NCBI GenBank assembly: GCA_018830645.1
Contig: JAHJSA010000027.1
Location: 1 to 46,469, forward strand
DNA: 46,469 bases
Source: Actinomycetota bacterium
Lineage (GTDB): Bacteria > Actinomycetota > Thermoleophilia > RBG-16-64-13
Direction of reading: 5' to 3'
A program made the position numbers and the translations under genes. This document shows, piece by piece, positions 1-46,469 of this stretch. Position 1 is the first letter of the stretch. Each line of letters opens with the position of its first letter. Under the pieces are notes generated by a model. That model searched no databases. It was not told where the DNA came from and saw nothing but the letters and a program-made list of their open reading frames with translations.

Positions 1-117
1 ACTACGCGTCCTACTCCAACCGCATCGATCTCAGGCGTGTGTGAAGGTCGCCCCCGAGCGCGCCATCGCGGCCGAAAAGCGAAATAGCCACCGACCTACC
101 GTCAGCCGACGATGTCC

Positions 118-369
118 TCAGGCACCAAGCGGAACGGGTTCCCACAGGAGGAGGCGGCGCACATCGGCGCGGGCCGTCCCGCAATCCAGCCCCGGCTGCA
201 GCCGCTGCGTCACGACCGAGTAGTACTCGTGCAACACCTGGTAGCCAACGCGCCCGGCGCGCGTCCGCCAAAGAGCATCGAGCCACCGCATTGCCTGGAC
301 CTGCTTCTCGGGGTGCGAGGCGTCCCGCGCGTAGACCAAGACGTTGGTGTCAACGAATACTGCGGTCAT
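118..369 (-). pseudogene. vapC: VapC-like PIN-domain toxin, C-terminally truncated
   Basis: The 83-residue product begins with the PIN-domain signature FVDTNVLVYARD, which contains the first metal-binding Asp. It also has the second acidic residue in YQVLHEYYSVV. PIN toxins of this type normally run about 130-140 residues and carry a third and fourth acidic site (FWDALI-type motif). Here a stop follows VPLGA, and no continuation with that motif is obvious in any frame of the remaining 117 bases. The start overlaps the 3' end of the upstream ribbon-helix-helix antitoxin by 20 bases, as in toxin-antitoxin operons. I infer a decayed, probably inactive ribonuclease toxin. The family assignment is good and the pseudogene status is likely. 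Confidence 0.7.
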
Positions 370-586
370 GGAGTCCGTCTCGAGATGGATAGACCGCGCC
401 GCCGCTGATCGGCTGGGCGGGAGTGCTCAGGTACTCCTCCATGGCCGTGTGGTAATCGCGCTCACGCAACATGCGCTCGCGCAACACCTCGCCCACCAGT
501 CGCGAGACGCTCGTTTCGTGCTCGGCCGCCCAGATGCGCGCCCAGCGAGCGACTTCTTCGTCAAGAGTGATGGTGACGTTCTTCAT
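350..586 (-). CDS. vapB: Ribbon-helix-helix (CopG/VapB-type) antitoxin
   Basis: The 78-residue protein begins MKNVTITLDEEVARWARIWA and continues ETSVSRLVGEVLRERM. This is the beta-strand plus two-helix pattern of ribbon-helix-helix DNA-binding antitoxins. Such proteins bind their own promoter and neutralise the partner toxin through the C-terminal tail. The ATG at 584-586 overlaps the TGA of the upstream DUF1801 gene (ATGA), and the 3' end overlaps the start of the PIN toxin gene, so the three genes form one transcription unit. The antitoxin looks intact while the toxin is truncated, which suggests the module no longer kills but may still autoregulate. Confidence 0.78.
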   Translation of the reverse strand: MKNVTITLDEEVARWARIWAAEHETSVSRLVGEVLRERMLRERDYHTAMEEYLSTPAQPISGGAVYPSRDGLHDRSIR

Positions 587-918
587 ACCACGATGATAGT
601 GTTCCACGATCTTCGTGTCCAGACTCCCCCACTCCGACGCGGTGAATGCCGGCTTCCCGGACAGCGCAAATGGGTGAGCTCCCGCTTGCGGGGCGCGAAC
701 CCGGTGAGCAGCCAATCGCCCTCGCGACCCGAGGCATACGTGTAGTGGTAGCTGCCGAAGCCCACGATGCTCTCGCCCCACATGGTCGGCTCGGCCTTCG
801 TGATGTCCTTCATGAGTTCGAGAAGCGCGAAGCTGTCTTCTCGCTTGCGCTCGTCTGGGATGCTGTCCAGGTACGCCTTGACGTCGGCGTCGGTGGGTCG
901 TGTCTTCAGCTCGGCCAT
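583..918 (-). CDS. DUF1801-family protein with aberrant C-terminus
   Basis: Residues 1 to about 84 match the DUF1801 (YdhG/YdeI-like) core: MWGESIVGFGSYHYTYASG followed by REGDWLLTGFAPRKRELT. Members of the family are usually about 140 residues and continue with an LYL...GKHKTGKSCLY segment. Here the sequence changes after RKRELTHL to an Arg/Ser-rich tail of about 27 residues unlike the family, consistent with a deletion or frameshift. The stop overlaps the antitoxin start by ATGA. A good ribosome binding site (CAGGAGGCGG) lies just upstream of the ATG. The biochemical function of the family is not established, so I assign none. Confidence 0.65.
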   Translation of the reverse strand: MAELKTRPTDADVKAYLDSIPDERKREDSFALLELMKDITKAEPTMWGESIVGFGSYHYTYASGREGDWLLTGFAPRKRELTHLRCPGSRHSPRRSGGVWTRRSWNTIIVV

Positions 919-1056
919 GGGCCGCCTCCTGTTCCCTGCATGTTTAGTGCTTGTTCCCTCGTATCGACGCCCCTATGCCTGAGTGAGGGGCAGGAGGAGC
1001 TGGTGCCCGAGCGCGATGGGCGGCGCCCCGCGCTTGGCCCGTCGGCGCCGAACGCA

Positions 1057-2187
1057 CTACGTCGCGACCGTGGACACGCCCACCAGCAGAATGTCGATCG
1101 CCTTGAGGTAGAGGTAGCAGAGGGGGCCGGTGGTGGAAGCCGGGGTGCCCTCGACGGGCACGGAGGCCTGCCAGTCGGGCCGAAAGACGCGCTCGTCGAA
1201 CCGAGCGATCGTCTCAGGGTCGTGGACCACCACCACCAGCTCCTGAAGACAGCGGTAGCTGACGAAGTCGAAGTTGGAGGAGCCTACGATCAGCTTCTCC
1301 TCGTCGATCAGCACCGCCTTGAGGTGGGTCATGCGCCCCTTCAGCAGCCTCAGGTCGATGCCCGAGCGGCGAGCTTCCCACAGGTTGTAGCGCTGCATGA
1401 CGCCCTTGTTGCTCTTCTCAGGCAGGATCAACCTCACCTCCACACCACGTTCTACCGCTTCGCGTAGCTTCCGGTAGAAGGGGAAGGAAAGGTAGGGGGA
1501 CTCGATCACGATTGAGTCACGGGCCTCGTCGAGGAGGTTGAAGATCGACTCGTAGGACTTCTCGTTGCCGCGGCCGTCCAACTGGTGGAAAACGAACCCG
1601 GGGAACGACCGCAGGCTCTTCTGATCGACGCCGGACCAAGTAGAGAGGAAGTCGTCGCGCAAGTAGGCCGCGATGTCCGGGGCCTCGATGCGCAGCATCA
1701 TGTCGTGCCACTCGAAATTGTGGTCGCTGAAGTTGATGCCGCCCACGTAGGCCACCCGGTCGTCCACGACGACGAGCTTCTTGTGGTTCCGCGCGAGGAG
1801 CCGCGTGAGCAGGAAGCCGAGGGGGTTGGTCGTCCGCACCTTGATGCCCTCCGCGTTCAGCTGCTCGAACAACTCCCGGGTCTCCCGCACCTCGCGGCGA
1901 TGAGCGCGATCGAAGAGGCGGGTCGGGGCGAATACGAAACTGTCGCTGACGATCACGCGCACGTACTCATCCACGAGCACCCGTATGTCCGTCGCCGGCG
2001 AACCCCGCAGTTCGTGGCATATGCTGAGTCCCGCGCCGTCCGCCTCGAAGCTCATCGCCTGCACGTAGACGTTCTCGCGGGCGCTGCGCACGTCTTCTTT
2101 GAGCCTGTTGAAGAACTCCTCGGAACCCACCAAGACGTCGGTCCTCACCGGCGCAACATCGGCCCGCATCGGCTTGAACTCGGCCAT
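1057..2187 (-). CDS. Phospholipase D-superfamily (cardiolipin synthase-like) protein
   Basis: The 376-residue protein has two HKD catalytic motifs: HKKLVVVDDRVAYVGGINF (His135, Lys137, Asp142) and HLKAVLIDEEKLIVGSSNF (His288, Lys290, Asp295). This is the bilobed arrangement of the PLD superfamily, which transfers or hydrolyses phosphatidyl groups through a phospho-histidine intermediate. Cardiolipin synthases usually have two N-terminal membrane helices. None is seen here, so the protein is probably soluble or peripheral. The ATG at 2187 (MAEFKPMRAD) was chosen because the reading frame upstream overlaps the preceding gene and has a different, Arg-rich composition. It lies 20 bases after the QueG-like gene and is probably co-transcribed. 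Substrate is unknown; phospholipid is the default inference. Confidence 0.85.
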   Translation of the reverse strand: MAEFKPMRADVAPVRTDVLVGSEEFFNRLKEDVRSARENVYVQAMSFEADGAGLSICHELRGSPATDIRVLVDEYVRVIVSDSFVFAPTRLFDRAHRREVRETRELFEQLNAEGIKVRTTNPLGFLLTRLLARNHKKLVVVDDRVAYVGGINFSDHNFEWHDMMLRIEAPDIAAYLRDDFLSTWSGVDQKSLRSFPGFVFHQLDGRGNEKSYESIFNLLDEARDSIVIESPYLSFPFYRKLREAVERGVEVRLILPEKSNKGVMQRYNLWEARRSGIDLRLLKGRMTHLKAVLIDEEKLIVGSSNFDFVSYRCLQELVVVVHDPETIARFDERVFRPDWQASVPVEGTPASTTGPLCYLYLKAIDILLVGVSTVAT

Positions 2188-2207
2188 CACTCGCTTCACC
2201 TCGCCCC

Positions 2208-2984
2208 TCACCGCTGCAACCGCCGCGCAACAGGGTCGACGAACGCACAGGGCACCGCCACAAGACACTTGCCGCACACGTCCGCGCCGCCAAGAGCAAC
2301 GTGCACGCGCTCGTTCTGAAGGCATTGCGCGTAGCATGCGTGTCGGTCGAAACGATCCGTGAAGAGCGCGTCGCCCACGCATCTGGTCACACACCGGTGA
2401 CACGAGCCATCGTGCCGGTAGAGGCAGGCTTCGGCTTCGGGGCGAAGATCCGGCTCGAGTTCGAGCGACGTGACGAAGCTGCCGAACCGGCCGCAGCATC
2501 CGGACTCCGTGATGAGCATGTTGTTCAGACCGAACCGGCCGAGACCCGCGACGAACGCCACATGCCGGTGGGACCACGCGCTCACAAGCGTGACCTCGTC
2601 GAAATCGTGCGTGGGCGGAGTCACGGCGGCCACGTGACCTGCTGCTTCGAGCCAGCCTTTCATGTGTCCACACACCGCCCGGATGAGTTCGTTGGTCTCG
2701 ACGTACGCCTCCGCCCACTCGGCCGAGGCCATGTCCCCCGAGATGTTGCTCAGACCCGTGGACCGCTCGAAAGGCAGGAAGAAGGCGATCACCGAACGAG
2801 CGTCTGGCAACAGATCGGCCGGGCACAGGTGCGACGGCGAGGCGACCGTCTTCAACTCAAGGAAGAGTGGGTCACGGGCGGAGGCGACCCCCACCAGGGG
2901 CACGCCCCACCCCGTTGAAGCGCGATGCCTGGGCGGCCACGCGCCTACAAAGGCATGGAGCTCTCCGACAAGAGCCCTGCGCAT
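2208..2984 (-). CDS. Epoxyqueuosine reductase (QueG)-like 4Fe-4S protein
   Basis: The 258-residue protein resembles the QueG/reductive-dehalogenase-like corrinoid Fe-S group. The core GLGRFGLNNMLITESGCCGR resembles the GLGWIGKN...GS region of QueG. It is followed by two cysteine clusters, CHRCVTRC (about residues 196-203) and CYAQC...CGKCLVAVPC, suitable for two 4Fe-4S clusters. In true QueG these feed electrons to cobalamin to reduce epoxyqueuosine in tRNA. This copy is shorter (QueG is about 350 residues or more) and lacks the C-terminal HEAT-like part. It may belong to the widespread anaerobe paralogues whose substrate is unknown. It sits between a lipoprotein gene and the PLD gene on the same strand. 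Confidence 0.75.
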   Translation of the reverse strand: MRRALVGELHAFVGAWPPRHRASTGWGVPLVGVASARDPLFLELKTVASPSHLCPADLLPDARSVIAFFLPFERSTGLSNISGDMASAEWAEAYVETNELIRAVCGHMKGWLEAAGHVAAVTPPTHDFDEVTLVSAWSHRHVAFVAGLGRFGLNNMLITESGCCGRFGSFVTSLELEPDLRPEAEACLYRHDGSCHRCVTRCVGDALFTDRFDRHACYAQCLQNERVHVALGGADVCGKCLVAVPCAFVDPVARRLQR

Positions 2985-3011
2985 GGCTCGCCCCGAACCT
3001 CGGCTCAGCTA

Positions 3012-3419
3012 CTACTGCACCTCGAACTCAACTGTCTGGGCGAGCTCGGCGTTCAGGTACAGATCGACCTTGTACGAGCCCAATGGCCAGAGACTGTCGT
3101 TCGTCAGCGAGAACTGGTGCTGACCATCACCAGCGGTGAGCTCGACCTCGTCGATGAGCAGGTTGGGATCGGCGTCCTCGACGTCCACCGCGGTCCAAGT
3201 AGCTTTGAGAGTGGTGTCGTCGGGCGCGTTCTTCAGCTGGACCTGCACATAGAAGTCCTGATCCTGAGCGAACACCGTGGTGCGCTCATCGCCCGCCTCG
3301 TCGGCGGATGTCCACGCTTCGGAGATGTTCGCCGTGCTGACGCTGACCTCACAGGCCGATGCCGTGAAGGCGACCACGACCAACACCCCGATCAAGATGG
3401 CCACGCTCTTGCGTCTCAT
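3012..3419 (-). CDS. Secreted lipoprotein of unknown function
   Basis: The 135-residue protein has a clear type II signal peptide: positive MRRKS, hydrophobic VAILIGVLVVVAFTA and lipobox SAC, with lipidated Cys23. The mature part is short, acidic and beta-rich in appearance, with tandem YVQVQLKNAP... and YKVDLYLNAELAQTVEFEV segments like an immunoglobulin-like or C2-like fold. Such domains are common in cell-surface lipoproteins of actinobacteria. It is 27 bases upstream of the QueG-like gene on the same strand. No catalytic motif is visible, so I give no specific function. Confidence 0.8.
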   Translation of the reverse strand: MRRKSVAILIGVLVVVAFTASACEVSVSTANISEAWTSADEAGDERTTVFAQDQDFYVQVQLKNAPDDTTLKATWTAVDVEDADPNLLIDEVELTAGDGQHQFSLTNDSLWPLGSYKVDLYLNAELAQTVEFEVQ

Positions 3420-3582
3420 ACCAGATCTCCCTCGCTTCGCTTTGATGGTAATTACTGCTCTCGGACGGGAGGTCCCTCGCGTCCGCCCTCATCCTATCTC
3501 GGGAGAGCCCCCGCCGCGACTCCCCTTACGGCCGACGAACCGGTCGGACCCAAAAGGATACGGCGGGTAAGGGCGGTACGCG

Positions 3583-5532
3583 TCACAGAGGCCACACGAC
3601 GAGCAGCAGGGGCACGCTCACAGCCACCGCGATGATCTCCGTCGGCAGACCCAGGCGCCAATAGTCGCCGAAGCGGAAGCCGCCGGGACCGAGGATCAGC
3701 GTGTTGTTCTGGTGACCGATCGGCGTGAGGAACGCGCACGACGCACCGATGGCCACGGCCATGAGGAACGGGTCGGCCGCCGTTCCAAGCTGCGCGGCGG
3801 CACCGATGGCGATGGGACACATCACGGCGGCGGTGGCGGCGTTGTTCATGAAGTCCGAGAGCGTCATCGTGACCACGAGGATCAACACCAGCGCGATGAC
3901 AGGTTGACCCTGTGCGATCGTGTCGAGCAGCGACCGGGCAAGCAAGTCGGCGGCACCCGTGGTGGCCGTCGCCGTAGCCACGGGGATCAGGGCGGCCAAC
4001 AGCACGATCACCGGCCAGTCGACGGCCTCGTAGACCTTCCTCAAGGGCACCACCCGGAGCACCATGAACATCAGGACGCCCGCGGCGAAGGACACGGCGG
4101 CCGGGAGCAGTCCGAAGGCGGCGCCGGCGATAGCCCCCGCCATGACTACCGTGGCGGCGATCGCCTTGCGCGTGTCGGGGATATGGATGCCGCGCACTGC
4201 CAGCGGAACGCACCCGAACTCGACTGCGAACCCGGCGATGGCTTCGACTCCGCCCTGCATGAGCAGCACGTCTCCCGGCCGTATGGACGTCGATCGGAGC
4301 CTCCTGATCGTGCGCCGCCCCTGGCGCGAGATGGCCAGCAGGTTCAGACCGTACCGCGAGCGGATACGCACGCCGGCCGCCGACCGCCCGATCAAGCCGG
4401 ATGTCGGCATGATCACGAGCTCCTGCAGTACCACCTCTTCACGCCCGCGCTCCTTGGATCCACCCGTGTCGCCCGATGTGGGGGCTTCGGCGTCTTGGGT
4501 GGGCACGCGGGTGCCGTCCTGGGTGCTGTCCTGGCTGCCGCCATGGGTGCCATCCTGGGTGCCGTCCTGGGTGCCGTCCGAGGTATCGCGATCGTTCTCG
4601 CCCGGGTCCCGCTGGCCCTCTTCCTCCCGAATGGGCGAAGGCGGCACGGCCTCCTCTAGACGAAGGCCGAGGGTCGAAAGCACCGAAGCGAGGGTTTCCG
4701 GCTCAGCCTCGATCACCACGATGTCCCCGGGCGCCAATCGCCTCCAAGGAGACGGGGCCGACAGGCGGAACTCGTTGCGCACGAGTCCCACGATCTGAGC
4801 GTCGAACTCCTCGAGTATCTGCTCTGCCTCACGCACCGTCTTCCCGGCAGCCTTGCCGTTCTCGGTGACCCGCGCCTCGGTCAGGTACGTGCCTGTATCA
4901 AAACTGGCCGCGCCCTTCTGCTCCCGAGTCGGTACGAGACGCCACCCGAGTGCCGCCACGAACAGCACGCCTGCGCCGGCGACCGCCACGCCGACCGGCG
5001 TGAAGTCGAACATGCCGAAGCTGCCCATGCCGGTGTCCTCGCGGAAGGCGGAGACGATGAGATTCGGCGGTGTGCCGATCAGCGTGGTCATGCCGCCCAG
5101 TATCGTGCCGAACGACAGGGGCATAAGCACCTTGCCTGGGGTCAGGTCGTGCTTCCCGGCGATCTGGATCGCCACAGGCATGAGGAGCGCCATCGCTCCC
5201 ACGTTGTTCATGAACGCGGAGAGGGCCGCGCCGAGGGCGGTCAAAGCCACTATCGTCAGCGTCGGTCCGAGGTTCGCCGGGACGGCCCTCTGGACGAGCG
5301 CGTCGACCGCTCCGGTCGTCTGCAGGCCCCAACTCAGCACCAGCACGCACGCCACGGTGATCACGGCGGGATGTCCGAAGCCGGAGAACGCTTCAGAGGC
5401 GGGGACGAGGCCTGCCAAAACACACACGAGCAGCGAAGCGACCGCCACCATGTCGTGGCGCCAACGGCCCCACAGGAACAGGAGGATCGTCCCGGCCAAG
5501 ACGGCCAGGATCACCGTCTGGTCGGTGGTCAC
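3583..5532 (-). CDS. DASS/SLC13-type transporter with paired RCK-C (TrkA-C) domains
   Basis: The 649-residue inner-membrane protein has two halves of hydrophobic segments. Both carry the Asn-rich hairpin motifs of the divalent anion:Na+ symporter family: LSAFMNNVGAMALLMPVA and IGTPPNLIVSAF in the first half, and LSDFMNNAATAAVMCPIA and LTPIGHQNNTLI in the second. Between them (about residues 205-440) lie two TrkA-C-like cytosolic domains, as in the SLC13 proteins often annotated as sulfate or citrate carriers. The linker between the two TrkA-C domains is a low-complexity run of TQDG repeats encoded by a tandem DNA repeat. The start is GTG at 5532. Substrate is probably a divalent anion such as sulfate or a dicarboxylate; the sequence does not decide which. 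Confidence 0.88.
   Translation of the reverse strand: MTTDQTVILAVLAGTILLFLWGRWRHDMVAVASLLVCVLAGLVPASEAFSGFGHPAVITVACVLVLSWGLQTTGAVDALVQRAVPANLGPTLTIVALTALGAALSAFMNNVGAMALLMPVAIQIAGKHDLTPGKVLMPLSFGTILGGMTTLIGTPPNLIVSAFREDTGMGSFGMFDFTPVGVAVAGAGVLFVAALGWRLVPTREQKGAASFDTGTYLTEARVTENGKAAGKTVREAEQILEEFDAQIVGLVRNEFRLSAPSPWRRLAPGDIVVIEAEPETLASVLSTLGLRLEEAVPPSPIREEEGQRDPGENDRDTSDGTQDGTQDGTHGGSQDSTQDGTRVPTQDAEAPTSGDTGGSKERGREEVVLQELVIMPTSGLIGRSAAGVRIRSRYGLNLLAISRQGRRTIRRLRSTSIRPGDVLLMQGGVEAIAGFAVEFGCVPLAVRGIHIPDTRKAIAATVVMAGAIAGAAFGLLPAAVSFAAGVLMFMVLRVVPLRKVYEAVDWPVIVLLAALIPVATATATTGAADLLARSLLDTIAQGQPVIALVLILVVTMTLSDFMNNAATAAVMCPIAIGAAAQLGTAADPFLMAVAIGASCAFLTPIGHQNNTLILGPGGFRFGDYWRLGLPTEIIAVAVSVPLLLVVWPL
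4511..4582 (-). repeat. Six 12-bp tandem repeats coding a TQDG-rich linker
   Basis: Six consecutive 12-base units related to GTGCCGTCCTGG (plus-strand sense) lie inside the transporter gene. The unit length is a multiple of three, so the array encodes a TQDG-type repeat in the cytosolic linker between the two TrkA-C domains. Units differ at one to four positions. Copy-number change would alter linker length without a frameshift. Confidence 0.85.
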
Positions 5533-5604
5533 GTTACCCTGCGGGTCGGCACCGCGCTCATGGTGCCAGGATATCGCAGGCGGTCGCGGACGATGCGCCT
5601 GCCA

Positions 5605-5761
5605 GGCTGCTGAAGAATGACGCCGCGCCGTCAGGGCGTGATGGACGAGCGCGAGAGAAGGACGCAGGGAGCGCTCGTAGCAGCGCTACGTGCGCGACTG
5701 AGGACGTCCTACCGTGCCGCCCAGTGCGCTCTGACGGCCAAGGCTTCGTTCTTCAGCAGCC
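5605..5761. mobile_element. 157-bp MITE-like imperfect palindrome
   Basis: The ends are perfect 13-base inverted repeats, GGCTGCTGAAGAA at 5605-5617 and its complement at 5749-5761. Homology between the arms continues inward with scattered mismatches (for example CCGTCAGGGCG opposite CCGTCAGAGCG). They meet at a central perfect palindrome CGTAGC-AGC-GCTACG at about 5677-5691, so nearly the whole element can fold into one long hairpin. The ends look like insertion-sequence termini, but no transposase gene is present and no target duplication is evident. It fills the gap between the transporter and citrate synthase genes and ends four bases from the citrate synthase stop. It could also act as a transcription terminator. 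Confidence 0.6.
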
Positions 5762-5765
5762 TCCT

Positions 5766-6992
5766 TCAGCTGCGCGCCTCGGGCGGCTCGTACGCGCACG
5801 ACTCCGGGCCGCAGTAGCGCCCCACGTACTCGGAGGCGGGTCGGTAGAGCTGGGGTTTGTCCGCCGCCTCGGCGAACCGTTCCTCGATCACGTGCGCCGA
5901 CCACCCGGCCACCCGCGAGATCGCGAATACGGGCGTGAAGAGGTCGGTCGGTAGACCGATGACGTGATACAGCGAAGCCGAATACATGTCGACGTTCGGG
6001 TAGATGTCGGCCTGCTTGGTTTCGCGGAACACCTGCCGCGTGACCTTCTCGATGCGCTCGGTCGTGCGGTACCAGACCGGGTCGCCGCGCGCCTCACCCG
6101 CGCGCCTCGACATCTCCCGCAGGATCACGGCGCGTGGGTCGTCGGTGCGGTAGACGGCGTGCCCCATACCCATGACGCGACCGCCGCTCGCGAACGCCTC
6201 GCGCACGAACCGCTCGGCGTTGTCGGGCGAGCCCACCTGCTGGAGCATCTCCATGACTCGAGCGTTTGCGCCGCCGTGAAGGTCGCCTGAGAGCGCACCG
6301 AGGGCCGCCGAGGCCGACGCGTAGAGAGAAGCGCGCGTGCTGGCTACGGCTCGGGCGGTGAAGGTGGAGGCATTCATGGAGTGGTCGGCGTGTAGGATCA
6401 GAGCGATGTCGAGCTCGCGGGCCAGCTCGGCATCGGGCTCGGCGTCGTGGACCATGCGCAGGAAGTCGGCGGCGTGGCTCAGGTGAGGTGACGGGCCCAC
6501 AGGGTCGAGGCGGCGGTGGATGCGGTGCCACGCCGCCACCAGACCGGCCGTCTTGGCGACCAGGTCGACGGCCCGTTCGCGTTCGGCCTGCACACCCGCG
6601 TCTCCCGGGAATGGATCGAACGCGGCCAGCGCGGCTACCATCGACTGGAGCGCGGCCATGGTCGGCGTCTCGGGATGAAGCGCACGGATCATGTTCACCA
6701 GAGCCGGGCTCAACGCGCGGCCCTCGGCCAGCCGGGCCCCGAACGTCGCCAGTTCAGATGCGGTGGGCAAGACCTGGTAGATGAGGAGATAGACCACCTC
6801 CTCGTACGTGGAGCGCTCGGCCAGATCACGGATGTCGTAGCCGCGATAGATCAGCCGACCGCCCTGGCCGTCGACGTCGCTGACCATGGTGTCGGCGACC
6901 GGCACACCACGGAGGCCTACGTTCTTGGTGTCGGGTGCTGGGGACTCGACCCAAGGTTGGAGGGCGCTTCCTTCGGCGCTCATGGCGATCAT
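5766..6992 (-). CDS. gltA: Citrate synthase (or 2-methylcitrate synthase)
   Basis: The 408-residue protein has the citrate synthase core: LHADHSMNASTFTARAVAST, the catalytic-His region LHGGANARVMEML, GMGHAVYRTDDPRA, and NVDMYSASLYHVIGLP followed by LFTPVFAISRVAGWSAHVIEE with the Arg ligands. It condenses acetyl-CoA with oxaloacetate. The short Gram-positive/archaeal-type length fits a dimeric enzyme, and sequence alone does not exclude propionyl-CoA (2-methylcitrate) use. The ATG at 6992 overlaps the TGA of the upstream GTPase gene (ATGA), so translation is probably coupled; a second Met three codons in (6983) is an alternative start. The stop lies four bases from the MITE-like element. Confidence 0.92.
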   Translation of the reverse strand: MIAMSAEGSALQPWVESPAPDTKNVGLRGVPVADTMVSDVDGQGGRLIYRGYDIRDLAERSTYEEVVYLLIYQVLPTASELATFGARLAEGRALSPALVNMIRALHPETPTMAALQSMVAALAAFDPFPGDAGVQAERERAVDLVAKTAGLVAAWHRIHRRLDPVGPSPHLSHAADFLRMVHDAEPDAELARELDIALILHADHSMNASTFTARAVASTRASLYASASAALGALSGDLHGGANARVMEMLQQVGSPDNAERFVREAFASGGRVMGMGHAVYRTDDPRAVILREMSRRAGEARGDPVWYRTTERIEKVTRQVFRETKQADIYPNVDMYSASLYHVIGLPTDLFTPVFAISRVAGWSAHVIEERFAEAADKPQLYRPASEYVGRYCGPESCAYEPPEARS

Positions 6993-7909
6993 GCTCGGTC
7001 TCGCGCGGCCGCCGCCGCGGTCAGCGCCTCCCGGATGCCATCCGAGTCGATCCCGCGCCCGATCACGTTGATACGACCGGAGGTGGTACTTGGCCACGAA
7101 GTCTCGTGAACTCGTCTGGTGGCCAGATCGAGGCGGTGACTACCGCCATCTTCGTCAGTGCGGAACACACCTTTCGCCCGGGCGACGTCGCCGAAGGTGC
7201 CGTCGGCCAAGCGGGCGAAGAACCCACGCAGCGACTCGAGGTCGAATACGTCGGGCACCTCCGCCGAGAACGACTCGAACCCATCGAGACGCGCCGATTC
7301 GCCGACGGGTGAGGGGAGCGGCGGCAGGATCCCGTCCACTTGCTCCCACGAGAACCTGCCGTGACTCGTGGGGAGGACCACGGCATGTGGGTTGCGTTCC
7401 TCGAGGTCGGCCGTCACGCGGGCCAACAACTCGGGCGTCGCCAGATCGGCCTTGTTGAGAAGGATAAGCTGCGCGAGTCCCACCTGAGAGCCTACGAACA
7501 CGTCACTCATCTCGATGAACCAGTCGTGGTCGTCCGGATCGAGGACAAGGACGGTGCGGACGCGTTCGATCAGATGCGCGACACGTTCGTGCGACAACGC
7601 CTGCAGGATGTCGCGCATGGCGGCCACCCCCGAAGGCTCCACGACAAGCCGCTCCGGCGCGAACGTGCGGGCGATGTCCTCCACCTGCATCACAAAATCG
7701 GCCTTGAGGCTGCAACAGATGCATCCACTCGGCAACTCGCGCACGGAACTCTCCCCGGTGTCGAGAAGCACTCCATCCACGCCCACCTCGCCGAACTCAT
7801 TCACAAGAATGACCGTGCGGGCGGGATCGAACGACTTCTCGCTAAGTTGATGCAGGATGGCGGTGGTCTTCCCCGAGCCGAGGAACCCACCTATGACGTC
7901 GACGAGCAT
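6989..7909 (-). CDS. CobW/G3E-family GTPase (metal chaperone type)
   Basis: The 306-residue protein shows Walker A GGFLGSGKTT at the N-terminus and the metal-binding GCICCSLKADF (CxCC) of the G3E/COG0523 family. It also has NKAD for guanine recognition and a C-terminal CobW_C-like domain ending in GRINVIGRGID. Family members (CobW, YeiR, UreG, HypB relatives) deliver zinc, cobalt or nickel to target proteins. The gene overlaps citrate synthase by four bases, an unusual pairing that gives no clear metal. The initiator ATG is at 7909. The His-rich tail seen in many zinc-type members is absent. Confidence 0.87.
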   Translation of the reverse strand: MLVDVIGGFLGSGKTTAILHQLSEKSFDPARTVILVNEFGEVGVDGVLLDTGESSVRELPSGCICCSLKADFVMQVEDIARTFAPERLVVEPSGVAAMRDILQALSHERVAHLIERVRTVLVLDPDDHDWFIEMSDVFVGSQVGLAQLILLNKADLATPELLARVTADLEERNPHAVVLPTSHGRFSWEQVDGILPPLPSPVGESARLDGFESFSAEVPDVFDLESLRGFFARLADGTFGDVARAKGVFRTDEDGGSHRLDLATRRVHETSWPSTTSGRINVIGRGIDSDGIREALTAAAAARDRA

Positions 7910-7990
7910 CAGACCTCCAGAACCTGTGGCGGCCGTCGTGAAGCGGCCGACGAACGCTGATCGAGTACAGGGACTTACGTTCTACCCACG

Positions 7991-8125
7991 AGTCGCCGGG
8001 AGAATGCCCGGGCCCCGTGGGATGCCGGCCCCGTGGGATGTCGGCGCGGGCAGGATGCCGCCGCCCGCGGGATATGTCGGCGCCGGTTGGATATGCCGGC
8101 GCAGGCTGGGACGCAGCCGCCGGTG
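7991..8125. repeat. Degenerate tandem array, 16-19 bp units
   Basis: About eight imperfect units occupy the space between the reductase stop and the GTPase start. Boundaries lie at 7991, 8007, 8025, 8041, 8058, 8077, 8096 and 8114. Each unit has the form (C/T)CGGCGCCGG-GGGAT(AT)G. Unit length varies from 16 to 19 bases, so it is not a coding repeat and not a CRISPR. On the minus strand it lies just 3' of the 2-dehydropantoate reductase gene. No gene is seen in 7910-8125. Confidence 0.75.
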
Positions 8126-9085
8126 CTACGCCACGCCGCCGCCGTCACGCCGATCGCGCAACATCTTGCGCTCCATGGTCCGCACGAGTGACCCGATCGT
8201 CCAATTCAGCGGGGTATCCACGCCGTACTTCTCCCCCCGCTCGACGACCGCAAGATTGAGGGTATCGATCTCCGTGCGACGGCCGGCCTCCACGTCCTGA
8301 AGCATCGAGACCTTGTTGTCGCCCACCCAATCGAGAGTCCTGATCACGAACTCGCCCGGGTCGTCGAGTTCCGCGAACGTGAAGCCCTGGGCACGCGCCA
8401 CAGCGCCGGTCTCGCAGGCGAGGGCGCGCACCAGACCGGCGGCTTCCTCCATCTCCTGTATCTCACGACCGGTGAGACCCATGAGCGCGGCCACGGGATT
8501 CACCGACGAGTTCGCGAGCAGTTTTCGCCAGATCGGCTCGTGCACGTCGCCCTCGATCACGTGCCCCTCAAGACCAGCGACGCTGAAGAGATCGGCGAGA
8601 CGCACCAGCCCGTCATCGCGATCCCCGTCGAAACGTCCGATGTGGATACCACCCTTACCGGCGTTGAATCGGATCGTCGTCGGACCCATCGACATGGCGC
8701 TGTGCGCGGTGATGCCACCTACCACGCGCTCCGGACCCACGACTGACGCTATCCGATCGAGGTTGCCGAGCCCGTTCTGTAGGGAGAGCATATACGTATC
8801 GGGGCCGACGAGCGGCAGGGCGAACTCCGCGGCGGAAAGCGTGTGGTAGCCCTTCACCGCCACCTGCACCAGATCCACGTGCCCCACCTCGGCGGGGTCG
8901 GTGGTGGCCCGTATCGACCGATGCCGCGAACTCCCGTCGGGCATCATCAGCGTGAGCCCTTCAGAGAGGATGGCGTCGACCTTGGCTTCATCGACGTCCA
9001 CCAGCGTCACGTCAAAGCCGGCCTCGGCGAGAAGAAAGCCGAAAGCGCCGCCCAGGGCGCCGGCCCCCATGATCGCGATCTTCAT
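8126..9085 (-). CDS. panE: 2-dehydropantoate 2-reductase family protein
   Basis: The 319-residue protein has an N-terminal Rossmann motif GAGALGGAFGFLLAEAG and then VAVKGYHT and LQNGLGN. The C-terminal ApbA_C helical domain contains WRKLLANSSVNPVAALMG (catalytic-Lys/Asn region) and DVEAGRRTEIDTLN. In the family this enzyme reduces ketopantoate with NADPH on the way to coenzyme A, but many paralogues act on other 2-oxo acids. The ATG at 9085 follows a strong AAAGGGG ribosome binding site. It diverges from the 2-hydroxyacyl-CoA dehydratase-like pair, so a role with a 2-oxo/2-hydroxy acid in that pathway is possible but inferred. Confidence 0.85.
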   Translation of the reverse strand: MKIAIMGAGALGGAFGFLLAEAGFDVTLVDVDEAKVDAILSEGLTLMMPDGSSRHRSIRATTDPAEVGHVDLVQVAVKGYHTLSAAEFALPLVGPDTYMLSLQNGLGNLDRIASVVGPERVVGGITAHSAMSMGPTTIRFNAGKGGIHIGRFDGDRDDGLVRLADLFSVAGLEGHVIEGDVHEPIWRKLLANSSVNPVAALMGLTGREIQEMEEAAGLVRALACETGAVARAQGFTFAELDDPGEFVIRTLDWVGDNKVSMLQDVEAGRRTEIDTLNLAVVERGEKYGVDTPLNWTIGSLVRTMERKMLRDRRDGGGVA

Positions 9086-9226
9086 ATGGTCCCCTTTGGC
9101 CCCTCCCAGTCGGCTGGTCGGAAGCCTCTGCGCAGGGAGTCGTCTCCCCGCGTCCAGAAGATAGCTGACGACGCGCCGGGCTTCAAGCGTGCCCGGTGAC
9201 CGGACTCCGCCCTTCTTACATGCCAC

Positions 9227-9260
9227 GTTGCATGAGTCGTTGCATGAGTCGCGTGATGCA
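9227..9260. promoter_or_regulatory. Candidate operator: 12-bp direct repeat plus inverted half-site
   Basis: GTTGCATGAGTC occurs twice head-to-tail (9227-9238, 9239-9250) and is followed by GCGTGATGCA. The second copy with the following bases forms an inverted repeat TGCAT...ATGCA. It lies in the divergent region between the reductase gene (start 9085) and the dehydratase-like gene (start about 9391), where a regulator would be expected to bind. No regulator gene is adjacent. Confidence 0.45.
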
Positions 9261-9390
9261 CTACCCGTTGCGTTCTTGCGCCGCCAGAGCCTTGCCTCGC
9301 ACCTTCTGCTCAAGTAGGGTGGTGGCCATTGATCGCGGCGTCGCCGACACGGCGTCCTGGCATGTGGGGCCACTGACGCCATGTGGGGTC

Positions 9391-10452
9391 ATGACTGCAA
9401 CCTGCTATCACAGCTGCGCGCTGATACGGCCCGGATTCCTCGCACGTAGGGGGTTCGCTCCTCGGTCGCTCGCCGCGCTCGCGCTGGCCGGCGACGGTAG
9501 GCGGCACCCCGACGGAATCGAGACGCATCCCAACACGTGCCCCTGGGTGGTTCAGCTGCTGACAGCCGCCGAGTCCACCCTTACCGCACCCGGCTGCACC
9601 GATCTCATCGTGGCCCCGGCGGGCTGTGACGCCATGCGTCGTATGGGTGACATGCTTGCGGTGCGGCTCGGCGACCGAATATACCGACCATGGGTGCCAC
9701 GCACGGCAGATGAGGCTGCCATACGGCGCCTCGCGAAGGAACTGGAGGCCCTCGACGCTTGGCTCGAGCGGCATGCGACGGGCCGCACCGCCGCCCCGCC
9801 GGCCGCTGCCAACCCCGCCGGCAAGGCCGACCCCGCCACAACCAACCCCGCCACCGCCCGCCCGGACACGGTCGTCTCCCCACCAGTCGAGCCCAGACCT
9901 GGAGGCGTCTTCGTCATAGCGGGGCCGCTCAGCGGAGTGGATCTGCTGCGGGCGATCGAGGACGCCGGAGTCCCCGTATCCGGGCTCGACTCGTGCACCG
10001 GCGTGGATCGCGCCGCCGCCCTCGCCGCCGGGGATGCCCGGCTCACGTTCGACGCCGAAGCCAGGGAGATGTTGGCCGCCGCTGTCTGCCCGCGTTCTGC
10101 TGTGACCCTCAGGCGGGAACACCTCGCCTCGCGCATCGCGGACGCCCACCCGGCGGGCCTGATACACGCCCGCCTGCCCTTCTGCGACCCCGGGGCCTAC
10201 GACGGCGTCCTTGCGCGGAGTCTCGCCGACGAACTGGAGTTGCCGTTCCTCGACATCGAGGTGGGCTACCCCTCGGAAGTCACGGGGCCCGTGCGAGTGC
10301 GTCTGGAGGCGTTTCTCGAGAGGCTCACCCTCGACGATGACCTGCTCGACGACCTCGTCGCGTTCGATGACCCACTGCCCCAAGACCTCACCCGCAGCCC
10401 GCTGCCGACGGACGCAGACCGGCCCAATGAAGTGAGAAGCGGGCGCTCATGA
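9391..10452 (+). CDS. 2-hydroxyacyl-CoA dehydratase D-component-like protein (first of pair)
   Basis: About 353 residues if started at the ATG at 9391. The open frame extends to 9196, but its N-terminal part is compositionally odd and overlaps the repeat. The protein has PF06050-like features: TATCYHSCALIRPGF, an APAGCDAMRR segment near the first-domain cluster, DSCTGVDRA, and a C-terminal LPFCDPGAYDG...LPFLDIEVGYPSEVTGPVRV. The C-terminal element equals the FCDP...RxEAFLE end of HgdB/BcrB-type subunits. Those enzymes carry a 4Fe-4S cluster and dehydrate 2-hydroxyacyl-CoA by a ketyl radical mechanism. An Ala/Pro/Thr-rich linker of about 45 residues, unusual for the family, separates the two halves. 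The gene overlaps the next gene by ATGA. Confidence 0.72.
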   Translation: MTATCYHSCALIRPGFLARRGFAPRSLAALALAGDGRRHPDGIETHPNTCPWVVQLLTAAESTLTAPGCTDLIVAPAGCDAMRRMGDMLAVRLGDRIYRPWVPRTADEAAIRRLAKELEALDAWLERHATGRTAAPPAAANPAGKADPATTNPATARPDTVVSPPVEPRPGGVFVIAGPLSGVDLLRAIEDAGVPVSGLDSCTGVDRAAALAAGDARLTFDAEAREMLAAAVCPRSAVTLRREHLASRIADAHPAGLIHARLPFCDPGAYDGVLARSLADELELPFLDIEVGYPSEVTGPVRVRLEAFLERLTLDDDLLDDLVAFDDPLPQDLTRSPLPTDADRPNEVRSGRS

Positions 10453-11696
10453 GAAGCGCCGTCCTCCAACATGGGCTCGCGAGTACGATGGCCAGGAGAG
10501 CCATCTCGGTGCGCACGCAGGTGAGAGCCCTCAAGTCGGGCACGGCCCGGAAGTACCTCGAGCACCACGCCCTCACCGCTGCGCTCGCGCTCCACGAGGA
10601 GGGAGCCTTCGTACCTTGGGTCTCCTACCTCTTCCCTTCCGAGTTGTTGGCGTCCTACGGCCTCACCCCCCTGATCCCCGAGGTGGCGGCCACCACCCTC
10701 ATGGGCATGGACTTTCGCGAGGAGGTCGAAACGGCCATGAACCGGTCGGCCCTCCCTCGCGACCTCTGCAGCTATCACCGGGCCGCACGGGCGGCGCTGG
10801 ACACCCGCCTGCTCCCGGCCCCCTCCATCTGCCTGGGCACCACCCCGCTGTGCACGGCGAAAGAGTGTCTGCTCGACCAGCTGGCCCAGGAGTACCACGT
10901 GCCCTTCATCAGCATCCACGTGCCGCTGCCCCCTGACGAGGGTCCCGCGCGCCCCGACCAGGTGTCCGATGTGGCGGGCCAGTTGGGCGCACTCCACGAA
11001 CGAATCGGCGAGTTCACGGGGCGGAGGCCGGCACTGGCGGAAGCGATGCGCAACTCGAGCAGAGCCGCGCGGGCATGGCGTTCCGTCGACGAAGGCCGCA
11101 TGTCGGGCGACCTGTTGCTCGATGGTAGGCACATGTTCGCATTCGCCTTCCTTGGACAGATGCTCTGGGGCACGGTCGCCGGCGCGCGCGGCTTCGAAAG
11201 ACTGCTCACGGAGCGCGGTCGCGCCGACCTCGTCGTGCCCACGAACGGCTCGGAGGGCACTTCGGGCCCGCGGCCCCGCCTCGTTTGGCTGCACACGGTG
11301 CCACATCACGACGACTCCGCCTTCGAGACCATCCGCGCCCACGGAGGAGCCGTGGTGTTCGAGGAGATGGGACGCACCCACTTGGAAGAGATCGACCCCG
11401 CCGACCCCTTCCCCGGCCTGGCTCGGCGACTCATCGAGCACCCCGTCTGGGGGAGCGCCACCCGGCGCGCACGTCTGGTGGTCGAGTTGGCGCGCGGCGC
11501 ACGAGCCGATGGGGTGATCCACTTCAATCACTGGGGTTGCCGCCAGGGACTCGGCACGCTTCCAGTGCTAAGGAGTGTCCTTGCGCGTGAGGGCATCCCG
11601 TTCCTCACTATCGACGGCGACGCCCTCGACCGCCCGGGAGGAGGCTCCGACACCATGACGGCCAGACTCGAGAGCTTCCTGGAGATGCTGTTGTAG
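10449..11696 (+). CDS. 2-hydroxyacyl-CoA dehydratase D-component-like protein (second of pair)
   Basis: The 415-residue protein matches PF06050 along its length: FPSELLASYGLTPLIPEVAA at the N-terminus, DLCSYHRAA, ICLGTTPLCTAKE, and FNHWGCRQG near the C-terminus. These cysteines match the three positions that hold the 4Fe-4S cluster in HgdB-type subunits. The gene overlaps its upstream partner by four bases, consistent with a heterodimer. The ATP-dependent activator (HgdC/BcrD-type, ASKHA fold) that normally fires the radical is not encoded in this window, nor is a CoA-transferase. Substrate is unknown; aromatic or short-chain hydroxyacyl-CoA, or a non-CoA role as in some orphan pairs, are all possible. 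Confidence 0.78.
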   Translation: MRSAVLQHGLASTMARRAISVRTQVRALKSGTARKYLEHHALTAALALHEEGAFVPWVSYLFPSELLASYGLTPLIPEVAATTLMGMDFREEVETAMNRSALPRDLCSYHRAARAALDTRLLPAPSICLGTTPLCTAKECLLDQLAQEYHVPFISIHVPLPPDEGPARPDQVSDVAGQLGALHERIGEFTGRRPALAEAMRNSSRAARAWRSVDEGRMSGDLLLDGRHMFAFAFLGQMLWGTVAGARGFERLLTERGRADLVVPTNGSEGTSGPRPRLVWLHTVPHHDDSAFETIRAHGGAVVFEEMGRTHLEEIDPADPFPGLARRLIEHPVWGSATRRARLVVELARGARADGVIHFNHWGCRQGLGTLPVLRSVLAREGIPFLTIDGDALDRPGGGSDTMTARLESFLEMLL

Positions 11697-11784
11697 ACGC
11701 CGAGACCGCCCGGGATAGCGGGACGATCCGGCGCCCTGACAGCGCAACACACGAAGCGGGCACATGCGCTGTTTGCCCCATTTC

Positions 11785-11795
11785 GGCTATGCTAG
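11785..11795 (+). promoter_or_regulatory. Possible -10 region (GGCTATGCTAG)
   Basis: The sequence GCTATGCTAGG upstream of the NYN gene contains a TATGCT -10-like hexamer about 58 bases before the ATG. The same 11-base string recurs on the minus strand upstream of the HD-GYP gene (around 15495-15506). No good -35 is seen at either site. Confidence 0.3.
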
Positions 11796-11850
11796 GAAGT
11801 GGAGCGCCCGCGTGGGCGTCACATTCGAACGGAAGGCGGGGAACGACCCC

Positions 11851-12615
11851 ATGACAGAAGACTCAGCCCGCACCCTAGCGGTATTCATCGATTTCGAGAA
11901 CCTGGCCATCGGCTTCAAGCACCGGCGCGGCGAGTTCAGCATGGAACCCATCCTCGAACGTCTGGTCGAGAAGGGCAAGGTCATCGTCAAGAAGGCCTAC
12001 GCCGACTGGAGCGAGTACAAGCAATACACCAGACAGCTGCACGAGGCGGCGATCGAGCTCATCGAGATCCCCCGTCGGAGTATGACCGGCAAGAACTCGG
12101 CCGACATCCGGCTGGTGGTAGACGCCATGGACTTGGCCTGGTCGAAGGAGCACATCGACACGTTCGTGATCGTATCGGGCGACTCCGATTTCTCCCCGCT
12201 GGTGTCGAAGCTGAAGGAGAACGGCAAGCACATCATCGGCATCGGCATCAAGGAGTCGACGTCGGACCTCCTCGCCGGCAACTGCGACGAATTCATCTAC
12301 TACGAGGATCTCGAGAAGGCCCCCGTGGCGCTGCCGTTGCCCAAGGCGGCCGGTGACATCCCCACGGCCAAGCAGGAGGTCTTCGACCTGCTCTTCGAGT
12401 CGGTGGCCGCGTTGATCAGGGAGAATAAGGACCCCATCTTCGCATCGATGGTGAAGGACACCATGCGGCGCAAGCGCCCGGCGTTCACCGAATCCACCTA
12501 CGGGTATCGCAGCTTCAGCGACATGCTCGAAGACGCGGAGAAGCGCGGGTTCCTCAAGATCCGCCGCGACCGCAAGGCCGGGGGCACCTACGTGGTGGAG
12601 GGCTTCACGAAGTAG
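11851..12615 (+). CDS. NYN (LabA/DUF88) domain protein with C-terminal OST-HTH/LOTUS domain
   Basis: The 254-residue protein has an N-terminal NYN nuclease domain: LAVFIDFENLAIG, then SADIRLVVDAMDLAW and FVIVSGDSDFSPLV, which supply the conserved PIN-like acidic residues. Residues from about 170 onward (KQEVFDLLFESVAALIRE...FASMVKDTMRR...YGYRSFSDMLEDAEKRGFL) match the OST-HTH/LOTUS fold, an RNA-binding winged helix that recognises G-rich or G-quadruplex RNA in characterised cases. It probably is an RNA-processing or RNA-quality endonuclease. The ATG at 11851 follows GGAAGGCGGGG. It is monocistronic with its own leader. Confidence 0.9.
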   Translation: MTEDSARTLAVFIDFENLAIGFKHRRGEFSMEPILERLVEKGKVIVKKAYADWSEYKQYTRQLHEAAIELIEIPRRSMTGKNSADIRLVVDAMDLAWSKEHIDTFVIVSGDSDFSPLVSKLKENGKHIIGIGIKESTSDLLAGNCDEFIYYEDLEKAPVALPLPKAAGDIPTAKQEVFDLLFESVAALIRENKDPIFASMVKDTMRRKRPAFTESTYGYRSFSDMLEDAEKRGFLKIRRDRKAGGTYVVEGFTK

Positions 12616-12702
12616 GCGCGGCGCGCGCCGAGGAGCCGCGCTGCGCCGCCGGAGCGAACGTGTGCCGCCAGCTACCGCTGCCCCCGACCAGCATGACGAC
12701 GC

Positions 12703-13026
12703 CTAGCGCGGCGCCCACATGATGATGCCCACCCCCACGACGCAGACGGCCGCCCCGACCCAATCCCAGAGATCAGGCACTTTGCCGTCCACCCACCAGC
12801 CCCAGAACGTGGACATGATCACGAACACCCCGCCGTACGCCGCGTAGATGCGGCCGAAGTTGGCCTCCGGCTGGAAAGTGGGGATGACCCCGTAGACGAT
12901 GAGCACCAGAGCACCTAAGGCGCCCACCGGGAAGGCCCACCCCTCGCGCAGCCAGAGCCATACCAGGTAGCCGCCGCCGATCTCGGCGAGACCCGCCAAG
13001 AAGAACAGAGTGATCGACCAGAGCAC
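12703..13026 (-). CDS. ynfA: YnfA/UPF0060 family membrane protein
   Basis: The 107-residue protein with GTG start reads LFFLAGLAEIGGGYLVWLWL, FGRIYAAYGGVFVIMS and GAAVCVVGVGIIMWAPR, the UPF0060/YnfA signature. Four transmembrane helices are expected. The family is related to small multidrug resistance-type transporters, but its cargo is unsettled. The GTG at 13026 was chosen because it gives the normal family length (about 108 residues) and an N-terminus starting right at the first helix. It is convergent with the NYN gene, and the 87 bases between hold GC-rich potential stems only. Confidence 0.92.
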   Translation of the reverse strand: MLWSITLFFLAGLAEIGGGYLVWLWLREGWAFPVGALGALVLIVYGVIPTFQPEANFGRIYAAYGGVFVIMSTFWGWWVDGKVPDLWDWVGAAVCVVGVGIIMWAPR

Positions 13027-13114
13027 GGTCAACTCGCTCCCCCAATACGGCGGCCCGCCACGATGCGTTCCGCCGACGTCCCCGTCTCGCCCGCGAGGGA
13101 GGCGAGCCACGATC

Positions 13115-13579
13115 TCATCGTCTCCTGGCCTTGCCCGAGAGGTGTTGGATCTTGATCCTGAAGACCCTGGTCTTCCCTCCAAGCGTACGGATATAGCCGA
13201 GCCCTTCGTCGAGGAAGTCGGCGGAGTACTTGCGCACCAGACCCTCCAACGCTGCCTGCTTGCTCTCGCCGAAGACCTCTTCCACACGCCCGGTGGCAAT
13301 GGCGCTCTCGTATTTCGTACCGAACTTCTCAGGCATGACCTCGGTATCCCCGACGACGCAGAAAGACACCCACTTCTCGTGCTCGAGGTTCTCCACCTTC
13401 CTGCCTTCGAGGGCGCAGTGGAAATAGATGAAATCACCCCCAAGACAGTAGTTCAGGGGCACGCCGTAGGGCTTTCCGCCCGCCGAAACGGTAGACAGCA
13501 CACCGAACTTAGCCCGGCGGAGGAGATCCCAGGTCTCCTGGTCCCCGATGACGCGGTCCTTTCGACGGGTCTCCCTCAT
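13115..13579 (-). CDS. Pyridoxamine 5'-phosphate oxidase-like FMN-binding protein (Nim-type)
   Basis: The 154-residue protein begins MRETRRKDRVIGDQETWDLL, and then has LRRAKFGVLSTVSAGGKPYG and VPLNYCLGGDFIYFHCALEG. It belongs to the split-barrel flavin-binding group that includes NimA-type nitroimidazole reductases (commonly starting MRRKDR). Such proteins bind FMN or haem/F420 and reduce small molecules. The ATG at 13579 fits the family N-terminus; upstream residues in the same frame do not. The SnoaL-like pseudogene lies 92 bases upstream. Confidence 0.88.
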   Translation of the reverse strand: MRETRRKDRVIGDQETWDLLRRAKFGVLSTVSAGGKPYGVPLNYCLGGDFIYFHCALEGRKVENLEHEKWVSFCVVGDTEVMPEKFGTKYESAIATGRVEEVFGESKQAALEGLVRKYSADFLDEGLGYIRTLGGKTRVFRIKIQHLSGKARRR

Positions 13580-13671
13580 CCGGTCGAAGCGACCAAGGTG
13601 TGGCGGACGTGCACAGCGCACGCGGGCCCGAGAGATCCTGCCCGGCGTTTCTGCGTCACCTCAGGCCCCTT

Positions 13672-14071
13672 TCATAACTTGCCGCTGTTCACCGACTCAT
13701 CGGCCGAAGGCACCGGCTCGGCGTTGTCCCAGTGCTCCACGATGAGGCCGCCCGCCCATCCGGTACTTCGGCGTTGTGCTGGATGTACGTCTCGACGGAG
13801 ATGTACCGGTCGATGTTCTTGGGGGCGCCGCCCTCCATCGGGACGTCGGTGATGAGTCCGCGCACCACGGCCTTGCTCGTTTCCGCCTTCTCGAGATCGC
13901 GAACCTCGGTGGGGCCATCGATGGAGGTGTGACCCGAGGGAGTCATCGGCGCGTAGGCGGAGATGACAGCCCAGCGTTCGACGATCTTGCCGTTCTCATC
14001 GGGGTCGAAGAAGTCTGTGACTCGTCGTCGTTCAGCGTCTGGAGCACGCGCCGCTCGGAATCCGACTTCAT
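13672..14071 (-). pseudogene. SnoaL/NTF2-like protein remnant with frameshifts and deletions
   Basis: Three frames read in succession on the minus strand recover family sequence. An N-terminus MKSDSERRVLQTLND starts at the ATG at 14071, preceded by AAGGAAC. Then comes DENGKIVERWAVISAY with TSIDGPTEVRDLEKAETSKA and NIDRYISVETYIQHNAEVPDG, and finally GGLIVEHWDNAEPVPSADES and NSGKL before a stop at 13672. Intact SnoaL-like proteins have GKI.EHWD near the end of each domain. Here much of the first and last domains is missing and the frame changes at least twice. I call it a decayed tandem NTF2-fold gene. Confidence 0.7.
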
Positions 14072-14139
14072 CCTAGGTTCCTTCCTGCCCTGACGGCCTC
14101 GGAGCCCGCTGCCGGGATCAAAGAGCAGCCGCGTAGCGG

Positions 14140-15447
14140 CTATCGTGTGTCCAGGGAGCCGGAGCCGGTACGCTCCACAGCTGCGCGTCGCCCATACCCG
14201 GCGTACAGTTTCTTGTACTGTTCAAGCGCCTGGGCCTGTCGATTCATCACCCTCTCTCGCAGGACGTCATGGTTGTCGAGCCCAAGAGCGACGACGCCCC
14301 TATCAAGCTGGTTCCGGTCGGCCTGCTCGAGCAGTATCTTCACTATCCCGTCCTTTTGCATGCCCTCACGGTAGGGCCTATCTTCAGCCAGCGCCGTGAA
14401 GATGTCAGCGACCGCGAGTATGCGCGCACCGATGTCTATCCGCCGCTCACCCGCATGGAACGGGTACCCGCTGCCATCCAGCTTTTCGTGGTGGAAAGCC
14501 GCCCATTCGGGTATGCGACCCAGTCCGCCAACCGAATTCAAGATAGTGTAGGTGATGTAGGTGTGCTGACGCATGATCGCGAACTCATCGTCGGTGAGCC
14601 TGCCTGGTTTCTCCAGTATTCTCTCGGGGACGGCCAGTTTTCCGAGATCGTGGAAGCAGCCCGCGACTTCCATAGCGGTTGTTTCCGTCCTCGTGAAGCC
14701 GAGCAACTCACAGAGCGTGACAGCGGCCTCCGAGACGCCCGCGGTGTGTGTCGCTGTGAAGCGGGAACGGAAATCGATGATGGCGCGGAAGACGTCCGCG
14801 ATCGAGAACATGGTTGGCAGCTCTATCTCCCGACTGTGCAGGGGACCAGAGCGCAGGAGCAGTGAGTGGAGCCGTGAAGAGGTCAAGTCAAGCCAGAAGT
14901 CCTCCCGATTCGACACGCTCATGAAGAGATCGACCACGTCGGGGTCGATCGCCTCGCCGGACTGAGCCGCGATGGCACCGGTGATACCCGCGCTCTGGTG
15001 CAGGATGTACGTGCCGCGATCGATCAACCGCTCGACAAGGTCGGCCAAGAACAGCATCTGTGAGGCACTCTCCACTGCCCCCGAGGGAACCTCGGGTGAC
15101 CCCCTCCACGGAGTGTGGTGTTGTCTTACGATCGGGGCCGCTGGGGCCAGAAGGGGGCTCTGCAGGAACACCGATTCTCCGAGAACGCAGTGTCGGTCCG
15201 GATCCACGACCTCGAACGCATGGAGCGCCATCTTCTCTTCCACCGTGAGAGCTCCGATGTCGTGGAACAGCGCTGCGGTGAACAAGGATGTCAGTTCCTC
15301 CGGTGGGAGTTCAGCCGCGATCCCGAGCTGCCAGACGACGTAAGCGGTGCGCATCTGATGAGAGGCGATGCTGGGAGCGGCCAGATCGACGGCGTCGGAT
15401 AACGCGAGAAGGAGGTTGCCGAGGTTGACGGATTGCGGTTCGAGCAT
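14140..15447 (-). CDS. HD-GYP domain protein (cyclic-di-GMP phosphodiesterase type) with extra N-terminal HD region
   Basis: The 435-residue protein has two HD-type regions. The N-terminal one contains FHDIGALTVEEKM (HD at 62-63). The C-terminal one has the full HD-GYP signature, with HDLGK (266-270) and HHEKLDGSGYP (319-329). HD-GYP proteins hydrolyse c-di-GMP to GMP or pGpG at a bi- or trinuclear iron centre. No transmembrane or receiver domain is present; the N-terminal HD half may be sensory. The ATG at 15447 has a GGAGG site. The 284-base region upstream (15448-15731) holds no gene, only a TATGCT-like promoter element on the minus strand near 15499. Confidence 0.9.
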   Translation of the reverse strand: MLEPQSVNLGNLLLALSDAVDLAAPSIASHQMRTAYVVWQLGIAAELPPEELTSLFTAALFHDIGALTVEEKMALHAFEVVDPDRHCVLGESVFLQSPLLAPAAPIVRQHHTPWRGSPEVPSGAVESASQMLFLADLVERLIDRGTYILHQSAGITGAIAAQSGEAIDPDVVDLFMSVSNREDFWLDLTSSRLHSLLLRSGPLHSREIELPTMFSIADVFRAIIDFRSRFTATHTAGVSEAAVTLCELLGFTRTETTAMEVAGCFHDLGKLAVPERILEKPGRLTDDEFAIMRQHTYITYTILNSVGGLGRIPEWAAFHHEKLDGSGYPFHAGERRIDIGARILAVADIFTALAEDRPYREGMQKDGIVKILLEQADRNQLDRGVVALGLDNHDVLRERVMNRQAQALEQYKKLYAGYGRRAAVERTGSGSLDTR

Positions 15448-15731
15448 GGGGGCCTCCAAACAGCCGTGTGTGCCACTCCTCACACTACGGCATAGCCTAG
15501 CATAGCTTTGGGTTACTCTATCGTCGCACTTGGCAGTGGACCTTAGTGTGCAGTCCCGGTGGATACTGGACACAGTGACTCCGGGTCCTCGCCACGCCTC
15601 CCAAGCCCAGATCTCCGGACCGCATAGGCCGCCTTACCACCCGTCAAGCGCTCGGGCTGCGGGTGGATGACCTGCTGGAACCGCCCCAGCCGGAACTCGA
15701 GTCACGCAGTCGCCCCGGCCTTTGGCCGCTC

Positions 15732-16514
15732 CTACGCCCCGCGCCTGAACGCCTCCGCCAGCTCGGCCGGCAGTCCGGCGGCAAGGACGCCGCGGGCCGT
15801 CTCTTCCACGTCGTACGCCACCCTCTTCACTTCCACCCCGGGCGGCCGTCCCTCCTCGAGGCGGAGCACCGTGTACACGGCACGCACGTCCCCGTCCTTG
15901 GGCCGGCCCGCGGAACCCACGTTCACGAACAGCACGCCGTCGTACTCCCGGTGCCAGGGCGTGTGAGTGTGGCCAAAGAGCAGGACGTCGGCGTCGGCCT
16001 GGGCGGCCAACCTCCGGTAGGTGCGCTCGTCACGGTCCGAGTGCAGATACTCGTTGATGCGCCGTGGGCTCCCGTGGAACAAGTGGAGACGGAACGCCGC
16101 CGCCGCCGCGCGTAGCTCCACACGCAGCTCTCGAGGAAGGCCGCGCAGCCAGGTCTTGTGCTCCGGAGTCACGGTGGCGGCGGTGAAGGCGTAGGAGGCG
16201 TCGCCGATACGGCGGGCTGCCGCGTCGGCGTAGTAGCAGCCGCAGTCGCCGCGATCGAAGGCGATGCCGTCGTCGTAGTTGCCGAGGATGCTCGTCACAT
16301 CGGCGGCGCGGATGGCGTCGATCACACCGTTCGGATCGGGGCCGTAGCCCACGAGATCGCCGAGGCAGAAGACCCGCTCGATCCCCCGAGAGGCCAGATC
16401 GGACAGCACGGTCCGAAGGGCGGCTGCGTTGCCATGTACGTCGGAGAAGAAGGCGAGCTCGGTCAGGGGCTGCGGCCGGTCACGGGCGCTCCGGCTGCGA
16501 GACGACCCGATCAC
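15732..16514 (-). CDS. Calcineurin-like metallophosphoesterase
   Basis: The 260-residue protein contains the five metallophosphoesterase motifs: FFSDVHGN, GDLVGYGPDPN, GNYDD, LFHGSP and FGHTHTPW. These ligate two divalent metals in the YfcE/MJ0936-like phosphodiesterase group. The GTG at 16514 was chosen because GCGGAGG lies nine bases before it. Later starts nearer to LTELAFFSDVHG are possible. It is 43 bases after the CopZ-like gene on the same strand and could be the last gene of the arsenic operon. The substrate (cyclic nucleotide, phosphoprotein or a phosphodiester) is unknown. Confidence 0.87.
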   Translation of the reverse strand: MIGSSRSRSARDRPQPLTELAFFSDVHGNAAALRTVLSDLASRGIERVFCLGDLVGYGPDPNGVIDAIRAADVTSILGNYDDGIAFDRGDCGCYYADAAARRIGDASYAFTAATVTPEHKTWLRGLPRELRVELRAAAAAFRLHLFHGSPRRINEYLHSDRDERTYRRLAAQADADVLLFGHTHTPWHREYDGVLFVNVGSAGRPKDGDVRAVYTVLRLEEGRPPGVEVKRVAYDVEETARGVLAAGLPAELAEAFRRGA

Positions 16515-16557
16515 CTTGCAGTGCCTCCGCGGCGACCCCGAGGACCTGGGCGGTGCA

Positions 16558-17037
16558 TCAGCCGCCGCCAGGGTTGAGCACCTCGCAGGCACACATGCCC
16601 GCTTTGACTTCCGCGGCGATGGCCGACGGTATCTCGTTCCGACCGCTGCGGGCGTCGGCGGCGATGTCGCCGGCCGTGTGACCGAAGCAATAGCAGACGA
16701 GCCGCTCTGCTCCACGGGCGTGGGGGCGAGCGCGTTCCTTGATGTCGACCGCATGGTAGACATTCGGCCTTTGGTGGGCGTCGGACGCGGTCGCGGAGAC
16801 GTCCGCGGGGCCGACTGCCACGTCTGCCGCGGCAGCCGCGACCGCGGTGGCGGCCCGGAAGTAGTACACGTCGCACTCGACCTCCGAGCAATAGAGCTAC
16901 CCCTCCCCGGCGGCGGCCCGCGCCTGCGGATACTCGAGCAGGTGCTTGACCGTCTTCAAGCCCACTGGACGCCCCGGGGCTCCGCACTCCGGGCAACCCG
17001 AACCCTGCCCGCGCGTGTTGCTCAACCCGGCGATCAT
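16558..17037 (-). pseudogene. CopZ-like Fe-S/zinc copper-chaperone family gene with in-frame amber codon
   Basis: Reading from the ATG at 17037 gives 46 residues with a zinc-knuckle motif GCPECGAPGRPVGL (Cys15, Cys18), then TAG at 16897-16899. The same frame then continues without break: LYCSEVECDVYYF, an Ala-rich stretch, VCYCFGHTAGDIAADARSG and VKAGMCACEVLNPGGG, stopping at 16558. Both sides match the archaeal-type CopZ N-terminal region, a 2Fe-2S plus Zn domain with a CYCFG...GxCACE ending. The gene is therefore split only by one codon. Family members lie in copper and arsenic operons, which fits the acr3 gene just upstream. Point mutation, sequencing error or readthrough could explain the amber. 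Confidence 0.72.
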
Positions 17038-17068
17038 GCCCGCTCTTGCCGCGGCTCGAGTCGCACGC

Positions 17069-18130
17069 TCACGTTGGCCTCTCAGTCTCGACGACCGCAG
17101 GACCGCCCCACCACCGTCGCTGCAACCAGAGCGCCACGTTCACCAGGCCGATCAACACCGGCACCTCCACGAGCGGTCCGATCACCGCGGTGAACGCCTG
17201 AGCGGACGCGAGACCGAACACGGCAATGGCAACTGCGATGGCCAGCTCGAAGTTGTTCGAGGCAGCCGTGAACGACAGTGTGACGCTTTTCTCGTAGTCC
17301 GCTCCCATGCGCTTGCTCATCCAGAAGCTCACGAAGAACATGATCACGAAGTAGAGTAGGAGGGGGACGGCGATACGCACCACGTCGAACGGCAACTCGA
17401 CGATGACTTCACCCTTCAGAGAGAACATCACGAGGATGGTGAAGAGCAGCGCGATCAAGGTCAACGGGCTGATGCGGGGAATGAACGACTGGTGATACCA
17501 CGTCTTGTCCTTGATGCGGATAAGGGTGAACCGGGTAAGAATGCCGGCCAAGAACGGTATGCCCAGGTAGATGAATACGCTCTTGGCGATCTGGCCGATG
17601 GTCACATCGACCACGGCGCCCGCCAAACCCAGCCACCCGGGCAGCACGGTGATGAACACCCACGCATACACCGAGAAGAAGAGTACCTGGAACACCGAGT
17701 TGAAGGCCACCAGCCCTGCGCAGTATTCGCAGTCGCCTTTCGCGAGGTCGTTCCACACGATCACCATGGCGATGCAGCGGGCCAGACCGATCAAGATGAG
17801 CCCCTGCATGTACTCCGGCTTGTCCGAGAGGAAGACGACGGCCAGCAGGAACATCAAGACGGGTCCCACCACCCAGTTCTGCACGAGCGACAGTCCCAGC
17901 ACCCGCCTGTTGCGGAACACCTCGCCGAGCTCCTCGTAGCGCACCTTGGCAAGGGGCGGATACATCATGACGATGAGACCCACCGCGATGGGCACCGACG
18001 TCGTGCCCCAGCTCGCCCGGGTGATGACATCCGAGATCGACGGCCACAACCAGCCGACACCCACCCCGACCGCCATGGCCAGGAAGATCCACAACGTCAA
18101 GTAGCGGTCGAGGAACTTCAGACGGTGCAC
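17069..18130 (-). CDS. acr3: ACR3-type arsenite efflux permease
   Basis: The 353-residue, ten-helix protein has ACR3 hallmarks: [36 protein letters not shown] with the conserved Cys used for arsenite transport, [11 protein letters not shown], and [23 protein letters not shown]3 exports arsenite (and some antimonite) using the proton-motive force. The GTG start at 18130 has AAAGGAG five bases ahead. Sixteen bases separate it from the upstream permease gene, and the whole ars block reads in one direction. Confidence 0.94.
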
Positions 18131-18146
18131 CGTGCTCCTTTCGTCG

Positions 18147-19277
18147 TCACGACACCACCAGCCGACCGATGTCCAGAACGTTGAACAGATAGCCCACGAT
18201 CAAGATGCCGGAGGCCACCACACCGGCGAAGACCGCCAGCAGACGGGGCCGCAGGACCTTGCGAAGGATCACGAACTCCGGCAACGAAAGGGCGATCACC
18301 GCCATCATGAAGGCCAGGGCCGTCCCCAGGGCCGCTCCCTTGCCGAGCAACGCCTCCACCACCGGGATCATCCCGGCGGCGTTCGCGTACATCGGCACAC
18401 CAAGAAGCACGGCCAGCGGCACCGACCACCACGCTCCTCGTCCCATGAACGAAGCCAGGAAGCCCTCGGGGACGTAGCCGTGGATCAACGCGCCCACCGC
18501 GATCCCTCCGAGCAGGTACGGCCACACCTTGCCGACGACCTCCCTGACGGCGGTCCGGCCGGCGCCTACCCGTTCCCGCCAACTCGGCGCCTGCAACTGG
18601 GCGTCACCCACCGTGACCGCGTACACCCAGGGCTCCACGTGGCGCTCCAGGCCCAGCCGACCCAGGACCCAGCCGGCGCCGATGGCGATGGCGAGGCCGG
18701 TCGCCAGGTAGAGCAGCGCGACCCGCCATCCGAACAATCCCCACAGCAGCACCACGGCCACCTCGTTCACCAGCGGCGCCGAGATGAGGAAGGAGAAGGT
18801 CACCCCAAGCGGCACCCCAGCCGTGACAAACCCTATGAACAGCGGCACAGCCGAACAGGAGCAGAAGGGTGTGACGATGCCCAGCCCGCCCGCGAGTACG
18901 TTCCCTACGGCTTCCCGCCGACCGGCGAGCATGGCCCTCGTGCGCTCGGGGGTGAAGAACGTGCGCACGATGCTTACTGCGAACACCACGAGTACGAGGA
19001 GCATGAACACCTTGGGAGCGTCGTACAGGAAGAACTGCACGGCGGACCCCAGAGCACTCCCGGGATCGAGGCTCAGGGCCGTGAACGAGAGCCAACGCGA
19101 CGCCGGATCGAGCAGACGGTAGAGGAGCGCCCACAGGGCGAGACCGACGAGTAGCCCGCCGCCATACCGGGCGATGGTCGCGCCCGATCCTCGGATCCGC
19201 CCACCGTCGTCACCGCCGGAGGCACCCGCGAGCCGGAGGATCTCCTCTCTCGGCGTGGCGGCCGCAAGATCGGACAT
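18147..19277 (-). CDS. DUF318/ArsP-type permease
   Basis: The 376-residue membrane protein carries [20 protein letters not shown], the CSCS cysteine motif of the DUF318 permease family. This includes ArsP, an exporter of trivalent organoarsenicals. A second copy of the fold follows with [20 protein letters not shown]. The N-terminus has an unusual soluble extension of about 35 residues before the first helix. The ATG at 19277 overlaps the preceding TGA (TGATG), so it is translationally coupled to the thioredoxin-like gene. That pair (small thioredoxin plus DUF318 permease) is common in ars clusters. Methylated arsenic is the likely cargo but this is inferred. Confidence 0.88.
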
Positions 19278-19522
19278 CAGCCGGCGGCCTCCCCTACCCA
19301 CGCGGCGATCTGCGCGGCGTCCGGCACCTTGCCCGTGGATTTGACCTCGCCGTCGATGACCAGCGCAGGGGTCATCATGACCCCGTGGGCGAGGATCTCG
19401 TCGATGTCCGCCACCTTGACCACCAGGCCCGGGTCCAGGCCCGACTGCTCGACAGCCGCACGGGTCGTCTCGTAGAGCTGCTCGCACTTGGCGCACCCCG
19501 TGCCCAACACCTTGATCTCCAT
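19277..19522 (-). CDS. Small thioredoxin-like redox protein (MTH895 type)
   Basis: The 81-residue protein EIKVLGTGCAKCEQLYETTR...VVKVADIDEILAHGVMMTPALVIDGEVKSTGKVP is a minimal thioredoxin fold with the active-site CAKC and the cis-Pro in MMTPALV. Proteins of this size sit next to DUF318 permeases and ArsR regulators and are thought to reduce or relay metals or arsenic to the permease. The ATG at 19522 follows an AGAGGCGG site. Gap to arsR is 46 bases. Confidence 0.9.
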   Translation of the reverse strand: MEIKVLGTGCAKCEQLYETTRAAVEQSGLDPGLVVKVADIDEILAHGVMMTPALVIDGEVKSTGKVPDAAQIAAWVGEAAG

Positions 19523-19568
19523 GTCTACCGCCTCTCTCGCATGCGTGTCGCGGTCTCCGAACTACCGA

Positions 19569-19928
19569 TCACGGGGCGCACGTCCCGAGCGCCTGCTTCT
19601 CTCTGGATTCGTCCACCGGAGCCAGGCGCTGAACGGCCCGCCCCATCCGCTCTTCGCCGAGGATGAAGGGCAAGGCCCGGAGCAACTCAGCCTGCTCGGC
19701 GGGGAGGTCGGCGGCGATACGATAGTGCACCCACACGCCATCGCGACGATCGGACACCAGGCCGGCGTTCAGGAGATAGCGCAGGTGGCGTGAGGCTTTC
19801 GACTGCGTGATGCCGAGAGCCTCCTCGAATCGGCAGACGCAGAGCTCATCCCGCTGGACCAGGAGCGCCAGGATCTCCAGCCGCGTCTCGTCTGCGAGAG
19901 CCTTGAACAGGTCGGCCACTTCGCGCAC
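19569..19928 (-). CDS. arsR: ArsR-family metalloid-responsive repressor
   Basis: The 119-residue winged-helix protein opens VADLFKALADETRLEILALL and has ELCVCRFEEALGITQSKASRHLRYL, with the Cys30-Val-Cys32 pair of the As(III) sensor site. A further Cys lies in the C-terminal GTCAP. The protein represses the operon and leaves DNA when arsenite binds the cysteines. The GTG start at 19928 is in frame with the family N-terminus. The ATG seven bases upstream is out of frame. A palindromic operator lies about 25 bases upstream. Confidence 0.93.
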   Translation of the reverse strand: MREVADLFKALADETRLEILALLVQRDELCVCRFEEALGITQSKASRHLRYLLNAGLVSDRRDGVWVHYRIAADLPAEQAELLRALPFILGEERMGRAVQRLAPVDESREKQALGTCAP

Positions 19929-19950
19929 GCGTCATCCCTTCCAATCGTAC

Positions 19951-19966
19951 AACCGTTTACCCGGTT
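19951..19966 (-). promoter_or_regulatory. Probable ArsR operator overlapping the ars promoter
   Basis: On the minus strand AACCG-GGTAAA-CGGTT is a 16-base inverted repeat between a TATAAC -10-like hexamer and the arsR start. This is the expected place for the ArsR binding site of the operon. Confidence 0.55.
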
Positions 19967-20144
19967 ATATGGTAGCAGGAGGGACGGTCCGGAGCAATGC
20001 CGAAACGTAGACGGGTTGGACACGAGCGGCCGCGGTCGGGACAGGCCGACTGCGCAGGCCAGCAGGGAGGGGCGTCGGCGGATAAGTCAGTCACCCCGGG
20101 GAGGGCCGAGAAGCGGCGCCGGACACCGGCTGAGGCACGTCGCG

Positions 20145-20453
20145 TCAGGCGGTGAGGTCGGCCTTTCGCGTGAGGAAATCCTCGCGGTCGATGTCGCCGC
20201 GTGCGTAGCGTTCCTCGAGGATGCGCAGGGCATCGGAATTCGAACCCGCGGACGCGCTCGGCGGCAGCGGGTACCCCGGTGCATGCGGGGTTCCGGCCAC
20301 AGCATCGTGTCGGGCTCGAGCGTCGCTGCGCTCGTCGCGCCGGATCAGCGCCTTGATCAGCAGGACGACACCCACGATGATCGCGATCCAGAACGCGGCC
20401 ATCAGCAGAAGGCCGATCATCCCCATACCGAGTTCGTAGATACCGTAGTTCAT
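20145..20453 (-). CDS. SHOCT-domain small membrane protein
   Basis: The 102-residue protein has one long N-terminal helix (MGMIGLLLMAAFWIAIIVGVVLLIKAL), a charged linker with Pro/Ser, and a C-terminal SHOCT motif DALRILEERYARGDIDREDF. SHOCT is a short oligomerisation or tethering domain often placed at the end of small membrane proteins. The ATG at 20453 is preceded by AAGGAGG. Function unknown. It follows the cystathionine lyase-type gene, separated by three 17-bp direct repeats. Confidence 0.88.
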   Translation of the reverse strand: MNYGIYELGMGMIGLLLMAAFWIAIIVGVVLLIKALIRRDERSDARARHDAVAGTPHAPGYPLPPSASAGSNSDALRILEERYARGDIDREDFLTRKADLTA

Positions 20454-20512
20454 ACTGTCGAATCCTCCTTAGGTCGCCTGACGCGGGAAGCCCCGGAGAG
20501 CCGCCTGCGGCG

Positions 20513-20564
20513 GTCATCGGTCGGCGAGGGTCATGAATCGACGAGGGTCATCGGTCGGCGACGG
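20513..20564. repeat. Three 17-bp tandem direct repeats
   Basis: GTCATCGGTCGGCGAGG at 20513 is followed by a variant at 20530 (GTCATGAATCGACGAGG) and a third at 20547 (GTCATCGGTCGGCGACGG). They occupy the gap between the cystathionine lyase-type stop (20569) and the SHOCT gene start (20453). A regulator-binding array or slippage product are both possible. Confidence 0.7.
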
Positions 20565-20568
20565 GGGC

Positions 20569-21705
20569 TCACCGCAGCGCGTCAGCCAGGTCTTCCACCA
20601 GATCCTCGGGATCCTCTATGCCCACGGAGATGCGCATTGTACCCGGCGAGATGCCGGCGGCGCGCCGGGCCTCCTCGCTCATGCCGGCGTGGCTCATGGT
20701 CCACGGTTGCTCCACGAGCGACTCCACCCCACCCAGCGACTCGGCCAGCGTGAAGAGCCGGAGCCGAGAGAAGAACTCGTCGGGGTCGAGGGCGTCGATG
20801 TCGAGGTCGAAGCTCACCATGCCGCCGAACCCCGTCTGCTGTCGTTTGGCCAGCTCGTGGTCGGGATGGTCTTCGAGGCCCGGGTAGTAGGTGCGCAGCG
20901 ACTTCGGGTGCCCCTTGAGGAAGCGGGCGACCGCGGCGGCGTTGCGCTCGTGCGCCCGCATGCGCGGTCCGAGCGTCTTCACACCGCGCAGCACCAACCA
21001 CGCGTCGAACGGAGAGTTGGCCAAGCCCATCGAGTTCACCAGATGGCCGATCTCCTGCCCGATATCCTCGCGACTGGTGATCAGCACCCCGCCCACCACG
21101 TCGCTGTGGCCGTTCAGGTACTTGGTGGTGGAGTGGAGCACAAGATCCACCCCCAGGTCGAGCGGCCGCTGGAAGTATGGGCTGAGGAACGTATTGTCGG
21201 CGACCGTGATCAGACCGTGCTCACGTGCGATGCCGACCATGGCCGCGATGTCCACTACGTTCAGCAACGGGTTGGAGGGGGTCTCGATCCAGAGCATGCG
21301 CGTCTCGGGGCGGAGGGCCGCGCGGACCGCGGTTTCATCGCGCATGTCCACGAACGAGAACGTCAGCCCGAAACGCGGCATCACGGTCTCGAACAGCCGG
21401 TAGCTGCCGCCGTAGATGTCGTGGCCCGCGACCACGTGATCGCCCGCCGAAAGCAGGAAGAGCGCGGCGGACACGGCGGCCATGCCGGTGCAGGTGGCCC
21501 GCGCGAAGGTCCCGCCTTCCAGCGCCGCCAGGTTCTGTTCGAGTGCCGTGCGGGTGGGATTCCCGCTGCGCGTGTAGTCGTAGCCCCGGGTCTCGCCCAC
21601 GCGATCGAACGCGAACGTCGACGACGGATAGATGGGCGTCGTCACCGAGTTGAAGGTGGAGTCTTGCGCTACCCCCACATGTACGGCTGCAGTGTCCCTG
21701 CGCAT
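20569..21705 (-). CDS. Cystathionine gamma-synthase / gamma-lyase family PLP enzyme
   Basis: The 378-residue protein is a Cys/Met-metabolism PLP enzyme: YDYTRSGNPTRTALEQNLAA, ETPSNPLLNVVDIAAM, TVADNTFLSPYFQRPLDLG, and the PLP Lys in VLHSTTKYLNGHSDVVGG. It could form cystathionine from O-acyl-homoserine (MetB) or cleave it (CGL); residues seen do not decide. The ATG at 21705 follows a GGAGG site. It is divergent from the YdcZ-like gene, with 197 bases between them that hold no gene. Confidence 0.9.
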   Translation of the reverse strand: MRRDTAAVHVGVAQDSTFNSVTTPIYPSSTFAFDRVGETRGYDYTRSGNPTRTALEQNLAALEGGTFARATCTGMAAVSAALFLLSAGDHVVAGHDIYGGSYRLFETVMPRFGLTFSFVDMRDETAVRAALRPETRMLWIETPSNPLLNVVDIAAMVGIAREHGLITVADNTFLSPYFQRPLDLGVDLVLHSTTKYLNGHSDVVGGVLITSREDIGQEIGHLVNSMGLANSPFDAWLVLRGVKTLGPRMRAHERNAAAVARFLKGHPKSLRTYYPGLEDHPDHELAKRQQTGFGGMVSFDLDIDALDPDEFFSRLRLFTLAESLGGVESLVEQPWTMSHAGMSEEARRAAGISPGTMRISVGIEDPEDLVEDLADALR

Positions 21706-21902
21706 GATCGCGAACCTCCGATACGTCGTTCCCCCCATCCCGACGCCTCCCCGAAGACGTCCGGTCCGGGCATTATAGAGAACGCCGAGGGGAATGCCAG
21801 CGAGCCGACCACGTGGAGTCGCGCTGGAGACAGCCTTGACCCGGACCCCCGCATCGCGCACGATAGGTTGATCGACTCCCGCCCACGGAAAGGGACGTTC
21901 TG

Positions 21903-22343
21903 ATGCTGACCCGATATCTGCTCGGCACGGCGATGTTCGCCGTGGGAGTGATAGGCGCCATGCAGCCCCCCATCAACGCAGCTCTCGCCAAGCGGACAGG
22001 ATCGTTCGAAGCCGCCACCGTCAGCTTCGCCATAGGCACCCTGGCGCTCCTGGCCGTCGCGCTGATCGCGGGCGGGGGCGGCTTCGCAGCCGTGCGCAGC
22101 GCCCCCCTGTGGCAACTCACCGGCGGGTTCGTCGGGGCGCTGTTCGTGTGGTCCACCATCGTGCTCGTGCCACGGGTGGGGACCACGGCCCTGCTCGCCG
22201 GCATCATCGCCGGACAGCTCACGGGTGGGGTGCTGATCGATCGCTTCGGGTTGTTCGGCATGGCCCAGATAGGGGTGACGTGGTACCGCGCGCTGGGGAT
22301 CTTCCTGCTGGTGGTAGGCGGGATGCTCGTGCTCAGGCGGTAG
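21903..22343 (+). CDS. DMT-superfamily YdcZ/DUF606 membrane protein
   Basis: The 146-residue protein has five hydrophobic segments and DUF606 features: GAMQPPINAALAKRTGSFEAA near the start, LWQLTGGFVGALFVWSTIVL, and AGQLTGGVLIDRFGLFG. It belongs to the drug/metabolite transporter superfamily; single-domain members dimerise in antiparallel. Cargo unknown. The ATG at 21903 has AAAGGGA eight bases before it. It is convergent with the BKACE gene. Confidence 0.87.
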   Translation: MLTRYLLGTAMFAVGVIGAMQPPINAALAKRTGSFEAATVSFAIGTLALLAVALIAGGGGFAAVRSAPLWQLTGGFVGALFVWSTIVLVPRVGTTALLAGIIAGQLTGGVLIDRFGLFGMAQIGVTWYRALGIFLLVVGGMLVLRR

Positions 22344-22355
22344 AGATCGCCGGGC

Positions 22356-22379
22356 CCGACGCCAGGAGGGCGGCGTCGG
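22356..22379. terminator. Hairpin between convergent genes
   Basis: CCGACGCC at 22356-22363 pairs perfectly with GGCGTCGG at 22372-22379 over an eight-base loop. It is placed just after the YdcZ-like stop and before the BKACE stop. No clear U-tract follows on either side, so termination is probable but not strong. Confidence 0.45.
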
Positions 22380-22397
22380 ATGCGGCGCGGATCCGGC

Positions 22398-23234
22398 TCA
22401 CTCGACTCCGACTCTGAGGATGCGTCGCGCATCAGCGATGGTGGCAACCGGCCGCTCGAATTCCGCGGCGAGCCGTACGACCCGCTCCACCAGTTGGGCG
22501 TTGCTCTCGGCCGGTTGGCCCCGTCGGTAGTAGATGTTGTCCTCGAGACCCGTGCGCACGTGACCGCCGGCCAGCAGCCCGAACGCCGCCATTGCCGTCT
22601 GCCCCCGCCCGATGCCGGACACCGTCCACGTGGCGCCGGGCGGTAGAGACTCCACCAGGTGCACAGCGTGCGGCATGGTCGCTGGGATCGCGCCGGGCAC
22701 ACCCATCACCAAGTTGAAGTGCAGCGGCTCCTCGAGAGCGCCGGACGCCGCCAAACGCTGGGCGGCCGCGATCATGCCCGCCTCGAACACCTCCACCTCG
22801 GGCCGGATGCCACGGTCGCGCATCGCTCGGGCGAACACTTCGACATCAGGCAGGGGGTTCAAGAAGACCTCGTCGCCGAAGTTGCAGCTCCCGGTGGTGA
22901 GCGAAGCCATGTCGGGGCGGGCGGCGCCCTCAAGGTGGGTCACAGGCTGCAGACGCTCCTCGGGGGTCATGCCCATCGCGCCACCCGTGGACACCTGCAC
23001 GATGACCTCACAACTCTCGCGTATCGCGAGGATGGCCTCTCGGAACCGGCCCGCGTCTTGCGTAGGCGACCCGGCCTCGTCGCGAACGTGCAGGTGGATG
23101 ACCGTGGCCCCAGCCGCGGCCGCCTCCGCCGCCGCCCGCGCGATCTGCTCCGTCGTCACAGGCAGGTGCGGCAATTGCTCGAGCGTGACCTCAGCTCCCA
23201 CGATCGCCGCGGTGATGACCACCGGTTCCATCAT
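22398..23234 (-). CDS. Beta-keto acid cleavage enzyme (BKACE, DUF849)
   Basis: The 278-residue TIM barrel has the DUF849 signature: VVITAAIVGAEVT at the N-terminus, GATVIHLHVRDEAGSPTQD with the zinc-binding HLH, EVEVFEAGM, and LVMGVPGAIPAT. The C-terminal GHVRTGLEDNIYYRRGQPA loop follows. Known BKACEs, such as the 3-keto-5-aminohexanoate cleavage enzyme of lysine fermentation, split a beta-keto acid with acetyl-CoA into acetoacetate and a new acyl-CoA. This copy is the last gene of a three-gene overlapping operon and no lysine-fermentation genes are near, so substrate is undecided. The ATG at 23234 overlaps the upstream TGA. Confidence 0.9.
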   Translation of the reverse strand: MMEPVVITAAIVGAEVTLEQLPHLPVTTEQIARAAAEAAAAGATVIHLHVRDEAGSPTQDAGRFREAILAIRESCEVIVQVSTGGAMGMTPEERLQPVTHLEGAARPDMASLTTGSCNFGDEVFLNPLPDVEVFARAMRDRGIRPEVEVFEAGMIAAAQRLAASGALEEPLHFNLVMGVPGAIPATMPHAVHLVESLPPGATWTVSGIGRGQTAMAAFGLLAGGHVRTGLEDNIYYRRGQPAESNAQLVERVVRLAAEFERPVATIADARRILRVGVE

Positions 23235-25072
23235 TCGTCTCCGAAACAGTAGAAGTACCCATTGCGCGAACCCACGTAGATACGACCTCGCCAGACGGCC
23301 GGCGTGGACTCCACAGCCCCGCCCCCCGGCACGCTCACCTTCCAGATCTCCGGCGGATCGAGCGCGGCATCCGTGATGTCGTAGGCGTGGATCCAACCGT
23401 CTGTGTCGCCCACGATCAGCGTGTCGTCCACCACCGCCGCCGAACCCCAGGCGTGGGGAGTGAACGGCTTCTCCCAGACGATGGTGCCATCGCGCCGATC
23501 CACGCCCAACAGACGCCCGGTGTGCGTGGGCACGTACAGCATCTCTCCGTGCAGAGCCGGAGTGGCCCACATGCCGCCCTTGCCGCCCCGCGCCGGATCG
23601 GCCACAGACCATACCAGAGGATCGCCCTCACGATACGGGTCGAGCTTGAAGAGCTGGCCCACCTCCTTCGCGCGCGGGAGCATGCGCTCGAGCTCCGAGG
23701 CGACGTAGAGCATGCCCTCGTCGTCGAGCACGATCGAGGCGTCGATATCGTCGCCGCCCCAGAACTTGAAGGCCACGGGGAACTCCGCACCGGGCGCGGG
23801 CGGCGGCGGGGAGGATGAGGCGGCTGCGGCGGCGCCCGAGCCGGCGGATTCGCCCACCCCGTCAGCGCCCGGGGGCCCGGGCACGACGACCCCGCGCTCC
23901 CACGAGCCGGGAGCCTGCCCGGCGGGACCATAGCCGGCGGCCGACAGGCCCAAGGCGTTGATGTCCAGACCGAGCACCCGGCCGCCGCCGTTGGCGAAAT
24001 AGACGCGATCGCCGCGCACGGGATCGAGATGCACGGCCGGCGAGTTCTCAATGCTGACGGTGCGGTCACCGATGGCCGAGAAGAGCTCCTGGTCGTAGGC
24101 GGGATAGGCCAGCACCACCTCAGGTGCCGCTGTCACCTTCCCCGAGGCATCGAACCCGCGGTTCAGCCGGACGATGAAGAAGTAGCTGTTCTCACCGCCC
24201 TCGAAGAGGTAGTCGCCCACGATCACCGCACTCGAGTCCCAGTCGTTGTTCCATACCGGGCTCGGCACCGATGCGGCGTTGAGCTTCCACAGCACCTCCG
24301 GCTCGGCGCGATCGAGCGCGACCACGCGGAAGTAGTTGTCACGAGAGCCGAAGTACAGAAGGGGATACCCGTCGGGATCGACCACCACCGAGCCCTTGAT
24401 GAGGTCGCCGGTGGGAAGATCGGGGAGGAACCGCGAACCGTCCGCGGCATCAAGGAAATGAACGGCGCGATCGTAGGCTCCGAACATCACCCGGGTAGTA
24501 CCGTCTTGTTCCCAGACAACGGGTTGACCCGTCCACCCGGTGCCCGCCCAGATGCGGGACTCGCCGCCCTCCGAAGAACTCGAGCTCATCGCGCCGCCTT
24601 CAGGAAAGCGCCACAGCACCCGCGGCGCTCGGGGCACCGGTCCTTCCCCATAGTACGAGCGATGCGAGTTGCCACGGAACATGGTCAGCCCCGCGAAGGA
24701 GGTGTTGATCGGAGCGAACTCGGCTGGATCGCCCGGCGGCGGCTCTTCCGCAGGTTCGGGCTCGAGAGTCGTGGACGGCCCCCTGCCGGCGTCGGCCGAG
24801 GTAGCGTCGGCAAGACTAGTAGAGGTGGTCGTGGAGGCTCCCGCTGCCAGGGAATCCTCCCCGCGACCCCCGCGGAGGGCGAAGAAGGCGGCGGCGGCCG
24901 CCAGGGCCGCCACGATCAGCAGGATAGCCGCGCTCAGGGCTGCGAGCCGGACCGCCCTGCGCGTGCCACGTAAACCGCCGCGACCCCCGCGGTAGATGGT
25001 GTACGGCTCCTCGGGGTCGAGACGACCTCGATGTCCCCGCGATCCCCCGGTATCGCCCCGGTTAGGCGTCAC
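23231..25072 (-). CDS. Membrane-anchored PQQ-type beta-propeller protein
   Basis: The 613-residue protein has an Arg/Gly-rich cytosolic N-terminus of 40 residues, one transmembrane helix (about 41-66), a Thr/Pro/Glu-rich linker and a periplasmic or extracellular beta-propeller. Blades read like PQQ/quinoprotein repeats: VVWEQDGTTRVMFGAYDRAV, YPLLYFGSRDNYFRVVALDR, MLYVPTHTGRLLGVDRRDG, TLIVGDTDGWIHAYDI and RIYVGSRNGYFYCFGDE. No dehydrogenase metal or PQQ-binding residues can be picked out, so a structural or sensory role is as likely as catalysis. A Ser/Pro/Gly-rich insert lies near residues 390-425. GTG start at 25072, overlapping the upstream gene by 11 bases. Confidence 0.85.
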   Translation of the reverse strand: MTPNRGDTGGSRGHRGRLDPEEPYTIYRGGRGGLRGTRRAVRLAALSAAILLIVAALAAAAAFFALRGGRGEDSLAAGASTTTSTSLADATSADAGRGPSTTLEPEPAEEPPPGDPAEFAPINTSFAGLTMFRGNSHRSYYGEGPVPRAPRVLWRFPEGGAMSSSSSEGGESRIWAGTGWTGQPVVWEQDGTTRVMFGAYDRAVHFLDAADGSRFLPDLPTGDLIKGSVVVDPDGYPLLYFGSRDNYFRVVALDRAEPEVLWKLNAASVPSPVWNNDWDSSAVIVGDYLFEGGENSYFFIVRLNRGFDASGKVTAAPEVVLAYPAYDQELFSAIGDRTVSIENSPAVHLDPVRGDRVYFANGGGRVLGLDINALGLSAAGYGPAGQAPGSWERGVVVPGPPGADGVGESAGSGAAAAASSSPPPPAPGAEFPVAFKFWGGDDIDASIVLDDEGMLYVASELERMLPRAKEVGQLFKLDPYREGDPLVWSVADPARGGKGGMWATPALHGEMLYVPTHTGRLLGVDRRDGTIVWEKPFTPHAWGSAAVVDDTLIVGDTDGWIHAYDITDAALDPPEIWKVSVPGGGAVESTPAVWRGRIYVGSRNGYFYCFGDE

Positions 25073-25784
25073 TTTCTGCGTGACCCTGTCCGGCGCGCAC
25101 CAGCAGGCCTCGTCCCCGCGTGGAGACCAGGTCGAGGTAGGCTACCAAGTCTTTCGCGAAGTTCCATTGAGTGCGGTTGATGGGGGTATCGCCGATACGA
25201 CTGGCGAGCGCCTCACGGAGCTCACTCCAGTTGGTCCACCCGATACTCCGAGCCAAGACCTCGGGAGCCACACCCTCCGGCGGATCGGTCATCTTCGCAA
25301 CGAGGAGGTCCGGGTCGTTCCAGTAACGCGACACGATGTCGGGCGGTTCCGTGTCGCTGGTGAGCACCAGGACCCTGCAGGCATCACCGAGGGCCGCATA
25401 GCCCGCGTCGAACGTCCGGATCACCTGGTCGCGCTCCACATCGTGGGCGGTCTGACGGCTGAGTTCGTGCCAGTAGCGCGCGATCACGAGGAAGGTGACC
25501 GAACCTGCCTCGATCACACACGAGACCTCGGTCTCGTTCTCGGGGGTCTCACGATCCGCGGGCGGCGCGAACCGCCTCCAGAACTCCAACGTGTAGCCGC
25601 CTTCGATAGCCGCCTCGTGGTCGTTGCCGCGGAACGCCTTGGCTAGAAGCTCCACCAGCCAGGTGGTGGTCTCGAAGTTGCGGAGCGGGCCGAACACGTT
25701 CGACACGAACTCGTCCTCGCGGCTCTCCCGGAGCATCCCTCCGTAGTAGCGATCTCTCTCGAACAACTCCACGTACATAGCCAT
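25062..25784 (-). CDS. Unknown protein, possibly a degenerate PD-(D/E)XK nuclease fold
   Basis: The 240-residue protein begins MAMYVELFERDRYYGGM after a strong GAGGGGG site. I do not recognise a named family. The centre has an ETEVSCVIEAGSVTFLVIARYWHELS stretch ordered like the E...D-x-x-I-E...E-x-K core of PD-(D/E)XK nucleases. The usual Asp and the EAK motif are replaced by Cys and IAR, so an active nuclease is unlikely. The rest is helical, with LARSIGWTNWSELREALASR near the C-terminus. It is first in an operon with the beta-propeller and BKACE genes, and a strong terminator-like hairpin lies about 200 bases upstream. Fold assignment is weak. Confidence 0.6.
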   Translation of the reverse strand: MAMYVELFERDRYYGGMLRESREDEFVSNVFGPLRNFETTTWLVELLAKAFRGNDHEAAIEGGYTLEFWRRFAPPADRETPENETEVSCVIEAGSVTFLVIARYWHELSRQTAHDVERDQVIRTFDAGYAALGDACRVLVLTSDTEPPDIVSRYWNDPDLLVAKMTDPPEGVAPEVLARSIGWTNWSELREALASRIGDTPINRTQWNFAKDLVAYLDLVSTRGRGLLVRAGQGHAESDA

Positions 25785-25822
25785 GGGCCAATCCCCCTCG
25801 GGAAGGTAGAACGGACACGCCG

Positions 25823-25861
25823 GCGACCCGCACCTGCGACCCGCACCTGCGACTCGCACAC
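25823..25861. repeat. Three 13-bp tandem repeats in the leader of the unknown-propeller-BKACE operon
   Basis: GCGACCCGCACCT at 25823 and 25836 is followed by a related GCGACTCGCACAC at 25849. The array lies 39-77 bases upstream of the start codon on the minus strand, between it and the terminator-like hairpin. It may be a regulator site. Confidence 0.65.
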
Positions 25862-25970
25862 GTGACTCCGTTCGTGGATGCTCACACGCCCGCGAATGCT
25901 GCCGCGATGCTACCCGCCAACAGGCGGGCTGTCAAAGCACCTGGGGCGGCGGGACGAAATAGACGAGAAG

Positions 25971-26019
25971 AACGCAAAAAGAAGTATAGCCGGTCCCAGG
26001 GGGTAGGACCGGCTATACT
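25971..26019 (-). terminator. Strong intrinsic terminator in the leader of the 25784 gene (attenuator candidate)
   Basis: On the minus strand a perfect 14-base stem (AGTATAGCCGGTCC at 26019-26006, pairing with 25996-25983 across a nine-base loop) is followed at once by TTCTTTTTGCG, a U-rich tail. This is the textbook form of an intrinsic terminator for leftward transcription. No leftward gene lies to its right before the rightward LysR gene. The first leftward gene starts 200 bases downstream. It therefore ends a short leader RNA or an sRNA. Position and shape suggest attenuation of the downstream operon. Confidence 0.7.
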
Positions 26020-26149
26020 GCGGGGAAAACTGCCGAGCTCTGGCGCGGGCGGGACGGGGGGAGTCCCGGGGGCCGCGGTGTTTCAGTGCTCAGCTGTTCC
26101 GTAGTGTACTCGCACTCCCGCGATTCGTCCAATATATTGTTCCTATGCC

Positions 26150-26158
26150 TGCTATAAT
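26150..26158 (+). promoter_or_regulatory. Extended -10 promoter (TGCTATAAT) for the LysR gene
   Basis: TGC-TATAAT is a perfect extended -10 on the plus strand, about 76 bases before the LysR ATG. The -35 region is poor, which is usual for TGn promoters. An inverted CCTAT...ATAGG pair flanks it (26142 to about 26174), a possible LysR self-binding site. Confidence 0.5.
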
Positions 26159-26233
26159 CCATTTCGATCGATAGGGGACGCTCGGGGCCCTCTGGCAGGG
26201 GTCGTCGCGGTCCGCGCTGCTGGGGAGCCGGCC

Positions 26234-27151
26234 ATGGAATTGACGCAACTCAGATACTTCACGGCTGTCGCCGACACGAAGAACTTCACGGAAGCAGCCG
26301 CGCGCCTTCATGTGTCGCAGCCGGCCCTCAGCTACCAGATCAAGCGGCTCGAGAACGAACTGGGCGCCCGCCTCTTCGACCGCACCAGCCGCAAGGTCTC
26401 GCTCACCGTCGATGGTCACACCTTCCTTCCACTGGCACAGATGGTGCTCTTCAAGGTGGAGGAGGCATCCAGCGTGATGGAGGACCGGCTCGGGGTGATG
26501 ACCGGCAGTGTGCGCCTCGGGTGCATCCCCAGCGCCGCCGCCTACATCGTGCCCTCGGTCCTCGCGTCGTTCAACAGGAACTTCCCCGGCGTGACGGTCT
26601 CGCTCCTCGAAAGCGGCGCGGCCGCATTGGAGCGCGGCGTGCGAGACGGCTCGGCCGATCTGGCCATCATCGCCGATCCCAACTCGCCCGAGAACCTCGA
26701 TGTCACTCCTTTGCTCACCGAAGACCTGCTCTTGGCCGTTCCCGCCCACCACAGGTTGGCTTCGCGAGACTCGGTATCGCTCACGGAACTCGCGGACGAG
26801 CCGTTCATCATGCTCGGAGGGGCGTTCACCCTCGGGACCCATGTGACGGAGGCCTGCCGGAGGGCGGGCTTCGAGCCGAGAGTCGCCTACGAGACCGGCG
26901 GTCTCGACTCGGTGAAGAGCTTCGTGCGGCACGATCTTGGGATCTCGGTGCTGCCGAGGATGGCCTTGCGGCCCACCGACGACGACACGCTCGTGCTCGT
27001 GCCGTTCACGGAGCCGCTCACCCGCGACCTCAACCTCATCCGCAACAGGGACCGCTATGCCTCCGTAGCCACGCGCGCGCTGATGGTTCACATACGTACG
27101 TCTGCCCTCTCGAACCAGAGCCCCGCCACCAGGGCGCTCATGAGGGAGTAA
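26234..27151 (+). CDS. LysR-family transcriptional regulator
   Basis: The 305-residue protein has the LysR winged helix at residues 1-60 (LTQLRYFTAVADTKNFTEAA then QPALSYQIKRLENELGARLF). A periplasmic-binding-like effector domain follows (SVRLGCIPSAAAYIVPSVLA...TGGLDSVKSFVRHDLGISVLP). The pattern is like the CynR/GltC group; no effector can be assigned. ATG at 26234 with a GGGGAG site. It is divergent from the unknown-propeller-BKACE operon and is the natural candidate to control it. Confidence 0.92.
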   Translation: MELTQLRYFTAVADTKNFTEAAARLHVSQPALSYQIKRLENELGARLFDRTSRKVSLTVDGHTFLPLAQMVLFKVEEASSVMEDRLGVMTGSVRLGCIPSAAAYIVPSVLASFNRNFPGVTVSLLESGAAALERGVRDGSADLAIIADPNSPENLDVTPLLTEDLLLAVPAHHRLASRDSVSLTELADEPFIMLGGAFTLGTHVTEACRRAGFEPRVAYETGGLDSVKSFVRHDLGISVLPRMALRPTDDDTLVLVPFTEPLTRDLNLIRNRDRYASVATRALMVHIRTSALSNQSPATRALMRE

Positions 27152-27244
27152 CATCCACTTCTCCGCCGATTGTGGGGGGCGCGACAGGATCGACCGGCGC
27201 GGAACGTCGCGGCCTTGGGCGCGACGCCGGAGTAGGGAGACGGC

Positions 27245-29152
27245 ATGTATCTGAAGCACCTGTACGTCGAAGGATTCAAGAGTTTTCCGGAGTATTCCGG
27301 GCTTGAGATGGCCCCCGGAGTATGCGTGATCGTGGGGCCCAACGGTAGCGGCAAGAGTAACCTCACCGATGCGGTAGCCTGGGTACTCGGAGAGGACGAT
27401 CTCTCTTCACTTCGCCTTCGCGACACGGCCGACCTCGTCTTCGCAGGCACCGACGAACTCCTTCCCATGAGCGTAGGAGTGGTCAGCGCGGTCCTCGACC
27501 CCAGACCTATACGCACCCGGGCGCCGGACGGGCTATCCATGGACGCCTGCAAGCACGGCCACCCGGCCAAGCACTCGCGCGAACTGCCCGAGGGCATGCT
27601 CACCATCACCCGCCGACTGCACGCGGACGGCGCCAAGGCATTCGTTCTGAACGGCGTCGAGGTCACCCGTGCAGAGGTTCGCGCCGCTCTCGCCGAGGCC
27701 GGTGTGGCATCTCCCCCCGTCGCCGTGATCCGACAGGGAGAGCTCGAGCGCTTCCTCGTGATCGACGCGAGCACTCGGAGGAGGCTGATCGAAGAGGCTG
27801 CCGGCGTGCCCGATCTCGGGGCACGACGGGACAGAGTCGTCGAAGAGACCGCCGCCCTGCGGTTGCGACACGAGCACCTGCTAGGCGAGCGGGAGGAGGT
27901 CACGGAGCACGTGGCCCAACTTGAGCAGGCTGTTCGGACCCTCGAGCAGGCCCGGTCGCTCGAAGAGCGCGTCGCGCACCTCCGAGCCGGCGCCGTGCTC
28001 TTGGCGCTCGAGACCCGGGACCGCACCGGCCCATCTGCGCCGGACGCGGTGTCTCTACTCGAAGCCCTCGACCTGCCCACACCCACCGATGCGTCGGCGC
28101 ACCGCGACTGGACCAGCGTGCGTACCGAACTCGATGAGCTCGTCGAATCACTGCGCGCGGTGCGTCCCACCAACACCGGGGCGCCCGAGGAGCTGAAACA
28201 GGCGATCGCCCGCGTCCGGAAGCTCGATGGGCAGATACGAGCCGCGGAGGAAGCACTCCGCTCGCTCGCTACGGAGGCGGCTGCTCTGGCGGGACGGATG
28301 GCCTCGACGTTCGCCGAGGTCCACGCCCGCATCGAGAGCCGCTTCCGCGACTACTACGAACTGCTGGCCCCAGGAGGCGAAGCCTCTCTCCCGTTCGAGC
28401 GGCACGGTGACGGCGCTGCCGGCGCCGGCTCGGGCGGCGGCTCGGGCGGCGGCCATGGTGCGGAGGGCGGCGCTGGCTCGGGCGTCGATAGTGCCGGCGT
28501 CGAGGTCATGGTCCGTCCGCCGGGCAAGGTGCTGGACCGCGTGAGCTCGCTGTCGGGCGGAGAGCGTTCCCTGGCCGCCCTCTCGCTGGCGTTGGCCGTC
28601 TTCCAGGAGCATGCGGCTCCCCTTTTCGTGCTCGACGAGGTGGAGCCCGCCCTCGACGACACCAACATCCGTCGCCTCCAGAAGGTGCTCGACTCGGTGG
28701 CAGAGACCCGTCAACTCCTCGTGGTATCCCACCAGCAGCGCGCCAAGGAAGCCGGGGACGCGGTATTCGGCATCGAGCGGAACCTCGATGGAGCCAGCCA
28801 GGTCAAGTTCCGCTTCGAGCCCGCTACACGCCGTCTCGACGTCTTCCGGCGCACCTGGGCCTCCGACGACCTGCGGCGCTCTTCGGGCGATCATTCCCTA
28901 TCGAACGCACCAGGGCGGGCCACGGAAGCGCTACTCCCGAGTCGCGCCGCCTCGCCCGGCGGCTCGTCGAATCATGGCGGGCTCACGGAGTTGCGGGGCC
29001 CGCGGAGCCGGGTCACCGGCCTCAGACGCCGCCCCGACGGCCCGTGGGAGGGCGTGTGGGAGTCGCTGGGCAACCCGAACAGCACCCGGCCGCCGGAGGA
29101 GTCTGAGGGCGATGGCGAAGACTCGGCCGCGGCAGGGAAGACCTGCTGCTGA
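27245..29152 (+). CDS. Hinge-less SMC-family ATPase (mini-SMC)
   Basis: The 635-residue protein has true SMC head signatures. Residues 1-39 read YLKHLYVEGFKSFPEY...GPNGSGKSN (Walker A 31-38), followed by DAVAWVLGEDDLSSLR, VIRQGELERFL (Q-loop) and RRRLIEEAAGV. After about 200 residues of coiled coil the C-terminal head follows: FAEVHARIESRFRDYYELL then LSGGERSLAALSLALA (signature at about 436), FVLDEVEPALDD (Walker B, Asp464-Glu465) and VVSHQ. A canonical SMC has about 1,150-1,200 residues with a hinge of about 150 residues between arms; here no hinge-like sequence fits. A Gly/Ser-rich insert lies near residues 394-420, and a disordered tail of about 110 residues ends in Cys-Cys. It is preceded by GGAGTAGGGAG. 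Confidence 0.85.
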   Translation: MYLKHLYVEGFKSFPEYSGLEMAPGVCVIVGPNGSGKSNLTDAVAWVLGEDDLSSLRLRDTADLVFAGTDELLPMSVGVVSAVLDPRPIRTRAPDGLSMDACKHGHPAKHSRELPEGMLTITRRLHADGAKAFVLNGVEVTRAEVRAALAEAGVASPPVAVIRQGELERFLVIDASTRRRLIEEAAGVPDLGARRDRVVEETAALRLRHEHLLGEREEVTEHVAQLEQAVRTLEQARSLEERVAHLRAGAVLLALETRDRTGPSAPDAVSLLEALDLPTPTDASAHRDWTSVRTELDELVESLRAVRPTNTGAPEELKQAIARVRKLDGQIRAAEEALRSLATEAAALAGRMASTFAEVHARIESRFRDYYELLAPGGEASLPFERHGDGAAGAGSGGGSGGGHGAEGGAGSGVDSAGVEVMVRPPGKVLDRVSSLSGGERSLAALSLALAVFQEHAAPLFVLDEVEPALDDTNIRRLQKVLDSVAETRQLLVVSHQQRAKEAGDAVFGIERNLDGASQVKFRFEPATRRLDVFRRTWASDDLRRSSGDHSLSNAPGRATEALLPSRAASPGGSSNHGGLTELRGPRSRVTGLRRRPDGPWEGVWESLGNPNSTRPPEESEGDGEDSAAAGKTCC

Positions 29153-29210
29153 ACGATCCGCGCCCGGGTCGACGGGGGCCACGACGCGGCCCGCGCGGCA
29201 CGACGGGCGT

Positions 29211-29244
29211 ACAAAGAAACGGGGGCCCGGTTCCGGGCCCCCGT
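29211..29244 (-). terminator. Intrinsic terminator after serA
   Basis: ACGGGGGCCCGG at 29219-29230 pairs perfectly with CCGGGCCCCCGT at 29233-29244 over a two-base loop. Read leftward it is followed by GTTTCTTTG, a U-rich tail. It lies 58 bases after the serA stop and closes the ilv-serA block. On the plus strand it also lies 67 bases after the SMC-like stop and may serve both. Confidence 0.75.
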
Positions 29245-29301
29245 CATGTGACGCTGCGATCCGGTGTTCCACTTCGGACATCGCCGGATCGATCGTGGGC
29301 T

Positions 29302-30909
29302 CTACTCCAGCTCGACCGCCCGAGCCTCGGAGAAGCCGTCCAGAGCGAGGATCTCCTCGAGTACCGCCTGCGGGATCGGATCGTCCAGGGCAACGCCCAT
29401 GATGGCGGCGCCTTCGGTCTTCTTGCGCCCCACGTTCATGAACGCGATGTTGATGCCACGCGAGCCGAGCACCGTGCCGACACGCCCGATCATTCCCGGC
29501 ACGTCTTCGTAGCGGAAGAAGGCCATGTGCTTCGACGGCTCGATGTCGATGTCGTGGCCGTACACCTGCACCAGTCGCGGCCGGTGCTTCGGCCCGAACG
29601 TGGTTCCGCCGGCTGAGAACTCGCCCTTCGGGCCCTTGGCCTTCAAGGTGATGAGGTTGGTGAAGTCGCGCGAGCGACGATCCTTCACCTCCAAGATCTT
29701 GAGGCCCCGCTCTTCGGCGATAGACGGCGCGTTGACGTAATTCACCACGTCCTCCACGCGACCTTCGAGCAGCGCCTTGGTCAGGGCGACGGTGAGCAGG
29801 CGGGTGTCCTGCTCGGCGATCTGACCCTCGTACTGCACCGTGAACTCCTCCACGGGCCCGTCGGCGAGAGCCATGATCAGTTTGCCGACCGTCTCGGCGA
29901 GATGCAGGAACGGCCCCACGGCTTCCATGTCTTCAGCCGAGACCGACGGGATGTTCACAGCGTTCGACACGAACTGCCCAAGAAGCCCGGCGGCCACCTG
30001 TTCGGCGATCATGGTGCCGGCCTTGTCCTGAGCCTCCTCGGTGGAGGCGCCCAGGTGCGGCGTGGCGACCACGTTGTCGAAGGCGAGGAGCGGGAAGTCG
30101 GCCGGCGGCGGCTCCTGCGAGTAGACGTCGAGGCCGGCCGAAGCTACCTTGCCCGACTGTAGCGCCCGCACAAGCGAGTCTTCATCGACGATGCCGCCGC
30201 GCGCCGCGTTCACGATGCGTACGCCGTCTTTCATCTTGGCGAACGCCTCGTCGTTGACGATGCCCAAGGTCTCGGGCGTTTTCGGCAGATGCACCGTGAT
30301 GAAGTCGGCCTTCGCGTACACGGCGTCCAGATCGACGGCCTGCTCGAGGCCGTTCTCACGGAAGCGGTCGCTCGACACGTAAGGGTCGTAGGCGATCACT
30401 TCCATCCGCAGACCCTTGGCCCGCTGTGCCACGATCATGCCGATGCGACCGAGGCCGATGAGCCCCAGGGTCTTGCCCGTAAGCTCCACACCACCGAACT
30501 TCGAGCGCTCCCACTTCCCCGCCTTCAGGGACGCGTGAGCCTGCGGGATCTGACGCGCCTGCGCCATCATGAGAGCGACGGCGTGCTCAGCCGCGGCCAT
30601 CGCGTTCGACTCCGGCGCGTTGGCCACGACGATGCCCTTCTTCGTGGCTGCCTTCACATCGATGTTGTCCACACCCGAACCGGCCCGGCCGATGATACGC
30701 AGCCTCGTGGAGTTCTCGAGGATGTCGGCCGTGACCTTGGTGGCCGACCGAACGATCAGCGCGTCGTAGTCGTTGATACGCTCCTTCAACTCCGCGTCGG
30801 TCATCTCGGTGTTCACATCGACATCGAACTGCTCGCGCAGCAACTCGATGCCCGCAGCCGAGATCTTCTCCTTGACAAGTACGCGGGCTTTGCCACTCTC
30901 TGTAGCCAT
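29302..30909 (-). CDS. serA: D-3-phosphoglycerate dehydrogenase
   Basis: The 535-residue protein is a long-form SerA. It has GLGRIGMIVAQRAKGLRMEV (NAD-binding), NAARGGIVDEDSLVRALQSG, ATPHLGASTEEAQDKAG with the catalytic His, then the ASB insertion domain and a C-terminal ACT domain (FFRYEDVPGMIGRVGTVLGS). It oxidises 3-phosphoglycerate in serine synthesis; the ACT domain normally binds serine for feedback control. The ATG at 30909 was chosen over the one at 30927 because the latter overlaps the GGGAGGGAG ribosome binding site. It is the last gene of the ilv block, a less usual position where leu genes are often found. Confidence 0.95.
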   Translation of the reverse strand: MATESGKARVLVKEKISAAGIELLREQFDVDVNTEMTDAELKERINDYDALIVRSATKVTADILENSTRLRIIGRAGSGVDNIDVKAATKKGIVVANAPESNAMAAAEHAVALMMAQARQIPQAHASLKAGKWERSKFGGVELTGKTLGLIGLGRIGMIVAQRAKGLRMEVIAYDPYVSSDRFRENGLEQAVDLDAVYAKADFITVHLPKTPETLGIVNDEAFAKMKDGVRIVNAARGGIVDEDSLVRALQSGKVASAGLDVYSQEPPPADFPLLAFDNVVATPHLGASTEEAQDKAGTMIAEQVAAGLLGQFVSNAVNIPSVSAEDMEAVGPFLHLAETVGKLIMALADGPVEEFTVQYEGQIAEQDTRLLTVALTKALLEGRVEDVVNYVNAPSIAEERGLKILEVKDRRSRDFTNLITLKAKGPKGEFSAGGTTFGPKHRPRLVQVYGHDIDIEPSKHMAFFRYEDVPGMIGRVGTVLGSRGINIAFMNVGRKKTEGAAIMGVALDDPIPQAVLEEILALDGFSEARAVELE

Positions 30910-30996
30910 GTCTTGACTCCCTCCCATAACCCTCGCCGATCGGGCGATCGAAACGAGAACAGCCGGATCTCAGGCACCCCTGGAGGCTAAGCATAC

Positions 30997-31026
30997 GATG
31001 GGACTGTACGGCTGTACAGTCCCATC
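30997..31026. other. Perfect 13-bp stem hairpin between ilvC and serA
   Basis: GATGGGACTGTAC at 30997-31009 and its exact complement at 31014-31026 flank a four-base loop (GGCT). It is strong but not followed by a U-tract on the leftward strand. It could be an RNA processing or stability element between ilvC and serA, or a dyad for a DNA-binding protein. Confidence 0.6.
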
Positions 31027-31094
31027 CTTGTACGCGGGTCAGGCGACGGGCGGCGCCGTTCCCACCACGCGCCGCCGCCACCCGATGCGGGTGA

Positions 31095-32093
31095 CTACTC
31101 CAGCGTTCCGCCGCCTGAGATCCAACTCATCATGCCGCGGAGCTTCTTGCCTACGACCTCGATCTCGCTACCCGCGGACCGGCGTGTAAGGGCATTGAGG
31201 ACCGGGCGGCCGGCCTGGTTCTCGAGGATCCACTCTCGGGCGAACTCGCCCGACTGGATCTCGCCCAGGATACGCCGCATCTCGTCACGGGTGTCCTCGT
31301 TGATGATGCGCGGGCCGCGGGTCACGTCGCCGTACTCAGCCGTGTCGGAGATCGAGTAGCGCATGCCGCTGATGCCGTGCTCGTACATGAGGTCCACGAT
31401 CAGCTTGAGCTCGTGCAGGCACTCGAAGTAGGCGATCTCAGGCTGGTAGCCTGCCTCCACCAGAGTCTCGAAGCCCGCGCGCACCAGCTCGGTGCAGCCC
31501 CCGCAGAGCACGGCCTGCTCGCCGAAGAGATCGGTCTCGGTCTCCTCCTCGAAGGTGGTCTCGATCACGCCGGCCCGGGTGCAGCCGATGCCCCTGGCGT
31601 ACGCCAGCGCGAAGTCCTTGGCCTTGCCCGTCGCATCCTGATGGATGGCCACGAGACCCGGAACGCCGCCGCCCTCCACGTACATGCGGCGCACGAGGTG
31701 GCCGGGGCCCTTGGGCGCAACCATCGCAACATCCACGCCCGCGGGGGGCACGATCTGCTCGAAGTGGATGTTGAAGCCATGGGCGAACATGAGCATGTCG
31801 CCGTCGGACAGATTGTCGCGCACGAAGCGCTCGTAGATGACCTTCTGGTCCTGATCGGGCACCAGCATGATCACGATGCTGCCCTTTGCGGCCGCCTCGG
31901 AGGTGGGCAACACCTCGAGACCGGCATCCTGCGCGCGCTTCCAGCCGGGTGAGCCCTCTTTTTCGGCCACCACGACCGAGACCCCGCTGTCCTTGAGGTT
32001 CTGAGCGTGGGCGTGGCCCTGGCTGCCGAAACCGATCACAGCCACGGTCTTCCCCTGAAGAAGCTCGAGGCTTGCGTCCTTGTCGTAGTACAT
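31095..32093 (-). CDS. ilvC: Ketol-acid reductoisomerase (class I)
   Basis: The 332-residue protein has the NADPH-binding [17 protein letters not shown] (21-37), [13 protein letters not shown], and the metal-binding region [16 protein letters not shown] with [13 protein letters not shown]. The length marks the short class I enzyme. It performs the second step of valine and isoleucine synthesis, isomerising and reducing acetolactate. It lies downstream of ilvB and ilvN and upstream of serA on the same strand. Confidence 0.97.
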
Positions 32094-32197
32094 CTGGTCC
32101 TCCCTGCCGATCGTGTGAATGATACTTCTGTCGCCTGACCTCTTTCGGGCTCCCTCGCGTGCGACGACCGCGCGGCCCGCTGCAGCACCTTCGTGGT

Positions 32198-32683
32198 TTA
32201 TGTGAGTTCCGTCCCCCTACTCATGGCAACACGCCCCGTTCTCACCAACTCGACGATGCCGAAGGGGCGCAAGAGCTTCATGATGGCGCCCACCTTCTCA
32301 CGCGTGCCCGTGACCTCGATCACCAGCATAGTCTTCGACACATCGATGATCTTCGCCCGGAATATCTCGGCGATCTGCATGATCTCAGAACGGTTCTCGG
32401 CAGTGGCCTTGACCTTCACCAGCACCAGTTCACGGTCGACACTCGTCGCCGGGTCGAGGTCGGTGATCTTGATCACGTTGATCAACTTGTGCAGCTGCTT
32501 GGTGACCTGCTCGAGCGGCTGATCCTGACCATCGACCATGATGGTCATGCGCGAGTACTTCGGATCCTCGGTCTCACCCACCGCAAGGCTGTCGATGTTG
32601 AACCCACGCCGGGCGAACAGCCCGGAGATCCGGTTGAGCACGCCGGGCTTGTTCTCGACCAACACGGAGAGCGTGTGCTTCAT
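32198..32683 (-). CDS. ilvN: Acetolactate synthase small (regulatory) subunit
   Basis: The 161-residue protein has an N-terminal ACT domain ([20 protein letters not shown] then [12 protein letters not shown]) and the conserved second half ending [20 protein letters not shown]. It confers valine feedback on IlvB. Its ATG overlaps the ilvB TGA (ATGA), so the subunits are translationally coupled. The 104 bases to ilvC hold no gene. Confidence 0.97.
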
Positions 32684-34377
32684 CGGTCCTCCTCCCCCAG
32701 CATCTGGTCGATCGCCCCGCCCGCAGGCACCATGGGCCACACGTTCGCTTCACGTTTCACTCGGATATCGATGACCGCGGGCTCGTCGGACGCAAACGCA
32801 ACGCGCAGCACTTCCTCCACCTCGTCGGCCCGGGTAGCCCGGAAACCCTGCGCCCCGTAGGCCTCGGCCACCTTGACGAAGTCAGGCTGGCAGGCGATGC
32901 AGGTGGCGCTGTAGCGCTTGTTCCAGAACAGGTCTTGCCACTGCCGCACCATGCCAAGGTACTGGTTGTTCAGGATGCACACCTTCACCGGGATACGGTA
33001 GTTCATGGCCGTGCCCAGCTCTTGGATGTTCATCTGAAACGAGCCGTCGCCGGCGATGTCGATTACCAGGGCGTCCGGACGGGCGATCTTCGCACCGATG
33101 GAAGCCGGGAAACCGAAACCCATGGTGCCCAAGCCGCCCGAGGAGATGAAGTGCCGTGGCCGGGTGACCCGGGAGTACTGGGCCGCCCACATCTGATTCT
33201 GCCCGACTTCGGTGCAGATGATCGCCTCGCCTTTGGTGATGTCGGAGATGGTCTTGACCACGAACTCCGGCATGATCTCCCCGTCCTCTTCCCGGCGGAA
33301 GGTCATGGGGTGCGACTTCTTCCAGTCTGCCACCTGCCTCATCCAGGGCAGGTGCCGCTCGGGGGAGAGTTCGTGCTTCTTGAGCTGCACCAGCAGATCC
33401 GCGAGCACGCTCTTGGCGTCGCCCACGATGGGCACGTCCACCGCCACGTTCTTGGAGATCTCAGCCGGGTCGACGTCGATGTGCACCACCTTGGCGCCCG
33501 GTGCGAAAGCCGCGATCCTCCCCGTGACGCGGTCGTCGAAGCGAACGCCCACACCCAGGATCAGATCGCAGTTGGTGACCGCGTAGTTGGCGTAGCGCGT
33601 GCCGTGCATGCCGAGCATGCCCAACGACAACTCCTCGTTGTCCTCGGGGAATGACCCGATGCCGGTGAGGCTGGTGGTGACCGGGATATGCGCGTGGAGA
33701 GCCAGCTCGCGCAGCTGCTCCGATCCGCCCGCGGAGATGACGCCCCCACCCGCGAAGATCACCGGACGCTCGGCCTCGGCGATGGCCTGCGCCGCAGCCT
33801 TGATCTGCTTGGGATGGCCTTTCACCGTGGGCCGGTAACCGGGAAGGTCGATCTTCTGAGCACCATCCGGGTCGTATTCCACGTCGGCGATGGTCAGATC
33901 GACGGGGATGTCCACGACGACCGGCCCGGGGCGGCCGGTGCGGGCGATGTAGAAAGCCTCGTGGAGCACGGAGGGCAGATCCGCGGCGTTCTTGACCAGA
34001 TAGCTGTGCTTCACGATCGGCAGGGTGATGCCGTGGATGTCGGCTTCCTGGAAGGCGTCGGTGCCGATGAGGTTCGTGCGCACCTGACCGGTTATGGCCA
34101 CCAAGGGCACGCTGTCGAGGTAGGCGTTCGCGATACCGGTGGTGAGGTTCGTGGCCCCCGGCCCCGACGTGGCGATACACACGCCCACCTTGCCGGAGGC
34201 CCGAGCGTAGCCGTCGGCGGCGTGCACCGCGCCCTGCTCGTGCCGGGTGAGGATGTGGTCGATCTCGAAATCGTAGAGAGCGTCGTACAACGGTATGACG
34301 CTCCCCCCGGGATAGCCGAACACCACTTCGACGCCCTCGCGTCGGAGTGATTCAAGTATGGCTGTGGCTCCGTTCAT
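32680..34377 (-). CDS. ilvB: Acetolactate synthase large (catalytic) subunit
   Basis: The 565-residue TPP enzyme has FGYPGGSVIPLYDALYD, the catalytic-Glu region RHEQGAVHAADGYARASGK, a central FAD/nucleotide domain and the TPP motif GDGSFQMNIQELGTAMNY...NNQYLGMVRQWQ. It condenses pyruvate to acetolactate (or with 2-oxobutyrate). It is the second gene of the ilv block, overlaps ilvN and lies 110 bases after ilvD. Confidence 0.97.
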   Translation of the reverse strand: MNGATAILESLRREGVEVVFGYPGGSVIPLYDALYDFEIDHILTRHEQGAVHAADGYARASGKVGVCIATSGPGATNLTTGIANAYLDSVPLVAITGQVRTNLIGTDAFQEADIHGITLPIVKHSYLVKNAADLPSVLHEAFYIARTGRPGPVVVDIPVDLTIADVEYDPDGAQKIDLPGYRPTVKGHPKQIKAAAQAIAEAERPVIFAGGGVISAGGSEQLRELALHAHIPVTTSLTGIGSFPEDNEELSLGMLGMHGTRYANYAVTNCDLILGVGVRFDDRVTGRIAAFAPGAKVVHIDVDPAEISKNVAVDVPIVGDAKSVLADLLVQLKKHELSPERHLPWMRQVADWKKSHPMTFRREEDGEIMPEFVVKTISDITKGEAIICTEVGQNQMWAAQYSRVTRPRHFISSGGLGTMGFGFPASIGAKIARPDALVIDIAGDGSFQMNIQELGTAMNYRIPVKVCILNNQYLGMVRQWQDLFWNKRYSATCIACQPDFVKVAEAYGAQGFRATRADEVEEVLRVAFASDEPAVIDIRVKREANVWPMVPAGGAIDQMLGEEDR

Positions 34378-34487
34378 CGTGTGGTATGCCTCGCGTCTCG
34401 GATTCTAAGGTGTCGACAGAAGGCCCGTTCGGACTGGGGTGGAAGGCGGGTGTTCTGTACGACCGGACCCTCGGTGGGTCGGCCCGC

Positions 34488-36176
34488 CTAACGCTCGACC
34501 GCGGTGGGACCACCGTGCGTGAGCACGGCCCCGCGGTCTGCTCCGGAGACATGGGCTACATAGCGGGCCAGAACGCCCGAGAGCCTTTGCTCGGGACGCT
34601 TCCAGGCCGCTCTCCTCTGTTCCAGGTCGGAGTCCGAGACGTCAAGGGTCACCTGGCGCGCCGGGATGTCTATGCGGATCGTGTCGCCGTCTTCGACCAG
34701 CGCGATGACGCCCCCATCGACCGCTTCGGGAGCCACGTGCCCGATGCTGGCGCCCCGGCTCGCGCCGCTGAACCGGCCGTCGGTGATCAGGGCCACACTG
34801 TCGTCGAGGCCTGCGCCGGCCAGGGCCGACGTGGGCGTGAGCATCTCGGGCATGCCCGGTCCGCCCTTCGGCCCGACGTAGCGGATCACCACCACGGAGC
34901 CGGGGTTGATCGAACCCGCTTCGATCGCCGCCACCAGGCTGCGCTCGTCGTCGAAGACTCGCGCCGGCCCTTCATGCCTGAGCATGCCGGGGAGCACGGC
35001 GGCCTCTTTGACCACGGCCCCGCCGGGAGCCAGATTCCCGTAGAGCACGGCCAGCCCTCCGGTGGGAGAGTGCGGAGTAGCGAGGGGACGGATCACCGCT
35101 TCGTCGCGGATGGTCGCCGCTGCGTACTGATCGGCCAACGAGTGTCCGGAGACCGTCGGCGCCGAACCGTCGATGAGCCCGCCCTCGGCGAGGCGCTTGG
35201 CCACCGCCATGATGCCGCCGGCCCTATGCAGGTCTTCCATATGATCGGGGCCCGAGGGCGACAGTTTCACTAGGTGCGGCGTGACGCCCGTGACCTCGTT
35301 GAACGACTCCATGGGAAGGTCGACCCCCGCCTCGTAGGCGATGGCGAGCAGATGCAGCACCGTGTTCGTGGAGCAACCCAGGGCTGCGTCGATGGCCAGC
35401 GCATTGCGCAGCCCGACCGGAGAGAGGAAGCGGCGGGCGCCCCATCCTTGTTGGGCCACCGCGACCGCCTGAGCCCCCGATCGCCGCGCAAGCGCGAGGC
35501 GGGCGGAAAAGGGAGCCGGGATGGTCGCGTCGCCGGGCAGGGCCAACCCGAGGATCTCGGTGAGGCAACTCATCGAGTTCGCCGTGAAGAGGCCCGCGCA
35601 CGAGCCGCAGGTGGGACACGCCGACTCCTCGAGCTCGGCCAGATCGTCCGCGTCTATGGCCCCGGTGAAGTATTGGCCCACAGCTTCGAACACGTCTTTG
35701 AGATCCACCTTCTTGCCCCGGAAATCGCCGGCGAGCATCGGGCCGCCCGACACCACGACGACGGGCACGTCGAGCCGAGCCGCACCTATGACCATGCCGG
35801 GTACGATCTTGTCGCAGTTCGGGATCAGAACTAAGCCATCGAGTCCATGCCCTTCGACCATGATCTCGATAGAGTCGGCGATGGTCTCGCGGGAGACCAG
35901 CGAGTAGTTCATGCCGGTGTGGTTCATGGCGATGCCGTCGCACACCCCGATGACGTTGAACTCCAGAGGGACGCCACCCCCCTGCCAGACACCGAACTTC
36001 ACCTGCTCGGCGATGGAGCGCAGGTGCATGTGGCCCGGGATGAGCTCGTTATACGAGTTCGCCACGCCGATGATGGGCCGGGCGCTGTCCGACGGATCGA
36101 GGCCGAGGGCATAGAGCAGCGACCGGTGCGGCGCCCGCGCCGGACCCTGCCTCACCTGATCGCTGCGTTTAGGCAT
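34488..36176 (-). CDS. ilvD: Dihydroxy-acid dehydratase
   Basis: The 562-residue protein has the Fe-S ligands in [11 protein letters not shown] and [19 protein letters not shown], plus [15 protein letters not shown] and [20 protein letters not shown]. It makes the 2-oxo acids of valine and isoleucine from dihydroxy acids. The ATG at 36176 has GGAGAGAG just upstream. It is the first gene of the leftward ilv-serA block. Confidence 0.96.
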
Positions 36177-36253
36177 CACTCTCTCCGAACTCTCGACGAC
36201 CGTACCACGCGCGAACCACGGGCCGCGCAGGGCCCACCCGATGACGGGCCTGG

Positions 36254-36283
36254 AGTGTACTAGATACTCACCAAGGCTAACAA
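36254..36283 (-). promoter_or_regulatory. Candidate promoter of the ilvD-serA block
   Basis: On the minus strand TTGTTA (36283-36278) and TACACT (36259-36254) are separated by 18 bases, close to sigma-70-type consensus, and lie about 78 bases upstream of the ilvD ATG. No T-box or leader peptide with branched-chain codons was seen in the 290-base gap to the receiver gene. Confidence 0.4.
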
Positions 36284-36466
36284 GGCCGAAACACCCGCGG
36301 GGCCGCTTGTCGCGGCGTAGAACGCCGGTCCGGACAACGCTATACTTGAGGTGTATGAGACCACACTCCCACACGAAGTCGCACGAGGAGAGCCGAGTGC
36401 GGGCCCCCAGAATCGCGGAGCCATCACGATGAGCGCCGGGGCCGGTGCCGAAGGGCGGAGGGACGC

Positions 36467-36841
36467 GTGCTCGTCGTCGACGACGAAGCGTCCATACGAC
36501 GCCTCTACGTTCGCTGGTTGTCGGCCGTCGGCTTCACCGCGGTCGAAGCGGGCGGCGGCAAGGAAGCGGTGGAGATCTTCTCTTCCGACGCTGAAGGCTT
36601 CGATCTGGTGATCCTCGACATGATCATGCCGGACGTGAGCGGATTCCACACGTTCGAACTCCTTCGCGAGAAAGACCCGGAAGTGCGGGTGGTCCTCTGC
36701 TCCGGATACAGGGTCGACAGACAAGCGACCATCATCATGGAGGCAGGCGCCGTCGGATTCCTCCAGAAGCCTTTCGACCGGGAAGATCTGCTGCGCGAGA
36801 TCAGGCGAGTACTCGGACCCGCCGCCGGCGCGCCGAGCTAA
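36467..36841 (+). CDS. Stand-alone CheY-like response regulator receiver
   Basis: The 124-residue receiver domain has [11 protein letters not shown] (acidic pair), phospho-acceptor Asp in [16 protein letters not shown], the Ser switch in VVLCSGYRV and Lys in [12 protein letters not shown]. No output domain is present. The GTG start follows CGGAGGGACGC. No histidine kinase is in the window. The 290-base gap between it and ilvD holds the divergent promoters only. Confidence 0.92.
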
Positions 36842-36996
36842 GCCGTTCCTCCCAGGCGCACCGGTGTGGCGAACCATAACGGCCGCCCCTAAAAGAGTGC
36901 ATTCCAACAGTCAACCGCCCAGGTTCTTCTTGGTAGCGTAGTCATGCCTCCGTGCGGAACCGGAGACGCGCACCACGCAAGGGGGACGATACCGAC

Positions 36997-37977
36997 ATGA
37001 GCGATCCGTCAGCGAACGAGGGACCCACCGTGCTTCCCGGCCATCCGGGCTCGATGCCCTACGTGGGCATCGCCACCTTCCTCAAGCTCCCCGTGGCCAC
37101 CGTGGCGTCGCTGTCGGAACTGGATTTCGTCATCCTCGGCATCCCCTACGACCAGGGCACATCGAACCGGCCGGGCGCCCGTTTCGGGCCACGGGCCGTC
37201 CGCGACGCCTCTGCCCTCTACTCCTACGAGGGCGGGGTCGAACTCTTCGATGTCGAACTCGGCCGCTCGATCCTCGAGGGCGCCCGGGTAGCCGACTTCG
37301 GCGATGTACCGATCGATCCGAGCGACGGCGATTCCGCGCGCGCGGCGATGACCGACGCGGTGCGGGCCATCTTGCAGGCGGGCGCCATGCCGGTGTGCAT
37401 AGGAGGCGATCACTCGGTGACATCCTCCATACTGCGGGCGTTCGCCGAGGGACCCACGCCGAAGCCCCATCTACTGCACCTCGACACCCACATGGACTTC
37501 GACTCCTACCTGCCTCGTCACGCTCACGGCACTCCGATCCGCCTCGCGGTGGAGGAAGAGCTGGTGACCGGCGTCACCCAGTTGGGGATCAGGGGCCTGA
37601 ACAGCGGCCGGGCCGACTGGGAAGAGGCACGCTCGCGCGGCGTGAACGTGATCACGTGCTCGCGGTTTCGGGCTGAGGGCATCGCCGCGGTGCTGGGGTC
37701 TGTCCCGGCCGACGCGCCCCTCTATCTCTCCATCGATATAGACGTGTTCGACCCCTCTGTCGCGCCCGGCACGGGTACCCCGGAGCCGGGGGGACTAGGC
37801 TACATCGAGATCCGCGAACTGATTCGCGCAGTGGCCGCGCACGGCCGGGTGCAGGGTATCGATCTCGTGGAGGTGAGCCCCCAGTACGACCACGCACAAC
37901 TCACTTCGACCCTCGCCGCACGACTGCTCCTCGACACCATGGACGCCGCGTGGAGCCGGGGAACTCGAAGCCGATGA
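36997..37977 (+). CDS. speB: Agmatinase (ureohydrolase family)
   Basis: The 326-residue protein has the binuclear manganese motifs of the ureohydrolase family: GGDHSVTSSIL, LHLDTHMDFD (the DAHxD site) and LSIDIDVFDPSVAPGTGTPEPGG. It has PYDQGTSNRPGARFGP near the start. It most likely splits agmatine to putrescine and urea; guanidinobutyrase or guanidinopropionase activity is an alternative. The ATG at 36997 follows a GGGGGACGATACCGAC leader. Its TGA overlaps an ATG (ATGA) in the frame of the aminotransferase, tying the two genes together. This supports a catabolic operon with gabT and two aldehyde oxidoreductases. Confidence 0.88.
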   Translation: MSDPSANEGPTVLPGHPGSMPYVGIATFLKLPVATVASLSELDFVILGIPYDQGTSNRPGARFGPRAVRDASALYSYEGGVELFDVELGRSILEGARVADFGDVPIDPSDGDSARAAMTDAVRAILQAGAMPVCIGGDHSVTSSILRAFAEGPTPKPHLLHLDTHMDFDSYLPRHAHGTPIRLAVEEELVTGVTQLGIRGLNSGRADWEEARSRGVNVITCSRFRAEGIAAVLGSVPADAPLYLSIDIDVFDPSVAPGTGTPEPGGLGYIEIRELIRAVAAHGRVQGIDLVEVSPQYDHAQLTSTLAARLLLDTMDAAWSRGTRSR

Positions 37978-37978
37978 G

Positions 37979-38026
37979 CACCACCACCGGCACCACCACC
38001 GGCACCACGACCGGCACCACGACCGG
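37979..38026 (+). repeat. Four 12-bp tandem repeats before the aminotransferase
   Basis: CACCACCACCGG occurs at 37979 and 37991, then CACCACGACCGG at 38003 and 38015. The array separates agmatinase from the aminotransferase start. If translation began at the ATG at 37974 (ATGA overlap) it would add a TTTG-repeat N-terminus of 36 residues. The better start is at 38082. Confidence 0.85.
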
Positions 38027-38081
38027 ACACGACGACCAGAGACCGCGCCACGGTCCGACCCAGGAGACAGGAGAGAGCACG

Positions 38082-39395
38082 ATGACCAACAAGGAGCTCA
38101 AGCAGGCCCGCGACACCCACGTGCCCCGCGGCCCCTTCAACGTGACCGAGTTGTTCGCGGCGAGCGCCAAAGGCTCGACGATCACCGACGTAGAGGGCAA
38201 CGAGTACCTCGACTTCGCCGCCGGCATCGGCGTGATGGGGGTGGGCCATTGTCACCCGAGCGTGGTGGCGGCGGTGCAGGATCAGGCTGCGCTCTTCTCC
38301 CACACCTGCTTCCACGTGGTCATGTACGAGGCGTACGTCGAAGTGGCCAAGAAGATGAACGAGGTGGTGCCGGGCGACTTCGCCAAGAAGACGATCCTAC
38401 TGAACTCCGGCGCTGAAGCAGTGGAGAACGCGGTGAAGATCGCGCGCTACGCGACGGGGCGCGACGCCGTGATCGCCTTCGAAGACGCTTTCCACGGGCG
38501 GACGCTCATGGGCATGTCGCTCACCTCCAAGACCATGCCCTACAAGAAGGGTTTTGGGCCCTTCGCTCCCGAGGTGTACCGCCTGCCCTACGCCTACTGC
38601 TACCGCTGCCCCCTCGCCCTCGACTACCCCGGCTGCGGCGCCGCCTGCGCCGACCTGCTCTCCGACGCCTTCAAAAACTACGTGGGCGGCGAAGAAGTGG
38701 CGGCGGTCATCGCGGAGCCGGTGTTGGGTGAAGGCGGCTTCGTGGTCCCGCCGCCCGAGTACTTCCCCAAGATCAAGTCCACATGCGAAGAGTACGGCAT
38801 CCTCTTCATCGCCGATGAGGTGCAATCCGGCTTCGGCCGCACCGGCAAGTTCTTCGCCATCGAGAACTGGGGAGTCACCCCCGACCTTCTGACCGCCGCC
38901 AAGTCGATGGCGGCAGGCTATCCGCTCTCGGCCGTGACCGGGCGCGCGGAGATCATGGATGCGCCGCACGCCGGCGGATTGGGCGGCACCTACGGCGGCA
39001 ACCCCGGCGCCTGCCGTGCGACCCTCGCCGTCTTCGACATCATCGAGAACGAAGGCCTGATCGCGCGGGCCCAGGCGATCGGAGAGCGGGTCACAGCCGC
39101 CTTCAACGCGCTGCGCGACGACCTTGAGGTGGTGGGAGACGTGCGTGGCCTCGGAGCGATGGTCGCCATGGAGCTCGTCACCGACCGCGCGACGAAGACG
39201 CCGGCCACCGACTTGACCAAGGCCCTGGTGAGCCGGGTCGTCGAGAAGGGTCTCGTGATGATCTCGGCGGGCACGTACGGCAACGTCATACGACCGCTCA
39301 TGCCCCTCGTCATCGACGACGCCACCCTGGACCGCGGTCTCGATATCATTAGCACGTCGCTGCGCGAGGTGGCCGCCGAAGCTGGGTTGGCCTAA
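38082..39395 (+). CDS. gabT: 4-aminobutyrate (class III) aminotransferase
   Basis: The 437-residue protein is a GabT-type class III aminotransferase: NSGAEAVENAVKIARYATGR, YCYRCPLALDYPGCG, FIADEVQSGFGRTGKFFA and the PLP Lys in LTAAKSMAAGYPLSAV. It moves an amino group from GABA or a similar omega-amine (putrescine is possible) to 2-oxoglutarate, giving an aldehyde. The ATG at 38082 was chosen for its CAGGAGAGAG site and the family-like N-terminus (MTNKELKQARDTHVPRGP). An in-frame ATG at 37974 would add a repeat tail. It is 45 bases upstream of the first aldehyde oxidoreductase. Confidence 0.9.
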   Translation: MTNKELKQARDTHVPRGPFNVTELFAASAKGSTITDVEGNEYLDFAAGIGVMGVGHCHPSVVAAVQDQAALFSHTCFHVVMYEAYVEVAKKMNEVVPGDFAKKTILLNSGAEAVENAVKIARYATGRDAVIAFEDAFHGRTLMGMSLTSKTMPYKKGFGPFAPEVYRLPYAYCYRCPLALDYPGCGAACADLLSDAFKNYVGGEEVAAVIAEPVLGEGGFVVPPPEYFPKIKSTCEEYGILFIADEVQSGFGRTGKFFAIENWGVTPDLLTAAKSMAAGYPLSAVTGRAEIMDAPHAGGLGGTYGGNPGACRATLAVFDIIENEGLIARAQAIGERVTAAFNALRDDLEVVGDVRGLGAMVAMELVTDRATKTPATDLTKALVSRVVEKGLVMISAGTYGNVIRPLMPLVIDDATLDRGLDIISTSLREVAAEAGLA

Positions 39396-39440
39396 GCGAT
39401 CGCCTCGCCTGGAAGTCGAACAGAAAAGGGAGGGAGCAGC

Positions 39441-41234
39441 ATGGAGCAGTATCAGATCCTACGAGTTGACCTCACGGCCGGCACGGCGGTCAGAGAAGAC
39501 GTGCCGTCCGAGCTCATCCAGCAGTTCCTCGGCGGAAAAGGCCTCGGGGCCCACTACCTGGCGAGCGAGCTTCCCGCCGACGTCGATCCCCTCGGCCCCG
39601 AGAACCTGCTCATCTTCATGACCGGTCCGGTCTCCGGCCTCTTCCCCGGCACGTGCAGGCACGCCGTGGTCACCAAGAGCCCGGCAACCGGCGGCTTCCT
39701 CGACACGTACGCCGGGGGCTTCTTCGCTTGGGAGCTCCGCAAGGCCGATCTACTCGGCATCATCATCACCGGTAAGGCCGATCGGCTCTCGTATCTCGAG
39801 ATCACGCCCGACGGGGCCGCTATCAAGAACGCCACGCATCTCGCGGGCAAGGGCATCGCCGAGGTCGATGACGATCCGACGTTCGCGGACTACCGCGTGG
39901 CCGCCATCGGGCCGGCCGGCGAGAACACCGTGTTCACGGCGGCCATCGGCAACAACGTTGGCAGCACGAAGAGCGGCCGCTCGGGCTTCAACGGTCGTGG
40001 CGGCCCGGGTGCCGTGATGGGTTCGAAGAACCTCAAAGCCATCGCTATCGCCGGCGGCAAAGGTCCACGCCTCGACGATCAGGGCAAGGCACTGCGCAAG
40101 ACGCTGTCGACGAAGATCATGGAACCGGACTCCGCTTCCTCCTGGCTCGCCGACGCAGGCACCACCGCGATCGTCGACTGGACCAACGGCGTCAACGTGC
40201 TGCCCACTCGCAACTGGCATTCGGGTTCCTTCGAGGACGCGGCGGCGCTGATCGGGCACGAGCCGGTCGTGGAGAACCTGGTGTCACGCGAAGGGTGCTA
40301 CAACTGTCCCGTCAACTGTGGCCCGCATGTGAAGGCGAGCGAGGGTGCCTTCCCGGGCGCGGAAGCCGACAAGCTCGAGTACGAGACGATCGGTCTGGGC
40401 GCCTCGAACACCGGCAACGGTGACTTCTCGAACATCGTGAAGTTCGCCGAGCTCTGCGACCACCTCGGCCTCGATACCATCTCTGTGGGCGCAGCCGTGG
40501 CCTTCGCCATGGACGCCGCGGAGAACGGCTACATCGACGATCCCATCCGCTTCGGCGATTCGCACGGGCAGGCGAAGCTCACCGAGGACATCGCCTACCG
40601 CCGCGGCCTCGGAGCGGTGCTCGCAGACGGCATCCGGGCGGCGGCCAAGGCCTGGGGCGTCGACGACTCCAAGGTGCCCGTCTTCGAGATCAAGGGCCTC
40701 GAGTTCCCGGCCTACGACCCGCGCGGCTCGGTGGGCATGGCGCTGGCGTATGCCACGTCCGACCGCGGAGCCTGCCACATGCGCTCCTGGCCGATTGCGA
40801 ACGACGCCCTCTCGGAGGACGAGAACGCCGATCCGTTCGGCCCGGAAGGCAAGGCCGAGTTCATCATCGGTGAGCAGGACGAGAACTGTGCAGAGTGGAG
40901 TCTCGTGGGCTGCGACTTCATCGGCTACGGAGCGGAGGACGCTTCCACCATGCTGAAAGCGGTCGGCATCGACATGTCCGAGGAAGAGTACGGCGCGCTC
41001 GGCCGGAGGGTCTGGAACCTGGTGAGGCTCTTCAACCTCAAGCAGGGCTGGACCTCCGACGACGACTACGTGCCTGCCGCCATCCACAACCCCCTTGAGG
41101 ACTCCGGCAAGGCATTGGCCCCCGAAGTCTTCGAGGCCATGAAGAAGGACTACTATCAGCTTCGCGGATGGGATGAAGCGGGCAGGCCCACAGCGGCTTT
41201 GATCGCGGACCTCAGACTTGGAGACTACGCATGA
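39441..41234 (+). CDS. Aldehyde:ferredoxin oxidoreductase family protein (first)
   Basis: The 597-residue protein has tungstopterin-type AOR features: FLGGKGLGAHYL near the start, FNGRGGPGAVMGSKNLKAIA, the 4Fe-4S motif CYNCPVNC (Cys286, 289, 293) with a fourth Cys near 491 (VGCDF), and YDPRGSVGMALAYATSDRGACH. The family oxidises aldehydes to acids and reduces ferredoxin, using a W or Mo bis-pterin. No MoaD-like partner or cofactor gene is in view. The strong GGGAGGGAGC site precedes the ATG. It overlaps the second copy by ATGA. The neighbouring transaminase gives aldehydes, so amine-derived aldehydes are the likely substrate. Confidence 0.92.
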   Translation: MEQYQILRVDLTAGTAVREDVPSELIQQFLGGKGLGAHYLASELPADVDPLGPENLLIFMTGPVSGLFPGTCRHAVVTKSPATGGFLDTYAGGFFAWELRKADLLGIIITGKADRLSYLEITPDGAAIKNATHLAGKGIAEVDDDPTFADYRVAAIGPAGENTVFTAAIGNNVGSTKSGRSGFNGRGGPGAVMGSKNLKAIAIAGGKGPRLDDQGKALRKTLSTKIMEPDSASSWLADAGTTAIVDWTNGVNVLPTRNWHSGSFEDAAALIGHEPVVENLVSREGCYNCPVNCGPHVKASEGAFPGAEADKLEYETIGLGASNTGNGDFSNIVKFAELCDHLGLDTISVGAAVAFAMDAAENGYIDDPIRFGDSHGQAKLTEDIAYRRGLGAVLADGIRAAAKAWGVDDSKVPVFEIKGLEFPAYDPRGSVGMALAYATSDRGACHMRSWPIANDALSEDENADPFGPEGKAEFIIGEQDENCAEWSLVGCDFIGYGAEDASTMLKAVGIDMSEEEYGALGRRVWNLVRLFNLKQGWTSDDDYVPAAIHNPLEDSGKALAPEVFEAMKKDYYQLRGWDEAGRPTAALIADLRLGDYA

Positions 41235-42967
41235 CCCGAACCCTTCTCGTAGACCTGTCCTCCGGCACCGTCACGCCGGAGGACCTCGACGTACCGGGCC
41301 TCGCCGGTTTCGGCGGCAAGGCGCTCGGCGTGGATCTGCTGGAGCGATACCTGGACCCGACCGTCGATCCGCTGGCTCCGGGCAACGTCGTCGTGTTCAC
41401 GCCCAGCAAGGTGGCCGCCTACGGTTTCTCAGGCTCGAACCGCTTCGGCGCCTTCACCAAGAGCCCGATGACCGGAGCCTTCCTCGAGACCTATTCGGGC
41501 GGCACCATGGCGCGCACGCTGCAGGAGACCGGCTGGGACGCGATCGTGGTACGCGGTGCCGCCGCGACCCCCGTGCGCGTGCACTTGGACGACGAGGGAG
41601 CGACCATCCTCCCCGCCGGCGACCTCTGGGGCCTGGACGTCTTCGCCACGGAGGACTCCCTCCGTCAGTCGGTGGACAAGCGTACGTCGACCATGGTCAT
41701 CGGCCAGGCGGGCGAGACTCTCTCGGTGCTGGCTTCGGTGCATCTGGATCGAGACCACGCCCTGGGTCGCGGCGGCCTCGGCGCGGTCTTCGGCAGCAAG
41801 AACCTCAAGGCGATCACGGTCACGTCGCTGGGATCCCGCCGCGCCGAAGCCGGCGAGGCCTTCCAGGGAGTAAAGCAGGCCGTGTCGAAGTTGGCCACCG
41901 ACTCACCGGCGGCTCACGCGTATCGCTCGTTCGGCACCCCCATGATGGTGGCCGTGCTGAACGAGGCGGGGGCGTTCCCCACCGGCTACTGGGAGTCGGG
42001 ACGGGCGGCGCACAGGGCGAACCTCGAGGCCGAGAGCTTCCCCACCTGGGCCAAGGTTGAGACCGGCACCTGCCCACCCTGCCCCATCCGTTGCCGCCGC
42101 AAGCTCACCGTGCTGCGCGGCCCCCACGAGGGGCGCGTGGTGCACGGCCCTGAGTACGAGACGCTCTACTCGTTCGGCGGGCTCTGCATGGTCGAGCAGG
42201 CGGAAGACGTGCTGTACCTGCACGAGGAGTGTAACCGGCTGGGCATGGACACCATGAGCGCAGGCAACCTGGTGTCCCTGGCCATGCGGGCCACCTCGAG
42301 AGGTATTCGCGACGACGGGCCCGCGCCCGGCGACGCCACGGCGATCTCCGAACTCCTCGCCCACATCGCCGCCCAGGACACCGAACTCGGGGAGATCCTC
42401 TCCCGCGGCATCCGGGGCGCGGCGGCGGCGTTCGGCATGGAAGACGAGGCCATCCACGTCAAGGGTATGGAGCCGGCCGGCTACGACCCGCGGTCGCTGC
42501 GCGGCATGGCGCTCGCCTACGCCACCAGCCCCCGCGGCGCCTGCCACATGCGCTCCACCTTCTACAAGCCCATCCTCGCGGGCATGGTCAAGGACACAGA
42601 CGCCGCCGGCACGGTCGAGGTCTTCGTAGATTTCGAAGACCGTATGTTCCTGTACGACTGCTTGATCATGTGCCGCTTCTACCGCGATTTCATGACCTGG
42701 GACGACCTGGCCGTGCTCGCCTCGGAGTTGCACGGTGCTCCGGTCGACGTACCGACCATCCAGCAGCTGGCCGGCGACCTGCTCACCCGCGTGCGGCGCC
42801 TGAACTTCGCCATGGGGCTCACCGCCGCCGACGACACCATCCCCAAGCGGTTCCTCACGGAGGGCATCGACGACAAGCCGCCGATCGGGGAGAAGGAGTT
42901 CCACGACCTCCTCGACGCCTACTTCGTGCGGCGCGGGTGGCCGGAAGGAGTACCTCCGGCGGCCTGA
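41231..42967 (+). CDS. Aldehyde:ferredoxin oxidoreductase family protein (second)
   Basis: The 578-residue protein is a diverged paralogue of its overlapping neighbour, with RGGLGAVFGSKNLKAITV, CPPCPIRC (Cys281, 284, 288), a fourth Cys near 481 (MCRF), and YDPRSLRGMALAYATSPRGACH. It keeps the pterin- and cluster-binding motifs, so both copies appear active. The pair is not a recent duplication, because the sequences differ throughout. Two enzymes in tandem may oxidise two different aldehydes or form a heteromer. The TetR gene lies convergent 57 bases downstream behind a shared terminator. Confidence 0.91.
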   Translation: MTRTLLVDLSSGTVTPEDLDVPGLAGFGGKALGVDLLERYLDPTVDPLAPGNVVVFTPSKVAAYGFSGSNRFGAFTKSPMTGAFLETYSGGTMARTLQETGWDAIVVRGAAATPVRVHLDDEGATILPAGDLWGLDVFATEDSLRQSVDKRTSTMVIGQAGETLSVLASVHLDRDHALGRGGLGAVFGSKNLKAITVTSLGSRRAEAGEAFQGVKQAVSKLATDSPAAHAYRSFGTPMMVAVLNEAGAFPTGYWESGRAAHRANLEAESFPTWAKVETGTCPPCPIRCRRKLTVLRGPHEGRVVHGPEYETLYSFGGLCMVEQAEDVLYLHEECNRLGMDTMSAGNLVSLAMRATSRGIRDDGPAPGDATAISELLAHIAAQDTELGEILSRGIRGAAAAFGMEDEAIHVKGMEPAGYDPRSLRGMALAYATSPRGACHMRSTFYKPILAGMVKDTDAAGTVEVFVDFEDRMFLYDCLIMCRFYRDFMTWDDLAVLASELHGAPVDVPTIQQLAGDLLTRVRRLNFAMGLTAADDTIPKRFLTEGIDDKPPIGEKEFHDLLDAYFVRRGWPEGVPPAA

Positions 42968-43007
42968 TCACACCCAACCGATCCAACGGCGCGACACCAG
43001 GCGACAT

Positions 43008-43042
43008 CGCGAGGCCTCGGGCTCCTAGCCCGAAGCCTCGCG
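43008..43042. terminator. Bidirectional hairpin at the aor/tetR convergence
   Basis: A 16-base stem with one mismatch (CGCGAGGCCTCGGGCT at 43008, pairing with AGCCCGAAGCCTCGCG at 43027) surrounds a three-base loop. It overlaps the last codons and stop of the TetR gene. U-tracts are weak, but position and strength suggest termination of the aor operon. Confidence 0.6.
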
Positions 43043-43696
43043 CCGCTTCTCCACGTACGCCTCGACCATGTCGCCCAGAACGACGAACGCAGCGTCAGGG
43101 TCGAAGCGATCCGGATCGAGCAGCGACTGAAGCGCGATGCCGTCGACCACGGCGGTGAGAAGCGCTCCCAGGCCCGCGGCGTGCCGGTCGTGGCCTTCGG
43201 CGCCCGGGAGGCACGCCTCGATGTTGAGCCCGCGATACCATTCGTAGAGATCGGCGATGCGAGGTCGGAGCCTCTTCGATCCGAGGATATGTGGCACGAG
43301 GCTGAACAGCGCGAAGAACGACTCGGTGTCGGCGGCGACACGGCCCAGGCCATCCGCCCACGCGTGGATGCGTTTCGGCCCCGGCTGGAGCGCGCGCATC
43401 TCGGCGTTCGCGGCCACCTGGTTATCCCTGATCAGCGAATCGACCAGGGCGGCGAGAAGCCCGTCCTTGTCGCCGAAGTAGTAGCGCACCATGGCCTTAT
43501 TCTCTCCAGCTTCCCGAGCGATGGCTTCGAGGGAGAGTGCCTTGAAACCCTCGGCGACGAGAAGCCTGCGCGCCGCCTCCACAAGGGCGCGAGCCACGGG
43601 CGGCATGGCGGCGAGAGGTACGTCGGCCGGCAACGGCAGGGGTGGCGGCGGAGTCACCGGGGGCATCTCGATCTGATCGTCGGAAGTCTCGCCCAT
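43025..43696 (-). CDS. TetR-family transcriptional repressor
   Basis: The 223-residue protein has a Pro-rich N-terminal extension (PPVTPPPPLPLP) of about 30 residues. The TetR helix-turn-helix follows (LVEAARRLLVAEGFKALSLE...GENKAMVRYYFGDKDGLLAAL), then a helical ligand domain. ATG at 43696. It diverges from the symporter genes across a region with a near-perfect 26-base palindrome, so it almost certainly controls them, and perhaps itself. The ligand is unknown; a pyrimidine, hydantoin or amine would suit the neighbourhood. Confidence 0.9.
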   Translation of the reverse strand: MGETSDDQIEMPPVTPPPPLPLPADVPLAAMPPVARALVEAARRLLVAEGFKALSLEAIAREAGENKAMVRYYFGDKDGLLAALVDSLIRDNQVAANAEMRALQPGPKRIHAWADGLGRVAADTESFFALFSLVPHILGSKRLRPRIADLYEWYRGLNIEACLPGAEGHDRHAAGLGALLTAVVDGIALQSLLDPDRFDPDAAFVVLGDMVEAYVEKRREASG

Positions 43697-43766
43697 GAAA
43701 CCCCATTCGGTGTGTCTTTGCGCCGATTGCGCAACATGCCTGCTTCCTGATAGGTTAGCAGAGGCC

Positions 43767-43792
43767 GCATTGTCTATCCAGATAGATAATGC
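43767..43792. promoter_or_regulatory. 26-bp palindromic operator, probable TetR site
   Basis: GCATTGTCTATC faces GATAGATAATGC across a central CA. Outer five and inner six bases of each arm match, with one mismatched pair per arm plus the centre. It lies 71 bases before the TetR start and 77 bases before the small membrane protein start, in the divergent control region. Confidence 0.75.
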
Positions 43793-43868
43793 GATTACGC
43801 ACAAGGGGTGGGGACTCTTGGGAACACCGGCTCGCCGCCCCTAGGCCTCAAGGAGGAGGAGACATGCC

Positions 43869-44108
43869 GTGAAACCCTGGTTGAAGAGTATGAAGAAGAC
43901 CACGATCCGACGGGCGTTCCTCGCCTACTTCGTCTTCATGTTCGCCTGGCTCGTGGTGCCGCCGATGTTCGAGGTGATCAATCGCGTCGAGCCGTGGGTG
44001 GTCGGGATGCCCTTCGTGGTGTTCATGATCGCCGCTATCTCGTTCCTGGTCTGCCTGGGCCTCGTTCTCCTGTTCGAAATCGAGCGGATGAGAGGGGAAC
44101 TGCAATGA
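43869..44108 (+). CDS. Small membrane protein, DUF3311-like partner of a sodium symporter
   Basis: The 79-residue protein has two hydrophobic helices, FLAYFVFMFAWLVVPPMFEV and VVGMPFVVFMIAAISFLVC, joined by a short INRVEPWVV loop. This is the DUF3311-like form of small proteins that precede solute:sodium symporters. GTG start at 43869 follows a very strong GGAGGAGGAG site. An ATG five bases before it (43864) opens a two-codon frame only. The stop overlaps the symporter ATG (ATGA), suggesting a two-subunit transporter. Confidence 0.82.
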   Translation: MKPWLKSMKKTTIRRAFLAYFVFMFAWLVVPPMFEVINRVEPWVVGMPFVVFMIAAISFLVCLGLVLLFEIERMRGELQ

Positions 44109-45658
44109 CATCGTGGTGGCCTCTTATCATCACCCTCGCCTACTTCGTCATCGTGTTCTTCGTGGTCCGGAAATGGGCCGCCCTCAAGCATGACAGCATG
44201 GAAGACTTCGCTGTAGCCGGCCGGCAGTTCAAGTGGTACATGATCATGTTCACCGTTCTGGCCACCTGGTTCGTGGGCGCCATCTATACGGCGTTCTTCA
44301 GCTACGGCGTGCTGTACGGCACGCTGGCCCAGTACGCCACCATCTACACGCTGGCCGGCCTGGTCGTGTACTACTACATCTCGCCCCGAATCTGGATCTG
44401 GGGCAAGGTCCACAACCTATACAACATGCCCGACTACATCGAGCTCCGGTACAGCGACAAGTGGCTGGGCGTCGTGTTCGCGCTGGCGGGACTGCTGATC
44501 GGAGCCCCGTGGCAGGTGATCGCCTTCAAGACTTTCGGGTACGCCTTCAACGAGGTCACCTACAACACGCTGCCGGTGTGGACGGTTGGCCCCTTCACCA
44601 TCAGCGTCGGGATTCTGCTGATCGGCGCCTTCGTACTCTGGTACGTGGTGAGCGGCGGCATGAAGTCCGTGGTGATCACAGACTTCGTGCAGGGCGTCAT
44701 CTCGGTGGTCATCGTGCTGGTGGGCGTGATCTTCGTGGCCCAGAAGCTCTTCGGCGGATTTGGTGAGATCTTCCGCGAGGTGGAGAGGGTCGCACCGGAA
44801 CTCCTCGTGGTCGACGGCTCGACCTACTGGGCGGGCATCATCCTGGCCAGCGCCATCGGCGCCTACTGCTGGCTCGAGATCTTCAACCGCATCTTCATCG
44901 CCGAGAGCGTGCGCGAGCTCAAGCTGGTGGCTCGGGGTGCCCCCATCATCGCCACCACGGTGAGCTTCCTGCTCTTCGCCCTCGCCATGGGCGGCATCTA
45001 CTACAAGGGCGGCATCACCGACACCGCAGGCGCGGAGTCGGCTTTCCTCGTGTTCTTCAGCGACGCAGGCGGGCCCATGCTCCTGGCCTTCGCGGCCATC
45101 GTGATCGTGGCGGCCGAGATGTCCTCCGTGGACTCCCAGCTCACCGCACTCGGCGTCGTGATCGGCAAGAACGTAGTCGAGAAGATCCGCAACCGCGCCT
45201 ACTCCGCGAAAGCGTTGCTCGGTATCAGCCGGTGGTCGATCATCGTCTGGTCGGTTGTCGCCATGTTCCTCGCCATGGGCGACCTGCCCCTGCTCATCAC
45301 CATCGCCATCAAGACCTACGAGCTGCTCACCAGTCTCTTCCCGGCCATCATCATTGGGGCCTTCTGGAAGCGGGCGAACCGGATCTCGGTATGGGCCGGT
45401 ATCGTGGTGGGCTTCACCGTGTCGATCTGGATGAGCTACACCCCCGACTTCATCGCCGGTCTGCCCGGCTATCTGGGTGGATGGCCCGCGGGCATGTACG
45501 GCTTCGCGGCCAACCTGATCGTGTTCGTGATCCTCTCCTACGCCTTCGGTAAGCAGCCCCACGTAGATGCGCTGTTCGCAGAGGTGGACACCTACGAGGA
45601 CGCCAACACCATACGGGACCGCGCCGCGGCGAACCCGGCCACCAGCATGGCCGAATAG
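44105..45658 (+). CDS. Sodium:solute symporter (SSS family)
   Basis: The 517-residue protein with about 13 helices has SSS features: SMEDFAVAGRQFKWYMIMFT near the start, VLWYVVSGGMKSVVITDFVQ with the sodium-binding helix, and AEMSSVDSQLTALGVVIGKNV. It couples Na+ to uptake of a small solute, in the pantothenate/proline/allantoin-like part of the family. The remnants downstream (amidohydrolase, nitrilase-type amidase) suggest a ureide, hydantoin or carbamoyl compound. ATG overlaps the small partner stop. Confidence 0.93.
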   Translation: MTSWWPLIITLAYFVIVFFVVRKWAALKHDSMEDFAVAGRQFKWYMIMFTVLATWFVGAIYTAFFSYGVLYGTLAQYATIYTLAGLVVYYYISPRIWIWGKVHNLYNMPDYIELRYSDKWLGVVFALAGLLIGAPWQVIAFKTFGYAFNEVTYNTLPVWTVGPFTISVGILLIGAFVLWYVVSGGMKSVVITDFVQGVISVVIVLVGVIFVAQKLFGGFGEIFREVERVAPELLVVDGSTYWAGIILASAIGAYCWLEIFNRIFIAESVRELKLVARGAPIIATTVSFLLFALAMGGIYYKGGITDTAGAESAFLVFFSDAGGPMLLAFAAIVIVAAEMSSVDSQLTALGVVIGKNVVEKIRNRAYSAKALLGISRWSIIVWSVVAMFLAMGDLPLLITIAIKTYELLTSLFPAIIIGAFWKRANRISVWAGIVVGFTVSIWMSYTPDFIAGLPGYLGGWPAGMYGFAANLIVFVILSYAFGKQPHVDALFAEVDTYEDANTIRDRAAANPATSMAE

Positions 45659-45679
45659 CCGGACGCTTCGGCAGCACAG

Positions 45680-45713
45680 CGTCAGGGCCGGGCGCAGGCG
45701 CCCGGCCCTGACG
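45680..45713 (+). terminator. Very strong GC hairpin after the symporter
   Basis: A perfect 16-base stem (left arm 45680-45695, right arm 45698-45713) with a two-base loop starts 22 bases after the symporter stop. No U-tract follows, but the hairpin would close the symporter transcript or protect its end. Confidence 0.65.
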
Positions 45714-45749
45714 GCCGATCTCCTCGATCGAAGACATCCTGGGAGCAGC

Positions 45750-45838
45750 ATGCACTACACCTCATCCACATCTGCGAACGTCGGAGGTGCCTTCGACCTA
45801 GCCGTCATCGGTGGCGTCCTCATCGACCCGCTGGCCGG
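45750..45838 (+). pseudogene. 5' remnant of an amidohydrolase (hydantoinase/dihydropyrimidinase-like)
   Basis: An ATG after GGGAGCAGC opens MHYTSSTSANVGG, then FDLAVIGGVLIDPLAG. This is the standard N-terminal beta-strand of cyclic amidohydrolases (FDLLI-GG-VVDP-G). The similarity ends abruptly and runs into nitrilase sequence in another frame. Only about 30 of about 460 residues remain. I read it as the start of a deleted gene. Confidence 0.55.
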
Positions 45839-46223
45839 TCTTCCACACACGCTACGGCACCATCGGCATAGCCATCTGCTGGGATGAGTGGTTCCCGGAA
45901 GCATCGCGCATCCTGGGCCTGAAGGGCGCCCAGATCATCTTCTACCCTTCCGCCATCGGCTCGGAGCCCGACCACCCGGAGCTCTCCACTCGCGAGGCCT
46001 GGAAGACGGTGATCCGCAGTCACGGCATCGCGAACGGGCTGTTCGTGGCCGCGGTCAACCGAGTCGGCACGGAGGACGACATGTCCTTCTACGGTGGCAG
46101 CTTCATCGGCGGGCCGCTCGGAGAGGTGCGTGCCGAGGCGTCCGGCGACCCGACACCTACGGGGAGATCTTGCGCACCATCGGGACACCGCCGGCCAGGC
46201 ACCCAGGGCCGACGACCGGCTGA
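45834..46223 (+). pseudogene. Internal/C-terminal remnant of a nitrilase-family amidase (carbamoyl amidase type)
   Basis: From the junction the frame reads VFHTRYGTIGIAICWDEWFP, AQIIFYPSAIGSEPDHPELS and FYGGSFIGGPLGEVRAEASG. The catalytic Cys is in AICWDEW. The N-terminal half with the catalytic Glu and Lys is absent. Near 46150 the frame shifts to RRPDTYGEILRT, the usual family end (RRPDLYG), stopping near 46223. So there is a 5' truncation and a second internal deletion of about 40 residues. Closest in pattern to beta-ureidopropionase or N-carbamoylputrescine amidase. Confidence 0.7.
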
Positions 46224-46245
46224 GATCGCGGAAGCGACTGCAGCT

Positions 46246-46342
46246 TCGGAAGCGATCGGACGGAAGCGATCGGGCGCCGTGCCCGGACGGAAGCGATCGG
46301 GCGGCCGCGCCCGGACGGAAGCGATCGGGCGGCCGCGCCTGA
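46246..46342. repeat. 27-28 bp tandem array (3 units plus part)
   Basis: Units beginning ACGGAAGCGATCGGGCG start at 46260, 46287 and 46315, with lengths 27, 28 and 28 bases. A partial unit TCGGAAGCGATCGG precedes at 46246. Each carries CGATCG. The second and third are nearly identical. The array lies between the nitrilase remnant and the PucR-like gene. Confidence 0.85.
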
Positions 46343-46345
46343 GTT

Positions 46346-46469
46346 TTAGGGCAGTCGCGCGGAACCCGGCCTGCCCCGAGTGATCTCCAGGATGCGCATC
46401 GCCTGGAAGGCAAGGGAGACATCGACGAGGGTGTCGGTGGAATCCAGAGAAACGCCCAGTAACTCCTCC
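46346..46469 (-). CDS. C-terminal fragment of a probable PucR-family regulator (runs off the edge)
   Basis: The last 40 residues on the minus strand read EELLGVSLDSTDTLVDVSLA then FQAMRILEITRG before TAA at 46346-46348. This resembles the C-terminal helix-turn-helix end of PucR/CdaR regulators (EELLGVSLDD...L.L.LALR). The PucR family controls purine and hydantoin-type catabolism, which fits the remnants beside it. Too little remains in view for certainty. Confidence 0.45.
   Translation of the reverse strand, partial: EELLGVSLDSTDTLVDVSLAFQAMRILEITRGRPGSARLP

Follow-up and report, generated by a model that had tools for sequence, protein, structure and literature searches.

The window, i.e. 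the whole stretch of 46,469 nt that was analysed, harbours a gene for an SMC-head protein without a hinge, to which we refer as mini-SMC. The gene, its parts and its two direct neighbours are located as follows:

26234..27151, + strand: LysR-family regulator, directly upstream on the same strand with a gap of 93 bp; conserved neighbour of the single form
27245..29152, + strand: mini-SMC gene, 635 aa, reading frame ending CC, then the stop codon TGA
27335..27358, + strand: Walker A, GPNGSGKS, residues 31-38; core glycines, K37 and S38 invariant in eight mini-SMCs
27500..27595, + strand: head-surface insertion, residues 86-117, with CKHGHxxKH (C102, H104, H106, H110), placed by alignment
27725..27742, + strand: Q-loop, VIRQGE, residues 161-166; R163, Q164 and G165 invariant
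27815..28015, + strand: N-terminal coil strand, residues 191-257; predicted helix (AlphaFold2, pLDDT mostly 70-97)
28016..28180, + strand: tip, residues 258-312, with a conserved LLEALGLP-type motif; L275 and L277 invariant in eight mini-SMCs
28181..28366, + strand: C-terminal coil strand, residues 313-374, homologous to the head-proximal coil of ordinary SMC
28403..28495, + strand: GS/G-rich insert, residues 387-417, variable
28550..28564, + strand: ABC signature, LSGGE, residues 436-440; L436 to G439 invariant
28622..28660, + strand: Walker B/D-loop, LFVLDEVEPALDD, residues 460-472; D464, E465 and P468 invariant in mini-SMCs
28865..29149, + strand: low-confidence tail, residues 541-635, with a DGPWEGVWE motif, an acidic linker and a C-terminal GKTCC
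29302..30927, - strand: serA (phosphoglycerate dehydrogenase, named from sequence), convergent neighbour

With a Walker A half and a signature/Walker B half separated by a coil, the protein has the layout that defines the SMC superfamily. Both SMC head halves described in the initial annotation were recovered in profile searches, i.e. Pfam SMC_N (PF02463) matched at 1.1e-45 (156.2 bits against a cut-off of 40), split over residues 2-516, and the top NCBIfam model was TIGR02168 (SMC_prok_B), which matched the heads only, with model positions 1-236 corresponding to residues 2-257. The TIGR02168 score of 300.5 bits lies below the cut-off of 567, so that the score of a full-length canonical prokaryotic SMC (>567 bits) is not reached. 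Smc heads also predominate among the solved-structure matches. The protein has retained Walker A, Q-loop, signature, Walker B/D-loop and switch histidine, which vary little across the eight homologues, and the ATPase therefore looks intact, as judged from its motifs. Within the Walker B/D-loop the mini-SMC reads DEVEPALDD, the corresponding stretch in the ordinary SMCs of the family being DEVEAALDD. Identity to the orthologues amounts to 81 % (G001), 52 % (G005) and 46 % (G012).

The Pfam SMC_hinge model (PF06470) alone cannot decide whether a hinge is present, because it gave no match anywhere in the genome of the window (G000), the hinge of its own full-length SMC included. The full-length SMC of the lineage (L011:7943-11566) has a hinge too divergent for this model. 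The model was discarded as the sole hinge test, and a custom profile made from 12 full-length SMCs was used instead, with held-out ordinary SMCs as controls. In these the profile found the hinge at E 1e-12 to 1e-38, one archaeal SMC included; it failed on a divergent Legionella SMC (E 0.11) and on the unusually short SMC of G021 (none found). All eight mini-SMCs scored below 0 bits or gave no match, and the head profiles of the same alignment did match them. The dimerizing hinge reported as missing in the initial annotation is thus indeed absent, and the hinge detectable by profile that would have spoken against this claim did not turn up in any mini-SMC.

Alignments to the full-length SMC of the same genome define what was lost. 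Residues 2-257 align to its first 237 residues, and residues 292-521 correspond, unbroken, to its residues 969-1196 (hhalign, probability 100 %, E 8.4e-59); around 730 residues of arms and hinge are therefore replaced by a short tip, i.e. ~55 residues on a coil of ~65 residues per strand. AlphaFold2 predicts, with confidence for this part, an antiparallel coil (191-257 and 313-374) joined through the 55-residue tip, and the canonical arrangement of a hinge between long arms is thus lacking both by the custom profile and in the model. Both AlphaFold2 models were built from alignments of three sequences, which is why the head was poorly modelled (mean pLDDT 47 and 50).

Shortened arms also occur among other SMCs. 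The only SMC found in G021 (L050:1248-3611, G021:C76), of 787 aa and located at rnc-smc-ftsY, has short arms and a hinge undetected by the custom profile, yet it groups with ordinary SMCs in the tree; its hinge may either have been lost independently of the mini-SMCs or have diverged. The SMCs of G035 (L051:7897-10410, 837 aa, flanked by rnc and ftsY) and G040 (L052:576-3056, 826 aa, adjoining rnc), both from the same class, keep the hinge on arms of about half the usual length.

The genome of the window also encodes the second, full-length SMC for which the initial annotation proposed to search (1207 aa, 743 bits with TIGR02168), beside rnc and ftsY as identified by sequence, and a separate genuine recN elsewhere. 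The same annotation asked whether hinge-less heads form a clade, and in the tree the mini-SMCs do form a single one apart from all full SMCs (support 100/100), the exact place of which is unsure because of long branches. A recent origin from the family's own smc was not supported, the mini-SMC clade lying outside the SMC clade of the family. Mini-SMCs are under purifying selection, with dN/dS (w) of ~0.21 for G000 versus G001 and of 0.18-0.23 for the paired genes described below, i.e. around 0.2. They were found in six of the 18 genomes of the order, whereas none was found beyond one family in 399 genomes of the class and 396 of the phylum (E 1e-55); a second query, the G014 'a' protein, gave the same distribution. 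A plasmid search yielded no full-length match, and viral contigs yielded pattern matches but no relatives of mini-SMC.

Mini-SMCs occur in a single and in a paired form. The single form lies between the LysR regulator and serA in G000, G001, G005 and G012. In G010 and G014 (G010:C13, G014:C2) this site is empty, with both genes almost adjacent, and the site thus shows a clean presence/absence polymorphism across genera. Instead, a pair of neighbouring mini-SMC genes, a and b, closes an ArsR-ArsP_1-Acr3-metallophosphoesterase operon of overlapping or abutting genes in both genomes; the stop of a (TGTTGTTGA) shares nucleotides with the start of b, i.e. the two are translationally coupled. An orthologous ars operon, without the pair, is found in G001 and in the window:

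15732..16763, - strand: metallophosphoesterase of the ars operon; the G010 and G014 homologue is directly followed by the mini-SMC pair
17069..18130, - strand: Acr3 arsenite efflux transporter (TIGR00832, 457 bits against a cut-off of 283)
18147..19496, - strand: ArsP_1/SaoE-like permease (PF03773, 6.3e-70; SaoE model 6.3e-37, under its cut-off)
19569..19928, - strand: ArsR/SmtB-family regulator of the ars operon (NF033788, 2.6e-28)

Co-directional, overlapping or abutting placement with ars genes is seen for the a-b pair in G010 and G014, whereas the single gene is 7.7 kb away from the operon in the window and ~9 kb away in G001. Two further genomes combine both forms: in G005 the single gene coexists with a pair whose reading frames are broken and which follows ArsP-thioredoxin-DsbD/CcdA, and in G012 with a heavily decayed remnant of the pair, located after a metallophosphoesterase paralogue and an MFS gene. 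Open reading frames of the pair are therefore confined to the two genomes lacking the single gene, and in all genomes with the single gene the pair is missing, a remnant or frame-broken. This pattern suggests a takeover of its role by the single gene, although G005 is possibly affected by assembly errors. In the G005 assembly (L046, L047) the full smc and the tail of the single mini-SMC are frame-broken as well as the paired genes; the frameshifts of its pair may therefore be assembly errors, and its coding sequences need caution.

The metallophosphoesterase recurs beside acr3 in G000, G001, G010, G012 and G014 and may be an unrecognized ars component. All six mini-SMC genomes contain acr3, compared to five of the 12 other genomes of the order, a contrast that is suggestive but drawn from phylogenetically non-independent genomes. 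Among the 18 genomes of the order, ArsA (PF02374) occurs in G005 only; in G000 there was no PF02374 match at E 1e-10, and none among the Pfam matches of mini-SMC. New here is the translationally coupled mini-SMC pair at the end of an ars operon in two genomes; SMC proteins in such operons were not encountered in a limited literature search.

The two forms differ in their cysteines. At the position of the head-surface insertion ordinary SMCs have ~14 residues; the insertion contains CKHGHxxKH in the single form, is Cys-rich (CDCD..GCCCKPS) in 'a' and is absent from 'b'. Since C102 is missing in G012, the insertion is not a strictly conserved Cys site. The tails can barely be aligned apart from their Cys-Cys end, which is present in every single and 'a' form with an intact end, leaving out the broken G005 and G012 pair copies, the ends of which cannot be judged, and which the 'b' forms lack; in the G005 single gene it is reached after a frame shift. 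Twelve loci together contain 511 ORFs of ≥150 aa, and of these only the mini-SMCs terminate in CC. The window protein has cysteines at positions 27, 102, 634 and 635 and none in the tip (258-312). While the Cys-Cys end pointed out in the initial annotation is thus conserved in single and 'a' forms, the GS-rich insert, present as described, varies among orthologues, i.e. it is different in the relative with 81 % identity (G001) and absent in those of G005 and G012; it is probably only a loop and looks unimportant.

The strongest functional clue, which lay beyond the reach of the initial annotation, is the placement of the paired relatives in arsenic operons, combined with the conserved Cys-Cys at the C-terminus. 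Since the closest paired relatives lie inside arsenic-resistance operons, an SMC head may have been recruited to the handling of toxic metalloids. By analogy to ArsA, the best explanation, which we hold with somewhat less than even confidence, would be an SMC-derived, hinge-less ABC ATPase of a new subfamily that responds to thiophilic metal(loid)s. As(III), acting through cysteines, stimulates the ATPase ArsA, and paired single-domain ArsA proteins, which Alkaliphilus encodes alongside Acr3, increase resistance jointly with this transporter; CcdA and thioredoxin have also been proposed as ars-operon genes (PMC2963123). In SaoC, a C-terminal Cys-Cys was suggested to bind metals, and the SAO system, to which the SaoE permease family also belongs, has a reported link to metals and metalloids (PMC13188914).

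Mechanistically, two heads would sandwich two ATPs, i.e. those of a and b in the paired form and those of a homodimer where only the single gene is encoded. The Cys-Cys of the tail, with or without the head insertion, may capture As(III) or another thiophilic metal(loid), which would then control head engagement and ATP hydrolysis, whereupon the ATPase could act on the metalloid-handling machinery, i.e. Acr3/ArsP efflux or its regulation. The LysR-linked single gene of the window would have arisen by relocation and have displaced the pair. It is tempting to speculate, albeit with considerable doubt, that an SMC head stripped of hinge and outer arms was turned into an ATPase with an ArsA-like function, heterodimeric at first and later encoded by a single gene, for the sensing or transfer of As(III) via the Cys-Cys of its tail and a metal-binding head insertion. 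Against a metalloid role stands the location of the window gene outside the ars operon, in an immediate LysR/serA setting that is uninformative on metals, as well as the single genes of G005 and G012, which are not near ars genes (the G012 contig being short). Moreover, the ars associations are not independent, as they come from only four genera of shared ancestry, and DNA is, to our knowledge, what all other well-studied SMC heads act on.

The main rival to a metalloid ATPase is a RecN/RecF-like DNA protein, i.e. an ATP-gated DNA clamp or repair mediator with SMC-type heads on a short coil and without a ring, in which case the ars linkage would reflect repair or regulation under metalloid stress, or chance. 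Similar length and architecture (head, short arms, no hinge) and head motifs nearest to SMC, a DNA-binding family, argue for this reading, but we consider it rather unlikely, given that the genome has its genuine recN elsewhere, that the RecN model gives 36 bits where 408 are needed and that there are no DNA-repair neighbours; the conserved Cys-Cys end and the translationally coupled place in the ars operon are also left unexplained. The DNA-repair or defence ATPase considered in the initial annotation is not supported as stated, in that no positive evidence for it was obtained.

Alternatively, the Cys-Cys of two protomers could be joined by a shared metal or by disulfides, with the ring closing via the tails, like a Rad50 zinc hook at the opposite end. 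Such a metal- or redox-closed clamp is consistent with the flexible tails of all single and 'a' forms terminating in Cys-Cys and with the coil tip of the window protein being free of cysteines. Nevertheless it is improbable, because in the paired form only 'a' carries the Cys-Cys, so that an a-b ring could not close via the tails, and it does not predict the ars linkage.

A role as head-only partner or regulator of the full-length SMC, through mixed head pairs or competition for ScpA, was also put forward in the initial annotation. The coexistence of a full-length SMC in the genome and the retention of the head-proximal coil are compatible with it. However, the heads are only ~32-36 % identical to the SMC of the same genome and form a separate, deeply diverged clade, two thirds of the order lack a mini-SMC, and both DEVEPALDD and the tail features are peculiar to mini-SMC. 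Nor is there linkage to smc or scp genes, in agreement with the earlier remark that ScpA and ScpB are not nearby, none being seen among the annotated neighbours. In the form proposed, this regulator found no positive evidence, and we regard it as a poor candidate.

Finally, a degraded smc copy or assembly artefact is extremely improbable and, despite the broken copies in some relatives (the G012 pair remnant, the G005 frameshifts), is refuted by a conserved clade under purifying selection with intact ORFs across independent assemblies, which together with its presence in a third of the order also disposes of the deletion derivative of a normal-length homologue that the initial annotation had allowed for.

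SMC proteins are thought to need both hinge and arms for function. Shortened Smc variants ('mini-Smc') were non-functional in B. subtilis (PMC5526789). A natural, conserved hinge-less SMC shows possible uses of the bare SMC ATPase core, and the mini-SMC offers a compact system for studies of head engagement. If the arsenic link is true, we would know of no earlier example of an SMC-derived protein in metalloid resistance, and the task of ArsA would have been solved a second time by an unrelated protein that evolved from the chromosome-condensation machinery.

Compared with prokaryotic SMC (TIGR02168), the condensin subunit of Smc-ScpAB, the mini-SMC shares homologous head halves, their motifs, the order of the parts and the head-proximal C-terminal coil, but it lacks the hinge, has arms of ~65 instead of ~320 residues per strand, a new tip, a Cys-Cys tail and a Cys/His insertion, and is found neither at rnc-smc-ftsY nor near a kleisin. 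RecN resembles it in length (~560-630 aa), SMC-superfamily head, short coil and lack of an SMC hinge, whereas its model TIGR00634 gives 36.4 bits against a cut-off of 408, tip and tail differ, and recN is present separately in the genome. Rad50/SbcC and the archaeal ASRP family (ClsN/Sph) likewise carry SMC-superfamily heads on coils without an SMC hinge. Rad50 and ASRP have a zinc hook at the coil apex (PMC9389158); the tip of mini-SMC is devoid of cysteines and hence of a CxxC zinc hook, and its scores are far under the Rad50/SbcC cut-offs and, for ASRP (NF045487), 54.4 bits against a cut-off of 300. The distinction from RecN and SbcC/Rad50 drawn in the initial annotation therefore holds. 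The likeness to ArsA, a cytosolic ATPase (pair) encoded with Acr3 for which cysteine ligands are proposed, would be one of working alone, as mini-SMC has an ABC/SMC head without a PF02374 match, i.e. belongs to a different, non-homologous ATPase family. With the SAO system it shares the C-terminal Cys-Cys (SaoC) and a permease family (SaoE) that also occurs in mini-SMC-linked operons, but SaoC is not an SMC and the ars-operon permease scores under the SaoE cut-off. Mini-SMC thus fails the tested defining features of canonical SMC, RecN, Rad50/SbcC, ASRP and ArsA, but is a member of the SMC superfamily.
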